A DNA stretch of 64,000 nucleotides from Natrinema ejinorense (GTDB lineage: Archaea > Halobacteriota > Halobacteria > Halobacteriales > Natrialbaceae): assembly GCF_002494345.1 (NCBI RefSeq), contig NZ_NXNI01000001.1:3224001-3288000 (forward strand). Reading direction: 5' to 3'. Under the pieces are notes generated by a model. That model was not told the origin of the DNA. It saw nothing but the letters and a program-made list of their open reading frames with translations, and ran no database searches. Both the position numbers and the translations under genes were made by a program. Shown in pieces: positions 1 through 64,000 of the stretch; within the stretch, counting starts at the first letter, position 1; each line of letters opens with the position of its first letter.

Positions 1-6
1 GGACTG

Positions 7-345
7 CTACGGACGAATGTAGGCGTACCCCTCGCTCTGGAGCCGAGTGAGTTCGCCGCCACCGGAAGGAACGGTTTCGACGCCCTCGACGAGATCGGAT
101 TCCGCGAGGTCCTTCAACTCGAGCGTGTTGCCACAGGCTTTGACCGAGATGCCGGTCTCGAGCAGGGATTCGACCGTGTCGCTGCCGTCGCCGCCGGCCG
201 TCAACGGCTCGATCCCCTCGGCCTGGGCGACGATCGCGATATCGTCGATCTCGACGGAGTCGTCCATCGTGAGGTTTTCGGCGATCGTGAGCGCGGTCTC
301 TCGTTGCGTCGGGTCGTCGGCGATGAGGTGGAACACTGTCTGCAC
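7..345 (-). CDS. DsrE-family small protein
   Basis: A 112-residue protein of the DsrE/DsrF-like fold, a family linked to sulfur relay or small-molecule sulfur chemistry. The start is taken as the GTG at 343-345, because the protein then begins with the strand-forming stretch QTVFHLIADD typical of this fold; further upstream in frame the sequence is Arg-rich and looks non-coding. A single Cys in the segment VKACGNTL sits where DsrE-like proteins often carry their reactive Cys. It is divergent from the methionine genes across a 169-bp gap, which fits a sulfur-related role, but the actual substrate cannot be read from the sequence. Confidence 0.8.
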   Translation of the reverse strand: MQTVFHLIADDPTQRETALTIAENLTMDDSVEIDDIAIVAQAEGIEPLTAGGDGSDTVESLLETGISVKACGNTLELKDLAESDLVEGVETVPSGGGELTRLQSEGYAYIRP

Positions 346-514
346 GTGTCGAGGACCCACTCCTCTCACGATAGGGGTTGAGCCTGCAAACGAAGCCCGC
401 CGGCGAACTCGCCGCTCGAGGAACCGCGGACGCATCCATGCATGTCATTCTCTCGCCTACGTTTTTTGCCGTTACTGAGACGCATATGAACGTGGAGAAG
501 TATGCATACTAAAC

Positions 515-1852
515 ATGAGCGACGACGCGAGCGACGAGCACGACGGGGACCGCGAGCGTGGACTCGGCACGCGGAGCGTCCACGCCGGCCAGTCCCCCGA
601 TCCGGAAACCGGTGCGATGGCACCGCCGATCTATCAGACGACCTCCTACGTCTTCGAGGACGCCGACACCGCCGCCGACCGCTACGCGCTCGAGGACGAC
701 GGCTACATCTATTCCCGGATCGCCAACCCGACGGTCAAGGTCCTCGAGGACCGCCTCGCCGACCTCGAGGGCGGTGTGGGCGCGATCGCGACGGGCAGCG
801 GCATGGCCGCACTGGACTCCGCAGTGCTGATCCTCGCCGAGGCGGGCGACAACGTGGTCTGTTCGACCGACACCTACGGCGGGACGACCACCTACTTCTC
901 GAAGACGGCGACGCGCCGGAACATCGAACCGAAATTCGTCCCCACCCTCGAGTACGACGCCTACGAGGCGGCCATCGACGAGGACACCGCGTTCGTCCAC
1001 GTCGAGACGATCGGCAACCCCTCGCTGGTGACGCCCGACTTCGAGCGGGTCGCCGAGATCGCCCACGAGAACGGCGTGCCGCTGGTCGTGGACAACACCT
1101 TTGCGACGCCGGCGCTCTGTCGCCCCCTCGAGCACGGGGCCGACGTCGTCTGGGAGTCGACGACCAAGTGGCTCCACGGCTCCGGGACGACCGTCGGCGG
1201 CGTCCTCGTCGACGGCGGCTCCTTCCCCTGGGGCGAACACGGCTACGACGAGATTGCCGGGCCCAACCACGCCTACCACGATGTCGACTTCTCGCGGGAC
1301 TTCCCCGAGGCCCCCTTCGCCGCGACGGCCAGGTTCCGCTCGCTGCGCAGCCTGGGCAACCAGCAGTCGCCGTTCGACGCCTGGCAAACCCTGCAGGGAC
1401 TCGAGTCGATGCCCCTGCGCGTCGAGCGACACTGCGAGAACGCGCAGGTCGTCGCGGACTACCTCGACGACCACGAGGACGTCGCCTGGGTCACGTATCC
1501 GGGACTCGCCGACCACCCGACCCACGACAACGCGCGGCGATACCTCGAGGATTACGGCGGGATGGTCGCGTTCGGACTCGAAGAGGGGTTCGAGGCGGGC
1601 AAAGCCTTCTGCGAGAACGTCGAACTCGCCCAGTTCCTCGCGAACATCGGCGACGCGAAGACGCTCGTCATCCACCCCGCGAGTACGACCCACGGCCAGC
1701 TCTCGCCCGAGGAACGCGAAGAGGCCGGCGTCACGGCCGATCTGATCCGGATGTCCGTCGGGATCGAGGACCCCGAGGACATTCTAGCCGACCTCGAGGG
1801 AGCGATCGCCGCGGCGACGCGGGCCTGTCGATCGGCGGGTGAGACGCGGTGA
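515..1852 (+). CDS. metY: O-acetylhomoserine sulfhydrylase / cystathionine gamma-synthase family
   Basis: A 445-residue PLP enzyme of the Cys/Met metabolism family. It should condense O-acetylhomoserine with sulfide to give homocysteine. The PLP-binding lysine is K218 in [11 protein letters not shown]; the Y-x-R pair (YSRIANPT, about 66-73) and the aspartate in VVDNTFATP (D193) are also in place. The length fits MetY/MetB proteins. The next gene encodes the enzyme that makes its substrate and overlaps it by 4 bp, which favours sulfhydrylase over cystathionine synthase. A TATA-like CATATG at 483-488 lies about 27 nt before the ATG, so a leaderless transcript is likely. Confidence 0.93.
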
Positions 1853-3054
1853 CGACCAAGAACACGATCGACCTCGGCGAGTTCCAGTTCCTCTCGGGAG
1901 AGTCGATCCCGAACCTCGAGGTGGCATACGAGACGTACGGCGACTTCACCGGCGACAACGCGGTGTTGGTCTGTCACGCGCTGACCGGCAGCGCCCACGT
2001 CGCCCGCCGGCCGGATGCAGGCGGCGACACGGCGGGACAGGCCCGTGCCTGGTGGGGCGACGTCGTCGGCCCCGGGAAAGCCATCGACACGACGGAGTAC
2101 TACGTCGTCTGTGCGAACGCGCCGGGATCGTGCTACGGAACGACGGGGCCCGCGAGCGAGAACCCCGAAACGGGCGAGCCCTACGGGGCCGACTTCCCCC
2201 CGGTGACGGTCGGCGACTGGTCGCGTGCCCAGCGGTCGCTGCTGGACGAACTCGGCGTCGGGCGACTCCACGCCGTCGTCGGCGGCAGCGTCGGCGGGAT
2301 GAACGTCCTCGACTGGCTGCGCCGATTCCCCGACGACGTCGAACGCGCCGGTGCGGTCGCGACCGCGTCCCGACTCGACGCACAGTGTCTCGCGCTCGAT
2401 ACCGTCGCCAAGCGAGCGATTACGGGCGACCCCAACTGGAACGGCGGCCACTACTACGGCGGGCCGGAACCCGAGGAAGGGCTGGCTCGAGCCCGCCAGA
2501 TCGGCCACATCATGTATCTCTCGAAGGACTCGATGGGGCGCAAGTTCGGCCGGCGCTCTGCGGGTCGAGAGGCGGTCCGCGAGGAGCCGCCGGATCCCGC
2601 GGCCGCTTTCTTCCCCTATCGGGAGGTCGAGTCCTATCTGGACTATCAAGCCGACAAGTTCACCGACCGATTCGACGCGAACAGCTATCTCTACATGACC
2701 CGCGCGATGGACGACTTCGACCTGTCGGCGGGGTACGAATCCGACGCCGACGCGCTGGCAGCCTTCGAGGGGGAACTCCTCGTTCTCTCCTTTACCGGCG
2801 ACTGGCACTTCACCGTCGAGCAGGCCGAAGCCCTGGCCGAGGCCAGCCGTGAGGCAGGCGTCGACGTCGCCCATCACGTCGTCGAATCCGACCACGGCCA
2901 CGACGCGTTCCTCGTCGAACCCGAGAAGGTCGGCCCGCCGCTCGCGGACCTGCTCGAGGCGGGACTCGCCGGCCGTGCGATCACCGATACGGCTCCCGAA
3001 GCCGACGACACGGGGGAGTTCGCCCCGGTTCACACGAGTCTCTTTTCCGAGTGA
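1849..3054 (+). CDS. metX: Homoserine O-acetyltransferase
   Basis: A 401-residue alpha/beta hydrolase that transfers acetyl from acetyl-CoA to homoserine, the first committed step of methionine synthesis by direct sulfhydrylation. The nucleophile is S147 in [12 protein letters not shown] and the catalytic His is in ESDHGHDAF near residue 350. It starts with GTG at 1849, overlapping the metY stop (GTGA arrangement), so the two are translationally coupled in one operon. Acetyl versus succinyl preference cannot be decided from sequence alone; the overall MetX pattern fits acetyl. Confidence 0.94.
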
Positions 3055-3125
3055 CGCGTACTCGTTTCGGAAACGTCTAAGCCATATAACCATTCGTGAT
3101 CGCTTCAAAAAGACCATCTGCTCCC

Positions 3126-3142
3126 ACACAGAAGTGTTTTTT
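3126..3142 (+). terminator. Candidate terminator after metYX
   Basis: A short ACAC/GTGT hairpin runs into six T residues, about 70 nt after the metX stop. Archaeal termination mostly needs a T-run, so this is a plausible operon end; the short stem adds little weight. Confidence 0.4.
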
Positions 3143-3215
3143 ACCCACTATATGAACGTTATACTACAGTAATTTGGACCAATATGTTTAAGTGAGATTC
3201 ATATCAGTTTTTCTC

Positions 3216-3923
3216 ATGCCTATGTCAGAAACGGATGAGGTTATAGACGAGTTGACCAGGCCGATCGTAAAACTACTCGTTGCGCTGGTCGGATTGTTCG
3301 TTCTCCGGTTCATCGCCGTGAACTTACCGGGAGTCGAAACGCAGATTCCCGGCCTCACGAGGGTCACCTTCGGGGCGCTGGCGGGTGCCATTATTTCGCT
3401 CGTCATGGTCGGGATCATCGTGAGCTTCGCTCGCGAAATAGAGCCGCGACTCAATCGCGTGCTGTCGGGGCCGGACCACATCGTGATGGACATCTCGGAA
3501 GCGGTGAAGTACGCGCTGTTCCTTGCGGGAATTCTTATCGCGTACAACGGACTTGAGGGAGTCATCGTGCCGTTCCTGATTCCCGACCCTGGTCCGTGGG
3601 TGTACGACGTGGTCTTCCTGGCGATGGCGTTGGCTCCGACGATTCTCATCGCGCAGCGGATCTATAGAAACATCGAGGAGATTACCGATATCATTACCCG
3701 ACAGGTCAAGTCCGCGACCACGATCGACGTCACCTGCCCGTCCTGCTCGGAGTCGGTCCGAGCGAACCTCGAGTTCTGTCCGGAGTGTGGAGACGAACTC
3801 CCCGATCGGGGGAGCAACGTCGACGCGGCAGCGACGGCGACCTGTCCCGACTGTGGCTCCGACGTCAGATCCGGCGTGTCGTTCTGTGGCTCGTGCGGAT
3901 CGAACGTCACAACAGGAGATTAA
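3216..3923 (+). CDS. Membrane protein with double C-terminal zinc ribbon
   Basis: About 235 residues: three or more hydrophobic segments in the first 160 residues, then two zinc ribbons, CPSC...CPEC and CPDC...CGSC, each with two CxxC knuckles. Function is unknown; such ribbons usually bind protein or nucleic acid on the cytoplasmic side. The start was set at ATG 3216 because a TATA-like TTTAAG at 3187-3192 lies about 27 nt upstream, which makes this the leaderless start; a GTG at 3192 would sit inside the promoter and an ATG at 3222 is also possible. It is a monocistronic gene in an otherwise quiet intergenic setting. Confidence 0.8.
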   Translation: MPMSETDEVIDELTRPIVKLLVALVGLFVLRFIAVNLPGVETQIPGLTRVTFGALAGAIISLVMVGIIVSFAREIEPRLNRVLSGPDHIVMDISEAVKYALFLAGILIAYNGLEGVIVPFLIPDPGPWVYDVVFLAMALAPTILIAQRIYRNIEEITDIITRQVKSATTIDVTCPSCSESVRANLEFCPECGDELPDRGSNVDAAATATCPDCGSDVRSGVSFCGSCGSNVTTGD

Positions 3924-4194
3924 CGCCCCCGAGACTCGAGTCCGAATCGGCGCGTCTCCCTACCGGTCGAACGGTTCCGTTGCCGCCCGGAGAACTGTGA
4001 GGGAAGCCCTCGAGTGGCAGCAAAAAGAGTCCTCGTCCGTCTGATCGTCGCTCCCCTCCGTTCGGTCCCGAACCATGACGTTCCAAACCACGGTCGAGTT
4101 CGTCAGGCTCTCGTCCACACCGAAGAGCGGAGGCCGTCGATATCTGGTCGCAAGCGGCGGCGACCAGACTACTGTGCGTATCGGTTGACGGTCG

Positions 4195-4563
4195 CTAGAG
4201 GTCGCTGGAATCGACCGTCACGTACTGATCGACGGACGAACGGTCCGAGCGACGGCGAGCGAGCCAGTGTTGCACGTCGGAGACGAACAGCGCGATGTTT
4301 TCGCGCCCGAGCAGCGCGATCGAGAGTCCCTGTGGCGAGCGGAACAGGGCGATCAGCGACCACATCGTTCCTGCGGCGACCGCACCCGCCGCGGAGAAGC
4401 GCATCCCCAGCGTAAAGAAGGTCAGTCCGTACACGAACCCGATCCCCATCGACGGCAGGCTCGTGCCGAGCGGAACCCGCGCACTCGAGTCGCGCAACGT
4501 CGGCGCGAGAAAGACGATCGAGAGGCCGCTTCCAACCATGAATACGAAGTCTTGCCACATCAT
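4195..4563 (-). CDS. Small membrane protein, unknown function
   Basis: A 122-residue protein with about three predicted membrane segments (near residues 5-20, 35-55 and 60-80) and a polar Arg-rich cytoplasmic tail. I do not recognise a family with a known role. The start at ATG 4563 fits a TATA-like TTATTAA centred near 4590. An ATG one codon later, and a TTG one codon earlier, are alternatives. Confidence 0.68.
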   Translation of the reverse strand: MMWQDFVFMVGSGLSIVFLAPTLRDSSARVPLGTSLPSMGIGFVYGLTFFTLGMRFSAAGAVAAGTMWSLIALFRSPQGLSIALLGRENIALFVSDVQHWLARRRSDRSSVDQYVTVDSSDL

Positions 4564-4748
4564 CAAAACAACTTACTCGGTCACGAGTTAATAACGTCGT
4601 TGGTCTCGAAATCGGTCATTGGGCCTGATAGTTGCCGAAAACGGACGATACGGTCAGAGCAGTGGTCGGGAGACCACGAGCCACAGGACGGGGTCCTATA
4701 AGCACAACCAGCGATTACGGGGCCAAACCGGACCGACCCGAGCCAGCC

Positions 4749-5393
4749 TCAACGGTCGGCGAGCACGCCGTCGTCGACCAGCGTCTCGCGAGCCTCGGCC
4801 ATCGACGTGACGACGACGTCACAGTGGGGTTCGACGGCCGGTTTCGGTTCGAAGCCGATCGCCAGGCCGGCGACCTCGAGCATCGGCAGGTCGTTGGCAC
4901 CGTCGCCGACTGCCACGGTGTCCGCGAGGTCGACGCCGACGTCGGCGGCGAGGTCCTCGAGTGCGTCGTCTTTGGTGCCTTCGATCAGGGGACCGTCGAC
5001 TGCGCCCGTCAACTCGCCCCCGTTCGTCGGGAGCCGATTCGAGACGATGTGATCCACGGAGACGTCCTCGCGCTCGAGGGCCGCCGCGACGCCGCGTTCG
5101 AACCCGCCGGTGAGGATGGCGGTCGTGACGCCGGCATCGTTGAGTTCGGCGATGAGGTCGGCGGCACCCTCGCGAAGGACGACCTCGCCGAAGGCGGCCT
5201 CGGCCTCCGCCTGGGGAAGCCCCTCGAGCAGGGCCGCGCGTTTGCGCAGGCTCTCGGCGTAGCCGATTTCGTCGTTCATCGCGCGGTCGGTGATCTCCGC
5301 CATGTCATCGGCGACGCTCTGCCGATCGCCGAGCAGTACGGTCATTTCCGAGTCGGAAAGCGTCCCATCGAAGTCGAAAGCGACGACTGTCAT
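4749..5393 (-). CDS. serB: Phosphoserine phosphatase
   Basis: A 214-residue HAD-superfamily phosphatase. Motif I is DFDGTL (D7 nucleophile, D9 acid), motif II is the threonine in ILTGGF, and motif IV is GDGANDLPML, the typical SerB form. It removes phosphate from phosphoserine in the last step of serine synthesis. The ATG at 5391-5393 puts motif I at residue 7, normal for the family; the upstream in-frame sequence is not protein-like. serA lies 1.5 kb away on the other strand, so two serine genes are near each other but not in one operon. Confidence 0.92.
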   Translation of the reverse strand: MTVVAFDFDGTLSDSEMTVLLGDRQSVADDMAEITDRAMNDEIGYAESLRKRAALLEGLPQAEAEAAFGEVVLREGAADLIAELNDAGVTTAILTGGFERGVAAALEREDVSVDHIVSNRLPTNGGELTGAVDGPLIEGTKDDALEDLAADVGVDLADTVAVGDGANDLPMLEVAGLAIGFEPKPAVEPHCDVVVTSMAEARETLVDDGVLADR

Positions 5394-5515
5394 TGTGCCC
5401 CGGTTGTCGGTCCCCGGATAAACCAGTTCAGGTTTCCCATCGTGGCGGCCACGGCGCTGCTTCCACGCTTCGAGCGATCGTAACGTATTATCGACCCGCC
5501 TTCGTTGCCGAACAC

Positions 5516-6217
5516 ATGTCGCCCGATCGACGATTCGAGTACGACAAGGGACCCGATCTCGAGGCGGAGGAATCGACAACCGGGACCGATGCCGACGGTG
5601 ACGACGAGGGCAATCGGGACGAGTCGGCAGAGAGCGATCGGCCGGTCACAATCGTCGCCGGCTGGAAAGCCGGTACAGTCGCCGGTGTGAGCGCGTTCGC
5701 GGTCTGCTTCGCCGTGATCTACCAGATCGTCGGGTCGATGTACGCGATGGGCGCGTACTCGGGCGGAGAGACCGACCCGAGTCGCGTCGTGATCGCGGGG
5801 CTGACCAGCCTGGCGAGTCACGGCGTGACGATCGAGGAGGGCGGCGAACCGATCGAGGCGGCAGTCGGGTACGCGATCAGTACGGGCCTCACCTCACACG
5901 TGACCGCGCTGGTTCCACCCGTCATCTTGGCAGCCGCCGGCTTCCTCCTCGTCCGATACGTTCACCTCCGGACGCGTCGAGCGGCCGGTCTCGCACTCGG
6001 CTCGCTGGTCGGCAGCTACGTCGCCCTGATGACCGGACTCTCGATGATCGCCCAGTGGACGCCCGAACGGACAGCCAGTGGCACCGACGAGGCAGCGACG
6101 ATCGCCGCCGCGACCGATCTCGGCGCGGTGCTCTCGATCGGTACCACTGCGCTCGCCTTCGTCGCCGTCGGGGCCGCCGTGGCCGGCCTCCCACGACTAC
6201 TGGCCGTCGATCGATAA
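5516..6217 (+). CDS. Haloarchaeal multi-pass membrane protein
   Basis: A 233-residue protein with a very acidic 45-residue N-terminal tail and four likely membrane segments (about 46-72, 123-148, 153-178 and 203-230). I cannot assign a function. The ATG at 5516 is favoured because a TATTA box near 5485-5490 lies about 27 nt upstream. It is head-to-head with serB (122-bp gap), so the two share a divergent promoter region. Confidence 0.75.
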   Translation: MSPDRRFEYDKGPDLEAEESTTGTDADGDDEGNRDESAESDRPVTIVAGWKAGTVAGVSAFAVCFAVIYQIVGSMYAMGAYSGGETDPSRVVIAGLTSLASHGVTIEEGGEPIEAAVGYAISTGLTSHVTALVPPVILAAAGFLLVRYVHLRTRRAAGLALGSLVGSYVALMTGLSMIAQWTPERTASGTDEAATIAAATDLGAVLSIGTTALAFVAVGAAVAGLPRLLAVDR

Positions 6218-6234
6218 GTCGCCGTCCCGATGGA

Positions 6235-6687
6235 TCAGTTCGATTCGACCGGCGTCTTGACGATCGTTACCGGTCGCGAGGAGAGGCGTGCAACGCGATC
6301 CGTGACGCTGCCGAGTAGCTGGCGATACTCGCCGGACCGCTCCTTCGATCCCATGACGAGCAAGTCGACGTCCGCCTCGTCGGCGTAGTCGAGGATCTCC
6401 TCGTGGGGGGAGCCGTGCCGGACGACCGTCGTCGACTCGAGACCCGCCTCGTGAGCCGCTTCGGAAGCCGATTCGAGCGCGTCCTCGCCGACCTGCTCGA
6501 GGGCCGCCTCGAGACTTTCGAACTCGTGGACGTACTCGTCGCCGCTGTACGTGTTGTACACGTCGCTGTCGACGACGTACAACAGGTGGAGTTCCGCGTC
6601 GGTTTGTTCGGCGACGGCGATGGCGTGTTCGATCGCGAGTTCCGTCCCGTCTTCCGCATCGGTCGGCAGTAGGATTCGATCGTACAT
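6235..6687 (-). CDS. Universal stress protein (UspA family)
   Basis: A 150-residue single-domain Usp protein. It begins MYDRILLPTD, and the ATP-binding signature near the C-terminus reads VMGSKERSGEYRQLLGSVTDRV, with the G-2x-G-9x-G(S) pattern partly altered at its middle. Usp proteins bind nucleotides and act in stress tolerance or as accessory subunits; the specific partner is unknown. It shares a 246-bp divergent region with serA. Confidence 0.9.
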   Translation of the reverse strand: MYDRILLPTDAEDGTELAIEHAIAVAEQTDAELHLLYVVDSDVYNTYSGDEYVHEFESLEAALEQVGEDALESASEAAHEAGLESTTVVRHGSPHEEILDYADEADVDLLVMGSKERSGEYRQLLGSVTDRVARLSSRPVTIVKTPVESN

Positions 6688-6933
6688 GATTCGGGAGACG
6701 TCGTGTTGACGGATAATACTGTTCAATGTTCCCAGGGTGTAGGAGCCAGGGAGGCGAAATCGACATCGTTCGGGCGAGAGCCGTACGGGCAGAACGGTCA
6801 GTGGGCAAACCGTCGTGGGGACGGCGCGTCTCGGCCACCCGGCACCGTCGTCTGCACGGGCGGGACACCGGTATTTTTTGCCGGCCCCGACCACAACGGA
6901 AGGGTTTACGTGCTCCGCACGGTTGTCTCGCGC

Positions 6934-8520
6934 ATGAAGGTTCTCGTCACGGATCCGATCGCGGATGCGGGTCTGGACGTACTCAGAGACGCCGGCCACG
7001 AAGTCGAGACGGGCTACGAACTCGAGGGCGATGCGCTCCTCGAGGCGGTCTCCGACGCCAACGGGCTGATCGTTCGCTCGGGGACGGACGTCACCGAGGA
7101 GGTTCTCGACGCCGCGGATGAACTGGCTATCGTCGGTCGAGCCGGGATCGGCGTCGACAACATCGACATCGACGCCGCGAAGGATCACGGTGTCATCGTC
7201 GCCAACGCTCCCGAAGGGAACGTTCGGGCGGCCGCCGAACACACCGTCGCGATGACGTTCGCGACCGCTCGATCCATCCCGCAGGCACACATCCGCCTGA
7301 AAAACGGCGAGTGGGCGAAAAGCGACTATCTCGGGACCGAACTCAACGGCAAGACCCTGGGCGTCGTCGGACTCGGTCGCGTCGGCCAGGAGGTCGCCAA
7401 AAAGCTCGACTCGCTGGGCATGGATATCGTCGCCTACGATCCCTACATCAGCGAGGAGCGCGCCGAACGCATCGGTGCCGAACTCGTCGAGTTCGAGCCG
7501 TGTCTCGAGCGCGCGGACTTCCTCACCGTCCATACCCCCCTCACCCCGGAGACGGAGGGGCTGATCAGCGAGGACGAACTCGACCTACTGGGCGACGGCT
7601 ACCTGGTCAACTGCGCCCGCGGTGGCGTCGTCGACGAGGACGCACTGGCCGCCAAGGTCGAGGACGGAACGCTCGCCGGGGCGGCGATCGACGTCTTCGC
7701 CGAGGAACCCCTGCCGGCGGACTCGCCGCTCCTCGAGCACGACGACATCATCGTCACGCCCCACCTCGGTGCCTCGACGGAGGCCGCACAGGAGAACGTC
7801 GCCACCTCGACGGCTAACCAGGTCAACGCCGCACTGGTGGGCGAACCGGTCGCGAACGCCCTGAACGCGCCGTCGATCGACGAGAGCGCGTTCCCACGCG
7901 TCGAACCCTACATCGACCTCGCGGAGACCGCCGGCAAGGTCGCCGCCCAACTCCTCGAGGGCCGCATCGAAGACATCGAGGTCGTCTACGAGGGCGACAT
8001 CGCCGACGAGGACGTGGAGTTCGTCACCGCGAGCGCGCTCAAGGGCGTCTTCGAACCCCTCGAGTGGCAGGTCAACGCGGTCAACGCCCCACAGATCGCC
8101 GAGGATCGCGGCGTCGACGTCACCGAGTCAAAGACGCGACAGGCCGAGGACTTCCAGAGCCTGGTCTCCGTGACCGTCAGCAACGGCGACGACGAGGTCT
8201 CCGTCGACGGGACCCTCTTTGCCGGTGACGATCCACGCATCGTCCGTATCGACGGCTACCGCGTCGACGCCATCCCCCACGGCCGGATGGTCATCGCGCG
8301 GAACACGGACGAACCCGGCGTCATCGGTCTCATCGGGAGCGTCATGGGCAAACACGACGTCAACATCGCCGGCATGTTCAACGCCCGCGAAACGATCGGC
8401 GGCGAGGCACTGACCGTCTACAACGTCGACAGCGAGGTCCCCGCCGAAGCCAAGGAGGAACTCGAGGCCGACGAACGAATCATCGGTATCAGCGACATCA
8501 CGCTGAACGGGCAGGCCTGA
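6934..8520 (+). CDS. serA: D-3-phosphoglycerate dehydrogenase
   Basis: A 528-residue enzyme of the long SerA type: substrate and NAD domains (1-~310), an intervening domain and a C-terminal ACT domain (~455-528) that normally binds serine. The NAD motif is GVVGLGRVGQEV (143-154); catalytic residues R229, E258 and H277 (TPHLGAST) are present. It oxidises 3-phosphoglycerate in the first step of serine synthesis. ATG 6934 was chosen because it starts the canonical MKVLVTDPIA and lies about 30 nt after a TATA-like TTTACG at 6905. Confidence 0.95.
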   Translation: MKVLVTDPIADAGLDVLRDAGHEVETGYELEGDALLEAVSDANGLIVRSGTDVTEEVLDAADELAIVGRAGIGVDNIDIDAAKDHGVIVANAPEGNVRAAAEHTVAMTFATARSIPQAHIRLKNGEWAKSDYLGTELNGKTLGVVGLGRVGQEVAKKLDSLGMDIVAYDPYISEERAERIGAELVEFEPCLERADFLTVHTPLTPETEGLISEDELDLLGDGYLVNCARGGVVDEDALAAKVEDGTLAGAAIDVFAEEPLPADSPLLEHDDIIVTPHLGASTEAAQENVATSTANQVNAALVGEPVANALNAPSIDESAFPRVEPYIDLAETAGKVAAQLLEGRIEDIEVVYEGDIADEDVEFVTASALKGVFEPLEWQVNAVNAPQIAEDRGVDVTESKTRQAEDFQSLVSVTVSNGDDEVSVDGTLFAGDDPRIVRIDGYRVDAIPHGRMVIARNTDEPGVIGLIGSVMGKHDVNIAGMFNARETIGGEALTVYNVDSEVPAEAKEELEADERIIGISDITLNGQA

Positions 8521-8668
8521 GCGGTCGAACGACCGCGTCGGCGTTCGCCGTTTTCCGTTCGTTCCGGGCAGTTTCGTATCCGCGGCCACGACAGCGGAGC
8601 CAAGCCCACTGCCCGAAATATGGGTCGATAGTACGAACCGCGGTAACCGGCGTCGGGACCGGTAGGGA

Positions 8669-8688
8669 TGCCGGTATTGGCACCGGCA
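8669..8688. terminator. Hairpin between convergent serA and Tat-protein genes
   Basis: A perfect 7-bp inverted repeat (TGCCGGT/ACCGGCA, 6-nt loop) lies between two converging genes. It could act on either strand. No long T-run follows, so termination is only a guess; the rest of 8521-8727 shows nothing I can assign. Confidence 0.35.
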
Positions 8689-8727
8689 ACCTTCCAGAGC
8701 GGCCGACGAGGGACTATCAGGGGCTGG

Positions 8728-9531
8728 TCACCAGAGTTGGGGTTCCGTCGGCGTAATAAAGGCGTTGTCTCCGTTACCTGTCAAGGCGAACGACATAACG
8801 ACTCTGTTATTGATATGAGTCGTAAGCAGCAACGCGCATCCGACCTCGCTTTCCGGAACGTCGACCCTGAATTTCGTCGTGTGGGTTACCTCGTCGACGC
8901 CGAGCGACGACGGAGCCCACTCGAACAGGACGCAGTCGTCCCGTTCGTTACAGCCCTTCGTGAAGTAGTCCAGAATGTTGTCGGTAATCGTTGCGGCTCC
9001 AGTCGCGACCGCGTACTTCGTGTTGGCGAGCGACACGGCGGTGTGAATGGTATCGACGGCCGGATCCGGAATTTCGGTGCCGTTTCCGTGGGCCCACGCA
9101 CCGGTCACATCCGAGTCGTTCGTGGTGTAAACGGTCTGTTGATCGACGGTGCTACTCGGATGTTCCCACACTTTAACCGCGTGCGAGGAGATCGCTTTCT
9201 GCTTGTCGCCCTCGTCTTCGTCGAGTCCGAGACCGTGGGTTGCGACGCCGAACTTGTAGGTGTATCCGCCATCGTCCTGCGTCCCATCGTCCAAGATGTC
9301 GACGGTCGTCGTCCCAGCGAGTTTGGCAGAACTGAACGGCTTGTCTTTCTCCCACTGGATCGTATACTTGTCCTGCTGACTCCCTTCGACCGTATCGTAC
9401 GGGAGAGAGTCCCACGATCCGGCAGTTGCCGTCCCGCTGACCGCACTTCCAGCCAGTACAGTTCCAGTGACGGCGACGCCGGTCTTTTTCAGCACTCTAC
9501 GCCGGGAACACGAGTTGTTTTTTCCCGACAT
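8728..9531 (-). CDS. Tat-exported protein, unknown function
   Basis: A 267-residue secreted protein. The N-terminus carries a twin-arginine signal (SRRRVLKKTG, then a hydrophobic stretch and an A-x-A-like site near residue 36). The mature part is less acidic and lower in GC than its neighbours and has three Cys near the C-terminus (CNERDDC, then one more), possibly forming a disulfide. No family was recognised. A TATA box (AATATATT near 9555-9562) sits about 27 nt before the ATG. Confidence 0.78.
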   Translation of the reverse strand: MSGKNNSCSRRRVLKKTGVAVTGTVLAGSAVSGTATAGSWDSLPYDTVEGSQQDKYTIQWEKDKPFSSAKLAGTTTVDILDDGTQDDGGYTYKFGVATHGLGLDEDEGDKQKAISSHAVKVWEHPSSTVDQQTVYTTNDSDVTGAWAHGNGTEIPDPAVDTIHTAVSLANTKYAVATGAATITDNILDYFTKGCNERDDCVLFEWAPSSLGVDEVTHTTKFRVDVPESEVGCALLLTTHINNRVVMSFALTGNGDNAFITPTEPQLW

Positions 9532-9618
9532 GCATTTGTATCGAAGACGATCACCAATATATTAGTTTTGGCCATTAGTTTAGGTTCGGGTAGCGGACGG
9601 TGACCGACGTCGACTCTC

Positions 9619-9702
9619 TATAGTAGCAACTGAAACGATTTACACACTGATCGCAACGCTGTCGTGCGATCAGGTGTGCAATGACTTTCAGTTGCTACTA
9701 TA
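9619..9702. repeat. 84-bp palindromic MITE-like element, copy 1
   Basis: Two 17-bp perfect inverted ends, TATAGTAGCAACTGAAA (9619-9635) and its complement (9686-9702), enclose an inner stem TGATCGCA/TGCGATCA. The whole 84 bp can fold into one long hairpin. It has no coding capacity. A diverged copy in opposite orientation lies at 54304-54387. I recall similar sequences being widespread in Natrialbales genomes, but could not check. Confidence 0.85.
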
Positions 9703-9788
9703 GCAAGCGGCCAAAAGAGAGAGTGATAGCCCCATCGTGACGAACCCCGACAACCGAGGAGGGGATCGGCTGTCAGCCCGCGTTCGAA

Positions 9789-10397
9789 CTACCCCCGGTA
9801 CTCGACCATCACGAACGGGACCGAACTCCCGAGCGGATCGTCGACACGGCGCTCCCAGACGATCTCGAATCCGGCCGTTTCGAGCGCTCTACGGGTCCGC
9901 AGCCGGCCGTGCGTGCTGAAGAACATCGATCGGCCGCTTCCGAGCCAATCGCGCCGGACCGTTTCGTAGCTGCTCGAGCCGACCGTCATGAGGAGCCGAC
10001 CGCCCGGTCGGAGGACACGCGCGAACTCCGCGTAGACGGCCGGGTGGTCCGCTCGGGGAACGTGGAAGACGGCGTGATACGCCGTGATCCCGTCGACCGA
10101 GTCCGCCGCGATCGGGAGGGACGTCATCTCGCCCTGGACGAGGTGAGCGCCGGGGACGTTGGCCGCCGACAGCTCGAGCTGGCGGCCCGAGAGGTCGAGA
10201 CCGATCGGGTCGACCCCGGTGAGGTTCGCGAGCGTGCGCATCCCATCCCCACAGCCGACGTCGAGGACGGTCGCATCCGCAGGAAGCGCCGCCAGCAGTT
10301 CGTCGATCAGGGCAGCGTCTTCCCCGTCGGCCCGGCGGTTCCTGGCGTAGTCGTCGGCGACGGCGTCCCACGTCCGCCGGAGTTCGTGTCGGTCCAT
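9789..10397 (-). CDS. Class I SAM-dependent methyltransferase
   Basis: A 202-residue methyltransferase of the Methyltransf_11 type. Motif I is VLDVGCGDGMRT (about 44-55), the acidic residue of motif II is in IGLDLSG and motif III is VLRPGGRLLMTV. The acceptor is unknown; the N-terminus (TWDAVADDYARNR) resembles tRNA wobble-uridine and other small methyltransferases. The ATG at 10395-10397 gives the usual family N-terminus; the upstream in-frame sequence is Arg/Pro-rich filler. Confidence 0.85.
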   Translation of the reverse strand: MDRHELRRTWDAVADDYARNRRADGEDAALIDELLAALPADATVLDVGCGDGMRTLANLTGVDPIGLDLSGRQLELSAANVPGAHLVQGEMTSLPIAADSVDGITAYHAVFHVPRADHPAVYAEFARVLRPGGRLLMTVGSSSYETVRRDWLGSGRSMFFSTHGRLRTRRALETAGFEIVWERRVDDPLGSSVPFVMVEYRG

Positions 10398-10513
10398 GGG
10401 CGGGAGAGGGTCCCGGAGGGCATGGCACTGGTGCCAAACGGGGACGGCAGTTGGTCGCCCCGATCGACCGTGTTGGCCGTATGCTCTTGTCACTCGGCGT
10501 CGTATCGGGCGTG

Positions 10514-11317
10514 ATGAAATCCCCCGAAACCTCGCGGTTCACGGCCGTCCTCGCGGACCTCCGTGACCGCGGCTACCGCTGTCCGGATCCGATCGACGGC
10601 GAAGCGCCGGTCGTGGCGACCGGTGGCGACCACCCTGCGGACGGTCCGGACGCACCGCTGTCGGTCGAGCGCGTCCGGGAGGTCACGCCGCTGTCGCTCG
10701 TCAGCGGACTGGCGGACGCCGCCCACGCCGGTCGCGCGCCGGTCCTCGTCGTCGACGAGTGGGGAGTCGAGGACGCCCGGGCCGTCCTCGGCGAGCCGTT
10801 CTTGCTCCGCGGGCGGGCGGATGGACGCCGCCGGTTGTACTCGATTCCGGACCGGATCGCGCTGACCGACGGGCGGTACGCCTGCGTACGAACCGACGCG
10901 AACCCACAGTGGCGGGAGGAGTCGTCGACCGCGGCGACCGCACTCGAGACGGGACGGGAGGAGCCGTCGATCGAGGACGGGCGCGATCGGACGGGGACCG
11001 ACGAACCACGACTCTTGCTCGAGGCCGACGGCACGGTTCAGGCCGCCCTCGCAGCCGACGCGCTGACCTGTCCCGGTCCCGACCCGGACGCGTTTCCCTA
11101 CCGGTACGGCCGCGGCGCGGACAAGCGTATCCACGTCTTCGACCGGGACCGCGAAGTCGGTCGCTACGCCGGCATCGCCGCGATGAAGGGCAACGCCTAC
11201 CGGCCGGTATCGCTGCCCTTGCTGCCCGAGCACCACGTCAGAACGGGCGGCCGGCTGGCTCGCAGTGTGACGGTCGCCGTCGTGACGGCCGACGGCGTCG
11301 AGTACGAACGGCCCTGA
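10514..11317 (+). CDS. Haloarchaeal protein of unknown function
   Basis: A 267-residue acidic protein. The N-terminal half has a repeated turn of small strands; the middle (about 135-165) is a charged, low-complexity linker; the C-terminal part ends in short strands (RYAGIAAMKG...RPVSLPLLP). No motif that would give a function was seen. It is divergent from the methyltransferase, with the start at ATG 10514. Confidence 0.7.
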   Translation: MKSPETSRFTAVLADLRDRGYRCPDPIDGEAPVVATGGDHPADGPDAPLSVERVREVTPLSLVSGLADAAHAGRAPVLVVDEWGVEDARAVLGEPFLLRGRADGRRRLYSIPDRIALTDGRYACVRTDANPQWREESSTAATALETGREEPSIEDGRDRTGTDEPRLLLEADGTVQAALAADALTCPGPDPDAFPYRYGRGADKRIHVFDRDREVGRYAGIAAMKGNAYRPVSLPLLPEHHVRTGGRLARSVTVAVVTADGVEYERP

Positions 11318-11383
11318 AGAGACAGCCGCTCGCGACGGTCGACGAACTCGATCGGAACGCGTCCGGCACCGGGCCGGGGGCGA

Positions 11384-11704
11384 TCACGGTGCGCCCATCA
11401 GCACGAACCGACTCTCGGCGTCGCCGTTGTGGATTTGGTGGGTCGCGTCCGGGGCGATCCGGATCGCATCGCCCGGGGTCATTTCGATCGTCTCGTCTTC
11501 GACGGTGACCGTCGCTTCGCCCTCCATCAGCAGATAGACCTCTTCGTGGTCTTCCTCCTCGTGGACGTGTTCCTTGCCCTCCCAGCCGGGGTCGCACTCG
11601 ACGACGGTCACGCCCATGTTCTCGCAGTCCAATTCGTCACGGAGGAAGTACATCCCGTTCCGATCGTCGACGTCGTGGTAGTTCACTTTGGTGTAGTCGG
11701 ACAT
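11384..11704 (-). CDS. Cupin domain protein
   Basis: A 106-residue single cupin. The metal site is clear: EHVHEEEDHEEVYLLMEGEA (motif 1, His/His/Glu) and the C-terminal H in APDATHQIHNG (motif 2). Small stand-alone cupins are metal enzymes or sensors; the substrate is unknown. The ATG at 11702-11704 (MSDYTKVNY) is preferred over an in-frame upstream start that adds a Cys-containing stretch overlapping the divergent promoter with hisI. Confidence 0.85.
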   Translation of the reverse strand: MSDYTKVNYHDVDDRNGMYFLRDELDCENMGVTVVECDPGWEGKEHVHEEEDHEEVYLLMEGEATVTVEDETIEMTPGDAIRIAPDATHQIHNGDAESRFVLMGAP

Positions 11705-11838
11705 CACGGACTCCTGCCCACACGGCGCACAATAAACGTTGACGGTACCCACGTCCGGACCGGATGGCGAGTATTCGCCGCCGGTGTGGCGACCCGACCA
11801 GCAAAAGACCTATCGCTCAGACGAACAACGTCTCGAGT

Positions 11839-12207
11839 ATGGACGACGACGTTTCGGTCGATTTCGGCGAGGACGGACTCGTCCCCGCCGTGGCACAGGA
11901 CGCCGACACCGGCGAGGTACTAATGGTCGCCTACGTCTCGCCGGACGCCCTCGATCGAACCCGCGAGACCGGCCGCGCACACTACTACTCCCGCAGTCGC
12001 GAGGAACTCTGGGAGAAGGGCGCGACGAGCGGCCACGTTCAGGACGTCGCGGAGGTGCGAGTCGACTGCGACGCCGACACCCTCCTCTATCTGGTGGATC
12101 AGGAGGGCGGCGCGTGCCACACCGGCCACCGGTCGTGTTTCTACCGGACGATCGACGGCGAGCAGGTCGGCGAACGGGTGTTCGATCCGGAGACAGTCTA
12201 CGAGTAA
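11839..12207 (+). CDS. hisI: Phosphoribosyl-AMP cyclohydrolase
   Basis: A 122-residue HisI, the third step of histidine synthesis (ring opening of PR-AMP). Family signatures are seen: [19 protein letters not shown], then the Zn/Mg ligands in [14 protein letters not shown] and [14 protein letters not shown]. It is the mono-functional form, without a fused PR-ATP pyrophosphatase. The downstream coiled-coil gene starts two bases after the stop, so they are co-transcribed. hisA lies 41 kb away, so histidine genes are scattered in this genome. Confidence 0.95.
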
Positions 12208-12208
12208 G

Positions 12209-13384
12209 ATGAGCGAGCGCGTCCATCCCTCCGACGACCGCTCGAACACTGCCGCCGGGAGCGACGAATCGACGCCCCTCGAGGAACTCGAGGCCGCCCG
12301 AGCCCGACTCGCGGAGAGCAACGACCGGATCGAGGACCACGGCGAGGAAACCGTCGACGAGGTCGCGACCGCCTATCGAAACGCGACGAAACTGCTGGAC
12401 GACTACGTCGACCGCGCGACCGGAACCGGCAAGGAGAACTTTCAGGCGTACATCGAACTCGAGGGGAAATTCGACGGGCTGGTCTCGAGCCTGTCGGACG
12501 ACCTCCCGGAACGGGAGGCCTTCGAGGACGCCCTCGAAGCGATCGACAAACGCCGGCTCAGCGAATCGGACTTCGAACGGGCCACCGACGCCCTCGAGCC
12601 GGCCGCCGCGTACGCCGACCTGCTCGAAGAACGGGAGGCCGCTCGCGAAGCGCTGGTCGAGGCCCGCAAGAACGCGAACAAGCGCCTGCGGGCCATCGAC
12701 GACGAAATCGACGACCACGAGCGGCTGCTCGAGCTCTCGACTGCCGATCTGGACGCACCGGTCGACCGGCTCCGGGAGCCCATCGAGCGCTACAACGAGG
12801 CCGTCCGCGAGGCGTTCGAGGATTACCGGCTCTCGGCCAGCGCACGCGAGGTGTTCGACCTCCTCGAGCGAAGTACGTGGTATCCGTTCGTGGCCTACGA
12901 GCGACCGCCCGACGAGCTACTGGCGTACGTTCGCGAGAACCCGGCCGGCGAGTACACGATCCCCGAATTGCTCGAGTACGCGGGCTACTCCCGGTCGAAG
13001 CTCTCCCACTACGTCGAGAGCGCGGACGAACTCAAGCGGTCGGTCGCGACCCAGCAGACGTATCTCGACGGCATCGACGCCGAGCCGCTGACGATCGACT
13101 GGCCGCCGGAACCGGCCGGCGCGTTGCGCCGCCGGGTGCGGGAGTATCGCCCCTTCGTCGCGCGGGTGGCCGACGAGGAGACCGTCGCAACGTTGCGCGA
13201 GGCCGGCCTCCTCGCGACCGACCCCGACTATGACCGCCTGCAGACCGCAGCTCAGGCCGTCGTCCGGCTCACTCCCGCCGAACGCGAGCGGCTGTCCGAC
13301 GGTCGCGTCGCGGACGAGCTCGAACGCCTGCGGACCGAACGGGAGCGACTCGAGGACGCACTCGAGGTCGACGACCCGATCTGA
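12209..13384 (+). CDS. Coiled-coil protein of unknown function, co-transcribed with hisI
   Basis: A 391-residue, strongly acidic protein. Residues ~20-200 and ~345-385 are heptad-rich and almost entirely helical; a middle segment (~210-300) looks like a winged-helix-like fold (YTIPELLEYAGYSRSKLSHY). This resembles a conserved haloarchaeal hypothetical family. The tight link to hisI (1-bp gap) suggests co-transcription, not necessarily a histidine role. A structural or DNA-binding role is possible but unproven. Confidence 0.75.
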   Translation: MSERVHPSDDRSNTAAGSDESTPLEELEAARARLAESNDRIEDHGEETVDEVATAYRNATKLLDDYVDRATGTGKENFQAYIELEGKFDGLVSSLSDDLPEREAFEDALEAIDKRRLSESDFERATDALEPAAAYADLLEEREAAREALVEARKNANKRLRAIDDEIDDHERLLELSTADLDAPVDRLREPIERYNEAVREAFEDYRLSASAREVFDLLERSTWYPFVAYERPPDELLAYVRENPAGEYTIPELLEYAGYSRSKLSHYVESADELKRSVATQQTYLDGIDAEPLTIDWPPEPAGALRRRVREYRPFVARVADEETVATLREAGLLATDPDYDRLQTAAQAVVRLTPAERERLSDGRVADELERLRTERERLEDALEVDDPI

Positions 13385-13465
13385 GGCGGCGTGACGACGG
13401 CGGCGAAACCAATCGTCCGCGACGACGGCCCCGTACTTTAGCCGCCGACGCTCGAAGGATCGTCC

Positions 13466-13861
13466 ATGGCCAGACACGTCCTGGTCCCGATGGACGACTC
13501 CGAGCCGGCGCGGGCGGCCCTCGCGTACGCCCTCGAGTGGGTGCCCGCCGATCGAGTAACGGTCGTCCACGCGGTCGACGACCTCGAGGCGGATTACGCC
13601 AGCGTCGTGTCAGGGAACGACGAGCCCGCGTTCTTCGCCGCGGTCCGGGAAACCGCCGCCGAGTACGAGCGATCGGTCGAAACGACCGTCGTCGAGGGCA
13701 GCGGAGCGGCGGACGCGATCCTCGAATACGTCGACGAGGCGGACGTCGACGCGATCGTGATGGGCAGTGAGGGGAAAGCGGGCGTCTCGCGGATGCTGCT
13801 GGGCAGCGTCGCGGAGGCGGTCACGCGGCGCGCCGAGATTCCGGTGACGATCGTTCCCTGA
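13466..13861 (+). CDS. Universal stress protein (UspA family), short
   Basis: A 131-residue Usp domain: N-terminal HVLVPMDDSEPA and C-terminal ATP-type signature MGSEGKAGVSRMLLGSVAEAV. The predicted TATA (ACTTTAG near 13434-13440) lies about 27 nt before the ATG. This is one of two intact Usp genes in the window, with a third degraded copy near 51.5 kb. Confidence 0.9.
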   Translation: MARHVLVPMDDSEPARAALAYALEWVPADRVTVVHAVDDLEADYASVVSGNDEPAFFAAVRETAAEYERSVETTVVEGSGAADAILEYVDEADVDAIVMGSEGKAGVSRMLLGSVAEAVTRRAEIPVTIVP

Positions 13862-14223
13862 CTCAGTAAGGCGGTTAAAACGGTCCGCGTCGAAACGGCA
13901 GTAGCAACGAACAGCGTGCTGCTGGGGCAACGGGGAGTCGCCACGTCCTCCCAGCCGATTCACTCGCGCAGTGTCAGCGGCCGCCCTCGCTCGGCTCACG
14001 GGTCCCCGCGGTCACCGTCTGCTCACGGCGCGACGCGCCGTTCGCATGGTCTGTGAGACCATCGGTCCCGCACCGCTCGCTTTTCGAGGCCTCACTGCGT
14101 TCGGCCTTGCGACGCTCGGTCGACCGCCAGCGCGCACCATCGCACGTCGATTGATCGGTTCAGAGCGAGACGTGACGGTCGCCCGGCTGGTCGCGGCTGC
14201 GGATCGGTCGACAGAAACCGGAT
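13862..14223. repeat. Gene-free stretch with dispersed-repeat remnants
   Basis: No credible gene in 362 bp. It contains low-complexity CGCTC/TCGCT-rich sequence and a 38-nt hairpin unit at 14015-14052 (CCGTCTGCTC, a stem, then TCGCATGGTC) that recurs at 21607-21644 with compensating changes in the stem. The GGGGAGTCGCCACGTCCTCC stretch near 13927 resembles a repeat I remember from other haloarchaea. Confidence 0.55.
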
Positions 14224-15600
14224 TCAGGCGTCGGCTTTCGCGGCCGCCAGCGCGTCGTACATGTCGTCGACGAGCCGTTCGGCGCGGTCGGCGTCGCGGG
14301 CTTCGGCGTAGATCCGGACGAGCGGTTCGGTCCCGGAGGGGCGGGCCAGCACCCAGGCATCGCCGTAATCCAGCCGATAGCCGTCGCGCGTGTTGAGTTC
14401 CGCGTCGGCGGCCTGGGCCTGGTTTGCCGCCGCGTCGAGCATCGCGTCGCGTTCGGCCGTCGACTCGTACTCGACGTTGCGCCGCACGTTGACGTAGCCG
14501 TCGTAGGGAGCGACGATCTCGCTGACCGGCCGCTGGGAGACCAACTCGAGGAATCGCGCGGCCGTGTAGGCCCCATCGCGCGAGAGCCGGTAGTTGGGGA
14601 AGAAGATCCCCCCGTTGCCCTCGCCCGCGATCGGGACCCGCCGGCCGTTGGCCTCGAGTTCCTCGATGCGGGTGATGATGTTCGTCGAACCGATCGGCGT
14701 GAGTTCGAGTTCGGCCCCGACCTCGCCGACGACGTCGACGAGCCGCTGGGAGACGTTGACCGCCGAGACGGTGGTGTCGCCGGCCTCGAGTTCGGCCGCG
14801 GCGAGGGCGGCGAGGGTGGCATCGCCCTCGACGTACTCGCCGGTCTCGTCGAAGAAGATGGCCCGATCGGCGTCACCGTCGTGGGCGATGCCGACGTCGG
14901 CGTCGGTGGCCCGGACGAGCCTCCCGAGGTCCGTGAGGTTCTCGGGGACGGGTTCGGGGTCCCGTCCCGGGAAGTGACCGTCGGGCTGGCCGTTGACGGT
15001 GACCACGCGACAGCCCAGTTCGCGGAAGAACTCGGGGCTGGTCAGCGAGCCCGCCCCGTGACCCGGATCGAGCGCGACGGTGAGGTCGGCGTCGGCGATC
15101 CGCTCCCGATCGGCAGCGGCGAGCAGGTCGTCGACGTAGGCCCGCCGGACGCCCGCTACCTCCTGAACGCGTCCCGTTTCGTCCCAGGGGGCGACGGTGA
15201 ACGATTCCGCGAGCAGCCGCTCCTCGATCGACTCGAGGGCGGCGATCGAGAGTTCGACGCCGTCGGCCCCCGCAAGTTTGACGCCGTTGTACTGGGGCGG
15301 ATTGTGTGAGGCCGTGATGACCATCACCGGAACCCCTTCCCGTTCGGCGTAGGCCTGTGCGCCCGGCGTGGGGACGATCCCGAGGCGGTCGACGTCGGTT
15401 CCGGTACTCGCCAGCCCGCTTGCGGCCGCGTCGGCCAGCATCCGCCCCGTGTAGCGCGTGTCGCGGGCGATCGCGACGCGGTCCCCACCGTGATCGTCGC
15501 GCCAGGTCGTCCCCGCCGCTTTCGCGACGCGAAGGACGAACGCAGGCGTCAGCTCCTCGTTAGCGACGCCCCGCGTCCCGCTCGATCCGAAGACTTGCAT
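14224..15600 (-). CDS. glmM: Phosphoglucosamine mutase / phosphohexomutase
   Basis: A 458-residue alpha-D-phosphohexomutase. The phosphoserine loop is ITASHNPPQYNG (about 96-107), the metal loop is DGDADR (about 241-246) and the phosphate-binding loop near the C-terminus is RPSGTEP. It interconverts glucosamine-6-P and glucosamine-1-P, or related hexose phosphates, for cell-surface glycans. Archaeal members are often bifunctional PGM/PMM, so the GlmM label is likely but not exclusive. It is divergent from the 15704 gene. Confidence 0.88.
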   Translation of the reverse strand: MQVFGSSGTRGVANEELTPAFVLRVAKAAGTTWRDDHGGDRVAIARDTRYTGRMLADAAASGLASTGTDVDRLGIVPTPGAQAYAEREGVPVMVITASHNPPQYNGVKLAGADGVELSIAALESIEERLLAESFTVAPWDETGRVQEVAGVRRAYVDDLLAAADRERIADADLTVALDPGHGAGSLTSPEFFRELGCRVVTVNGQPDGHFPGRDPEPVPENLTDLGRLVRATDADVGIAHDGDADRAIFFDETGEYVEGDATLAALAAAELEAGDTTVSAVNVSQRLVDVVGEVGAELELTPIGSTNIITRIEELEANGRRVPIAGEGNGGIFFPNYRLSRDGAYTAARFLELVSQRPVSEIVAPYDGYVNVRRNVEYESTAERDAMLDAAANQAQAADAELNTRDGYRLDYGDAWVLARPSGTEPLVRIYAEARDADRAERLVDDMYDALAAAKADA

Positions 15601-15703
15601 TACGCGCTAGTCTGACCGGACTCCCCAAAGGGATTCCGCAACCTGTCCCGACGCGACGGCCACGGGGCGGAACGTTTTCGGCCCACCCTCGCCACGTTTC
15701 CGT

Positions 15704-16582
15704 ATGGATTCGATCGAGGAAAAGCGCGTCTACGGCGACCGGGAGGGGGCGATCACTGCCTACGTCGCGAGCGCGATGGGCGTCGTCCGCGTCCGCGTCG
15801 CCGGCGACACGGTCGGCGAATTCGGCCTCTGCGAGCGCTGCGAGGCCCGCGACATCGCAGCGACCCGCGACGCCGTCGCCATCGCTACCGACCAGGACAT
15901 CCGCGTGTGTCCGCTCGAGGGCGACGACGGGGCAGCCAGCGAGGACGAGACGTTCGTCGAAACCGGATTCGGCCCGGCGGTCGCCGTCGGATACGACGGC
16001 GGCGAGTTGATCGGGGCCGACCCGGAGGGCCGCGTTGCGCGTCGAGCGGGCGGGAGCGAGGGGTGGACCACGCTCGAGGACGAGGCCGTCGCGACGGTCC
16101 GAGCGATCGACAGCGACCTCGTCGGGACCGATCGTGGCGTCTACCGCGTCCACGGCGGCGGGCTCGATCACGCCGGACTGACCGACGTACGGGACGTCTC
16201 GGCTGCCGGCGTGCCGCTGGCCGCCACCGCCGATGGACTCTACAAGCTCGGCAACGGCTGGATGGCGGTCCTCGAGGGGTCGTTCGACACCGTCGCGGCG
16301 GATCCACGGTCCCGGCGTGGCCACATCGAGCGCGCACACGCCGTTTCGGGGGAGACGATCTACGCGTCGGCGGGGGACGGCGAATGGCTCGCCGACGACG
16401 ACGCGAGCGATCGAATCGTCGGCTTCGGGTACGGCGACGAAACCTACGCCGTCACGGAGACCGGGACCTTCCGTTCCTCGAGCGAGGACGGGTGGCGACG
16501 GCGACTGCTGGGCGTCACCGACGTCGTCGGGATGGCCGTCCCCGCGACGACACCGCCAGAGACCGACGGCCCTGCGAGGTAG
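15704..16582 (+). CDS. HVO_0234-type beta-propeller protein
   Basis: A 292-residue protein made of repeated short blades (motifs such as GTDRGVYRVHGGG, ATADGLYKLGNGW and YAVTETGTFRSS), consistent with a beta-propeller. It matches my memory of the haloarchaeal HVO_0234 family, and the following gene is prs as in Haloferax volcanii; both points are from memory. No catalytic site was recognised. It has a CERCEAR Cys pair near residue 45. The function is unknown. Confidence 0.75.
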   Translation: MDSIEEKRVYGDREGAITAYVASAMGVVRVRVAGDTVGEFGLCERCEARDIAATRDAVAIATDQDIRVCPLEGDDGAASEDETFVETGFGPAVAVGYDGGELIGADPEGRVARRAGGSEGWTTLEDEAVATVRAIDSDLVGTDRGVYRVHGGGLDHAGLTDVRDVSAAGVPLAATADGLYKLGNGWMAVLEGSFDTVAADPRSRRGHIERAHAVSGETIYASAGDGEWLADDDASDRIVGFGYGDETYAVTETGTFRSSSEDGWRRRLLGVTDVVGMAVPATTPPETDGPAR

Positions 16583-16668
16583 CCGGCCCCTCGTCGCCGA
16601 CGGGACCACCCGGCGATGGGAGCCGGGAGAACGAAAGCTGGTTTACCCCCCGGCCTGTCCAACCGACT

Positions 16669-17526
16669 ATGATCGTCAGCGGATCCGCGTCGCAGGCTCT
16701 GGCTGCCGCGCTCGCACGCGAACTCGAGGAACCGCTCGCCGCCGTCGAGTACGACCGCTTTCCCGACGGCGAACTGCTCGCCGCCGTCCCCGGCGTCGCC
16801 GAGGCCGAGCCCGATCGGGCGGTGATCGTCGCCTCGACGGTCTCGAGCGACGCCCACCTCGAGGTGCTCCAGTTGCAAGACGCCGTCCGCGAGGCCGGCG
16901 TCGCGGAGGTCGTCACCGTCCTGCCCTACATGGGCTATGGGCGCCAGGACGCGGCCTTCGAGTCGGGCCATCCCGTCTCCGCGCGGGCGGTCGCCCGTGC
17001 GATTTCGACCGGGGCGGACCGGGTCCTGACCGTCAACCCCCACGAGACGGCCGTCTGCGAGTTCTTCGAGCCGGCGGCGACGGCGGTCGACGCGGCCGGG
17101 CGACTGGCCGAACCCCTGCCCGACGACCTCGTGGATCCGGTCTTCCTCGCGCCGGATGCGGGGGCCGTCGAACTCGCCGAGACGACCCGAGACAGCTACG
17201 GCACGGGCGAGACCGACTACTTCGAGAAGACCCGCCATTCGGGCACCGAGGTCGAGGTTTCGCCGAGCGATGTCGACGTCGCCGGCCGCGACGTCGTCGT
17301 CGTCGACGACATCATCGCGACGGGGTCGACGATGAGCGAAGCCGTCGCGGTCCTCGAGGATCGCGACGTCGGTCGGGTGTTCGTGACCTGCGTCCACCCG
17401 CTGCTCGCTCGCAACGCCGTCACGAAGCTCTCTCGGGCCGGCGTGGAAGCGATCTACGGCACCGACACCCTCGAGCGCGGGGTCGAGACGGTCTCCGTCG
17501 CCCCCACGCTCGCGCCGTACCTGTAA
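16669..17526 (+). CDS. prs: Ribose-phosphate pyrophosphokinase
   Basis: A 285-residue PRPP synthase making phosphoribosyl pyrophosphate from ribose-5-P and ATP, needed for nucleotides, His and Trp. Signature residues: the RFPDGE-like start (YDRFPDGEL), YMGYGRQD (ATP loop), NPHE (metal) and the PRPP loop VVVVDDIIATGSTM. It is a short archaeal class. The start ATG 16669 lies 27 nt after a TATA-like GTTTACC. The gene has its own promoter although it follows the propeller gene closely. Confidence 0.94.
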   Translation: MIVSGSASQALAAALARELEEPLAAVEYDRFPDGELLAAVPGVAEAEPDRAVIVASTVSSDAHLEVLQLQDAVREAGVAEVVTVLPYMGYGRQDAAFESGHPVSARAVARAISTGADRVLTVNPHETAVCEFFEPAATAVDAAGRLAEPLPDDLVDPVFLAPDAGAVELAETTRDSYGTGETDYFEKTRHSGTEVEVSPSDVDVAGRDVVVVDDIIATGSTMSEAVAVLEDRDVGRVFVTCVHPLLARNAVTKLSRAGVEAIYGTDTLERGVETVSVAPTLAPYL

Positions 17527-17649
17527 GTAAACGATTAAGTACTCCCCGAACACTGGTCTAGCTGTTATCGCCTGGGACGAGGTCGGCTCGGCCACGGCAC
17601 CGACGAACCGATCGGCGGAGACACTGCGGGAACGAATCAACGGGTTGGG

Positions 17650-18189
17650 ATGCACGGAATCGTCCACAAGACGCTCAAGGAGTACGTCGTCGACCGAACC
17701 GACGACGGCACCTGGGATACGATCGTCGAGCAGTCCGGTCTCGAGCCGAAGCTCTACCTCCCCGTCTCTCATTACGAGGACGAGGAAATCGACGCCATCC
17801 TCGAAACGCTCTCGACGATGGCCACCCAGGATCGGCGGGCGATCGAACGCGATTTCGGCAAGACCCTCGCCCCCGAGTTGCTCTCGACGTTTAGCGCACA
17901 CGTCCAACGCGACCAGGGCCTGCCGGAACTGCTCGTCGGACTCGAGGACGCATACAACAACATCAACACCGCCACCGAAGAGACGTCGCTCCCTGCGGTA
18001 TCCGCGACACGCGAGTCCGATGCCGTGACCGTCACGTACGATACCGCCCGCGACCAGCAGTACTGCGGGCTCGCCCACGGCATCCTCGAGGGACTCGCCA
18101 CCGCGTTCGGCGCCGACGCGACCGTCACGGAAACGGAGTGTGTCGACGACGGAGCCGATACCTGTCAGTTCCGCGTCGCCCTCGAGTGA
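17650..18189 (+). CDS. H-NOX (heme NO/O2-binding) domain protein with altered proximal ligand
   Basis: A 179-residue protein whose start (MHGIVHKTLKEYV), length and C-terminal fold match the H-NOX/HNOB family, gas sensors that bind heme. The heme propionate motif Y-x-S-x-R appears as YDTAR (Y130, T132, R134), a conservative change. Aligned by eye on the Thermoanaerobacter H-NOX as I remember it, the proximal histidine 102 position is Tyr102 (GLEDAYNNI). H84 is a possible alternative ligand. It may bind heme through Tyr, or not at all. It converges with a histidine kinase gene, a common H-NOX partner in bacteria. Confidence 0.78.
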   Translation: MHGIVHKTLKEYVVDRTDDGTWDTIVEQSGLEPKLYLPVSHYEDEEIDAILETLSTMATQDRRAIERDFGKTLAPELLSTFSAHVQRDQGLPELLVGLEDAYNNINTATEETSLPAVSATRESDAVTVTYDTARDQQYCGLAHGILEGLATAFGADATVTETECVDDGADTCQFRVALE

Positions 18190-18287
18190 GACGGACGGCT
18201 ATCAGTCAGTGCCGGCCCGGCCGCGACTCGCCGTGGGGGCGCGCCGGTCTCCGGTGACGGCAGACTACGTGAGATCTCGACGGGAGA

Positions 18288-19316
18288 TCAGCGGTCGGCC
18301 ATCGTGATCTCGAATCGAGCACCGCCGGATCGAGACGCCAGCACGTCGATCCGCCAGTCGTGGACGTCGACCGCGTTCGTAACGATCGACAGGCCGAGTC
18401 CGGTGTTGTCGCGGGTCGACCCCGACGAGTAGCCGACTTCGAACGCGTCCTCGCGACGGTCGGCCGGAATGCCGGGCCCGTCGTCTTCGACGTAGAAACC
18501 ACGAACGCCCTCGAGCGCGCCGACGCCGATGGTAACGCCGTCGCCGCCGTGTTCGATCGCGTTCCGAAAGAGGTTCTGGAAGATACTCGAGAGGATACTC
18601 CGGTCCGCCTCGAACGCGACCGTCTCACCGCGTTCGAGGGTCGCCCCGTCGGTCTCGATGACCGTCCACACGTCCTCGACGACGCTGTGCAGATCGACGA
18701 CGTGGATCTCGTCGAGTTCCTGCTTCGAGAGCGTCACCGCGTCGTCGATGATGGCGTCCATCCGGTGGAGCGCGGCGCGGACGTCCGCGACGGTCTCCGG
18801 TGACGGGTCCGCCGCGAGCAACTCCGTGTAGCCAAGCGCGACCGCCAGAGGGTTTCGGAGGTCGTGTGACAGGACACGCGACACCGTCGAGAGGCGTTCG
18901 TTTCGCTCCTCGATCTCGCGTTCGATCCGCTTTCGATCGGAGATGTCGAAATGTTCGACGAGAACGTACAGCTCACCATCCCGCTCGAACGTCGTCGCCC
19001 ACATCAGAAACCACGAGAGCGGGTCGTCGGGCGTCGGACAGGGATACTCCAGCTGGACGTGGTCCTCTCGGCCGTCGAGTAGCGCTCTGATGCCCGCACA
19101 GGCCCGTTCGGCGTACGGATCGTCTTCACGAGTCGCCTCGCAAACATCGAGATAGTTCAAGCCGACCATCGCGGGATCGGTGGGAAACCCGCCCTCGACC
19201 GCGAATTCCTGCCACGCCGCGTTCGTGTAGACGATCAGCCCGTCGGGATCGACGATCGCCACTTCCGAATCGAGCGTGTCGATCGCGAGGAGGGCGAGTT
19301 CGTCGGAACCGGACAT
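18288..19316 (-). CDS. PAS-domain sensor histidine kinase
   Basis: A 342-residue cytosolic kinase: one PAS domain (about 10-125), a HisKA domain with phospho-acceptor H151 in VLSHDLRNPL and a HATPase_c domain (FRNAIEHG N-box, DDGPGIP and GLGLSI G-boxes). No membrane segment is seen, so it reads an internal signal or a partner protein. It faces the H-NOX-like gene with 98 bp between their stops; pairing is plausible. No receiver protein lies next to it. A TATA-like element near 19341-19348 precedes the ATG by about 27 nt. Confidence 0.9.
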   Translation of the reverse strand: MSGSDELALLAIDTLDSEVAIVDPDGLIVYTNAAWQEFAVEGGFPTDPAMVGLNYLDVCEATREDDPYAERACAGIRALLDGREDHVQLEYPCPTPDDPLSWFLMWATTFERDGELYVLVEHFDISDRKRIEREIEERNERLSTVSRVLSHDLRNPLAVALGYTELLAADPSPETVADVRAALHRMDAIIDDAVTLSKQELDEIHVVDLHSVVEDVWTVIETDGATLERGETVAFEADRSILSSIFQNLFRNAIEHGGDGVTIGVGALEGVRGFYVEDDGPGIPADRREDAFEVGYSSGSTRDNTGLGLSIVTNAVDVHDWRIDVLASRSGGARFEITMADR

Positions 19317-19397
19317 ACGTGACGGATAGCGGCCATCCTATATCAGGCTTCGTACGGCGTCGACGGGCGGTACGCGACGCCCACCGGCACTCGAGCG

Positions 19398-21488
19398 TCA
19401 GCGACGACGCGCCAGCACTAGCCGGACACACACGATGCCGACGGCAGCGAGCGCCGCCGAGAGGCCGAATCCGGGCATCTCCTCGAGCCTCGTCACCGGG
19501 CCGCCGACGCTGACCGTGGCGGTCCGCTCGCCGACGGCGATCTCGTACCGTCCGCCCTCGTCGAACCGGAGGTCGGCGTCGACCGTCGCCGTCTCGCCGG
19601 ACCGGATCGCGACCGGGCGCTCAGCGACGACCCCGTCGACGGTTTTGAACGCGAGGATCGCCGTGGCCGGTCGGTCGTCGGCGGCCTCGACCGTCGCCGT
19701 CGCGGTGACCGGCTCGCCGGGATCGGTGCTGTCGGGCGTAACCCGCAGGTCGGTGACGGTCACGCTCGCCGACGAGCGGACGACGACGGACAGCCGCTCC
19801 GAACCGACGCGAACCTCGTACTCCCCGGGCTCGGACGGCGTCCACGAGAACCGATGGCTCGTCTCCGCGCCAGGTGTGAGCCGCCCCGAGTAGTGATCGA
19901 CGACCCGTCCGTCGACCTGGAGGGTCGCGTCGTAGACACCCTCGCGCTCGCCGACGTTCGCGACTCTGCCCGGAATCGTTACGGATTCACCGACCGGAAT
20001 CGCGATCGCGTCGCGCTCCTCGCTGTCAGTATCAGCCGTTGCCGACGGGAGCTCCCGTTCCCACGCTCCGTCCGCCACCTCGAGCGAGCCGGGTCCGAGC
20101 CCGTATTCGAAGACCGCGACCGGCTGGTCGAAAGCGGCGGCGTGCTGGCTTCGGGTCCACATCTCCGGGCTCGCGTTGGTCCGCGTGTACCGCTCGGCGA
20201 CGGTACGAACCGTCACGCCGCCGGCGTCCTCGATCGCCGCCAGGAACTCCGCCTCGGTCATCGCCCCTTCGCGGGCGTTCAACGACCGGAACACGTCCGC
20301 GAGCGTCCGGTCGCCGTCCGTCTCGAGCCGGAGCCGGCGGTCTATCTCGCCGTAGACGAGCGCCCCTTTCACGTAGTGGGTCCGCTCGTCTCCCCAAGTC
20401 GAGCGGTCGACGAGCGTCCCGTCGGCGGAGGGAGACTGCTCGCCCCGCTCGAGGAGCCGCCTGAACTCGTTGAACTCGGTCCGACCGTTCTCGAGCGCGA
20501 GCAGCCCCGCGTAGTAGTCCGCCTGTCCTTCGACGATCCACTCCGCTTCCGGTTCGATCCCCGTCTCCGTCCCGGAAAGGCGCTGGCGAGTGTGGACGTA
20601 CTCGTGGAGCCACACCGGATTCGGGTCGTCGAGGGTGGCATCGTCGACGACCCACGCGTCCGACTGACCGTACTGGATCCCTCGAGATCCCCAGTCGATC
20701 TCGTGTGGGACCGCGACCACGAACACCTCGTCGTTGCGCGCCCCGACCTCGAGGCGCTCGCGTGCGTCGGCGAGGCTCGTGAGGATCGCCTCCGGGGACT
20801 CCCGAAGCGTCGCCGCGTCGGGGACGACCAGCCTGATCGTCCCGCCGTCGACGGCTCGCTCGTACTCCCGAACCGAACCGAAGAAGGCGATGTCGCCGCC
20901 GGTCGCCCCCGGTCCGTCGACCCGAACCGTCTCCTCGAGCCCGACCGGCTCGGTTCGGCGCAGCGAAAGCCCGACGTCAGGGACCGCCACGACGCCCCAG
21001 TCACCGGTGTCGACGAACGCGTAGCCGTCACTCGCCGAGTGGACCCCGACTCGCTCGCCCTCACCCCGTCGATCCGCCGGCATCGTGTACCGGATCGTCG
21101 CCTCCTCGCGGTCCTCCGTCCACCGGAACGTCCGTTCGCCGGTCCGTTCGAATCCCGCCATCGACTCGACGGTCGCACCCCGTTCGAGTTCGATCTCGAG
21201 TTCCGTTACCGAATCCGGAACGTCGACGGTCACCGCCGCTTCGAACACGTCGGGATCGGCCGGCCGGTGCCGAAGGACGGTCGTCCGGGAGAGCACGTCC
21301 TCGGCGTGACTCGTCGCGACCGCCCCACTGTTCGTTCCGACCGAGGGCAGCGACTCGCCGGACCCACCGCTCGAGTCAGCAGCGACTGTCCCATCGATCG
21401 GTCGTGCCGGCTCGAGGGCACCGACGGCGGCCGGACAACTGCCGAGGAGCAACACGACGAACGCGAGCACGGTGACTCGGGATTGCAC
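19398..21488 (-). CDS. Exported gluzincin-like metallopeptidase with C-terminal membrane anchor
   Basis: A 696-residue protein with a Sec signal peptide (hydrophobic 7-24). The zinc motif is H295-E-Y-V-H299, and E320 in WIVEGQADYY, about 20 residues later, fits the gluzincin (M1/M61-like) third ligand. The C-terminal part contains two Ig-like/CARDB-type domains (~480-650) and ends in a single membrane helix plus RRR (GFGLSAALAAVGI...), like archaeal surface proteins anchored or processed at the C-terminus. It is probably a cell-surface protease; the substrate is unknown. Overall homology beyond the active site is not clear to me. Confidence 0.8.
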   Translation of the reverse strand: MQSRVTVLAFVVLLLGSCPAAVGALEPARPIDGTVAADSSGGSGESLPSVGTNSGAVATSHAEDVLSRTTVLRHRPADPDVFEAAVTVDVPDSVTELEIELERGATVESMAGFERTGERTFRWTEDREEATIRYTMPADRRGEGERVGVHSASDGYAFVDTGDWGVVAVPDVGLSLRRTEPVGLEETVRVDGPGATGGDIAFFGSVREYERAVDGGTIRLVVPDAATLRESPEAILTSLADARERLEVGARNDEVFVVAVPHEIDWGSRGIQYGQSDAWVVDDATLDDPNPVWLHEYVHTRQRLSGTETGIEPEAEWIVEGQADYYAGLLALENGRTEFNEFRRLLERGEQSPSADGTLVDRSTWGDERTHYVKGALVYGEIDRRLRLETDGDRTLADVFRSLNAREGAMTEAEFLAAIEDAGGVTVRTVAERYTRTNASPEMWTRSQHAAAFDQPVAVFEYGLGPGSLEVADGAWERELPSATADTDSEERDAIAIPVGESVTIPGRVANVGEREGVYDATLQVDGRVVDHYSGRLTPGAETSHRFSWTPSEPGEYEVRVGSERLSVVVRSSASVTVTDLRVTPDSTDPGEPVTATATVEAADDRPATAILAFKTVDGVVAERPVAIRSGETATVDADLRFDEGGRYEIAVGERTATVSVGGPVTRLEEMPGFGLSAALAAVGIVCVRLVLARRR

Positions 21489-21720
21489 TGGCCCGTTCTA
21501 ACGAGTCAGTGGTAAAGACGCTTCTTACAGGAATACTATCACCTTCCACAGAATCACCGGGGAAGCGAACGGAAACCCCCTCGCTGCTCGCGGGCCACTT
21601 CGGTCCCCGTCTGCTCGCGGGCCGAAGGCCCGCTCGCATGGTCCGAAGGAGGGAGCGTCCCTGGCTATTCGCGTCTCCGAGGTCGGAACGAAGGAACGAC
21701 CTCGCCTCGCTCGGCGGCGA
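21489..21720. repeat. Gene-free stretch with hairpin repeat unit
   Basis: No gene seen. At 21607-21644 is the second copy of the 38-nt unit found at 14015-14052. Here the stem is GGGCC-GAA-GGCCC, there GGCGCG-A-CGCGCC, so base pairing is kept although the sequence differs. The TATA of the upstream protease gene (CTTTACC, minus strand, near 21511-21517) is also here. Confidence 0.6.
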
Positions 21721-21759
21721 CTAGTCCGACGCTTCCGCAGCCGCCAGCGGCTCGATCGC
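21721..21759 (-). repeat. Duplicated 3' end of ileS
   Basis: These 39 bp are identical to 21899-21937, the last codons and stop of ileS. Read on the minus strand in the same frame it encodes EMAIEPLAAAEASD and a stop, versus MEIAIEPLAAAEASD in the gene. Beyond 39 bp the copies drift apart. The two copies are 178 bp apart in direct orientation. Confidence 0.9.
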
Positions 21760-21898
21760 CATCTCGGCATCCACCTTTTTCTCGTCGGATTCGCTCGCAC
21801 ACTCGCACATCCCTCCTCGAAAAATCTGGACCAAAAAGCAGAACGGTCGGCTTCTCCTCCCGTTCTGGGAGTATCCCCTTGCAAACGCTTGCCAGACG
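21760..21898. repeat. Insert between the two ileS 3' ends
   Basis: This 139-bp segment has CCACCTTTTT at 21771-21780 and the core AAAAATCTGGACCAAAAA at 21820-21837, 49 nt further on. The same two blocks with nearly the same spacing (50 nt) lie next to pheT at 54550-54617. There is no ORF of its own. It could be a small insertion element that brought a copy of the target's 3' end with it. Confidence 0.7.
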
Positions 21899-24800
21899 CT
21901 AGTCCGACGCTTCCGCAGCCGCCAGCGGCTCGATCGCGATTTCCATCGTCACACCGTCGACGTCCCACTCCTTGCGGTGGCCGTCCTCGACCGGGCGGCG
22001 TTCGTCGGCTCGAACCTCCCCGCTGATCAGCTCCTCGCGCTCGGCGACGAGGTCGGCGATCCGGTCGTCGTCGATCGCGAACTCGAGTGCGATCCGTTCG
22101 TCGACGTCGAGTTCGAGGTCCTTGCGCATCTCCTGGACGCGGCGGATGACCTCGCGGGCGTACCCCTCGCTCTCGATGTCGTCGGTCAGCGAGGCGTCGA
22201 CGTAGGCGACGCCGCGGTCGTCGCCGTCGGTGCTAAACGCGGTGCCGGCGACGCTGTCGGGCGTCTGCGTGACGAACGAAACCATCTCGTCGGAGATCGA
22301 TTCGCCGTCCTCGAGCACGTCCGCGACGGCGTCCTCGATCGCCTCGAGGCTCGGCTCGTCGATGCGAGCCTCGTTGAGCGCGTTCATGACCTGCCCGGCG
22401 CGGTCGCCGAAGGCCGGACCGAGTTCGCTCATGTCCGCTTCGGCGCTGTACTGGAGTTCCTCCCAGCGGGCGTCCGGCGAGACCAGTTCGATCTCGCGGG
22501 CGTTGAGCCGATCCTCGAGCAGGTCGGTGTGGCGGGAAACGGCGTCGACGACGCGCTCGTCGTCGGCCGCGACGACGACCCGCGGAACGGGCCAGCGAAG
22601 CTTGCGGCCGGCCTGCTGGCGGGCGTTCGCGCCGGCCTCCTCGATCGCGCGGAGGATGGCGACGTCGACCTCGAGCTGTTCGTCCTCCCAGTACTCGTCG
22701 ACTGCGGGCCAGTCTTCCATGTGGACGGTGTCGAACCCGTCGTCGCCGGTCAGCGTGCCGTAGATCTGCTCGCTGATGAACGGCGCATAGGGTGCGAGCA
22801 GCGCGACGCTCTCCCGGAGCACCCGATAGATCGTCGCGTAGGCGGCCCGTTTCGAGCCGCTGTCCTCCTCGGCCCACATGCGTTCGCGGACCGCCTGGAC
22901 GTAGAACCGGGAGACGTCCTCGACGACGAACTCGATGAGCGCCTCGAGCGCGCGGTCCTGCCGGCGGTCCTCGAAGGCCTCGGTCATCGCCGCCTTCGTG
23001 GACTGCAAGCGGGCGAGCACCCACTCGTCGATCAACTCGAGGTCGGAATCGACATCGTCCAGCGTCGTCTCCTGCGGGTCGAACTCGTCGAGTCGCATGT
23101 ACGGCAGCGGGAACCGGAAGACGTTCCACAGCGTCCGGAGGTGGTTCTCCATCGTCTGCATCCCGTCCCAGTCGAAGCGCATGTCCTCGCCTTGCGGGTT
23201 GTTCGAGAGGAGGAACATGCGCATCACGTCCCGGCCGTGGCGGTCGATCGCCTCGTGGGGGTCGATCAGGATGTCCTTGGACTTGCTCATCGCGCGACCG
23301 TCGGGCATCAGCGCGTGGCCGTGCATCAGGACCTCCTGATAGGGGCTCTCGCCCAGCGCGGCGGTACTCATTCCCAGCTGGGACCAGAACCAGCCCCGGG
23401 TCTGGTCGTGGGCCTCGAGGATGAAGTCGGCGGGCCAGAGCTCGTCGAACGTGCTGTCGTCCGAGGGGTAGTTCAGGGTACCCCACGATGCAACCGAGGC
23501 GTCGAGCCAGACGTCGAAGACATCGGGAACGCGGGTATAGGTGGTCCCGTTCTCGGTGATCGTGAGGTCGTCGACGGTTCCCTTGTGGAGGTCGACCGTC
23601 TCGGGATCGATGTCTTGATCGACGCGTTCGGCGAGTTCCTCGCGCGTCCCGATGACGATCATGTCTTCGTCGTCGTCACGGTCCTCGGGCGTCCAGACCG
23701 GGAGCGGGGTCCCCCAGTAGCGCTGCCGGGAGACGTTCCAGTCGGGTGCCTCCTCGACGAAGTCGCGAAACCGGTTGTTGCGAGCCCAGTCGGGATGCCA
23801 CTCGCTGTCGCCGATGTTCGCGAGGAGGTCGTCTTTGACGTCCGTAACCGTGATGAACCACTGATCGGTGACGATCTGGAGCACGCCGGTGTCACACCGC
23901 CAGCAGTGGCCGTAGCTGTGGTTGACGGTCCCCGACGCGAGGAGCGCGCCGTTGTCCTCGAGGTCGGCTATGATCTCGTCGTCGGCGTCTTTGACGAACC
24001 GACCCGCGTACTTGCCGGCTTCCTCGGTGTAGACGCCGTCGCCGCCGACGGGACAGAAGATCGGGAAGCCGAGTTCGCGACCGCGCTCGAAGTCCACCTC
24101 ACCGTGACCGGGCGCGGAGTGGACCAGCCCGGTGCCGTCGCCGTGCGTGTCGACGTAGTCGGCGTCGTAGACCTCGAACGCGCCCTCGGCGTCGACGTGG
24201 TCGGGCACCTCCTCCGCGAGGGGGTGCTCGTAGGACCAGCCGATCAGTTCCTCGCCGGTGACTTCCGCTACCACCTCGTAGTCGTCGTAGCGGCCCTCTT
24301 TCAGAACGTCTTCGTGTTTCGCGTCGGCGAGGTAGAGGAGTTCCTCCTCGCCATCCTTTTGGGCGCGCACGCCGACGTAGTCGCCGTCCTCGTCGACGGC
24401 GACGAAGGTGTTCGCCGGAACCGTCCACGGGGTCGTCGTCCAGATGACGAGTTTCCCGTCCCGGTCCTCGAGATCGAACTTGACGTAGATCGAGGGATCC
24501 TCGACGTCCTCGTACTCGACCTCGTTGTTCGCGATGGCAGTCTCACAGCGTGGACACTGCGAAATCGACCGGTTGCCTTTCTCGACTAAGCCGCGGTCGG
24601 CGGCCTTCGAAAAGCCCCACCAGGCCGCTTCCATGTACTCCGGGTTGACCGTCTTATAGGGGTCGTCCCAGTCCATCCAGACGCCGAAGTCCTGGAAGTC
24701 CTCCTGGAGCCCCTCGAGTTGCTCGTTGGCGTAATCCTTGCACTCCTGGATGAAGTTCTCCTCGCCGAACTCCTCGATGTCTTTCTTGTTCTCGAAGCCC

Positions 24801-25105
24801 AGACGCTCCTCGACGCGGGTCTCGATCGGGAGGCCGTGCATGTCGTAGCCCGGCCGGTCGGTGACGTCGTACCCCTGCATCCGAAGGAAGCGCAGATAGA
24901 CGTCCTTCAGCGACTTGTTCCAGGTGGTTCCCATGTGCGCCGACCCCGACGTGTACGGCGGGCCGTCGACGAAGAAAAAGGACTCACCGTCCGAGCGGTG
25001 CTCGACCGTCTGTTCGTAAGCATCGACATCGTCCCAGTACTCGAAGACCCGTTGCTCGAGTTCGTGGGGGTCGTACTGGTCGTCGACTTCGCCGAACCTG
25101 CTCAT
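21899..25105 (-). CDS. ileS: Isoleucyl-tRNA synthetase
   Basis: A 1068-residue class I synthetase charging tRNA-Ile. The HIGH-type motif is HMGT (57-60) in YTSGSAHMGTTWNKS; the KMSKS-type loop is AMSKSKDILIDP. A large CP1 editing domain and a C-terminal anticodon-binding domain are present, and the zinc knuckles (CPRC and CWRC) fit archaeal/eukaryal-type IleRS. A TATA-like TTTAGT lies about 27 nt before the ATG. Its last 39 bp are duplicated downstream. Confidence 0.96.
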   Translation of the reverse strand: MSRFGEVDDQYDPHELEQRVFEYWDDVDAYEQTVEHRSDGESFFFVDGPPYTSGSAHMGTTWNKSLKDVYLRFLRMQGYDVTDRPGYDMHGLPIETRVEERLGFENKKDIEEFGEENFIQECKDYANEQLEGLQEDFQDFGVWMDWDDPYKTVNPEYMEAAWWGFSKAADRGLVEKGNRSISQCPRCETAIANNEVEYEDVEDPSIYVKFDLEDRDGKLVIWTTTPWTVPANTFVAVDEDGDYVGVRAQKDGEEELLYLADAKHEDVLKEGRYDDYEVVAEVTGEELIGWSYEHPLAEEVPDHVDAEGAFEVYDADYVDTHGDGTGLVHSAPGHGEVDFERGRELGFPIFCPVGGDGVYTEEAGKYAGRFVKDADDEIIADLEDNGALLASGTVNHSYGHCWRCDTGVLQIVTDQWFITVTDVKDDLLANIGDSEWHPDWARNNRFRDFVEEAPDWNVSRQRYWGTPLPVWTPEDRDDDEDMIVIGTREELAERVDQDIDPETVDLHKGTVDDLTITENGTTYTRVPDVFDVWLDASVASWGTLNYPSDDSTFDELWPADFILEAHDQTRGWFWSQLGMSTAALGESPYQEVLMHGHALMPDGRAMSKSKDILIDPHEAIDRHGRDVMRMFLLSNNPQGEDMRFDWDGMQTMENHLRTLWNVFRFPLPYMRLDEFDPQETTLDDVDSDLELIDEWVLARLQSTKAAMTEAFEDRRQDRALEALIEFVVEDVSRFYVQAVRERMWAEEDSGSKRAAYATIYRVLRESVALLAPYAPFISEQIYGTLTGDDGFDTVHMEDWPAVDEYWEDEQLEVDVAILRAIEEAGANARQQAGRKLRWPVPRVVVAADDERVVDAVSRHTDLLEDRLNAREIELVSPDARWEELQYSAEADMSELGPAFGDRAGQVMNALNEARIDEPSLEAIEDAVADVLEDGESISDEMVSFVTQTPDSVAGTAFSTDGDDRGVAYVDASLTDDIESEGYAREVIRRVQEMRKDLELDVDERIALEFAIDDDRIADLVAEREELISGEVRADERRPVEDGHRKEWDVDGVTMEIAIEPLAAAEASD

Positions 25106-25425
25106 GTGTATCTCATCTCACTCCGAAACTAAATGGCGTTCGATCCTGCAGGTGGCCGGGGAACGGGACGGGCGGGTTCCGAGGCGATCACCAGTTTCAG
25201 GGGCCGTCGCCGAACGCATCCGCAGCGAACCGCTCGTCCCGACGCTCGCGTCGCCGTTCGCTATCCCGTTCCGACGTGCGAACCGCCTGGGCCATCCCCG
25301 GTATATTCAAATAACATGAAGGCATAGTAACTAATACCAACACTAGTCGAGGAAGGAAATATCGATGTCCAATACGATCGAATCGGCCCGTACAGTGCCA
25401 CACCCGACCAGAACCACGTCGTCTC
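25106..25425. promoter_or_regulatory. Divergent intergenic region, ileS / HTH_10 regulator
   Basis: This 320-bp gap holds the ileS promoter (minus strand TATA near 25126-25133) and an AT-rich stretch around 25305-25365 that probably carries the promoter of the HTH_10 regulator. No clear TATA at the leaderless distance is seen for that regulator, so it may have a longer leader. No RNA gene was found. Confidence 0.45.
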
Positions 25426-26064
25426 ATGTGTTCACAGCTTCGAGCACGGGTCAAGGTGACTGATCCGACCGGGTGTCCGCTCGCTTCGATCGGGGACGGA
25501 GCCGACGATGTCCGACTGCTCTCGCGAACGATCGACCGGAGCGGGCAGCGAATAGATCTGCTCGCGTCGGAGCGCAATCTCTCGACCGAACACGACGCGA
25601 TCAGTCCACAGTTTTCCTACGGAACGACGACCGTCTACCGGTTGGAAACGGACGCAAGCGAGTGCGTCTGTCGGTCCCCCGAACACTCCGGAGTGCCGAT
25701 CGAGCGCGTCGACGTCACCGACGATGGACTGTGCTACACCATCTACCCGTCCTCGCTCGAGGAGTTAGAGGACGTACTGTCGGCGCTCCGGCTGCACGCC
25801 GAGTCCGTCAAACTGGTTCAACTCGTCCGTGACGATGCCGACCTCGAGGAGGAAGCATATCGAGTACTCGACGTTACCCGGTTGACGGACCGACAACGAG
25901 AGGTCCTTCGAACTGCCTACCGGATGGGATACTTTTCGTACCCGCGCGAAACGACCGCTCGAGAAGTCGCCGAGGCGCTCGATATCGCACCGAGTACCGT
26001 TCACAAGCACCTCGTGGCTGCGCTTGGGTCGGTTCTCGAATCCCTGTACGGAACCGAACGGTGA
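25426..26064 (+). CDS. HTH_10 (Bat-type) transcription regulator
   Basis: A 212-residue protein. The C-terminal HTH_10 domain (about 152-208) has the usual LTDRQREVLRTAYRMGYF...TTAREVAEALDIAPSTVHKHL pattern. The N-terminal half is the variable sensor part found in bacterioopsin-activator-like proteins and has a CVCRSP Cys pair that might respond to redox or metal. It stands 150 bp upstream of the peptide/radical SAM genes in the same direction and is the natural candidate for their regulator. Confidence 0.88.
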   Translation: MCSQLRARVKVTDPTGCPLASIGDGADDVRLLSRTIDRSGQRIDLLASERNLSTEHDAISPQFSYGTTTVYRLETDASECVCRSPEHSGVPIERVDVTDDGLCYTIYPSSLEELEDVLSALRLHAESVKLVQLVRDDADLEEEAYRVLDVTRLTDRQREVLRTAYRMGYFSYPRETTAREVAEALDIAPSTVHKHLVAALGSVLESLYGTER

Positions 26065-26149
26065 CATCTATAGGCCACGTCGTGCCGTCCTCCTCCAGAG
26101 CGGGACGGTCTCTCGCCGCCGGAGTGGGAGATCGACGTTCCAGGGGGGC

Positions 26150-26157
26150 ATATAAAA
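26150..26157 (+). promoter_or_regulatory. TATA box of the peptide/radical SAM cassette
   Basis: ATATAAAA after a run of G is the clearest TATA box in the block. Transcription would start near 26180, giving a short leader of about 35 nt before the peptide ATG at 26214. This promoter separates the cassette from the regulator gene. Confidence 0.65.
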
Positions 26158-26213
26158 CGGCGAAACTATTGCAGAAGAATCCAACTCGAACCAGGCAGTA
26201 CATTCACTTGCCC

Positions 26214-26321
26214 ATGTCAGGGTTCGAAAACGCCGAAACCGAGTTCGTCGACGAAGCGCTCAGCGAGACGAAAAAAGAGGCCGCGGACCATCAGGCCAAG
26301 CTTCCGACGTTCTTCTACTGA
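26214..26321 (+). CDS. Candidate RiPP precursor peptide (35 aa, ends F-F-Y)
   Basis: A 35-residue peptide: an acidic helix-like leader (MSGFENAETEFVDEALSETK), a charged linker and the C-terminus KLPTFFY. It follows a strong TATA box and precedes a radical SAM gene whose N-terminus resembles the PqqD/RRE peptide-binding domain, the standard order for PqqA- or MftA-like precursors. A C-terminal aromatic triplet ending in Tyr resembles MftA, where the last Tyr is decarboxylated and crosslinked, and PqqA, whose Tyr becomes the cofactor. No named family was recognised. The peptide is short enough to be missed by routine gene calling. Confidence 0.72.
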   Translation: MSGFENAETEFVDEALSETKKEAADHQAKLPTFFY

Positions 26322-26376
26322 GGTCCGCCCAACGGTCGTATCGCCAGCCAACTGCGCTTCCCGCTGTTTCGAACCA

Positions 26377-27741
26377 ATGACCGAGACACAACTACGGTTG
26401 ACGGACGGGTATTTCCTGAAAGGCGGCAACGATGAGTACGTCCTCTTCCATTTCGACGAAGAGGAGACACAACAACTCACGGTGAACCAATACGAGGTGT
26501 TGCGACAGCTCCAGCAGGGAACCGGCGTCGGTTCGGTGGTAGAGACGTTCGACCCCGACAGTCGAGATCACGTCAGGGAGTTCCTCGAGTTCCTCCGAGA
26601 GGAGGGTGTTCTCCACGAAAGCGAGTCCCCACCCGAGGAGGTTCCCCCGCCAGTCGACATGCCTCGTCTCAAGTTCGCCCATCTCGACATCACGGAAGGG
26701 TGTAACATCGCCTGTACCCACTGCTATCAGGAACCATACCTCCATCAGGGGGAGGGGCTGTCGATGGACCGGATCAGACGGTTGGTCAACGAGTTGTACT
26801 GGATGAACGTCGAGTCAGTCATCATCTCCGGCGGTGAGCCGTTCACGCGACCGGATCTGTTCGATATCATCGACTCGATCGAGGAGCGATACATACGCAT
26901 CCAGGACATCCTGACCAACGGAATGTTGATCACCGAGGAGACGATCGAGGCGATCCGCACACTGCGTAGCTCGCCGAACATCGTCATCTCACTCAATGGA
27001 CTCACTCCGGACTCCGACGACGCCATCAGAGGGGAGGGAACGAACGAGGCCTGTCGACGCGGGCTCGAGCGCGTCGCCGACTCCGAGGTCGAAGCGCACG
27101 TCTGTAGCGTCGCGACGACCCTGAATCTCGAGGAGTTACCCGAGATGTACGACTACGTCACCGACCTCGGAGTGAGTCGCTGGCGCATCGGCCTCGCACA
27201 GGTCGAACCCGACGCGACCGACGACGGCTACTTCGAAATCGACCTCGAGGAGTACCAGTCCGTCGGCAAAGAGATCGTCGAGAAACACCTCGAAACGGAC
27301 ACGGAGATGAGTCTCAACGTCGAAGGGCTGTTCAAACAGGAGGTGTTCGAGTTCGGCTACTCCGAGTACGAACCGGACTCGACCATCTGTCGGTACAACG
27401 AACGAAGCTGTTGTGTGAAACCCGACGGAACCGTCACCCCCTGTACGCTCCTTCACGACTACGACTGCGGCGACGTGACCGAGGAGCGACTCGAGGAGGC
27501 GTGGACAGGTGAGGCCATGCGGGAGTTCAAAGGGACGACCGTCTCGGAGGTCGCTCCGGACGACTGTCGAACGTGTGATGCACTGGAGTACTGTGGCGGC
27601 GGCTGCCGGTGGTGGTCCTGGAACGTCGACGAGACGCTTGCCGGACGGGACCCGCGCTTCTGCCAGAACATGCAGTACTTCGTCGACGAAATCCTCCCGA
27701 TGGTCGAGGAGCGAACCGGAATGGAGCCGACGCCACTGTAA
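26377..27741 (+). CDS. Radical SAM/SPASM protein with N-terminal PqqD/RRE-like domain
   Basis: A 454-residue enzyme. Residues ~5-85 have the strand/helix pattern of PqqD-like RiPP recognition elements (LTDGYFLKGGNDEYVLF...LTVNQYEVLRQL). The radical SAM cluster is C109-x3-C113-x2-C116 in EGCNIACTHCYQE; the SAM site has SGGEP (about 150). The C-terminal SPASM domain holds the extra Fe-S cysteines (CCVKPDGTVTPC, CRTCDALEYCGGGC). This architecture is typical of peptide-modifying maturases (PqqE, MftC, AlbA-like). It should act on the peptide encoded 55 bp upstream. Confidence 0.88.
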   Translation: MTETQLRLTDGYFLKGGNDEYVLFHFDEEETQQLTVNQYEVLRQLQQGTGVGSVVETFDPDSRDHVREFLEFLREEGVLHESESPPEEVPPPVDMPRLKFAHLDITEGCNIACTHCYQEPYLHQGEGLSMDRIRRLVNELYWMNVESVIISGGEPFTRPDLFDIIDSIEERYIRIQDILTNGMLITEETIEAIRTLRSSPNIVISLNGLTPDSDDAIRGEGTNEACRRGLERVADSEVEAHVCSVATTLNLEELPEMYDYVTDLGVSRWRIGLAQVEPDATDDGYFEIDLEEYQSVGKEIVEKHLETDTEMSLNVEGLFKQEVFEFGYSEYEPDSTICRYNERSCCVKPDGTVTPCTLLHDYDCGDVTEERLEEAWTGEAMREFKGTTVSEVAPDDCRTCDALEYCGGGCRWWSWNVDETLAGRDPRFCQNMQYFVDEILPMVEERTGMEPTPL

Positions 27742-27743
27742 GC

Positions 27744-28712
27744 ATGAACGGGCCGGCCAACATCACGCTCGAGGTGACGAACCAGTGTCACCTCGATTGC
27801 GATCACTGTTACCTCGAAACGAACCGGAACCTCGACGAACTGTCCGTCGACGAGATCGAGGCGTGTTTGCTCGCCCATCTGGAGACCCACGACGTCGAAT
27901 CGTTCGTAATTACGGGCGGCGAACCGCTGTTGCGGCCCGACATCGACGAGATCTGTGAGATGATCGCTCCCCGCGTCGAGGAACTGCGGCTCCTGACGTC
28001 GCTTTCGACGCGGGACGCGGGCTCACTCGTGGCCGAGCTCCCGATAGACGCTCTCAACGTCTCCGTCGATGGGCCACGAGCGCGACACGACGCCATCAGA
28101 GGGGAGGGGACGTTCGATCGCGTCCTCGAGAACCTGCGGCGGATCGATCGGTCTCGATTGAACGAAGTCTATCTCAACTGTGTCGTCTCCTCGTACAACG
28201 AGGAGGCGTTTCCGGACGTTCTCGAGGCGGTCGATCCCCTCGCCGACACGGTCGGGTTTCAGCTCCAGACGTGGGCGCGACCGGACGACGTCGCTCGCTC
28301 GGCCGAGCGACTCGACTGCGACGAAGGGACCTTTATGCTGCCAGCGGTGCCGGACCATCCGGCAACCCCGTCGACCGTCACGGAGAACGTACAAGAGGTA
28401 CGGGAACGGGGCGAACGATCGTCGACGACGGTGCGGGTGTTCCCGCCCGGGATATCCGACGCTGTGATCCACGAGTGGTTCGGAAGCGGAGAGCGAGAAC
28501 AGATGCGGGGCTGTCAGACGATTTATCGGCGTCCGCTCGTCGGTCCCGAAGGCGATGTCTATCCCTGTCCGTTCGTCCGACAGTCGATGGGGAACGTTCG
28601 CGACGAACCGTTGTCCGAGATTTGGACGGGACGGTCCATCGAACAGTTTCGGCAGCGGCTCTCGGAAACGGGGCTTCTTCCGATCTGCAGTCGGTGTGCC
28701 TGTAGCGCGTGA
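27744..28712 (+). CDS. Second radical SAM protein with SPASM-like C-terminus
   Basis: A 322-residue enzyme starting two bases after the first maturase stops. The cluster motif is C15-x3-C19-x2-C22 (NQCHLDCDHCYLE), with TGGEPLLRPD for SAM binding. The C-terminus has further cysteines (GCQTIYRR, VYPCPFV, ICSRCACSA) that could hold one auxiliary cluster. It lacks the N-terminal recognition domain, so it may work after or with the first enzyme. Two maturases on one precursor suggests a multi-step modification. Confidence 0.87.
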   Translation: MNGPANITLEVTNQCHLDCDHCYLETNRNLDELSVDEIEACLLAHLETHDVESFVITGGEPLLRPDIDEICEMIAPRVEELRLLTSLSTRDAGSLVAELPIDALNVSVDGPRARHDAIRGEGTFDRVLENLRRIDRSRLNEVYLNCVVSSYNEEAFPDVLEAVDPLADTVGFQLQTWARPDDVARSAERLDCDEGTFMLPAVPDHPATPSTVTENVQEVRERGERSSTTVRVFPPGISDAVIHEWFGSGEREQMRGCQTIYRRPLVGPEGDVYPCPFVRQSMGNVRDEPLSEIWTGRSIEQFRQRLSETGLLPICSRCACSA

Positions 28713-28730
28713 CCGTGCGATACAAGCCCG

Positions 28731-29777
28731 CTACAGGCCATCGGCCCCGATCGTCGAGAGCAGTTCCGCGAGCAACTCGACCGTCGTTTCGACATCACTG
28801 CGATCGACTACCTCGACCGGTGTATGAAGATTGCGCGTGGGAAATCCGAGATGGAGGGTCGGGACCGGACCACACGCCGCGGCGAAAACGTCCGCATCCG
28901 TCCCCGTCCCGACGGGCGTCGCCTGGAGTTGAATCGATCGGTCGATGGAGTCGGCGGCCGATCTCGCGGCCGTAACCAGCCGCTGGTGGTTGCCGCCGCC
29001 GCGGGCGACGACCGGCCCGCCGCCGAGCGTGATCTCGTTCCCGACTGCCGTCGGTGCGGCCGGCGCGTCCGTCGCGATCGCCGCGTCGACGACGATCACG
29101 GCGTCGACATCGTACTCGGCCGTCACCATCTCTGCACCGCGTCGACCGATCTCCTCCTGGACGGTACTCACGCCAAGGACGGTCGTCTCGGTCGTCGTCA
29201 CTGCGGCGTGACGGACGACTTCCGCGACGACGTACGCGCCGATCCGGTTGTCATGGCAGCGCGCGGCGATCCGTCCGTTGGCGAGTGTCGCCGGCTCTGC
29301 AGCGATCGTCACCGGATCACCCACGGCGACGCGAGTGCGCGCGTCGGCCCGGTCGTGGGCACCGATGTCGATCCGCAATTCCGTCGGATCGGTGAGTTGG
29401 GTGGCGCTCCAGTCACGCATTTCAGTCGGCGTATGGACGACCACCCCGGTAACGTCGTCATCGGCCGCGTGAACGGTGACGCGCTGTCCGCGTGCGCAGA
29501 CGCCATCGACTGCTCCGACACCGCCGACGTGAAGATATCCACGGTCATCGATCCGTCGCACGACGTATCCGACCGCATCGATGTGGCTCGTCACCGCCAC
29601 AGTCGTCGATCCGTCGCCATCAACCCTCGCGACAGCGTTGTCGTATGGGTCCGTCTCGACCGCGTCGACGCGCCCTGTGACGTGGTCGATCCACACGCGC
29701 TGACACCTCGATTCGTATCCGGAAACCCCCGGCGTCTCGAGCAATTCGTCTAGTAATCCGTCACGTTCCAGTTCCAT
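28731..29777 (-). CDS. M42-family aminopeptidase
   Basis: A 348-residue dinuclear metal peptidase of the M42 (glutamyl aminopeptidase / endoglucanase-like) family. The metal and catalytic residues are present: H65, D176, E208/E209, D231 and H318. The enzyme removes N-terminal residues from peptides. It faces the radical SAM genes with 18 bp between stops, so it is not in their operon. It could trim the modified peptide, as peptidases do in PQQ and mycofactocin pathways, but may just be a housekeeping peptidase. A TATA-like GAAATAAC lies ~27 nt before its ATG. Confidence 0.88.
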   Translation of the reverse strand: MELERDGLLDELLETPGVSGYESRCQRVWIDHVTGRVDAVETDPYDNAVARVDGDGSTTVAVTSHIDAVGYVVRRIDDRGYLHVGGVGAVDGVCARGQRVTVHAADDDVTGVVVHTPTEMRDWSATQLTDPTELRIDIGAHDRADARTRVAVGDPVTIAAEPATLANGRIAARCHDNRIGAYVVAEVVRHAAVTTTETTVLGVSTVQEEIGRRGAEMVTAEYDVDAVIVVDAAIATDAPAAPTAVGNEITLGGGPVVARGGGNHQRLVTAARSAADSIDRSIQLQATPVGTGTDADVFAAACGPVPTLHLGFPTRNLHTPVEVVDRSDVETTVELLAELLSTIGADGL

Positions 29778-30051
29778 CCGTCGATAACACCCGTCTACGT
29801 TATTTCACTGGATAAACGGTGCGGTAATTACTAATGTGTGTTTCCGAACGGCTTCGGCAAGCCGTCGACGAAGCAAGTAGTACCATCCGCACGGACGCGC
29901 CGTGGCTCCCGTACTCGAAGACCGAATCAGGGGCGACCGCGTGATCCCTCGCCATCACCAACTCGAGACCCCGTGTTCCGCTCGCAACCGCTCATACGGT
30001 TTGCTGTCCCGATATGCCGGTCCCACCGGCACTGACGGACAGGAGACCGCC

Positions 30052-30282
30052 TCAGACGTACTGCGAGAGGACTTTCTGGTAGCCCAGTCCGTACGCGCCG
30101 GCATAGAGCATGACGCCGCCGAGGATGGCCATCCAAACCGCGATCATCGCCTCGCCGGAGCCGAGATGCTGGAGGCTCGCCTGCTCGACGAGGACGCCAC
30201 CGACCGTCAACAGGCCGGCGACGACGGTGTAAACGACCAGTGAGAGTGCTTCCGCGATCAGTTCCGGGCCAAGCGATGTCAT
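30052..30282 (-). CDS. Small two-helix membrane protein
   Basis: A 76-residue hydrophobic protein with two membrane helices (about 10-32 and 48-68) around a short polar loop. No known family. The ATG at 30282 (MTSLGPELIAEA) gives a natural start; an upstream in-frame Met adds six residues. The region 29778-30051 beside it holds no gene I can support. Confidence 0.62.
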   Translation of the reverse strand: MTSLGPELIAEALSLVVYTVVAGLLTVGGVLVEQASLQHLGSGEAMIAVWMAILGGVMLYAGAYGLGYQKVLSQYV

Positions 30283-30398
30283 TGTCGTCTCCGTACCCAC
30301 CCACTACACGTAAACCTGTCCCCTCGTGTGCGACACAACGACACGCGCCGAGCGCGCCGAACCGACTCGCATATGCCCTCGGGGACGTATCCCCGAGC

Positions 30399-31091
30399 GT
30401 GCCCGCGTCTGACCCCGATCCGGACCCCGATTCGGGTGGGACCGACGAACCCGCGTATCCGACCAGTCGAAACGTCCTCGAGTCCGACTGCGATCGCTGC
30501 CCGGTCCTCGTCGACTCCCGCGAGCGCATCTCGTGGGGAACCGGCGATCTCGACGCCGAAGTCGTGGTCGTCGGCGAGGCCCCCGGCCGCGGCACTCCCG
30601 AGGCGGACCGCTGGCGGGGCGGCAACTGGACCGGCAGGGCCTACACCTCGCGTCACTCCGGTCGCCGCATCCGTCGCATGCTCGAGCGCGTCGGCTACGG
30701 CGACGACGCCTACTACACGAACGCGGTGAAGTGTTTTCCAGCCGATCCGGCCGATTCGACGACGAACCGTGAGCCCACCGCCGAGGAACGAGCGAACTGC
30801 CGGACACACCTGCTGAGCGAACTCGAGGCGGTCGATCCGGCGGTCGTGCTCGCGACCGGCAAACACGCGACGACGACCGTGCTCGCGGCCGAGGGTCGCG
30901 AACTCGAGGGGTTCGTCGACAGCGTGCTCGAGCCGGTGTGGTGTACGCGACTGGACGTGTGGCTCGTACCGATCCTCCATCCTTCGTATCAGGACGTCTG
31001 GGTCGGCCGGCTGGGATACGAGCCCGAGGCGTATCTCGCGGCGATCGGCGAGACGCTCGAGGAGTGCTGTGACCGCGGCGCTGACCGATAG
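30399..31091 (+). CDS. Uracil-DNA glycosylase, Fe-S family
   Basis: About 230 residues. Motif A is GEAPGRG (59-65), and HPSY near 194 is the second catalytic motif. Cysteines at 31, 34, 112 and 134 match the 4Fe-4S ligands of family 4/5-type UDGs. It removes deaminated cytosine from DNA, useful in a GC-rich genome. The start is taken at GTG 30399 because a TATA-like CATATG near 30370 lies about 27 nt upstream; the longer in-frame reading includes promoter sequence. The acidic, low-complexity N-terminus (1-24) is a halophile feature. Confidence 0.85.
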   Translation: MPASDPDPDPDSGGTDEPAYPTSRNVLESDCDRCPVLVDSRERISWGTGDLDAEVVVVGEAPGRGTPEADRWRGGNWTGRAYTSRHSGRRIRRMLERVGYGDDAYYTNAVKCFPADPADSTTNREPTAEERANCRTHLLSELEAVDPAVVLATGKHATTTVLAAEGRELEGFVDSVLEPVWCTRLDVWLVPILHPSYQDVWVGRLGYEPEAYLAAIGETLEECCDRGADR

Positions 31092-31199
31092 AGCCGTCCG
31101 TCGGGGCGGGAACGGGAAGTTTCGAGGCCCCGGAGCCGAACACCTGTCCCGACAGCCGAGCCGGGCCCTCGCGGGGATCGCTCGCCGCAGGGAGCGGCG

Positions 31200-31901
31200 C
31201 TACAGCACCTGTGTGGAGGGCGTCGCCTCGAGCGACGGCGGCGCGATGTCCCACCGATCCGCAGTGACGCCGTCGACGCCGGCCGCCCGGAGCGCGCGGA
31301 GGTCGTCGACCGTTCGCGCAGCCTTCCAGGCGATGACGCCGAACCCGTGGTCGCGGGCGGCGGAGACGACGTCAGTGCCGACGCAGAGGTCGTAGTGGGG
31401 GAACACGTGTGAACACGCGAGATCGAGCGCCCGGGAGAGGTTGCTGTCGGGCTCGTCGCCGAAAAGGAGCCCGTTGGGAACGTCCAGACAGCAGTCCTCG
31501 ACTTCCGCCAGCGCCGCGGGGAGGAACGACGTCACGCGGACGTCGACACCGGCCGCCATCGCGAGTTGCATCGCGTCCGTGGCGACGCCGGTGTCTTTGA
31601 GTTCGATCTGGACGGTGGTTCCGTCCGGCACGGCTCGCAGTACCGACTCGAGGCGCGGAATCGGTTCACCGGAGTCGAGCACGGTGAGTTCGCGGAGGTC
31701 GGTCCACGGCGTTTCCGAGACCCGACCGTCCGCGTCGGTGACACGCTCGAGGGTGGCATCGTGAAACACCACCAGTTCACCCGACGCACAGCGTCGAACA
31801 TCGATCTCGACTGCGGGCAGCCGTCTGGCGGCTTCACGGATCGCGAGGACGGTGTTTTCCGGAAACTGATCTGCACAGCCACGATGGCCGATAATCTCCA
31901 T
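31200..31901 (-). CDS. Glycerophosphodiester phosphodiesterase (GDPD family)
   Basis: A 233-residue GDPD-fold enzyme: GHRG (5-8), the metal Glu pair in VEIDVR and the second His in VVFHDATLERVTD, with ELK and AW-type strands downstream. It hydrolyses glycerophosphodiesters to glycerol-3-P (or sn-glycerol-1-P-type substrates in archaea) and an alcohol. A TATA-like CAATATTGATA precedes the ATG. It is the third gene on this strand after the CDP-glycerol-type pair, separated by 177 bp, which hints at related polyol-phosphate chemistry. Confidence 0.88.
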   Translation of the reverse strand: MEIIGHRGCADQFPENTVLAIREAARRLPAVEIDVRRCASGELVVFHDATLERVTDADGRVSETPWTDLRELTVLDSGEPIPRLESVLRAVPDGTTVQIELKDTGVATDAMQLAMAAGVDVRVTSFLPAALAEVEDCCLDVPNGLLFGDEPDSNLSRALDLACSHVFPHYDLCVGTDVVSAARDHGFGVIAWKAARTVDDLRALRAAGVDGVTADRWDIAPPSLEATPSTQVL

Positions 31902-32078
31902 CTATTGGGTTCCCACCAGGCAGCAGGTATCAATATTGTGTTTTCCCGCCGTATTCCGTTCAATCGGGCAGACACTCATCGAACGTAGAACGTCGGGTTA
32001 TCGGGGACGGGGCGTGAACGAACGTCGCCGGTAGAGGGGTGAGATCGCCGTGGGTTCCGTACACTGCCCGTCCGTCGC

Positions 32079-32759
32079 TCACGCAGACCGGATCCGCTCG
32101 GATGCGAGCCACGCTCGGGCCCGCTCGAGGTCGGCCGGGCGATTGACCTCGATGTGTCGCTCGGCCGGGATCAACAGTGGCCGAGTCGGCGTCCGAGGGT
32201 AGACGAAGGGATACCAGTCGGAGAGTCGCTCTCGGAGGATCCGGATCGCCGCCGCCCGGTGGTCGCGGCTCACGATACCGAACCCGGCGTGTTGGTGGCC
32301 CTCGATGAGTCCGTACTCCGTCACCCGACCCGAATCGTCCCAGCGAATCGCCGTCTCGTCGGCCTGAATCCCCGGAATACAGCCGACGAGGTTGAGATGT
32401 CCCGACAGGGACTCGAACGTCCCCACGAGCCGACCGATCTCGCGCTCGTCGACGAGAACGTCGCCGTTCATGACCAGCAGATCGTCCGGAATGCGTTCGA
32501 GTGCCAGCAGTAACGACGCGGCGTTTTCGTAGCGGTCCCACCCCTCGAGGACGAGCGGATCGTCGGGATCGTACCTGTCGAGGACCGTCTCGTGGCGATA
32601 CCCGAGGACGATGCTCGTTCCGTCCACGTGTGAGTCGAGCAGGGTGCGCTGTCGGTCGTACAGCGTCCGGCCGTCGAACTCGAGGAAGGCTTTCGGGACA
32701 TCGTCGGTGTACGGTCCCATCCGCCGGCCGCGGCCGGCCGCGAGGATCACGCCACGCAT
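32079..32759 (-). CDS. Sugar/polyol-phosphate nucleotidyltransferase
   Basis: A 226-residue NTP-transferase fold: LAAGRGRRMGPYTDDVPKAF (nucleotide-binding loop plus Lys), LLVMNGDVLVDE (metal Asp) and ERHIEVNRPADL near the C-terminus. It makes an NDP-linked precursor. It overlaps the upstream gene by 13 bp, so both are co-translated. Since that gene looks like a CDP-glycerol glycerophosphotransferase, a CTP-dependent role is plausible, but the base and sugar cannot be read from the sequence. Confidence 0.83.
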   Translation of the reverse strand: MRGVILAAGRGRRMGPYTDDVPKAFLEFDGRTLYDRQRTLLDSHVDGTSIVLGYRHETVLDRYDPDDPLVLEGWDRYENAASLLLALERIPDDLLVMNGDVLVDEREIGRLVGTFESLSGHLNLVGCIPGIQADETAIRWDDSGRVTEYGLIEGHQHAGFGIVSRDHRAAAIRILRERLSDWYPFVYPRTPTRPLLIPAERHIEVNRPADLERARAWLASERIRSA

Positions 32760-33733
32760 CGGCACACCTCCCTGGCAGCGCGTTCGCCGGCACGTCCGTC
32801 CATCGGGATCCCGAGACGGTCGAGCCACGACGCCCGCCGGCGCTTCGCAGCGTCGGGTTCGCCGTTGCGGTACAACTCGTCGACGAGCGCGAAGTCGATC
32901 GCGTCCGCGGTGACGCCGATTTCGGGAACGTCACGATCCGGTGCGTCGATGTCCGTCAACTGGACGAGCGGTCGGCCGGTGTGGAGCCACTCGGCGATCG
33001 AGCCGGAGTAATCCGAGACGAGCACGTCCGATCGACGCATGCTCTCGGTGGGCGTCGTGGCCGTGTCGAAGACGACGTTCGGAATCTCGGCGATCCGATC
33101 CCGGCACGCTCGAGTGACGGCTAACCCCGGCCCTTCGCGTCTGTCGGTCGGGTGGGGTCGAAAGAGCAGTTCGTACTCCGTGTCGGCGAAGCACTCGACG
33201 ACCGAACGGGCGGTGTTCGCGTACGCACCCCGGCCGACCTTGTAGTTGGTCGGCGCGTACAGTATCCGGCGTTCGCGGGGCGGCGGCGCGTCGACCAGTT
33301 CGTCGGCTTCCGGGATCCCCACGACGGCGATCCGTACGTCGGGGGGAGCAACGGCCCGGTACGCCCGCGCCCAGCGCTCGCCGGGTGCGAGCGCGGCGGC
33401 GACGTGCTCAAGGATCGTCGCCGTCGTGACCTCGATCTCGCCGCGACCGATCGACGCGCCGTGGCGGACGTGAACGAGCGGGTACTCCTCGTAGAACGTG
33501 AACCGCTCGATGCCGAATCGGTGGTTGTAGACGACGACGCCGGGATCGATCGCCCGAACGTTTTCGTCGACCGCGTCGGGGTCGCGCACTTCGATCTCGA
33601 CGATCCGATCGCTACAGCCCCGGGCGTCCGCTCGGACCGGGACGAACGCGGATTCGACGTCCACGTGACGGTCGATCGCTTCGAACGTCTTTCGCATGAA
33701 CGGCCGCTCGATCGCGTATAGTACTACCACCAT
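32747..33733 (-). CDS. CDP-glycerol glycerophosphotransferase-like protein
   Basis: About 328 residues resembling the C-terminal half of TagF/TagB-type enzymes that polymerise glycerol-phosphate units. Typical segments: RRILYAPTNYKVGRGAY, ELLFRPHP and VLVSDYSGSIAEW. In bacteria these build teichoic acids. The ATG at 33733 is preferred to a GTG eight codons upstream. With the nucleotidyltransferase it forms a two-gene operon; GDPD follows. A cell-surface polyol-phosphate polymer or linker is a reasonable guess. Confidence 0.78.
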   Translation of the reverse strand: MVVVLYAIERPFMRKTFEAIDRHVDVESAFVPVRADARGCSDRIVEIEVRDPDAVDENVRAIDPGVVVYNHRFGIERFTFYEEYPLVHVRHGASIGRGEIEVTTATILEHVAAALAPGERWARAYRAVAPPDVRIAVVGIPEADELVDAPPPRERRILYAPTNYKVGRGAYANTARSVVECFADTEYELLFRPHPTDRREGPGLAVTRACRDRIAEIPNVVFDTATTPTESMRRSDVLVSDYSGSIAEWLHTGRPLVQLTDIDAPDRDVPEIGVTADAIDFALVDELYRNGEPDAAKRRRASWLDRLGIPMDGRAGERAAREVCRCVA

Positions 33734-33837
33734 GCTCTGAATCACCAAGGAGCGCACCCGTGGGCGCCGTCGTCCGGTCGATGCGATCCGATGGCTCGCT
33801 GAACCGCATCGATCAGACTAACCGATAGCAAGAGTAC

Positions 33838-33874
33838 GCCGGCCAGTCCGATAACGTTTGCAGTACTGGTCGGC
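33838..33874. other. Imperfect inverted repeat in a gene-free gap
   Basis: GCCGGCCAGT (33838-33847) and ACTGGTCGGC (33865-33874) pair over 9 of 10 bases with a 17-nt loop, upstream of the CDP-glycerol-type operon and opposite the SRPBCC gene. It could be an operator or a hairpin. The rest of 33758-34021 is AT-rich and without a gene. Confidence 0.35.
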
Positions 33875-34021
33875 AGAATACAGTTATTTATTCAATACTG
33901 TCCCCAGATAAGAGTACGATTCTCAAGAGAGAGTGACGATCGTTCACGCGACGGGCCCTCAAATCGGGCGAGCTCTCACCCACAGATACCAAAATTTAAC
34001 TTACGAACGCAGACGTTCGGT

Positions 34022-34498
34022 ATGCCGACGTATCAGCGGACATCAGTGGTCGATGCCGACTTCGAGACGGTCTGGGACTTTTACGACGGCGTCGAGGAAC
34101 TGGAAGCCCTGACGCCCGACTGGATGGGGCTGCAAGTGCCTCGCGTCGTCGGCCCCGACGGCCAACGGGATCCGGACGGCTACGGGGTCGGAACCGAGGT
34201 CCACCTCCGATCGCCGCTGCTCGAGCGACTGCCGGCCGGCGAGTGGGTCGTCAGGATCACCGAGTACGAACCGGGCGAGAACCGGGCGTTCTTCGTCGAC
34301 GAACAGGTCGACGATCGGGGACCGTTCGAACGGTGGCGACACACTCATCGATTCGCGGCGCTGAACGGAAAGACCGTGCTTCACGACCGGGTCGACTACC
34401 GGCTGCCGGTCGCCGGCAACCTCCCGTTGGCGACGCCGTCGCTGGCGATCATGCTGTGGTATCGCCACCGTCGAACCCGGACGCTGCTGGCCGAGTGA
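34022..34498 (+). CDS. SRPBCC/START-like protein
   Basis: A 158-residue helix-grip fold protein: an N-terminal strand (YQRTSVVDADFETVWDFYDG), a C-terminal long helix and the pattern of polyketide-cyclase-like ligand-binding proteins. These carry a hydrophobic ligand; which one is unknown. A single domain of normal length, standing alone. Confidence 0.82.
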   Translation: MPTYQRTSVVDADFETVWDFYDGVEELEALTPDWMGLQVPRVVGPDGQRDPDGYGVGTEVHLRSPLLERLPAGEWVVRITEYEPGENRAFFVDEQVDDRGPFERWRHTHRFAALNGKTVLHDRVDYRLPVAGNLPLATPSLAIMLWYRHRRTRTLLAE

Positions 34499-34568
34499 CC
34501 TCGGTGTCGCGCGGCCCCGAGGCGATCGGTCGGTAACCTTCTTACAGCGGGCCGACACACACTCGAGC

Positions 34569-34988
34569 ATGAGTACGATCTTCAGCCAGATCGTGGAGGG
34601 AGAGATCCCCGCGCGAATCGTGTACGAAGACGAGACGACGGTGGCCTTCCTCGACGCCAATCCGCTGGCACCCGGCCACACGCTGGTAATCCCAAAAGAC
34701 GAGTACGAGCGGCTGAACGACGTTCCCGACGACGTCGCCGAGGACCTCTACGCGACCGTTCACCGCATGGTCCCCGCCGTCGAAGAGAGCGTCGACGCCG
34801 ACGCGACGACCGTCGCGTTCAACAACGGCGAAGCCGCCGGTCAGGAGGTTCCCCACGTCCACTGCCACATCGTCCCCCGCTTCGAGGGCGACGGCGGCGG
34901 TCCCATCCACGCCATCGCGGGCGAGCGGCCCGACCTCGAGGACGACGAGCTCGACGACATCGCCGCGGACATCGAGTCTCGCGCCTGA
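34569..34988 (+). CDS. HIT-family hydrolase
   Basis: A 139-residue HIT protein with the triad HVHCHI (H96, H98, H100). It is a nucleotide-phosphoramidate or dinucleotide hydrolase of the HINT type. The C-terminal 30 residues are highly acidic. It has its own promoter 70 bp after the SRPBCC gene. Confidence 0.93.
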   Translation: MSTIFSQIVEGEIPARIVYEDETTVAFLDANPLAPGHTLVIPKDEYERLNDVPDDVAEDLYATVHRMVPAVEESVDADATTVAFNNGEAAGQEVPHVHCHIVPRFEGDGGGPIHAIAGERPDLEDDELDDIAADIESRA

Positions 34989-35137
34989 GTCGACCGAGGG
35001 AGCGCTGTCGAGCGACGGGCCTCGCCGCCGGGATCGTACGGAGAGCGACGCTCGAATCCACGGCGTCGAACGCGGCGATCGCCGGCGAAGATGTTCGCAC
35101 CGATATCCTTGCACTCCCGTCCCCAGGCTGTGACCGA

Positions 35138-35443
35138 ATGACCGATCGAGAGGCGCTTCTTCAGGACCTCGCGAGAAGACTCCGGGAGTACGACGCCGTC
35201 GACGACGCCTTCCTCGCGAAGAGTTTCACCGACCGCCACCTGATCCTCGATCTCGAGGACGGGCACTCGCTGCCGGGGGAACTCCGGGACCTGCTCGCCG
35301 ACCACGATCTCCAGGGGGCGAACGAGGAGTACGACACCGGCGGCGACGATCCGTCCTTCGCCGGGGATCTCGAGGACGGGACGCGCCACCAGTTCGTCGA
35401 TACCCGAACCCGTGGCGACCACCAGTCGTACGTCGTGGAGTGA
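35138..35443 (+). CDS. Small acidic protein, unknown function
   Basis: A 101-residue strongly acidic soluble protein (LRDLLADHDLQGANEEYDTGGDD). No Cys, no membrane segment and no recognised family. Its codon use and D/E bias match real haloarchaeal genes. Confidence 0.6.
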   Translation: MTDREALLQDLARRLREYDAVDDAFLAKSFTDRHLILDLEDGHSLPGELRDLLADHDLQGANEEYDTGGDDPSFAGDLEDGTRHQFVDTRTRGDHQSYVVE

Positions 35444-35502
35444 CCCGAAGATAGTCGCCGACCCGTCGTGACGTTTTTCCGGCCGCCGAACGAGACTCGC
35501 GT

Positions 35503-35730
35503 ATGACCCTCGCCGGTATCGTCGCCCGGGTTCGGTCCGCCCCCGTCGGCGCGATCCTCGAGTTGGGGAGCGTCCTCGTCTGTTGTCTGCTGTTCGCCGG
35601 AACCTTCCTCCTCCTCTCGAGTGGCGTGCCGACCGGCAGGGGGGATGCGTGGCTGACGCTCGTCGGCGTCGGCGTCGCGTTCGTACTCTTCTGGACGGTC
35701 ATCGTCCCCCTCTACGAGCGAACGCTGTAG
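35503..35730 (+). CDS. Small membrane protein, two helices
   Basis: A 75-residue protein with helices near 17-40 and 49-70 and a short C-terminal tail. It converges with the prepilin peptidase gene, 10 bp apart. No function known. Confidence 0.6.
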   Translation: MTLAGIVARVRSAPVGAILELGSVLVCCLLFAGTFLLLSSGVPTGRGDAWLTLVGVGVAFVLFWTVIVPLYERTL

Positions 35731-35740
35731 GAGTGGCCCG

Positions 35741-36766
35741 TCAGAACAGCGTCCCGAGGAGCAGATCGCCGTAGATCAGGGCGACCACCAGTCCGGCGAA
35801 GATCGGCACGAGAAACGGCGTTCCCGGCGAGATCCAGACCGTCTCCGACTCGGCGAGTACCGCGAGCCCGTCACGGAGCGTCTCGGGCGACGTTCCGTAG
35901 GCCGACCCGTCGATGTCGTCCAGAAACGCGTCGGCACCCCACGGGTCGTCACCGTCGGGTTCGGAATCGTCGATCGGAGCCGCCTCGGCAGCGTCGTCGG
36001 GACTCGACTCGAGCCGACCGCCATCGCTGTGAGTCCCCACTGCTGCGGTCACTGCCCCGTCGGTCGGCGGGTTCGGCTCGTCGGGCAGCGTCGCGGGGTC
36101 GCGGTACCGCTCGGGGTCGTCGCGCACCTCGGCCAGGGAGAGCCCCCGCCAGCGCAGGTACATCCGGAGGGCATCGAGGTCGAGGCCACCGCGTGAGAGC
36201 CCCGACGGCGTCTCGAGCAGGCGGCCGTGGGTCTCCGGGATTCGCTCCCAGGCGACCGGCCAGCCGACGAACATGACCGGGGCGATCCGGCCCGCGGCGG
36301 CGTTGCGGATCGCGAGGGCGACCGGGAGGAGGATCGCGACGAGCACCGCGTTGGTCAGGATGGTAAACGAGAACGCCCCGACGGGGGTCGTCTCGAGCGG
36401 GAACGTCACCGAACCGAGCGCGTACTCGGGGAACGTCGGGAAGAGGACGGCGAGGACGAGCAGCACCTTCGCATCGGCACCGCCGAAGCCGCCGACCCAC
36501 CAGAAGAGGTAGGCGATCGGAACGACCAGCCCGAGGCTGATCGCCGTCGGGACGAGAAACTCGTAGGGCCAGACGCCCCCACCGGCCGTCCAGGCCCGCC
36601 AGCCGTCCCAGAGCAACAGTATCGTCGCCAGCAACGAGAGTGGGATCCAGACGGTACTCGAGACCCGTCTGGTCTCGATGTCGCGGTAGGCGGCCCAGGC
36701 GAAGACGGGGACGGCGACGAGTCGAAGGAGGTCCGGACTCGTCGCCGAGACGCCAGGAACTGTCAC
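35741..36766 (-). CDS. A24-family prepilin/archaellin peptidase
   Basis: About 341 residues. The catalytic aspartates are D29 (AYRDIETRRV) and D98 in GFGGADAK, the GxGD-type motif. It cleaves class III signal peptides of pilins or archaellins at the membrane. Unusual: a ~130-residue soluble, acidic stretch (about 190-320) separates the core from a last membrane helix at the C-terminus. The start is set at GTG 36766 because a TATA-like AACGTAAC lies ~27-30 nt upstream; the much longer in-frame reading upstream is not protein-like. Confidence 0.85.
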   Translation of the reverse strand: MTVPGVSATSPDLLRLVAVPVFAWAAYRDIETRRVSSTVWIPLSLLATILLLWDGWRAWTAGGGVWPYEFLVPTAISLGLVVPIAYLFWWVGGFGGADAKVLLVLAVLFPTFPEYALGSVTFPLETTPVGAFSFTILTNAVLVAILLPVALAIRNAAAGRIAPVMFVGWPVAWERIPETHGRLLETPSGLSRGGLDLDALRMYLRWRGLSLAEVRDDPERYRDPATLPDEPNPPTDGAVTAAVGTHSDGGRLESSPDDAAEAAPIDDSEPDGDDPWGADAFLDDIDGSAYGTSPETLRDGLAVLAESETVWISPGTPFLVPIFAGLVVALIYGDLLLGTLF

Positions 36767-36849
36767 GGCTGTGTATCTCGAGCGCGAGAGTGTTACGTTT
36801 TCGGCTCGCCGAGAAATGAGGTCGAGAGTTCGGGACGGTGACTCGAGGA

Positions 36850-37998
36850 CTACTGTACCGGGTAGTCGGCTTCGGCGTCCTCGAGGCGGCGGTTGTGCAC
36901 CGCGTCGCCGGTTCGACGGTCGAAGACGTGGATCGCGTCTTCGGGGATGCCGACCGTGACTGCGTCGCCGCTCTCGAGTCGACGCATCCCATCGACGGTC
37001 GCGATAAGTGAGACGTCGGCGTCGACGAGGTTCAGATAGACGACGTTGTCGTCGCCCATCGGTTCGACGACGTCGATCGTCGCCGACATCGTGTGGTCCC
37101 CGGTCGCCGACGCGTCTCCGACTTCGACGTCTTCGGGACGGATCCCGAGGACGAGGTCGGTCGCGTCGCCGAGGTCGTCCGCGACATCGGACGAAAGGGG
37201 GTACCGGAACCCCTCGTCCGCGGTCGCGAGCACGCCGCCGTCTCGCTGCTCGACGTCGAGGAAGTTCATCGAGGGATCGCCGATGAAGTCGGCGACGAAA
37301 CGGTTTGCCGGCCGGTGGTAACACTCCAGTGGCGTCCCGACCTGCATCAGCCGCCCCTCGTTGAGGACGGCGATGCGATCCGACATCGTCATGGCCTCGG
37401 TCTGGTCGTGGGTGACGTAAATCGTCGTCACGCCGAGGTCCTGCTGGATCCGCTGGAGTTCGGTGCGCATCTGCGAGCGCAGTTTGGCGTCCAGGTTCGA
37501 CAGCGGTTCGTCCATCAGGAAGACCTCCGGATCACGGACGATCGCCCGCCCGAGTGCGACCCGCTGTTGTTGGCCACCGGAGAGGTCGCTCGGTTTCCGC
37601 TCAAGCAGGTCCCCGATGCCCATCATCGTCGCCGTCTCTTCGACGCGGCTGTTCATCTCGTCATCGGGAAGATCGGTCGATTCTTCGAGTCCAAAGCGCA
37701 TATTCTCCCGTACGGTCATGTGCGGGTACAGCGCGTAGGACTGGAACACCATCGCCACGTTTCGGTCCTTGGGCTGGCGGTGTTCGATCGCTCGGCCGTC
37801 GAGTTCGATCGAGCCCTCGGTGACCGTCTCGAGGCCGGCGACCATCCGCAGGGTCGTCGACTTCCCACAGCCCGAGGGGCCGACGAGGACGAGGAACTCC
37901 CCGTCCTCGATGTCGATCGTTACGTCGTCGACGGCGACGATTTCGCCGTTGCTATCCTGAAACGTCTTCGTCACGCCGTCGATCGTTACATCTGTCAT
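36850..37998 (-). CDS. Sugar ABC transporter ATPase (MalK/UgpC-type)
   Basis: A 382-residue ATPase: Walker A GPSGCGKST (40-48), signature LSGGQQQRVALGRA, Walker B VFLMDEPLS and a C-terminal TOBE/regulatory domain (~240-382) as in MalK. It energises import through the two permeases encoded just upstream. It starts at ATG 37998, 20 bp from the preceding permease gene, as the last gene of a four-gene operon read on the minus strand. Confidence 0.93.
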   Translation of the reverse strand: MTDVTIDGVTKTFQDSNGEIVAVDDVTIDIEDGEFLVLVGPSGCGKSTTLRMVAGLETVTEGSIELDGRAIEHRQPKDRNVAMVFQSYALYPHMTVRENMRFGLEESTDLPDDEMNSRVEETATMMGIGDLLERKPSDLSGGQQQRVALGRAIVRDPEVFLMDEPLSNLDAKLRSQMRTELQRIQQDLGVTTIYVTHDQTEAMTMSDRIAVLNEGRLMQVGTPLECYHRPANRFVADFIGDPSMNFLDVEQRDGGVLATADEGFRYPLSSDVADDLGDATDLVLGIRPEDVEVGDASATGDHTMSATIDVVEPMGDDNVVYLNLVDADVSLIATVDGMRRLESGDAVTVGIPEDAIHVFDRRTGDAVHNRRLEDAEADYPVQ

Positions 37999-38017
37999 CT
38001 GTCGTATCTCTCGTAGC

Positions 38018-38929
38018 TCATACGGTTGCACCTTTCGCGAACTGTTCTCCGAACGCGATGTAGACCAACAGCGTCGGCAGCGCCGCGATGAACGCGCCGG
38101 CCATCTGGACGTTGTACATGCTCTGCATCGACCCGGCGAGCGCGTTCAGCTCCATCGTTACCACGGAGTTCCCCGGCGAGTTCAGGATGACGAGCGCGAT
38201 CAGGAAATCGTTCCAGATCTGGGTGAACTGATAGATCAGCGTCACCGCGAACATCGGGACGGACAGCGGCAAGACGATGCGACGGTAGACCCGTCGGGCC
38301 GGTGCGCCGTCCAGCCGCGCCGCCTCGAGGATCTCGTCGTTGAGGTTCTGGTAGTACGATCGGAAGAGGATCGTACAGATCGGAATCCCGTAGGCGCCGT
38401 GGGTGATGATCAACTCGAAGATACCGGTTCGATCCGCCAGCGTCTCGCCGACGATCGGAATCAGGACGAGCGTGTGCTCGAGGCCGATCATCGACCATCC
38501 CTGTCGCAGCGGGACGAGGACGGCCTGATAGGGAATAAAAATCGCGGCGAGCAATAGCGTGACGACGGCGAGTTGGCCGCGCCACTCCATCTTCGTGAGG
38601 CCAAACGCCGTCATGCTCCCGAGCAGCGCCGAGATGATCGTCGCCGGGATGGCGACCGCGGCGCTGTTTACCATCGCGGGGCCGAGCCGCGAGAGCGCGG
38701 TCGACCACGGCTCGAGCGTCGCCGCGTTGGGCGACGGCGGGACGAAGGGAAGGGTCGTCGCGAACGCGTTCCCGCCCTTGATCGACGTCATCAGTCCGCT
38801 GATCAGCGGGACGAGGAAGAGGACGGCGATCGCAGTCAGCACGGCGTAGAGGCCGATACGCCGGTAGTTCAGCCGTTCGAACCGCGATTCCGTCGTTTCC
38901 GAAGCCGATCGTGATTGTGCGTTGCTCAT
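38018..38929 (-). CDS. Sugar ABC transporter permease (MalG-type)
   Basis: A 303-residue membrane protein with six helices and the EAA loop (LDGAPARRVYRRIVLPLS) that contacts the ATPase. It overlaps the MalF-type gene by 4 bp (ATGA), so it is co-translated. The length fits carbohydrate permeases of the CUT1 class. Confidence 0.92.
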   Translation of the reverse strand: MSNAQSRSASETTESRFERLNYRRIGLYAVLTAIAVLFLVPLISGLMTSIKGGNAFATTLPFVPPSPNAATLEPWSTALSRLGPAMVNSAAVAIPATIISALLGSMTAFGLTKMEWRGQLAVVTLLLAAIFIPYQAVLVPLRQGWSMIGLEHTLVLIPIVGETLADRTGIFELIITHGAYGIPICTILFRSYYQNLNDEILEAARLDGAPARRVYRRIVLPLSVPMFAVTLIYQFTQIWNDFLIALVILNSPGNSVVTMELNALAGSMQSMYNVQMAGAFIAALPTLLVYIAFGEQFAKGATV

Positions 38930-39966
38930 AGGTCACCTCGTCGGTACTGTGCGAAGGCGTAGGGGGCGATCACGGCGAGCGCCAGGACGAACAGCACCAT
39001 CGCAACCGCGGATCCGTACGCCCACTCGGGCTTTCCGGCGAACGCCTCGCGGTACATCATGATGCCGAGGATGTCGGCCGAGGGGCCCGGCTGACTGCCG
39101 CCGTAGATCACGTAGATGAAGTCGAACGCTTTCAGCGCGAAGACCATGAGCACGACCGTCGCGCCCATCGTCGCCGCGCGGAGTTGCGGGATGATCACGC
39201 GCCAGTAGAGCCGAACGGTGGTCGCGCCGTCGACGCGGGCCGCCTCGTAGTGATCGTCCGGAATGGCACGCAGCGCCGCAAGGTAGACGATCATGCAGTA
39301 GCCGCTGAACTGCCAGATGAGTGCGATGATGACCGCCCAGAGCTTGAATCGGGGGTCGCCGAGCCAGTTGGGAGCGATCGCACTGAGGCCGATCGTCTGG
39401 AGTGCCACGTTGATGACGCCGTCGGAGGCGTTGTACATCCACTTCCAGAAGATGGCGGTGACAACGAACGAGAGGCTCATCGGCAGCAGGTAAATCGTCC
39501 GAAAGCCGTTGCCAAAGCGGATCTCCCGGTCCATCAGGATCGCCAGGAAGAGACCGACGGCCAGCGCAATGACGGTAAAGGCCACCATCAACACGAACGT
39601 GTTCCACGTCGCGTTGCGGAACGTGGGGTCCCCCAGGAGTTGGACGTACGTGTCGAGCGAGATGTTCGAGTAATTCGGGTCGTCTAGCCCGGACCAGTCG
39701 GTCAGCGATATCAGGAAGTTCCACCCGATCGCACCGTAGACGAACGCGCCGACGAGGAGAAATCCGGGGAGCCAAAACGGGAGCGACCGCACGAACTCGC
39801 TCCGACGGAGCGTGTCGAGCGTCGACCCCGACCGCCCGGGATCGGTCTCGTCCGATCGACCGAGACCGGACTCCGCGGCGTCGACGCCGCCGTCGGAGCG
39901 AAGCTCCGACGAGGCCGTGTCCGAATCGGACGACTGCCGGAAATATCGCACGAGTTGCGCGATCAT
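38926..39966 (-). CDS. Sugar ABC transporter permease (MalF-type)
   Basis: A 346-residue membrane protein with a polar 50-residue N-terminal tail, then about six helices and the EAA loop RVDGATTVRLYWRVIIPQLR. CUT1 class, the partner of the downstream permease. The substrate is unknown; di- or oligosaccharide would be typical of CUT1. Confidence 0.91.
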   Translation of the reverse strand: MIAQLVRYFRQSSDSDTASSELRSDGGVDAAESGLGRSDETDPGRSGSTLDTLRRSEFVRSLPFWLPGFLLVGAFVYGAIGWNFLISLTDWSGLDDPNYSNISLDTYVQLLGDPTFRNATWNTFVLMVAFTVIALAVGLFLAILMDREIRFGNGFRTIYLLPMSLSFVVTAIFWKWMYNASDGVINVALQTIGLSAIAPNWLGDPRFKLWAVIIALIWQFSGYCMIVYLAALRAIPDDHYEAARVDGATTVRLYWRVIIPQLRAATMGATVVLMVFALKAFDFIYVIYGGSQPGPSADILGIMMYREAFAGKPEWAYGSAVAMVLFVLALAVIAPYAFAQYRRGDL

Positions 39967-39996
39967 CTGTTCGAAACACCGTGTCGATGAATCATC

Positions 39997-41331
39997 TTAC
40001 TCGAGTGTGTCGACGATACCGTCGTAGGCCTCGTCGGCGTCCCAGTTTTCGGCCATCGCCGTCATGGCGCTCTCGACGCCCGACTGCTGGCCGGGGGGCA
40101 ACGCCAGCCCGTGTGCCATCGACGGCGGCTGCGCGTCGGAGGACTGGAACTGGTCGATCTGGCGCTGGTGGAAGTTGGTGAACTCCCCGGTCTCGACGTC
40201 GTTACGCGGCGGAATCGATCCCTTCTCCTGGTTGAACCGCCGCTGTGCGTCCGCCGTCCCCACGTACTGCAGGAACGCGAGCGTCGCGTTCGGCGACGGG
40301 TTGTACTTCGGGAAGACGAACGAGTCCATGTTCAGCGCGTACTGGCCGTCCGTTCCCGGGAACGGGATGTAATCCCAGTCGTCCTCGAACTCGAATCCGT
40401 CCTCGCCGAGGTACTGCCCAGCGGCCCAGTCGCCGTTGTGATGGAACGCCGCGTCGCCGCTGATGACGTCGCCGTTGGCCTCGTCCCACGCGACGGAGCT
40501 CGCATCGCCGGGGAAGTACTCCGAAAACTCGACGACCGTCTCGAGCGAACTGCGAACGGTCTCCTCATTGCCCGAGACGTCGCCGCCGATGACCGACTCG
40601 TAGGTGTCCACGCCGCCCTCGGCCAGCAGCGTCACCGCCCACAGCTGCACCATCATGAACGTGTCCGTCGACTGAGCGAAGCCGGTGTAGCCGGCGTCGT
40701 CGACGGCCGAAAGCGCGTCAACGAGGTCGCTCGGACTCTCGAGGGACTCGGGGTCGACGCCCGCGTCCTCGAGCACCGACACGTTGTAAAAGACGTTGTT
40801 GAGCCGGTGGATATTGATCGGGACTGCATAGTAGGTCCCGTCGATCTGGGCCTGATCCTCGGGGCCCTGGAGGTATGCGTCCTGCATATCGCTCTCCCAG
40901 ACGTGTTCGCCGATGTCGAACAGGAGGTCGTCGTTGGTGTAGGTCGTCAGCGCCTGGCCGGGCCAGATCTGGAACGTGCTCGGCGGGTCGTTGTCGACCA
41001 CGCGGCTCCGAACGTCCGTCTCAAGTGCACTGCCGCCCCCACCGGGTGAGTCCTGCAGTTCGTAGTCGATGTCGGGGAACTCCTCCTCGAATCCCGACAT
41101 GAGAGCGGCAAGCGCGTCGGCCTCACCACCCGCGGTCCACCAGTGACCGATCTCGAGCGTCTCGTACTCGCTCTCCTCGAGATCGTCGTCGAGGGCATCC
41201 TCGAGCGAGTCAGCGGCCGATCCTCCGCCACCGAGGCAGCCGGCGAGCGCGAGCCCGCCAGCGGCACCCATCGCACCGAGAACGCGACGTCGATTCAGCG
41301 CCGCGTCCGTCGTATCATCGTTCTGTAACAT
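39997..41331 (-). CDS. Sugar-binding lipoprotein of the ABC transporter
   Basis: A 444-residue extracytoplasmic binding protein with a Tat-lipoprotein signal: NRRRVLGAMGAAGG and lipobox LAGC (about 29-32), then a Gly-rich linker. The SBP_bac_1 fold follows, with pairs of aromatic residues that often stack on sugars. It is first in the operon and most likely the most highly expressed. A leaderless start is supported by the TATA at 41352-41363. Confidence 0.92.
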   Translation of the reverse strand: MLQNDDTTDAALNRRRVLGAMGAAGGLALAGCLGGGGSAADSLEDALDDDLEESEYETLEIGHWWTAGGEADALAALMSGFEEEFPDIDYELQDSPGGGGSALETDVRSRVVDNDPPSTFQIWPGQALTTYTNDDLLFDIGEHVWESDMQDAYLQGPEDQAQIDGTYYAVPINIHRLNNVFYNVSVLEDAGVDPESLESPSDLVDALSAVDDAGYTGFAQSTDTFMMVQLWAVTLLAEGGVDTYESVIGGDVSGNEETVRSSLETVVEFSEYFPGDASSVAWDEANGDVISGDAAFHHNGDWAAGQYLGEDGFEFEDDWDYIPFPGTDGQYALNMDSFVFPKYNPSPNATLAFLQYVGTADAQRRFNQEKGSIPPRNDVETGEFTNFHQRQIDQFQSSDAQPPSMAHGLALPPGQQSGVESAMTAMAENWDADEAYDGIVDTLE

Positions 41332-41351
41332 GATATGTTTTACCGTGAATC

Positions 41352-41363
41352 TGTATTATTCGT
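41352..41363 (-). promoter_or_regulatory. TATA box of the sugar ABC operon
   Basis: AATAATAC-type box on the minus strand, centred 27 nt before the ATG of the binding-protein gene. It sits between the start codon and the TrmB-type motif at 41388-41404, as in activated haloarchaeal promoters. Confidence 0.6.
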
Positions 41364-41387
41364 TCCCCACAATAAAGGTAGTGTTAT

Positions 41388-41404
41388 TACTTCACACACG
41401 AGTA
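41388..41404. promoter_or_regulatory. Candidate TrmB operator (TACT-N8-GAGTA)
   Basis: The sequence TACT-TCACACAC-GAGTA matches the published Halobacterium TrmB consensus TACT(N7-8)GAGTA. It lies upstream of the TATA box of the sugar ABC operon, where bound TrmB activates in H. salinarum. TrmB itself is not in this window. Confidence 0.6.
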
Positions 41405-41647
41405 AAGATTGGAAATGTCGAATTCAAGGTTTTCGACCGGGTTACGAGCCGAAACAGTCGCCGTCGGCGTTGCCTATCTATACCGAAAGATCACTCGATA
41501 AATCAATCCCGTTTCCGATAGCGAACGTCGGACGGCGACCCTCGATGAGCGCCAGCGGCTCGGTCCGACCGTAGCCGACCGATCCCACGCGTCGGCGCGG
41601 ATTCGTGAACGAACGGTATATCAATCCCCGCAGAGAAGCAAGCGGGC
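41405..41647. promoter_or_regulatory. Intergenic region before the HPP gene
   Basis: No gene seen. A GTATATC near 41617-41623 could be the TATA of the HPP gene, whose ATG is 31 nt further on. The rest shows nothing I can assign. Confidence 0.4.
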
Positions 41648-42154
41648 ATGAGAGAGGACGCGGCGTTTTCGACCCTGTACGTCGGCGTTCTGCTCGCGGT
41701 CCCGGGCCTGTTAGCCTGGGTGACCGGCCGGGCCCTGCTCTTTCCGAGTCTGGGTCCGTCCGCGTTCCTCCTGGCGACGGTTCGGGACGGAGAGGTCACC
41801 GCTGCGTGGCGAGTGATCGGTGGCCACTGTATCGGTGTCGTCGCCGGGCTCGTGGCGTATCACGCGATCGCCCCGGGGCTCGTGGTCGTTACGACCGAAC
41901 CGATGCTCGCGACCGACCAGCTCCGGTTGGTCGCCAGCGGCGTTCTCGCCGTCGTCTTGACGTCGGGCGGGATGCTCGCGACCGAGACGGTCCACCCGCC
42001 CGCCTGTGCAACGACGCTGATCGTCGCGCTGGGCCTGCTCACCACGATTCTCGAGGGTGGGCTCATCGTCCTCGCCGTCGCCGTTCTCGTTGGCGTCCAC
42101 GAACTCCTGCTCCACGAGCGAACGTTCGGCGAGTACGTGCCGACCGGGCGCTAA
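41648..42154 (+). CDS. HPP-family membrane protein
   Basis: A 168-residue protein with about five membrane helices. It contains the family motif SLGPSAFLL and the eponymous VHPPACAT. Some HPP members have been linked to nitrite transport in cyanobacteria and plastids; the role in archaea is open. It converges with arsC, 13 bp apart, so it does not belong to the ars operon. Confidence 0.85.
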   Translation: MREDAAFSTLYVGVLLAVPGLLAWVTGRALLFPSLGPSAFLLATVRDGEVTAAWRVIGGHCIGVVAGLVAYHAIAPGLVVVTTEPMLATDQLRLVASGVLAVVLTSGGMLATETVHPPACATTLIVALGLLTTILEGGLIVLAVAVLVGVHELLLHERTFGEYVPTGR

Positions 42155-42167
42155 GGGTCGTGATTCG

Positions 42168-42614
42168 TCAGGGGGCGTCGCTGAACTCGTCGAACAGCGC
42201 GACGACCCGCTCTTCGATCTCGTCACGGATCTCTCGCACCGCCTCGAGGTCCCGACCGTCGGGATCCTCGAGCCCCCAGTCGCGGACGTCGACGTCGCTC
42301 CCGACGTCGCCGACGTCGAGCGTCGAACAGCCCATCGTCGCGACGACGTCGCACGAGCGGAGTTCCTCGAGCGAGATTTCCCGCGGCGTTCGCTCCGAGA
42401 GATCGAACCCGGCCTCCGCCGTGACTTCGATCACCTCCTCGTGGACGCGTTCGGCGGGAGCCGTGCCCCCGGTCAGGATCTCGATGCGGTCCTCGAGGCC
42501 GCGGCGCTCGCGTTCGCGCTCGGCGAAGGCGGTCGACAGCTGGGAACGGCCGGCGTTCTGGACGCACATGAAGGCGATACGAATCGGCTCATCGGAGTCG
42601 GTAGTGGTGGACAT
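42168..42614 (-). CDS. arsC: Arsenate reductase, LMW-phosphatase type
   Basis: A 148-residue LMW-PTP-fold enzyme. The P-loop is C17-VQNAGR-S24, close to the CX5R-S phosphatase/ArsC loop, and the distal Cys (MGCSTLD, about 95) plus the D in DVRDWGLEDP complete the site. It reduces arsenate to arsenite for export by Acr3. It is last in the ars operon, 34 bp after acr3. Confidence 0.9.
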   Translation of the reverse strand: MSTTTDSDEPIRIAFMCVQNAGRSQLSTAFAERERERRGLEDRIEILTGGTAPAERVHEEVIEVTAEAGFDLSERTPREISLEELRSCDVVATMGCSTLDVGDVGSDVDVRDWGLEDPDGRDLEAVREIRDEIEERVVALFDEFSDAP

Positions 42615-42648
42615 GATCGTGGGAGTACGAACGGGATTGGTGTGGTGG

Positions 42649-43809
42649 TCAGTCGTCGGTCGGTGATTCAGTCGTCGTCGCGTCGAGGCGATCGGTCTCG
42701 CGGCCGCTCCAGTCGAATTTTCGCTGGAAGTACAGCGCGACGTTGACCAGGGCGAGTAACACCGGCACCTCGATGAGCGGGCCAACGACGGTGGCGAACG
42801 CGACGCTCGAGCCGACGCCGAACACCGCCACGGCGACGGCGATGGCCAGTTCGAAGTTGTTCGATGCAGCCGTAAAGCCGATCGCGGTCGTCGTCGAGTA
42901 GTCGGCACCGATGCCCCGCCCCATGCCGAAGCTCACGAGGAACATCACGACGAAGTAGATCGTCAGCGGGACGGCGATCAGGAGGACGTCGCCCGGCGCG
43001 GCGATGATGTTCTCGCCCTGCGTGGCGAACATCACGACGACGGTAAACAGCAGTGCGACGAGCGTCACGGGATCTATTTTCGGCACGAACGCCTCGTCGT
43101 ACCACTCCTTTCCTTTGGTCCGGGTGCCGACGTAGCGCGTGAGAATCCCGCCCGCAAAGGGAATGCCAAGGAAGATCACGATGGCGAAGAACACCTGCTC
43201 GGGCGAGACGTTGAACGTCGTGATCCCGTCGACGAGCGCCTCCAGTCCAAGCAGCGGCGGGAGAAACAGGCCGAAGAACCAGACGTAGACGCCGTAGGTG
43301 AGGATCTGGAAGAGACTGTTGAACGCGACCAGTCCGGTCACGTACTCGGTCGATCCCTCCGCGAGTTCGTTCCAGACGAGCACCATCGCAATACACCGGG
43401 CCATCCCGATGAAGACGAGTCCGAGGAAGTACTCGGGACGGGGAGGCAGGCCGGGTACGAGACCGCTGAAGAAGAACACCGCCAGCCCGAACATCAGCGT
43501 CGGCCCGATGAGCCAGTTCTGGACGAGGCTCAGTCCGAGTACGCGCCAGTTGCGAAAGACCGTCGGCAACCGCGAGTAGTCCGCTTTCGCCAGCGGCGGG
43601 TACATCATCAACACGAGTCCGATCTCGACGAGATGGAAGTCCCGAATCGGCCCGGTCAGCGAGGGCGCGACGTATCCGAGCCCGACGCCGACGGCCATCG
43701 CGGCGACGATCCAGAGGGTGAGATACTTGTCCAGAAACGCCATCGAACTCGGATCGCCGCAGCTCTCACAGCCACAGTCCGGTCCGTGCTCGTGAGTCGC
43801 GTTACGCAT
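42649..43809 (-). CDS. acr3: Arsenite efflux permease, ACR3 family
   Basis: A 386-residue ten-helix permease. The conserved Cys of ACR3 is in GMARCIAMVLVWNELAEG, and the C-terminal FTAASNNFELAIAVAVAVFG is typical. The N-terminus carries a Cys/His-rich tail before the first helix (HEHGPDCGCESCGD), which could bind arsenite or a metal. The start overlaps the arsR stop by 8 bp, so the two are coupled. Confidence 0.93.
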   Translation of the reverse strand: MRNATHEHGPDCGCESCGDPSSMAFLDKYLTLWIVAAMAVGVGLGYVAPSLTGPIRDFHLVEIGLVLMMYPPLAKADYSRLPTVFRNWRVLGLSLVQNWLIGPTLMFGLAVFFFSGLVPGLPPRPEYFLGLVFIGMARCIAMVLVWNELAEGSTEYVTGLVAFNSLFQILTYGVYVWFFGLFLPPLLGLEALVDGITTFNVSPEQVFFAIVIFLGIPFAGGILTRYVGTRTKGKEWYDEAFVPKIDPVTLVALLFTVVVMFATQGENIIAAPGDVLLIAVPLTIYFVVMFLVSFGMGRGIGADYSTTTAIGFTAASNNFELAIAVAVAVFGVGSSVAFATVVGPLIEVPVLLALVNVALYFQRKFDWSGRETDRLDATTTESPTDD

Positions 43810-44200
43810 CGGTTACGCTCCCCTCGAGGACCGTCACGAGGGCGACCGCCCGGTTCGTCGCCCGGTATTTCTTCCAGCGGCCGTCCTTGTCGGCGTCGAC
43901 GAGCCCCGCATCGACAAGTGCCGAGAGCGCGTGGCTGAGCCCGCTCTCGCTGACGTCGACGACCGCGTTCAGTTCGCAGACACAGAGTTCCTCCTCGGCC
44001 GCGACGAGAACGCGGACGAGCGTGTACCGGGTCTCGTTTGCCAGCGCCGAGAGCACGTCGAGTTCGGCCGAGACCCGATCACCGCCGAGCGCCGCCTCCA
44101 GCGTCTCGAGTTCTTCGAGCCGCTGTTCGACGTCCTCGCTGCGACACACCTCGAGTTCGTCCTCGAGATACCGCCGTAACCGGTCCGTCGCTTGTGCCAT
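43802..44200 (-). CDS. arsR: ArsR-family arsenical-responsive repressor
   Basis: A 132-residue winged helix protein. The metalloid site ELCVCEL (C73, C75) is the classic As(III) ligand pair; C19 near the N-terminus could be a third thiol. The recognition helix follows (SESGLSHALSALVDAGLV). It should repress its own operon and release on arsenite. The TATA (TTAATT, 44225-44230, minus strand) is 27 nt before the ATG. Confidence 0.93.
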   Translation of the reverse strand: MAQATDRLRRYLEDELEVCRSEDVEQRLEELETLEAALGGDRVSAELDVLSALANETRYTLVRVLVAAEEELCVCELNAVVDVSESGLSHALSALVDAGLVDADKDGRWKKYRATNRAVALVTVLEGSVTDA

Positions 44201-44220
44201 CGGCGTATAGTTGAAAAAAC

Positions 44221-44273
44221 ACTCAATTAATAGTTTCGATGGGTTTCTATATATCGGACAGTTCCGACATATA
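44221..44273. promoter_or_regulatory. ars promoter and candidate ArsR operator
   Basis: TATA near 44223-44230 on the minus strand. Upstream of it at 44250-44273 is a dyad: TCGGA-CAGT-TCCGA inside a TATA...CATATA frame. It is a good candidate for a dimeric repressor site, though ArsR sites more often overlap the TATA. Confidence 0.45.
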
Positions 44274-44917
44274 GCCGGTACGGGAGGGGGACCGATAGTA
44301 ACGAGGTAATTCGATTGAAGGATTAGTCAATCGTAGTGGGCCGGATTTTCCCTGCATCAGTCCCGTTCGACGGGTACAGTAGCCGCTGAACGGGAAGAAT
44401 ACGCCCTCGCGAGTGAGCGGCAAGCGACCCCGGCGCTGGCCGGACAGCGGCAAACGGTGTGTCACTCGTTGCAGCGACTACGAGCCGCTGCGAACTGAAC
44501 CCGGTCGGCTCTCCCCGTGGTACAACTCCTCGAGATCACAACCCTCGCTGGAACTGGCCTCGGCACCGCAGCCGCTGCTGACTGCCCGGAATCACGCCAA
44601 AAACCGCTGCACTCGAGCGTACTGCCGCCACACACATTCGGACGGCTGAACGGTCAGAGGCACAAGCGGACAAACTCGGAGAACGTGCAGACAACATGGT
44701 CGGCGGTGGAGGCAGCCCAGGTGGAAACACCGGCCAACAGCCGAAACAGACAGTCTACTTATTGTTCCGACGCCGTTCACTCCTTCACCGCTACCGAACG
44801 GACAACGCTCCTCGTAGATCAGACGACCTTCGTGCTGCTTTCGCGCGCTCTTCGACGGCTCAGCGATCTACCACAACACAGTCACAGATAGCGCGCTGAA
44901 TACAGAGTATGGGCCTT
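44274..44917. other. Unassigned 644-bp stretch before the IS element
   Basis: No credible gene. Codon bias is not haloarchaeal-like in any frame; short open frames carry few acidic residues. One frame around 44660-44730 reads like the end of a Gly-rich protein but has no start. It is probably decayed or foreign sequence beside the IS copy. Confidence 0.5.
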
Positions 44918-45838
44918 GTTTAGACGCGTAAGATCAGTGGTGTTAGAGCCTCACAGCGTGCTCGATGTTTCTGACCGCGGTCTTTAAAACGGGTTCTCTG
45001 AACTGGCCAAGCCACGTTCTAGCCCGCAACGTCTCGCCGAACCGACGTTTCAGTGCGAAGAAAACCGCTTCGACGATCGAGCGGCGGTGATAGACGTTCT
45101 CGTCGTGGCGAGCGTTGTGTGCTTTGTCGAGGGCGTAGAACTCTCGATGTTTGATCACCGGGCGGATTCCAGCAGCCCTGAGTTCGTGCCGGAGCGCGTC
45201 CCAGTCGTCGCTTTTGTCGGCGGTAATCGTGGCGAGTTGGATGAGATTTCTCGTGAGCACCTGTCTTCCAATATATATATCGTGCGGCTGTTTCATCGCG
45301 CAACGAATGTCTAGAATGACGCTGGTATCGCAATCGACGAGCGCTGTCGTCTTGATATCGTCAAAATTGTAGCCGATCCGGAGGACGTAGTGACGGCTGA
45401 CTTGATCGCGTTTGAAGCCGGTTGCGTCGATCGCCTGCGTCGCCGAGCTCGTGCAGCGAGACAGACAGCCGCAGCAACACCCGCCAGATCCGCATTGTCA
45501 GCTCCCGTTTCCGTGTACAGACGGTTGTGAAATCCGGTAGCTGATCCACCGCAGGGTCGAGTTTCGCGGCGATTCTGGGCATCTCATGCAGAATGTCGAG
45601 CAACCGGCGGTACGGCTGGTTCAGGTACTCTCGAAGACAGTGAATCGGGACAATCACCCAGTCAGCATAGCCGCCGTTACCTTTCCTGACCGCCGGTGCT
45701 GGCTCGCCAGTGACAGCGTTCTGGGACAAATCGACACATCGGTCGGTAAACCGGGCGAGTTGAGACGGCATACTCGCCGCTTCCTCACTCACCTCCATGT
45801 AATCCCGGTCAAGACGGCAACTGAGCAGCGTCTAAACG
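44918..45838 (-). mobile_element. IS5-like insertion element, inactivated
   Basis: About 921 bp bounded by short inverted ends GTTTAGACGC (44918-44927) and its complement (45829-45838). It holds one transposase gene with a frameshift. The sizes fit IS5-type haloarchaeal elements. The target duplication could not be fixed by eye. Confidence 0.7.
44943..45798 (-). pseudogene. IS5-like transposase, single frameshift
   Basis: The N-terminal part (45798 down to about 45440) and the C-terminal part (about 45446 down to 44943) lie in two frames and join smoothly at GELGDA/TQAIDATGF-like sequence near 45440-45446. The C-terminal part has the DDE-type YHRRSIVEAVFFALKRRFG segment. Apart from the shift the protein looks intact, so inactivation is recent, or a programmed frameshift cannot be excluded. 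Confidence 0.75.
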
Positions 45839-45874
45839 TTGCCAAAGACTCCGTTTCCGAAGACACACGTTCAG

Positions 45875-46609
45875 TTAGTCGGCAGCCTGGTCCGCCTGCC
45901 CTGTCTTTTTTATTTGTAGCGGATCGACCGACGAGGTCGCGGTGACCAGTCGCAAGAACTGTCCCGCGTTGGTGAGCAGTTTGTTCTCCGCCTTTCGAAG
46001 GTGTTCCTCGTACGTCGATCGAGCAACGGCCGTCCGATCGGCTAAGTCCCGGAGCGACGTCTTCCGTGGTTGTTCGTAGTATCCACTTTCGAGCGCCAGT
46101 CGAAGCGCCGCCATCTGCCGTTCGGTCACGTCTTCGAACAACTGATCGACCGGAGCCAACATACTGTGAGGGATTTGCTGTTCCGTAATCGCCGTCTTCG
46201 AGAGCACTTCGATATCACGGTCGGTCTCCAAATCGTGATGGAGCGCCTGGATATCACTCTCGTCGAACGCGATGATCGTATAGTGCTCCCAGCCCTGACG
46301 ATGAATCGTCGGCGGCTGGTACAGGCAATTGTACTCCTCGAACCGTTCGATGATCGAACCCTCTAACGAACAGAGACAGGACTGCGTGACGACGTGGAGG
46401 CCGGACTCGTCGATCGATCTGTGGAGGATCGTCCCCAACTGATCGATTTCCTCGAGTAATTCGTCGGCCGGAGATTCCGAGGAGGTGATTTCGATCACTT
46501 GGCAGTCGCTCAGGTACCACTCACGGATCGTGAGGTCCGGGTACTGTTCCGAGATTTCTCGGTACGGACACTCGTGTTTGACCCGAAACGAGGCCTCGTA
46601 AAGGCTCAT
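45875..46609 (-). CDS. HTH_10 (Bat-type) regulator beside sulfur genes
   Basis: A 244-residue regulator with an N-terminal sensor half and C-terminal HTH_10 domain (about 165-225; VTERQMAALRLALESGYYE...TAVARSTYEEHLRKAE). Cysteines in HECPYRE, LSDCQ, and QSCLCS could sense sulfane sulfur or redox. It is divergent from the rhodanese/persulfide dioxygenase gene across 89 bp, the usual layout for a local regulator. ATG 46609 is 27 nt from a TATA-like TTAATTTT. Confidence 0.85.
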   Translation of the reverse strand: MSLYEASFRVKHECPYREISEQYPDLTIREWYLSDCQVIEITSSESPADELLEEIDQLGTILHRSIDESGLHVVTQSCLCSLEGSIIERFEEYNCLYQPPTIHRQGWEHYTIIAFDESDIQALHHDLETDRDIEVLSKTAITEQQIPHSMLAPVDQLFEDVTERQMAALRLALESGYYEQPRKTSLRDLADRTAVARSTYEEHLRKAENKLLTNAGQFLRLVTATSSVDPLQIKKTGQADQAAD

Positions 46610-46698
46610 ACACGTAGAAATGGTCTGAAGAAAATTAACGGTGCCGGTCATGTCCCGCACTACTCATATTCTACTACTTCTCGTACGAGTGACTACCG

Positions 46699-47811
46699 AT
46701 GTCAGAGATACGCCCTGAAAAGCTCAGTGAACGGTTACAGGCCGGCGACGACGGCCTGCTCGTGCTTGATATTCGCCACGAAGAGGAGTACGACGACTGG
46801 CATATTCCGGACAGCGTTAACGTCGACGTCTACGACCAACTAACCGACGACCCGAACGCGGCAAAGGACGCCCTCGGAGACCTTCCAGATGAGATGGAGA
46901 TCGTTACCATCTGTACTGCAGGCATCGTGTCGCAAACCGCAACGGACGTGCTGCAGGAACTCGGGTACGACGCCGAGACGCTCACGGACGGGATGAACGG
47001 CTGGAGTCGTGTCCACCGGCACGCACCCGTTCCTGTTGATCTCGATGACACGCTCGTTCAGGTTGCACGTCCGGGGAAAGGCTGCCTCTCGCACGTCCTC
47101 ATCTCGGACGGAGACGCCGTCGTGTTCGATCCATCGCAGTATCTCGAGGAATACGAAGCGGTTCTCGAGAACTACGACGCCGAACTCGTTGGCGTCTTCG
47201 ACACGCACGCACACGCAGACCACGTTTCGGGCGCTGGGGAACTCGCCGACAGTCACGGCGTGCCGTACTATCTCCATCCCGAGGACGCGCTCGCTATCGA
47301 CGCAACGCCCGTCGAGGAGGGGCAAACCGTGACGGTCGGCCAGCTCGATCTCGGGGTCATCCACACGCCGGGACACAGCGAGGGGAGCGTCTCGTTCGAT
47401 ATCGGTGGTGCAGCGCTAATTACGGGGGATACGCTCTTCCACACGAGCGTGGGTCGCGTCGAACTCGGCGTCGAAGCCGGGATCGAAGACGCCGACGTCG
47501 AAGGAAACGCCGCGACGCTCTACGAAAGCCTCCAGCGGTTGCTGGACCGATCGGACGACACTGTCGTCTTACCGGCGCACGATCCTGGCTCTCCCGATCC
47601 GCCGGTGACGGCGACCCTCGGCGAGGTGAGAGAACGGAACGAGGATCTCGAACGCGACCGTGAGGAATTCGTCCGAGAACTCGCTTCGGACATCCCGGAA
47701 CATCCGCCGAATTTCGAGCGCGTCAAGCGAACCAACGTCGGTCAGGAATCGATTCCTGCAGACGAACTGGCCGATTTGGAACTGGGGCCCAACAACTGCG
47801 CGGCCGAGTAA
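46699..47811 (+). CDS. Rhodanese-persulfide dioxygenase (MBL) fusion
   Basis: A 370-residue fusion: N-terminal rhodanese domain (1-~108, active Cys C72 in ICTAGIVSQ) and C-terminal metallo-beta-lactamase fold (~115-370, DTHAHADH with H170, H172, D174, H175, then HTPGHSEG, ITGDTLF and PAHD). ETHE1-like persulfide dioxygenases oxidise glutathione or other persulfides to sulfite; the rhodanese passes sulfane sulfur. The order here (rhodanese first) is less common than the reverse. A permease follows 3 bp later. Confidence 0.88.
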   Translation: MSEIRPEKLSERLQAGDDGLLVLDIRHEEEYDDWHIPDSVNVDVYDQLTDDPNAAKDALGDLPDEMEIVTICTAGIVSQTATDVLQELGYDAETLTDGMNGWSRVHRHAPVPVDLDDTLVQVARPGKGCLSHVLISDGDAVVFDPSQYLEEYEAVLENYDAELVGVFDTHAHADHVSGAGELADSHGVPYYLHPEDALAIDATPVEEGQTVTVGQLDLGVIHTPGHSEGSVSFDIGGAALITGDTLFHTSVGRVELGVEAGIEDADVEGNAATLYESLQRLLDRSDDTVVLPAHDPGSPDPPVTATLGEVRERNEDLERDREEFVRELASDIPEHPPNFERVKRTNVGQESIPADELADLELGPNNCAAE

Positions 47812-47814
47812 TCA

Positions 47815-49104
47815 ATGGGGACGACAACTGAACTCAAGCAGGGGATCCGCGAGCACCTCGGACAGTTCTCACTGCACGTTCTGTTAGTGTTCGCCACCGG
47901 GCTGACTATCGGGTCCGAGCGCACCGTCGTGCCCGTTCTGGGCGAGGACGTACTCGGCGTCGAGTCCTTTCTGGTCATCGGCTCGTTCGTCGCCTCGTTC
48001 GGGTTCGTCAAGGCCTTGCTCAACCTCTACGCCGGGAAGTGGGGCGAAGAGTACGGCCGCAAGCCAGTCCTCATCCTCGGGTGGGCAACCGCGTTGCCCC
48101 TCCCGGTTATTCTCATCGTCGCTCCCAGTTGGGGCTGGATCACGGTCGGGAACATCCTCCTTGGCATCAACCAGGCACTGACCTGGAGCATGGCGATCAA
48201 CGCCAAAATCGACCTCGCAGGTCCCGACCAGCGCGGTCTCGCAGTCGGTATCGACGAGGCGTTTGGCTACTCCGGCGTCGCCGTCGGTGCGTGGATTACG
48301 GGCGTCATCGCTGGCCAGTGGAGTCTCCGTCCCGAACCGTTCTACTTCCTCGCGGTGGTCGTCGTGCTGGCGTTCCTCATCTCGATCTTCCTGATCACGG
48401 AAACCGTCCAGTACGCACAGGCCGAAGGTGACGATGATCACCACGATGCGGATCTCCCGTTTCGCGAGGTGCTGAAGCGAGCAACGTACGGGGACAGGAC
48501 CTTGTTCGCCGCGGCACAGGCTGGTCACATCGAGAACTTCGTCGATACCCTGTTCTGGATCGCAGTGCCGCTGTATCTCACGAGCCAGGGGCTCGGCATC
48601 GCAGCAGTCGGTGTCGTCGTCGGCGTCCACAGCGCGATGTATTTCCTCCAGATCGCGACCGGAGGGCTTGCAGACCGTATCGGCCGCCGCCCCCCCGTGA
48701 TCTGGGGAATGTTCCTCGCAGGGGCCGGCGTCCTCGGGATGGCGTTCGTCGATGGGTATCTCCCGTGGGCCGCTCTGGCCGCCGCCTCCGGGTTGGGTAT
48801 GGCGTTGCTGTATCCAAACCTGATGACGGTCCCTGGCGACGCAGCCCACCCGACGTGGCGGTCGGCTGGAATGGGCGTGTACCGGATGTGGCGGGACTCC
48901 GGCTACGGAGTCGGTGCGATCTCGATCGGCCTCTCGATGCAGTTCGTGAACGCCGAGGCTGCGTTCTACATGACTGCGATCCTGATGTTCATCTCCGGGG
49001 CGATCGTGTACATCTGGATGGAGGAGACCCACCCCGATTTCGGCACACACGAGCCACCTTCCCCTGCGACAGAAACGCCGACCCGGGCAGTGTCTGAAGA
49101 CTAG
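47815..49104 (+). CDS. MFS transporter in the sulfur module
   Basis: A 429-residue, 12-helix major facilitator with the loop-2 motif GKWGEEYGRKP and a second GGLADRIGRRP in the central half. A short acidic His-rich central loop (EGDDDHHDADLP) is present. It is co-transcribed with the rhodanese/persulfide dioxygenase gene (3-bp gap). It may export sulfite, thiosulfate or another sulfur product; the substrate is not readable. Confidence 0.87.
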   Translation: MGTTTELKQGIREHLGQFSLHVLLVFATGLTIGSERTVVPVLGEDVLGVESFLVIGSFVASFGFVKALLNLYAGKWGEEYGRKPVLILGWATALPLPVILIVAPSWGWITVGNILLGINQALTWSMAINAKIDLAGPDQRGLAVGIDEAFGYSGVAVGAWITGVIAGQWSLRPEPFYFLAVVVVLAFLISIFLITETVQYAQAEGDDDHHDADLPFREVLKRATYGDRTLFAAAQAGHIENFVDTLFWIAVPLYLTSQGLGIAAVGVVVGVHSAMYFLQIATGGLADRIGRRPPVIWGMFLAGAGVLGMAFVDGYLPWAALAAASGLGMALLYPNLMTVPGDAAHPTWRSAGMGVYRMWRDSGYGVGAISIGLSMQFVNAEAAFYMTAILMFISGAIVYIWMEETHPDFGTHEPPSPATETPTRAVSED

Positions 49105-49337
49105 ATTTCGGCAGAAATCGCTTCAGCTGGGTGCTGACTATGCCGTATACCCCTTCTCGTTCGATCGATGCTGAATACGCGACTTCCATCACCTGCTCGT
49201 CCCAAGTCATAGAGAGACACACCCCCGTTTCGACTGTCGAGCAACCGAGGGAGCAGTGTCGCTATCGGAAGCGCAAAAACATGAGACCGAGGTGATGAAC
49301 CGCGCCCCGGCTGTTACCAATCGTTAACTGCTGTTGC
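49105..49337. other. Intergenic gap, nothing assigned
   Basis: This 233-bp stretch separates the MFS gene from the convergent ferredoxin gene. No RNA gene, clear hairpin or repeat was seen. Confidence 0.4.
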
Positions 49338-49727
49338 TTAGATGACGCGGTTCTGCAGGTAGTCGAGGTGTTTCGCGTTGTAGACGATCTTGACCTCGTC
49401 GGTCTCGGCCGATCCGATGCAGGTCAAGCGGACGTTTTTATCCTCGACTTCCTCGTCGGAGAGGATCTGCTGCATGTCCATCTCGATCTCGCCCTCGAAG
49501 ACGATCGCGGCACAGTTCGCACAGGCACCGGCGCGACACGAGAAGGGCCAGTCGTAGCCCTGTGCTTCGGCCGCCTCGAGGATGTATTCGCCCTCGGCGA
49601 CGTCGAGCGTGCCGTAGTCCTCATCGTCGAGGCCAGCGTCGGCAGCCTGTTCGAAGAGGTCGTCGTCGTCCATGTCCCAGCCCTGATCGTCCAGTACTTC
49701 GTAGTTGAGGTATTCTACCGTGGGCAT
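49338..49727 (-). CDS. Halophilic 2Fe-2S ferredoxin
   Basis: A 129-residue plant-type ferredoxin with the extra acidic N-terminal domain known from Halobacterium ferredoxin. The cluster ligands are C64, C69, C72 and C103 (CRAGACANC...TCIG). It serves 2-oxoacid oxidoreductases in haloarchaea. ATG 49727 ([20 protein letters not shown]) is the canonical start. Confidence 0.96.
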
Positions 49728-50003
49728 CATCCGGCGATTCGAGTCCCGCACTGGTATAGCTTGCTGTTCAGTCCTAAATTGTCTTTGAGTCGGAATTGAC
49801 CAATTCGAAGGCAAGAATTCGACAGTTCGTTACAAGAATAGTGGGCAAACGGAAGAGAAAAAGAAATGTCCGAACGTATTCGTAGGGGCGGCGTGTTCCT
49901 TGCCGAATCCAAAATGGCTGACAGTTCTTCCCGCTCGCTCCCGTCGAGGGGACGATACGGGGCCATTACGACAGCGAACCGGTCTCGAAGTTTCGCCAAC
50001 CGA
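49728..50003. other. Gap between ferredoxin and phosphate permease genes
   Basis: No gene seen in 276 bp. The ferredoxin promoter (minus strand, CTTGCTG/AATTGTC-like AT-rich stretch around 49760-49790) is here; nothing else could be assigned. Confidence 0.4.
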
Positions 50004-51185
50004 TCAGAATCCGAAGACCGGGACGAACCTGAAGGTGAGGTAGGCTCCGATCGTCGAGATGGCCGGCACGACGTTTTGCATGAGGATCACGCGGGCCGTC
50101 GTCGAGGGATCGAACAGATCCGACGCCTTCGGAATGTCCGCCGGCTCTTCCTCGCCGATCTTGGGGGAGCGTTCACCTTCCTCATCGGCGGTCAGTGCGC
50201 CGACCGAGACGCGGGTCTCCTCGCCGGCTCTGACACCGGACAGCGTCGTCGTCCGGGTCGCTCGTCCCCAGCCCAGCCCGACGATGCTCATCGTCGCGAT
50301 GACGACGAAGCTCGCGGGGATGCCGATCGACGAGAGGCCGATGACGATCCCCGAACTGATGACGGCGACGACGATCGCGGCCGTCAGCGGAAGGTGCGTG
50401 ATGTCGTTGCCGAGCGTGTCGAGGGTGCGGCGAGCGATGGTGAAACAGCCGACCGCGACCGCCGCCGAGCCGATCAGGATCAGCGGAATCATGTCGACGT
50501 CACCGGTCCCGTAGATCGGCGCGATCGCGTTGGCGATGTTGCTCGTCCCCGACGAGAATCCCATCAGACAGCCGATCGCAACGACGACCAGCGCACCGGT
50601 GATCTCCCGCCGATCGGCGTCGACCCCGAACTGGAGTCGCGGGACGAGTCCCGACCGATCGACCGAGACCATCGGTCGGCCACCCTCTTTGCTTTCGATA
50701 GCGACCCAGGCGTTGATCCGCGGGTAGAAGTACCGGCCGACGACGCCGGCCACCCAGAACCCGATGATCGGCGCGACGATCCACCAGACGGCGATCTCGC
50801 CGAGTATATTCCAGTTGAGCTCGCCCGTTGCGAGCCCGAGCGCGGCGATCGCCCCGACTGCGGTCATCGACGTCGACGCGGGAACGCCCGCGTAGTTGCC
50901 GACGAACAACGCGCCGCCGATAAAGAAGAGCACGGCGACGTTCGATCGTAGCGTAAAGATGGACGTGTCGTTGACGAGATCTGTACCGAGCGTAACGACG
51001 ACGTTCGGGCCGACGGTGTAGGCTCCGATGAAGAAGAAGACGGACATCAGCCCGGCAGCCATCACCTTCGTGATCACGTTCGCGCCGACGGCTGGGCCGA
51101 ACGCGGGACCGGTCGTTGATCCGCCAATATTGTAGCCGACGAAGATCGCGGTGAGGATCCCGACGATAAGTAGTACTTCCGGCAC
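50004..51185 (-). CDS. PiT-family inorganic phosphate transporter
   Basis: A 393-residue permease with ten or more helices. The PiT signature occurs twice (VGYNIGGSTTGPAFGPAVGANV and GFSSGTSNIANAIAPIYG). It imports phosphate with a cation. GTG start at 51185, with a TATA-like CTTTTACG about 27 nt upstream; the ATG slightly upstream is out of frame. Confidence 0.92.
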   Translation of the reverse strand: MPEVLLIVGILTAIFVGYNIGGSTTGPAFGPAVGANVITKVMAAGLMSVFFFIGAYTVGPNVVVTLGTDLVNDTSIFTLRSNVAVLFFIGGALFVGNYAGVPASTSMTAVGAIAALGLATGELNWNILGEIAVWWIVAPIIGFWVAGVVGRYFYPRINAWVAIESKEGGRPMVSVDRSGLVPRLQFGVDADRREITGALVVVAIGCLMGFSSGTSNIANAIAPIYGTGDVDMIPLILIGSAAVAVGCFTIARRTLDTLGNDITHLPLTAAIVVAVISSGIVIGLSSIGIPASFVVIATMSIVGLGWGRATRTTTLSGVRAGEETRVSVGALTADEEGERSPKIGEEEPADIPKASDLFDPSTTARVILMQNVVPAISTIGAYLTFRFVPVFGF

Positions 51186-51414
51186 GTTCGATAGTCATGC
51201 GATCCGACCGTAAAAGAGCGCCTATTCGAGTCAGTGTCAGCAACTATCAGTCAGTGGTACCGTTCGAACGTTCATTTCACCCACTCACGAGAGCGACCCC
51301 CACGCGGAGCGCCCCGACGGCCGACGAAACGCGACTCGAGGAGTGGGGCGATCGCGATCCGCGGAGTGAACCGCGGCCGAAACCACTCGCCGAACGACCA
51401 CGACCGGGACCGGC

Positions 51415-51552
51415 GACCGACGAACGACGAACGACCGTTTCGGCGACGTTCCCGACGAACAGCCGTTCCGCGACGGTGCCTCCGTGACTGCCGATCACGA
51501 CCGTCTCGGACTCATCAGCACGATCGATGACCGCGCGAACCTCGACATCACG
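51415..51552 (-). pseudogene. UspA-like remnant
   Basis: Only the C-terminal ATP-type part survives, reading VEVRAVIDRADESETVVIGS, then a shortened G-loop with LFVGNVAETVVRRS. It lies just after the transporter gene. The N-terminal half is missing and the downstream frame runs into unrelated Arg/Ser-rich sequence. It is probably a decayed stress-protein gene once linked to the SLC13-type transporter. Confidence 0.6.
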
Positions 51553-51581
51553 GCACCGACGGGCCACACCGGAGGGGGAGT

Positions 51582-53447
51582 TCACACGCCCCAGAAGAAG
51601 GCGATGCCGAGGACGGTCACGACGGACAACACCAGCTGGAGCGGCGCGCCGATCCGGGCGTAGTCACCGAAGCGGTAGCCGCCGGGACCGTAGACGAACA
51701 GGTTCGTCTGATACCCGATCGGGCCGAGGAACGCAGTGCTCGCGGCGAAGGTCACCGCCAGTACGAACGCGAAGGGGTTCGCGCCGATCCCGGCCGCGGC
51801 GGCCGCTGCGACCGGAATCAGCAACACGACGCTGGCGTTGTTACTGATGACTTCCGTGAGCAGCCCGGTGAGGATATAGAACAGCCACAGCACCGCGATC
51901 GGTGACAGGAAGCCCGCCGACTGGACGACGACCCAAGCGAGATATCCGGCAGCACCCGACTCCTCGAGCGCGATCCCCAGTGGGATCACCCCCGCCAGTA
52001 GAAAGATGATGTCCCACTCGACGGCGTCGTAGAGTTCGTTGGGCTCTAAGACGCCCGTGACGACCATCGCGACGACGCCCGCGAGCGCGGAGACGAGAAT
52101 TGGGTAGATCTCGAGGGCGGCGACGGCGACGACGCCGACCATGATGGCGACGGCGATTCGCGCCTTGCCCGTCCGGTAGTCGGGGCGGGGCGGTTCGCGG
52201 GCGACGATCACGTCCTCCCCGTGAGAGAGTCGATCGAGGGCCTCCGGCGGTGCCTGAACGAGCAGCGTGTCGCCGACCTCGAGGCGTTTGCCGACGATGC
52301 GCTCGGCGACGAGTTCGCCGTGACTTCGCAGCCCGAGGATCGCGGCGTCGAACTCCTCGCGAAACTCCTCGGGGTCGAGACGCTCGCCCACGAGCCGCGA
52401 ATCGAATGCGACGACCAGTTCCGTGAGCACGCCCTCGGCCGACCCCGAGAGCTCGGTGGTCCCCGGCTGGCCGACGGGTTCGACCCCCTCGGCGTCCTCG
52501 AGGGCCGTGATGGCGTCGCGGCCGGTCCGGACGACGAGAACGTCGCCCTCGCCGAGACGCGTTCCCTGTCGCGGTGCGACCGAGCGGCCGCCGTCGTGAA
52601 CAACCTGAACCACGTCGATATCGGAGCCAAGCGCCGCGCTCGCGTCGCGGACCGTTCCGCCCGCGAGTGGAGAGCCCGGGACGACCGCGACGTCGGCGAC
52701 GTAGTCCCCGACCGCGTACTCCGCGAGATAGTCCGCACGCGGCGGGACCCGCTCGGGGAGGAGATAGTGCCCGACGAAGATCAGGTAAAGCGAGCCCACG
52801 ATGACCACCAGGACACCGAGTTGCGTAAACTCGAACATCGAGAACCGGTGGAGTTCGGGATACTCGGAGCCGAGTCTGGCACTGACGTCGCTCGCGAGGA
52901 TGTTCGTCGAGGTCCCGATGAGCGTGAGCATCCCGCCCATCTGCGAGGCATAGGAGAGCGGAATCAATAGCTTCGACGGCGACGTGTTCCCCCGATTGGC
53001 CACGTCGCTGACGACCGGCACCAGTAGCGCGACGACCGGCGTGTTGTTCAGAAAGCCGGAGACGGGGGCCGTCGCGGCGACGGTCGCGAACACCTGTTTC
53101 CGAACGCTGTCGCCGGCAAAGGCGGCCATCCGGCGACCGAGTTCCTGAACGATTCCGGTCCGGCTGATGCCGCCGCTCAGGATCAACATCGCCAGCACGG
53201 TGATCGTCGCCTCGTTCGCGAACCCCGAGATGCCGGTCTCGGGATCGATCCCCGTCCAGGGCTCGAGCACCACCAGGACCACGATCAGCAGGATCGCGGT
53301 CACGTCGATCGGTAGCCGCTCGGTGAGAAAGAGGACGAGCGCGAGGCCGACGACGCCGAAGACGACGAGCATGTCCGTCGTCACCTCGGGCGTGGTCGTC
53401 GCTTGTGCGAGGCAATTCGACGCCGGAGGCGGCATACGACGGTTCAT
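51582..53447 (-). CDS. SLC13/DASS-type permease with two TrkA-C domains
   Basis: About 621 residues: a first membrane half, two RCK/TrkA_C-type domains (about 220-390; e.g. GTRLGEGDVLVVRTGRD and GKRLEVGDTLLVQAP) and a second membrane half with the conserved SNNA (ISNNASVV). Family members move dicarboxylates, sulfate or phosphate with Na+. The start at ATG 53447 is favoured by the TTTATATAAAAC box centred about 25 nt upstream. Confidence 0.87.
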   Translation of the reverse strand: MNRRMPPPASNCLAQATTTPEVTTDMLVVFGVVGLALVLFLTERLPIDVTAILLIVVLVVLEPWTGIDPETGISGFANEATITVLAMLILSGGISRTGIVQELGRRMAAFAGDSVRKQVFATVAATAPVSGFLNNTPVVALLVPVVSDVANRGNTSPSKLLIPLSYASQMGGMLTLIGTSTNILASDVSARLGSEYPELHRFSMFEFTQLGVLVVIVGSLYLIFVGHYLLPERVPPRADYLAEYAVGDYVADVAVVPGSPLAGGTVRDASAALGSDIDVVQVVHDGGRSVAPRQGTRLGEGDVLVVRTGRDAITALEDAEGVEPVGQPGTTELSGSAEGVLTELVVAFDSRLVGERLDPEEFREEFDAAILGLRSHGELVAERIVGKRLEVGDTLLVQAPPEALDRLSHGEDVIVAREPPRPDYRTGKARIAVAIMVGVVAVAALEIYPILVSALAGVVAMVVTGVLEPNELYDAVEWDIIFLLAGVIPLGIALEESGAAGYLAWVVVQSAGFLSPIAVLWLFYILTGLLTEVISNNASVVLLIPVAAAAAAGIGANPFAFVLAVTFAASTAFLGPIGYQTNLFVYGPGGYRFGDYARIGAPLQLVLSVVTVLGIAFFWGV

Positions 53448-53553
53448 ACCGGCCACAAATGTAAGTTTTATATAAAGAATATGGACAGTGTGACGGCGAT
53501 GGTCGTTCGGCGAAACCGTCGCCTTTACTCGCGCCGGCCTCGCCCACTCGAGT

Positions 53554-54318
53554 ATGAACGACGACGCGAGCGATCGGTTCGGGAGCTTCGAGGTGATTCC
53601 GGCGGTCGACATCCAGGACAGCGAGGTCGTCCAGCTCGTCCAGGGAGAGCGGGGGACGGAAACGACCTACGGCGATCCCGTCGAGGCGGCCCGGCGGTGG
53701 ATCGACGCCGGCGCGACGACGCTCCACCTCGTCGATCTCGACGGCGCGTTCGAGGGCGAACGGGCGAACGCCGATGCCATCGACGCGGTGATCGACGCCG
53801 TCGACGTGCCGACCCAGCTCGGCGGTGGGATCCGCACCGCCGACGGTGCGATCGATCTGCTCGAGCGGGGCGTCGACCGCGTCATCCTCGGCACTGCAGC
53901 GGTCGAACATCCCGAGATCGTCGCCGAAATCAGCGAGACCCACCCCGACAGCGTGGTCGTCAGCCTCGACGCGAAAGACGGCGAGGTCGTCGTCGAGGGA
54001 TGGACCGAAGGCGCGGGTATCAGTCCGGTCGAGGCCGCCGAACGCTACGCGGAGCTCGGGGCCGCCGCGATCCTCTTTACGAACGTCGACGTCGAGGGGC
54101 GACTCGAGGGCGTCGCGACCGACCCCGTCCGCGAACTGGTCGCGGCGACGGACGTCCCCGTGATCGCCAGCGGCGGCGTCGCGACGCTCGCGGACGTGCG
54201 AGAGCTCGCGGACGCCGGTGCCGCTGCGGTCGTCGTCGGCAGCGCGCTCTACGAGGGGAACTTCACGCTCGCGGAGGCACAGGCCGCGGTCGACGCCGAC
54301 GACGGTAGTAACAACTGA
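53554..54318 (+). CDS. hisA: ProFAR isomerase
   Basis: A 254-residue TIM barrel for histidine synthesis. Catalytic aspartates are D19 in VIPAVDIQ and the D in VVSLDAKDGEV (about 133). The phosphate loops GGGIRT and ASGGVAT are clear. The last codons (GSNN) and the stop lie inside the second copy of the palindromic repeat, so the C-terminus may be repeat-derived. Confidence 0.95.
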   Translation: MNDDASDRFGSFEVIPAVDIQDSEVVQLVQGERGTETTYGDPVEAARRWIDAGATTLHLVDLDGAFEGERANADAIDAVIDAVDVPTQLGGGIRTADGAIDLLERGVDRVILGTAAVEHPEIVAEISETHPDSVVVSLDAKDGEVVVEGWTEGAGISPVEAAERYAELGAAAILFTNVDVEGRLEGVATDPVRELVAATDVPVIASGGVATLADVRELADAGAAAVVVGSALYEGNFTLAEAQAAVDADDGSNN

Positions 54319-54387
54319 ACGTCACTGCACATCTAACCGCACGACAGCGTTGCGACTAGTGCGTCAATCGTTTCAGCGGCTCCTATC
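54304..54387. repeat. 84-bp palindromic element, copy 2 (inverted)
   Basis: Aligned without gaps to the reverse complement of 9619-9702, 16 of 84 bases differ by hand count (about 81% identity). The inner stem and the left end GTAACAACTGAA match; the right end is more decayed. It begins within the last five codons of hisA. Confidence 0.82.
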
Positions 54388-54481
54388 GATTCCCGCGCCA
54401 CGAGTCTTCTCCCGGCAGCGCCTGCTCTGGCGTTCGTCGCGGCGCCGGCGGTCAGCGGAGCGCCTCGAGACAGCCGGCCGG
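54388..54481. other. Short stretch before the pheT duplicate
   Basis: No gene. CGGAGCGCCTCGAG at 54458-54471 matches the end of pheT over 14 bases and might be a third, very short remnant of the same duplication. Confidence 0.3.
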
Positions 54482-54544
54482 AAAAGAACCGCTCGCTTCG
54501 TTCCCGGTCCTATCGGAGCGCCTCAAGGTCGAACTCGAAGGCCG
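54482..54544 (-). repeat. Duplicated 3' end of pheT
   Basis: These 63 bp match 54615-54677 (58 of 63 identical by hand count), covering the last codons and stop of pheT and 28 bp after it. The two copies are 133 bp apart in direct orientation. Confidence 0.85.
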
Positions 54545-54642
54545 CGCACCCACCTTTTTTCCGTTCGGATGGCTCGCGATGCTCGCCACCACTCACGCAA
54601 AAAATCTGGACCAAAAAAGAACCGCTCGCTTCGCTCGCGGCC
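54545..54642. repeat. Insert between the two pheT 3' ends
   Basis: It contains CCACCTTTTTT from 54550 and the core AAAAATCTGGACCAAAAA at 54600-54617, 50 nt apart. The same blocks follow ileS (21771 and 21820). Sequence between them is partly alike (TCGGAT, CGCTCGC, CTCGC). Confidence 0.7.
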
Positions 54643-56406
54643 CTACCGGAGCGCCTCGAGGTCGAACTCGAAGGCCGACACCGGCACCTCGAGGTCGTGT
54701 TCGACGAGTACCTTCGGGTGGACCTCGCCGATGATGCCGACGTCCTCGCCGTCGATGACGACCGCCGCGGTTCGACCCGAAATGAAGGTCGGGTGGTCGG
54801 TGGGTGGCGTCTCGAGGTCGACGTCGAAGTTGCGAGCGAGCGCCTGCAGCCGTGCCTTGGCGTCCTCGTAGCCGGCGTCGTGGTGGGCGAGGACGGCTCC
54901 GACGCGGCGACCCTCGCTAACGCCGGTGTTTTCGCTCTCGTCGACCGCGGCCGCGAAGCCGATCTCCGCGAGGTTCTGGGGATACGCGCGGTGGGTGTTG
55001 CGCTCGAGGACCATCAACAGCGACGGCATGACCCAGGTCCGCAGCATGGTGAAGTCCTCGCTGTAGGGCTCTTTGATGGTCGCCGGCTCGCCGGCCCCGT
55101 AGACGTCGTCACCGGGGGCCACGTCGAGCCGGTCGTAGTTCTCTTCCTCGCTGATCATGTGGAAGTTCAGCAGGTCCTCGAAGCCCAGGCCGACGAGGCC
55201 CTCACGGACCGCGCGCTCGAGCCGGGAGCGCTCGTGGCGGCCGCCGACGGTCCCCACGTCGGGATAGCGGGGCTCGAGTTCGTTGAAGCCGTAGGCTCGC
55301 CCGAGGTCGTCGATGACGTCCAGCGGGTGGAGCACGTCGACGCGGTAGGGCGGGATGGTGACCTCGTAGACGAGATCACCGTTCTCGTTCTCTTCTTTCG
55401 CCGCCTCGAGCCCCGACCGCTCGGCGAGGTCGATCACCTCGTCGGGATCGAGGCCGATGCCGAGGATGGTCTCGATGCGGTCGTGGGCGACCGTCTTCGT
55501 CTTCATCGAGAGATCCGGGCGGACGAGTTTGCGTCCGCCGGACGCAGTCCGGCTCCCGTTCGAGTCCGCGTTCGCGGACTCGCTATCTGGATACTCGACC
55601 GTCACCTCCTCGAGCGTGGCTCCCCGAGCCGACAGCGCGTAGCAGACGATGTTCAGCATCTTGTCGATCGTCCACTGATCGGTGCCGGTCATCTCGACGA
55701 ACAGGTCCCGCGAGTCCGTCGACACTTCGGTGCGCCGGCCGTTGATGACCGGTGGGAACGAGAACAGCCCGAGATCGTCGTAGATCGCCGGATAGCGCTC
55801 GTACTCGCTGACGAGATCGGCGTAGGTCTGTCCCGTCCCGTGGTCCTCGAGCACGTCTGCCGGCGTCATCTCCTGATCGGAGTCGAGGGGGACGAACCGG
55901 TCCTCGTCGGGTTCGACGCCGACGTACTGGATGGTCGGATTGCCTTCGGTGGCAGCAGTCCCTTTCAGCATCGTCAGGTCGTGGATCCCGATCGCGCCCT
56001 TCGCGCGCTTGCGCCCCATCGTCGCGTGGAGCTTCTCCTGGAGCTGAATGAGGGACTCGAGGGCCTCCTCGTCCAGATCCACGTCGCGGACGACCGCGCC
56101 GGTGACGTACGGACGCTCGTCGGGGACCGACGGCGCGACCTCGATCGTCCAGTCGGGGGAGTTAGGCGAGGGGACGTGCACCCCGCGTGCGTCGCCGTAC
56201 TGGTAGCGCATCGATCGGGCGACGCCCTCGACGGAGAGCCGATCGAGCCGGTCGGGCGCGAACTCGAGTTCGAACTCGCCGTCCTCCGTCCGCCCCTCGA
56301 ACTCGAGGCCGAGGCCGAACAGGTCCTCCTGTAGCTCTTCGTCGCTCTTCTCGTCGTGACCGGTCAGGTCGCGCAGTTCGTCGGGGTCGATGTCGACCGT
56401 GGGCAT
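54643..56406 (-). CDS. pheT: Phenylalanyl-tRNA synthetase beta subunit
   Basis: A 587-residue archaeal-type beta subunit: N-terminal B1-like part, B3/4 editing domain (about 100-260), B5 domain (~290-370) and a catalytic-like core at the C-terminus. It forms the alpha2beta2 enzyme with PheS. Its ATG overlaps the pheS stop by one base (TGATG). The 3' end is duplicated downstream. Confidence 0.94.
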   Translation of the reverse strand: MPTVDIDPDELRDLTGHDEKSDEELQEDLFGLGLEFEGRTEDGEFELEFAPDRLDRLSVEGVARSMRYQYGDARGVHVPSPNSPDWTIEVAPSVPDERPYVTGAVVRDVDLDEEALESLIQLQEKLHATMGRKRAKGAIGIHDLTMLKGTAATEGNPTIQYVGVEPDEDRFVPLDSDQEMTPADVLEDHGTGQTYADLVSEYERYPAIYDDLGLFSFPPVINGRRTEVSTDSRDLFVEMTGTDQWTIDKMLNIVCYALSARGATLEEVTVEYPDSESANADSNGSRTASGGRKLVRPDLSMKTKTVAHDRIETILGIGLDPDEVIDLAERSGLEAAKEENENGDLVYEVTIPPYRVDVLHPLDVIDDLGRAYGFNELEPRYPDVGTVGGRHERSRLERAVREGLVGLGFEDLLNFHMISEEENYDRLDVAPGDDVYGAGEPATIKEPYSEDFTMLRTWVMPSLLMVLERNTHRAYPQNLAEIGFAAAVDESENTGVSEGRRVGAVLAHHDAGYEDAKARLQALARNFDVDLETPPTDHPTFISGRTAAVVIDGEDVGIIGEVHPKVLVEHDLEVPVSAFEFDLEALR

Positions 56407-57932
56407 CAGTAGGTCACCTCCGTTTCGCGCAGCAGTTCCAGATCACACAGCGTCCCGTGGATGTCGCGGATGTCCTCGAAGCCGTACATCAGCATGAGCA
56501 GTCGCTCGAGAGCGAGTCCCCAGGCCATCACGTCGCACTCGACGCCGAGGGGTTCGAGCATCTCCTCGCGGAAGATCCCCGAGTTGCCGATCTCGACGAG
56601 TTCGCCGGTCGTCGGGTGGGTGCCAAACAGCTCGAAGCTGGGTTCGGTGTAGGGGTTGTAGTGGGGTTTGAACTGGATGTCCGTGATCCCGAACTGAGCG
56701 TAAAACTCCTCGAAGGTCCCCATCAGATCGCGCACCGAGAGGTCCTCGGCCATCACCCACCCCTCGATCTGGAAGAACTCGAGCAAGTGCGTCGGGTCGA
56801 GCGTGTCGTTTCGGTATACCTTCTCGACGCTGAAGTACCGCTGTGGCGGCTCGAGATCGCCGATCTCCTCGCCGGAGAGATAGCGCGTCGACAGCGACGT
56901 GGTGTGCCCGCGCAGCGCGAGCGCCCGCGCGAAGTCCTCGTCCCACGGCGAGTGATACCCCTCGCCGTCCGGGCCGACGCCCTCCCGGTGAGCACGTTCG
57001 ACGCGGTCGACGAGGTCGTCGGGGAGGTCGTCGATGTGGGTCGGCTGCTCGAGGGCGAACCGGTCCCAGTGGGTGCGTGCGGGATGGTCCTGGGGCATGA
57101 ACAGGCAGTCGTTGATCCAGAAGTCCGCGTCGACGTGGGGGCCTTCCATCTCCTGGAAGCCCATGCCGACGAGGACGTCTTTGACGCGCTCGGCGGTCTG
57201 GCGCAGGATGTGGACCTTCCCGCCGTCGAAGCGCTCGGCGTCGGCCTCGACGTTGTACTCGGAGAACTCGACGTCCTCCCACTCGCCGCTGGTGAGTAGC
57301 TCCGGCGTGACCTGACCGACCGTCTCGGCCGTCTCGATCCCCGCCATCAGCTCCGTCACCGCGCGCTCGGTCAGGGTTACCTCGCGGACCGTCGACTCGT
57401 GGCGCTCGAGCAGGCCGCGGCGCTCGAGCTGGTCGATGGTGTCCTCGTCGACGGCGACGCTATCGACCGGCGCATCGTCCACGTCGTCGAGCGCCGCGAG
57501 CGCGTTCGCCTCCGCGTCGGCGTCCGGATCCGCGTCGGCATCGGCGGTGAGCTCGCCGCTGTCGATGACGCCGTAGCCCTTGCGCGCGTAGTTCGAGAGC
57601 GCGATGTCGACCGCACCGCCCTCGAGCCCCGACGCGCCGATGACCTGCCCCATCGAGACGGGGTCGGCGTCGGCACCGGCTTCGAGGGCGGCCTCGTACA
57701 GTCGGATCTCGGGCAATCCCGCCTCGGCGTAGTCGTGTCCCTCGTCGGTGAGCGTGACCGTTTCGTCGACGCGTTCGCTGACGGCGACCAGTCCCTCGTC
57801 CTCGAGTTCGAAGACGGCCCCGGTGACGGTTTCGGGCGGGAGTTCGGTCGCCGCGGCGAGGGCGTCGACGGACGTTGCCTCGTCCGCGTTCGCGGTCTCC
57901 AAGACCGCGACCTGTTGTGCTGGCAGTTGCAT
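56406..57932 (-). CDS. pheS: Phenylalanyl-tRNA synthetase alpha subunit
   Basis: A 508-residue alpha subunit with N-terminal winged helix repeats that contact tRNA and a class II core: motif 2 (VYRNDTLDPTHLLEFFQIEG) and motif 3 (WGLALERLLMLMYG). A GNSG-type Phe pocket (EIGNSGIFRE) is present. First gene of the pheST operon; a TATA-like TAACTAAC lies ~27 nt before the ATG. Confidence 0.95.
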   Translation of the reverse strand: MQLPAQQVAVLETANADEATSVDALAAATELPPETVTGAVFELEDEGLVAVSERVDETVTLTDEGHDYAEAGLPEIRLYEAALEAGADADPVSMGQVIGASGLEGGAVDIALSNYARKGYGVIDSGELTADADADPDADAEANALAALDDVDDAPVDSVAVDEDTIDQLERRGLLERHESTVREVTLTERAVTELMAGIETAETVGQVTPELLTSGEWEDVEFSEYNVEADAERFDGGKVHILRQTAERVKDVLVGMGFQEMEGPHVDADFWINDCLFMPQDHPARTHWDRFALEQPTHIDDLPDDLVDRVERAHREGVGPDGEGYHSPWDEDFARALALRGHTTSLSTRYLSGEEIGDLEPPQRYFSVEKVYRNDTLDPTHLLEFFQIEGWVMAEDLSVRDLMGTFEEFYAQFGITDIQFKPHYNPYTEPSFELFGTHPTTGELVEIGNSGIFREEMLEPLGVECDVMAWGLALERLLMLMYGFEDIRDIHGTLCDLELLRETEVTY

Positions 57933-58215
57933 TCGCTTGTTCGTATCCCTGCGTGTCGGTTAGTTAGCGGTTCCGATACTGTGCGGGGACGGTTCCCCGC
58001 TGGGGCCTCGAACGGTCGGTTTCGCCGCGAGCACTCGATGTGAGGGCTCGCGAATCCACCGGCCCGGATCACCGGGCGAAGAAGAAACCGAATCCCGATC
58101 GCGGCCGCTGTGGTCGGGTGCCGTCACTGGCACGAACCTGGGATTCGGCTGCCATACTCGAGACCACTCGTGAGCGGCCTAAAAACGTTGTGATGTGGGC
58201 TACCACACGACAGGA
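57933..58215. other. Intergenic gap upstream of pheS
   Basis: 283 bp without a gene. A perfect 6-bp hairpin GCCCGG-ATCA-CCGGGC near 58061-58076 and the pheS TATA are the only features seen. Confidence 0.4.
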
Positions 58216-59532
58216 CTATCCGTCCGATAGCCGCATCGTCTCGAGCGAGCCCGTCTCTACCCACTCGAATCCCGACTCCTCGGCCGCTGCGGTCGCGTCG
58301 GGTGGCTCGACGGGGGCACACTCGTCGTCGAACTCGATACGGGTCTCGGTGGGCTCGACGGCCGGCAGCTCCGGGAGGAACTCGTCGTCCTCGAGCAAGC
58401 CTCGAACGGAGACCGTTCCACCGGCGTCGAGCGCCGCACCGACGGCGCGGTAGCGGTCGTCCTCGGACTGGGGGTCCAGATCCGTCCCGAACGAGTCGTT
58501 CTCGACGCGCGTGGTCGTTGTCGATCCCGACAGCGTCCCGAACTCGGTCGTCCGCGTCGACGACTCGTCGGCCCCTGCCGATCGATCACGGCGACTCGAG
58601 TCGACCGACGACCGTCCGGAATCGCTCGTCTCGGTCGAACCGTCGTCGGGACGCGTCCGCGAAACCGACGGCTCGCCGCGGAGTTCGAAGCCGTCGATTT
58701 CGCGTCGCTCGTCCGACGTGGACGCCCCCGAAGTCGACGGCTGAGTCGAGTCGGTCGCCGCCGCCGAAGACGGCTCGGCGTCCTCGATGAGGGAGTCGAC
58801 GCTCCCGGGATCCGGGTCGGTCTGCCCGTGGCTCTCGTACTCGAGTGCCCACGGCGGCCAGGGGTCGGCATCGGGATCGAAACCGTGGCTATCGGCCCCG
58901 AGTGCGGACGCTCCGTCGGGTGACGCCCCAGGAACGTACGCCGCGAGTCCGTACTCGGGACACAGCGGGCGATCGAACGCCTCGATCCGCGGTCCGTACC
59001 GCTCGCGGAGTCGCTCGAGTTCGGGTTCGGCCGCCAGCACGGCACGCCAGCGATCGACGCCCGACGAGAGGAGGATGAACCGTGCGTCGGTCCCGGCGAG
59101 GACGGTCTCGGTGATCGTCCACAGGACCGCGGGGAGGTTATCGGATGCGAGCGGCGTTTCGGGATAGGTAACCGTCGCCTCGCGGCTCCGCCCGTGGGGA
59201 TCGGTCGCGGTCAGTTCCAGTCCCCCGGGCGTGGCCGAACCCGCGAGCGACCAGCCGATCGCCTCGAAGGCGGCCTCGAGTTCCGCTTCGAGATCGGCCC
59301 GCGAGTACCGCGCCGCACAGGCGATGCCACGGTCGCTTCGCGCGATGGTCCGCCGGAGCACCGTCGTCCGATCGACGCCCGTCGAAAGGACATCGGCCAC
59401 TGCGTCCTCGAGGCCGTTCTCCTCGGCTGACTCGCCGGCGAGATCGGTCGCCGTGACACCGAACGATCCGAGGACATCGGCAGCGACCAGCAGGTCGTCG
59501 GTCGGATCGCGGGAGGGCCGAGCCATCACCAT
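58216..59532 (-). CDS. Haloarchaeal protein of unknown function, long disordered middle
   Basis: 438 residues: a folded N-terminal half (about 1-200), then a Ser/Asp/Thr-rich low-complexity stretch (~215-345) and a short C-terminal conserved part (~360-438). No catalytic motif was recognised. ATG 59532 is the first start after a TATATA box near 59563-59569; an ATG two codons later is equally possible. Confidence 0.68.
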   Translation of the reverse strand: MVMARPSRDPTDDLLVAADVLGSFGVTATDLAGESAEENGLEDAVADVLSTGVDRTTVLRRTIARSDRGIACAARYSRADLEAELEAAFEAIGWSLAGSATPGGLELTATDPHGRSREATVTYPETPLASDNLPAVLWTITETVLAGTDARFILLSSGVDRWRAVLAAEPELERLRERYGPRIEAFDRPLCPEYGLAAYVPGASPDGASALGADSHGFDPDADPWPPWALEYESHGQTDPDPGSVDSLIEDAEPSSAAATDSTQPSTSGASTSDERREIDGFELRGEPSVSRTRPDDGSTETSDSGRSSVDSSRRDRSAGADESSTRTTEFGTLSGSTTTTRVENDSFGTDLDPQSEDDRYRAVGAALDAGGTVSVRGLLEDDEFLPELPAVEPTETRIEFDDECAPVEPPDATAAAEESGFEWVETGSLETMRLSDG

Positions 59533-59820
59533 TTTTCGTATTCACAACTGACCGTATATATCTTCGTCAGACACGGACCCGTCATCGCGAGCACAGCCGA
59601 CGTCTCCACGAGTCGGCTCTCGACGACCGGTCACTCCAGGGGGTTCGCTGCCACAACGTCCAAGACGTTCGATTCCGTCTACACCGACGATGATCGATTC
59701 GAAGGGGTATCTCGCTCGGATTCCGGGCTGCGAAAGCGGCCGTGCCGAACGATGGGGTGCGAATCGACGGCTCTCTCGAGGACGGTTCGCGACCGAGTCG
59801 AACCGGCGTCTCGGCGCCCT
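59533..59820. promoter_or_regulatory. Divergent promoter region
   Basis: 288 bp between the 58216 gene and the kinase gene. A TATATA box (minus strand) near 59563-59569 serves the former. No clear box was seen for the kinase at the leaderless distance. Confidence 0.4.
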
Positions 59821-61812
59821 ATGACCGAACAGACGTCACACGACGAGGAGGCGATCCAACGGCGTCCCGACGATTGCGAGACCATACAGCTACTGATCGG
59901 GGACGACGGGTGCCGAACGACGGTCCGGAACCTGCTGACCGACCAGTACGAACTCACGACCGACCGATCCGTTTCGGATGCGGATCTATTTGTCGTCGGG
60001 GACGACCGCTTTGCCACGCACGAGTCGGAGTTGCGACGGCGAGCCCGACGACCGGCGTTTTGCCCCGTCGTAGTGATACGTTGCGATCCGCGAGCGGATG
60101 CGATGTCGCTGCCGGATCCCCACGCCAGCGACGAGCCGACACTCGTCGATGCGGTCCTCCGGACGCCACTCGATAGCGCGACCCTTCGGCGTCGACTGCA
60201 GTCCCTGCTCGTCCGTCGGCGTCAATCGCTCGCCCTACAAAACCGACAGTCGGCCTCGGACGAGCGAGACGGGGATCGCCACCGTATCGAACGCTCCGGG
60301 AGTCAGCACGGTCGCGCCGACTCCGGCGACGATCCCGACGGCAACCCCTCCGTCTCCGTTCCCGACGTCACGGACGGGGCGGGAGACGACCGGTACGAAT
60401 CGATCCTCAATCGAACCTACCAGTTCACGGGATTGCTCGAGCCCGACGGGACGGTGATCGAGGTCAACGACGCCGCGCTCGAGTTCGGCGGCATCGACCG
60501 TGAGGCGATCATCGGAACCCCCATCTGGGAGGCCTACTGGTTCCGTCGTTCGGAGTCGCTCCAGCGACGGACGAAATCGGATATCGAACGGGCCGCCGGC
60601 GGTGAGTTCGTCCGCCGGACGATCGAAGTACAGGGCGCGGACGACACCGCGATCATCGACTTTTCGATCCGTCCCGTTCGGGACGAACAGGGAGCCGTAA
60701 CGCTGCTCGTCCCGGAGGGACGGGATATCACCGAACTCGACGATCGAAGACGGGAGTTACAGCGGTCCGAACGACGATTCGAGGCCGTCTTCGAGGACCC
60801 GAAGATGCTCGCCGCACTGCTCGATCCCGACGGGACGGTCCGTCGGGTCAACCAGACCGCGATGGCGTACGTCGAGCCCGACCACGCGGCGATACGGGGC
60901 GAGCCGTTCTGGGAGACGCCCTGGTGGGACGACGGCGCAAGGGAGGACCTCCGTCGGTGGATCGACCGCGCGGCTGACGGCGAATACGTCGAATACGAGC
61001 GCGAACACGTCGGCAAGGGGGCCGATACGTTCACCGTCGTCGGCACGATCCGGCCGGTCACGAACGACGAAGACGACGTGGTTTCGCTCATCGTCTCCGC
61101 CCACGACATCACCGAACGCAAGCGACGCGAGCGCGAGCGCGAGCGCACGAACGACCAACTCGAACGGTTCGCCAGCATCGTGAGCCACGACCTCCGGAAC
61201 CCGTTGAACGTCCTCGCGGGCTCGCTGGAGATGGCCGCGGAAACGGGCGACGGGGAACAGTTCGATCACTGCCGTGACGCGATCGACCGAATGGACAGAC
61301 TCATCGAGGACCTGTTGACCCTCGCACGACAGGGCGAACGCGTCGACTCGGTCGCGGCCGTCGATCTGCAACGGCTCGCGGCCGACTGCTGGCGAACCGT
61401 CGAAACGAACGCCGGGTCCCTTCGATTCGACGGTACGGTGACGATTCACGCCGACGAGGGACGAGCGCGCCAGTTGCTGGAAAACCTGTTTCGAAACGCG
61501 ATCGAACACGGCTCCACGAACCCCGACTTGCAGACCCAGCAGGACGCCGTGGAACACGGCGACAATGGGATCACCGTCACCGTCGGCGGGCTCGACGACG
61601 GGTTCTACGTCGAGGACGACGGTCACGGGATCCCGCCCGACGAACGCCAGCGCGTGTTCGACAACGGCTATTCGACGACGCCCGACGGGACCGGGTTCGG
61701 CCTCGCGATCGTCGAGACGATCGCTGTGGCACACGGCTGGGGGATCCGGCTCGTCGAGAGCGACGCCGGCGGCGCTCGGTTCGAATTCACCGACGCTACC
61801 GAGACCGATTGA
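59821..61812 (+). CDS. Multi-PAS sensor histidine kinase with receiver-like N-terminus
   Basis: 663 residues. Residues ~15-125 resemble a receiver fold but have no obvious phospho-accepting Asp at the usual strand end (ADLFVVGDDRF), so it may be a pseudo-receiver. Two PAS domains follow (~185-310 and ~315-435), then HisKA with the phospho-acceptor in IVSHDLRNPL and HATPase_c (FRNAIEHG, DDGHGIP, GTGFGLAI). It is soluble. The start at ATG 59821 (MTEQTSHDEEAIQ) is preferred to an upstream in-frame ATG. Confidence 0.87.
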   Translation: MTEQTSHDEEAIQRRPDDCETIQLLIGDDGCRTTVRNLLTDQYELTTDRSVSDADLFVVGDDRFATHESELRRRARRPAFCPVVVIRCDPRADAMSLPDPHASDEPTLVDAVLRTPLDSATLRRRLQSLLVRRRQSLALQNRQSASDERDGDRHRIERSGSQHGRADSGDDPDGNPSVSVPDVTDGAGDDRYESILNRTYQFTGLLEPDGTVIEVNDAALEFGGIDREAIIGTPIWEAYWFRRSESLQRRTKSDIERAAGGEFVRRTIEVQGADDTAIIDFSIRPVRDEQGAVTLLVPEGRDITELDDRRRELQRSERRFEAVFEDPKMLAALLDPDGTVRRVNQTAMAYVEPDHAAIRGEPFWETPWWDDGAREDLRRWIDRAADGEYVEYEREHVGKGADTFTVVGTIRPVTNDEDDVVSLIVSAHDITERKRRERERERTNDQLERFASIVSHDLRNPLNVLAGSLEMAAETGDGEQFDHCRDAIDRMDRLIEDLLTLARQGERVDSVAAVDLQRLAADCWRTVETNAGSLRFDGTVTIHADEGRARQLLENLFRNAIEHGSTNPDLQTQQDAVEHGDNGITVTVGGLDDGFYVEDDGHGIPPDERQRVFDNGYSTTPDGTGFGLAIVETIAVAHGWGIRLVESDAGGARFEFTDATETD

Positions 61813-61860
61813 GCACGACCGAGCGCCGTCCCCGGATTCGAGCGCCGTCTCCGCGCTCGG

Positions 61861-63453
61861 TCACCGTCGCCGTGGCGACTCGAGTTCGATATCGGCGTCC
61901 TCGAGCAACTCCTCGACCTCCTCGCGTTTCTCCTGGTGTTCCGCGAGGAACTCCCGCATGAGCTGGGCGGCCTGCTCCTTGCAGTCGCCACAGAGCCGTT
62001 CGCCGCCGACGCACTCGTCGTAGACCCGCTTTGCGAACTCGTCGTCGTCCCCCGCCAACAGGTAAGCGTAGAGTTCGTAGACGGGACACTCGTCGGCCTT
62101 TCCACCCTTCTCGCGCTGTTCCTCGGCGGTCTCGCGGCCACCGGTCGTCGCCGCCTTGACCTTGTCGTAGCCGTCTTCGGGATCGTCGAGCAGCGAGATG
62201 TGACTCGCCGGGATCGAGGAGGACATCTTGCCGCCGGTCAAACCGGTCATAAAGCGGTGATAGATCGACGACGGCGGCTGGAACCCGTAGCCGCCGTTGT
62301 CGACCTCGACCTCGCGGGCGAGGTCCTCGGCCGCGGCGCGGTCGATCTCGAAGGCGTCGACGTGGCTCTCGTAGACCCGTTTCTCGCCCTCGATGGCGTC
62401 GATCAGCGCGTCGAAGGCGTCGTCGGTCGCCCGCCGATCGAAAAAGCGGGTCCGGGGGCGGACCGGCTCCATGCCGGCTTCGTTCAACTTCGTCAGGGCC
62501 GAACTCAGCGTGTCCGCGCTCACGTCCAGTTCCGACAGCGGCGTCTCCTCGAGCGCCTCGGCGACGTGGACGCACCGAAGGGTGTCGTCGTCGAAGTCGG
62601 CGGGGTCGAGTCGCTCGTAGAACTCGGCGACCAGGGCGCGCTCGTCGTCCTCGAGTTCGAAGCTCGCGTAGGCCTTCGAGACCTTGAAAAAGCGCATTCG
62701 CTCGGCGAGGTCCCGGGCCAGCCGGACGTGGGGATCCTGGTCCGGGCCGACCGGGATCACGGTCGGCTTTGGCTCCTCGAGTTGCGGGTAGAGGATGTCG
62801 GCCATCTGCGTGACGACCGACTGCATGTGGGAGACGTCGGTCTCGCCGTCGAATCCGTAGATCGCCTGGAACTCCGAGAAATTGGCCTCCGCGCCCAGAT
62901 CGAAGGCCAGATCCTGCACCTCGCGGTTGGTCGACTGCCGGTAGAGTTCCCCCTCCTCGGGGTCGAAACCGAGCGCGAGCAACGAGAGGAGGTAGTTACG
63001 CGCGTGCTCGTCGATCTCGTCCCAGCTCAGCCCGCGGGCCGAGTTGGCCTCGAGGTCGGCGATCAGGCCGTAGGCGTCGGCCCCCTGCTCCTGGTGCCAG
63101 ATGATCTCGTCGAAGACCAGTTTGTGCCCGATGTGGGGGTCGCCGGTGGGCATGAATCCGGACAGAACGGCGGCCGGCTCGTCGTTTTGCAGGGCCTTCG
63201 CGACCGGGCGGTAGTCCCGATGGCCGAAGATGACGCCCCGACGCATCAGGTAGTGGGGGTTTGGCACCTGCTCGAGTATTTCGTCGAACTCCTCGATGCC
63301 GAACTCCTCGAACAGCTTCCGGTAGTCGGAGACGCTCGAAGATCCCCAGGGGTCCAGTGCCACGTCGTCGGCACCAGCGGCACCTCCATCGGTCAGCGGT
63401 TCCCCGGTCGTCGGTTCCCCGGACTCCTCCTCGAGTGGGTCGTCTCCGGTCAT
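61861..63453 (-). CDS. trpS: Tryptophanyl-tRNA synthetase
   Basis: A 530-residue class I synthetase. HIGH motif: PTGDPHIGHKL; KMSKS motif: GGKMSSSIPAS. It is the long archaeal/eukaryal type with a 60-residue acidic N-terminal extension. The ATG at 63453 avoids an Arg-rich upstream stretch. A CxxC pair near the C-terminus (RLCGDCKEQAAQLM) may bind zinc. Confidence 0.95.
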   Translation of the reverse strand: MTGDDPLEEESGEPTTGEPLTDGGAAGADDVALDPWGSSSVSDYRKLFEEFGIEEFDEILEQVPNPHYLMRRGVIFGHRDYRPVAKALQNDEPAAVLSGFMPTGDPHIGHKLVFDEIIWHQEQGADAYGLIADLEANSARGLSWDEIDEHARNYLLSLLALGFDPEEGELYRQSTNREVQDLAFDLGAEANFSEFQAIYGFDGETDVSHMQSVVTQMADILYPQLEEPKPTVIPVGPDQDPHVRLARDLAERMRFFKVSKAYASFELEDDERALVAEFYERLDPADFDDDTLRCVHVAEALEETPLSELDVSADTLSSALTKLNEAGMEPVRPRTRFFDRRATDDAFDALIDAIEGEKRVYESHVDAFEIDRAAAEDLAREVEVDNGGYGFQPPSSIYHRFMTGLTGGKMSSSIPASHISLLDDPEDGYDKVKAATTGGRETAEEQREKGGKADECPVYELYAYLLAGDDDEFAKRVYDECVGGERLCGDCKEQAAQLMREFLAEHQEKREEVEELLEDADIELESPRRR

Positions 63454-63629
63454 TAGGTGCGTTTTGGCGCGCCGGCGCGCAAAAGCCTTCGGCTTCGGTT
63501 GCGCCGTCAACGTCGGCCTCTGTCGGCTGGTATCACGGTTCGGGTGTGAAAACGTTATCCTCTCGACAATATTATATCTATGAATCTAGAAAATAAATTT
63601 AATACAATCAGCGTTGCGCGTGGCACTGT

Positions 63630-63989
63630 ATGTCGTCGAACGATGATCGGAAAACTCGGCGTAGCGTGCTGAAACTGAGCGCGACGACGCTCGCGACCGG
63701 TGCCGTCGGGATCGCGGCGACCGGGACGGCCTCGGCGTCGTACTTCGGTAAGGGCCAGCGCGTGCGACTCACCGACCCGGCACCGTGTTGGTACGGCGGC
63801 GTCAATAGCTGTGACGACCTGGAGGACTGGTATCAGATGCCCGAGGGAGCGAAGGGAGAGTGCATCGAGAACCAACAGGAGTGGGACTGCGGGACGTTCG
63901 TCAAACTCGACCACATCGATTTCAACCTGCCAGCGTACGTCAACACGGACCTCCTGGCCCACGACAACGACATCAACCCCGATCTGTAG
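63630..63989 (+). CDS. Tat-exported small Cys-containing protein
   Basis: A 119-residue protein with a twin-arginine signal (KTRRSVLKLSATTL, then an A-x-A-like site near 36). The mature ~83 residues have four Cys (PCWYGGVNSC, GECIENQQEWDC) and a strand-rich look (GKGQRVRLTDPAPCWYG), perhaps an SH3-like fold. Unknown function. A TTTAATA box lies about 27 nt before the ATG. Confidence 0.78.
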   Translation: MSSNDDRKTRRSVLKLSATTLATGAVGIAATGTASASYFGKGQRVRLTDPAPCWYGGVNSCDDLEDWYQMPEGAKGECIENQQEWDCGTFVKLDHIDFNLPAYVNTDLLAHDNDINPDL

Positions 63990-64000
63990 GCCCGTCCGAC

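Follow-up and report, generated by a model that had tools for sequence, protein, structure and literature searches.

A 4.9-kb gene island in the haloarchaeon Natrinema ejinorense is, taken as a whole, best explained as a biosynthetic system of the RiPP type, a reading to which we assign a probability of roughly 0.75. The island comprises five genes, which encode a transcription regulator, a 35-aa peptide, two radical SAM enzymes (rSAM1 and rSAM2), and an M42 peptidase. That it follows RiPP logic is very likely, and there are strong grounds for inferring a modified peptide as its product; that this product is a redox cofactor is a guess. The features are listed below, with positions given for the window (the whole 64,000-nucleotide stretch of contig NZ_NXNI01000001.1 that was analyzed).

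25106..30050, no strand assigned: whole 4.9-kb island, flanked by the start codon of ileS and an 82-aa core gene
25426..26064, + strand: HTH_10 transcription regulator with a DmsR_N sensor-like domain, 212 aa (Pfam DmsR_N 1.2e-20, HTH_10 2.1e-20)
26150..26157, + strand: TATA box (atataaaa) of the peptide gene, located 64 bp upstream of its ATG
26214..26321, + strand: candidate precursor peptide of 35 aa, MSGFENAETEFVDEALSETKKEAADHQAKLPTFFY, with a 77% identical 35-aa ortholog in Natronolimnohabitans sp. A-GB9
26377..27741, + strand: rSAM1, putative RRE-radical SAM-SPASM peptide maturase, 454 aa (Pfam Radical_SAM 9e-21, SPASM 7e-12)
26377..26625, + strand: predicted RRE-like domain at the rSAM1 N-terminus, residues 1-83 (AlphaFold2 pLDDT 76, Foldseek, VIA)
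27744..28712, + strand: rSAM2, radical SAM enzyme with a shortened, C-terminally truncated SPASM domain, 322 aa from the ATG (Pfam Radical_SAM 2.3e-22, SPASM 6.7e-12)
28731..29777, - strand: M42 aminopeptidase, candidate leader-removing protease, convergent with and 18 bp from rSAM2 (Pfam M42 1.3e-61)

An earlier note on this DNA had described a cassette at 25426-28712, made up of the regulator, the TATA box, the 35-aa ORF, rSAM1 with its C109-x3-C113-x2-C116 motif, and rSAM2 starting 2 bp past the rSAM1 stop. All of these are in the sequence where the note had placed them, including the cysteine motif and the 2-bp gap, but the unit extends past 28712 to the convergent M42 gene at 28731-29777.

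A discrete insertion beside ileS

The island is a discrete insertion, and a natural empty site exists in the same species: in genome G024, which lacks the island, the ileS start and the 82-aa core gene are ∼79 bp apart. The corresponding gap is ∼94-210 bp in four other genomes of the genus, from which the island genes are likewise absent. In a further genome of the genus (G047), the ileS-side interval holds a different 2.8-kb stretch without island genes, and a second ileS contig of an A-GB9-type assembly carries 3.1 kb of yet other sequence there. Because these stretches differ, the interval is a site of accessory gene gain and loss. The GC content of the island is only mildly low (61.6% vs. 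65.1%). Genes for a transporter or for immunity were not seen within it, nor was a secretion signal, and none of its genes resembles MftD, MftF, PqqC, or ScmC.

A pattern scan covering one genome per species (84,980 species), with short patterns that reach close relatives only, returned a single relative, Natronolimnohabitans sp. A-GB9. The order there (regulator, TATA box, peptide, rSAM1, rSAM2, M42, and adjoining ileS) is identical to that of the island. The TATA box of the A-GB9 peptide gene (aaataaaa) is likewise 64 bp ahead of the ATG, and the peptide-rSAM1 spacer is 55 bp in both genomes. Given that gene order, peptide, TATA-ATG distance, and spacer all recur, the arrangement is more than chance. 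Within the Natrialbaceae, rSAM1 occurs in two of 125 genomes (N. ejinorense and A-GB9) and is absent from the other 123; at E 1e-60, N. ejinorense was its sole carrier among 293 genomes sampled from the order, and neither the peptide nor rSAM2 had any other carrier among the sampled genomes of the order. Viral contigs and plasmids yielded no close homolog. Distant matches elsewhere in the phylum have a haem-type, Scm-like, or PqqD-fused look and lack the island neighborhood, and none of the archaeal loci examined combined a fused-RRE enzyme with a second radical SAM enzyme and an M42 peptidase.

Between the two carriers, dS is 0.95-1.16 for the regulator, rSAM1, rSAM2, and M42, compared with 0.53 for ileS and 0.83 for a 696-aa gene; the value for the peptide (0.56) comes from too few sites to weigh. 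Because dS of the island genes is equal to or higher than that of their neighbors, the two copies have been separated for a long time and kept throughout. With an island dS of ∼1, recent transfer between the two carriers is unlikely. The dN/dS ratios (∼0.10 for rSAM1, ∼0.22 for rSAM2, and ∼0.30, from one pairwise comparison, for the peptide) indicate that the peptide and both radical SAM enzymes are under purifying selection.

The peptide, its candidate enzymes, and the regulator

The A-GB9 ortholog of the peptide, MSGFDASETEFVDESFSEAKKEAADHQAKLPVTFY, is equal in length, and the C-terminal Phe-Tyr is invariant in both. The peptide is thus conserved beside homologous radical SAM genes in A-GB9, the sole other carrier, as the reading in the earlier note requires. 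A short conserved precursor gene next to a modifying enzyme, as expected of a RiPP system, is therefore present, with its conservation drawn from a single comparison because two genomes only carry the system. Neither peptide matched an NCBIfam precursor-peptide family at E up to 10, and it should be noted that short peptides are hard for HMMs. Neither has the core Cys residues of sactipeptide or ranthipeptide precursors and, because the peptide is without Cys, no thioether is expected in the product.

Conceivably, the small ORF is incidental and the enzymes act on some other protein or small molecule. Such a reading would accord with there being two known orthologs and no more, but it has to contend with their equal length and 77% identity, the dN/dS of the peptide, the matching promoter and spacer, and the RRE-like fold predicted for the adjoining enzyme. 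We consider it highly improbable, and we treat the peptide below as the substrate of a RiPP-type system.

Both enzymes have the CX3CX2C motif and a SPASM domain expected of radical SAM/SPASM proteins, with Pfam scores above cut-off. In rSAM1, the SPASM cysteines are arranged as C338-x12-G-x4-C356 and C397-x2-C400-x5-C406-x3-C410-x18-C429. The protein is 82% identical in A-GB9, and Cys 109/113/116, 338, 356, 397, 400, 406, 410, and 429 are invariant. Its top NCBIfam model is that of mycofactocin MftC (3e-33), at 115 bits vs. a cut-off of 265; the other near models represent peptide or haem radical SAM families and are all far under cut-off.

The earlier note had called the N-terminus of rSAM1 PqqD/RRE-like. 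The predicted fold does match RRE domains best, whereas Pfam and NCBIfam are silent: no PqqD or RRE model matched residues 1-100 even at E 10, and the sole weak HMM match is to a grasp-with-spasm maturase (E 0.012). A model of full-length rSAM1 had a pLDDT of 37, too low to be of use; a two-sequence AlphaFold2 model of residues 1-96 (pLDDT 76) shows successive strands and, after them, three helices. Foldseek returned four matches in the PDB at E < 0.001, all of them crystal structures of TbiB1, a lasso-peptide RRE protein, in complex with leader peptides (TM about 0.7, up to 0.74 on the target; E 1.3e-4 to 6e-4). VIA-align Z scores were 10.7 for TbiB1, 10.6 for lasso B1, 9.9 for ThcOx, 9.3 for TigE, 8.2 for PqqD, 7.7 for PbtF, 7.5 for SuiB, and 7.4 for CteB. 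Because some non-RiPP winged-helix proteins also reach Z ∼8-9.7, the RRE match leans on the top matches and the setting, not on Z alone. In hhalign comparisons, the score against a small combined PqqD-type profile beat all 400 column shuffles, and 4/400 shuffles reached the real score when PqqD sequences were used alone, so profile-profile support for an RRE is marginal. Overall, the N-terminus is predicted to fold as a RiPP leader-binding RRE domain, and it is in this predicted fold, and only there, that the leader-binding RRE expected of a RiPP system is seen.

The cysteines of rSAM2 are C15-x3-C19-x2-C22, C257-x12-G-x4-C275, and, close to the C-terminus, C315-x2-C318-x-C320. All eight (15, 19, 22, 257, 275, 315, 318, and 320) are invariant in the 70% identical A-GB9 protein. 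Because rSAM2 ends soon after the last of these motifs, it probably has fewer auxiliary clusters. In a tree, rSAM1 and rSAM2 group only weakly (support 85/30), so the pair may or may not stem from a tandem duplication.

The M42 gene is intact, and its domain carries the key residues of an M42 aminopeptidase: in alignment, its His, Asp, Glu-Glu, Asp, and His residues fall on those of solved M42 aminopeptidase structures, which in this family are the catalytic and metal ligands. It is 75% identical in A-GB9 across 138 residues, where the A-GB9 contig ends, whereas its identity to the closest M42 in relatives is only ∼45%. Lying within the island boundary, it is a candidate maturation protease of the unit, but it may be a mere neighbor, given that M42 peptidases are common and that the ileS-side interval holds unrelated accessory genes elsewhere.

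The regulator ends 149 bp before the peptide ORF, in an interval that includes the TATA box, and may switch on the peptide promoter. In A-GB9 it occupies the same place (dN/dS ∼0.22). Its position inside the island and its conservation along with it would suit a product that serves as an intracellular signal or ligand sensed by this DmsR_N/HTH_10 protein. Against this, such regulators are widespread in haloarchaea and do not have to sense the product, and this one is the least conserved gene of the island (64% identity). We think a signaling role of this kind improbable.

Comparison with characterized systems

The island works like known radical SAM RiPP systems, and mycofactocin is, by analogy, the nearest mechanistic model for it. 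In mycofactocin biosynthesis, MftC oxidatively decarboxylates and cyclizes the C-terminal Val-Tyr of the precursor, and MftE releases the product (PMC7491314; the mechanism is also summarized in PMC9062424). The mycofactocin system (MftA-F) and the island share a short precursor with a C-terminal Tyr, an RRE, a SPASM radical SAM enzyme, and a peptidase. They differ in that MftB is a separate protein whereas the putative RRE of the island is fused to the enzyme, in that the island adds a second radical SAM enzyme, and in having MftE and Val-Tyr on one side, M42 and Phe-Tyr (in both genomes) on the other. Membership in the mycofactocin family is rejected, given the MftC model score and a precursor that does not end in Val-Tyr.

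PQQ biosynthesis (PqqA, PqqD, and PqqE) also combines an RRE with a SPASM radical SAM enzyme, and the predicted N-terminal fold of rSAM1 resembles PqqD. The PqqE model gives 74 bits vs. a cut-off of 381, however, and the system is not PQQ. The island peptide also lacks the Glu-x3-Tyr arrangement of PqqA.

The RRE-fused maturases TigE, SuiB, CteB, and StsB share the RRE-radical SAM-SPASM order with rSAM1, and their RRE folds align with its predicted one. The StsB and CteB sequences align with rSAM1 across part of the RRE, but sequence identity to all four is low. None of these maturases is known to be paired with an rSAM2-type enzyme and an M42 peptidase. SynChlorMet (Scm) systems, as in archaeal loci L010 and L013 (called Scm by eye), resemble the island in being archaeal and in having tandem radical SAM/SPASM genes. 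Membership is again rejected: rSAM1 and rSAM2 do not group with the L010/L013 pair in the tree, and the ScmE and ScmF models are under cut-off. More generally, no NCBIfam model reaches its curated cut-off, and all are far below, in agreement with the earlier note, which could not match the cassette to a named family. In the literature, where our coverage was incomplete, we found no characterized radical SAM RiPP pathway in haloarchaea.

A proposed pathway and its possible products

The modified-peptide interpretation in the earlier note gains support from the conserved peptide and from the RRE-like fold predicted for rSAM1. In the pathway we propose, the RRE would grip the N-terminal part of the peptide, in the conserved ETEFVDE...KKEAADHQAK stretch, and rSAM1, then rSAM2, would modify the C-terminal LPxxFY, with the invariant Phe-Tyr end as the most likely site. 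A C-C crosslink is one possible outcome, oxidative decarboxylation of the mycofactocin kind is another, and a different change altogether is conceivable. The M42 peptidase would cut the leader back from its N-terminal end and could stall on reaching Leu-Pro; a proline ahead commonly blocks aminopeptidases, so LPxxFY may be left untrimmed. The small modified peptide would then be released and act inside the cell. An intracellular product is favored because the island has no transporter or immunity gene; this suggests, with other export systems being possible, that the product remains in the cell.

Mycofactocin-like chemistry at the Phe-Tyr end is a tentative option. A full mycofactocin-like redox cofactor, in which rSAM1 would oxidatively decarboxylate the C-terminal Tyr and link it to Phe34, rSAM2 would make a second change, and M42 would free the end as MftE does in mycobacteria, is slightly more doubtful. 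Among NCBIfam models, MftC scores highest for rSAM1, the C-terminal Tyr and preceding Phe are invariant (compare the Val-Tyr core of MftA; PMC7491314), a peptidase is linked, and the island is without a transporter. Yet the rSAM1 score is well short of the MftC cut-off, Phe stands in place of Val, the island has a pair of radical SAM enzymes where mycofactocin has one, and counterparts of MftD and MftF are absent from the island. Unlikely, in our view, is a new archaeal peptide-derived small cofactor, for which the two radical SAM enzymes would make a redox-active or otherwise functional core from Phe-Tyr and M42 would release that core.

A secreted bioactive RiPP seems to us comparably unlikely; it might be a halocin-like compound with C-C crosslinks among the aromatic residues of TFFY/VTFY, exported against competitors. 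SPASM enzymes often crosslink aromatic residues, and strain-level presence and absence fits an accessory, competition-type trait; however, neither a transporter nor an immunity gene was seen alongside the enzymes, a secretion signal was likewise not seen, and the likely core is very short.

Returning to the RiPP-type reading, the island is compact, with clear boundaries, and its 35-aa substrate is open to direct testing. It would bring halophilic archaea within the range of RRE-guided radical SAM chemistry, with M42 as a possible maturation protease, and a novel cofactor or signal derived from a peptide could come to light.

Variation between ileS and the 82-aa gene

The interval that holds the radical SAM peptide island in the window has counterparts elsewhere, as follows.

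Counterparts of window 25106-30050
L068:9545-12360, same-genus genome G047
L070:2555-5680, contig C41 of G338, an A-GB9-type assembly

The first contains secreted-protein-like ORFs and the second an amidohydrolase-like ORF together with a secreted-protein-like ORF, in both cases unrelated to the island genes. Because other genomes carry unrelated genes between ileS and the 82-aa gene, this interval may be a hotspot for accessory genes.

Repeated ileS sequences

Two copies of ileS occur in G338, one adjoining the island on contig C34 (L071) and the other on the small (7.6-kb) contig C41, and the window ileS is about equally distant from both. The doubling reflects either contamination or a second copy. 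Within the window, the last 45 bp of ileS, including the stop codon, recur 178 bp downstream (43/45 identical).

Copies of the ileS end repeat
Window 21721-21765, 45 bp
Window 21899-21943, 45 bp

The same duplication is present in G024, the same-species genome lacking the island. It has the appearance of an ancient event that copied only the end of the gene.

A low-GC stretch

Within the window, GC content is lowest at 44000-50000 (about 57-61%), where one gene encodes an MFS transporter and another a fusion of rhodanese and metallo-beta-lactamase; part of this stretch is missing or rearranged in other same-genus genomes.

Archaeal PqqD-radical SAM-SPASM fusions

Two fusion proteins come from archaea of the same phylum as the window, probably methanogens.

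PqqD-radical SAM-SPASM fusion proteins
L011:1438-2814, minus strand, Pfam PqqD 8e-8
L019:1441-2817, minus strand, Pfam PqqD 2e-8

A metalloprotease-like ORF adjoins these fusion genes. They represent an independent family of RRE-fused radical SAM proteins, worth a look.
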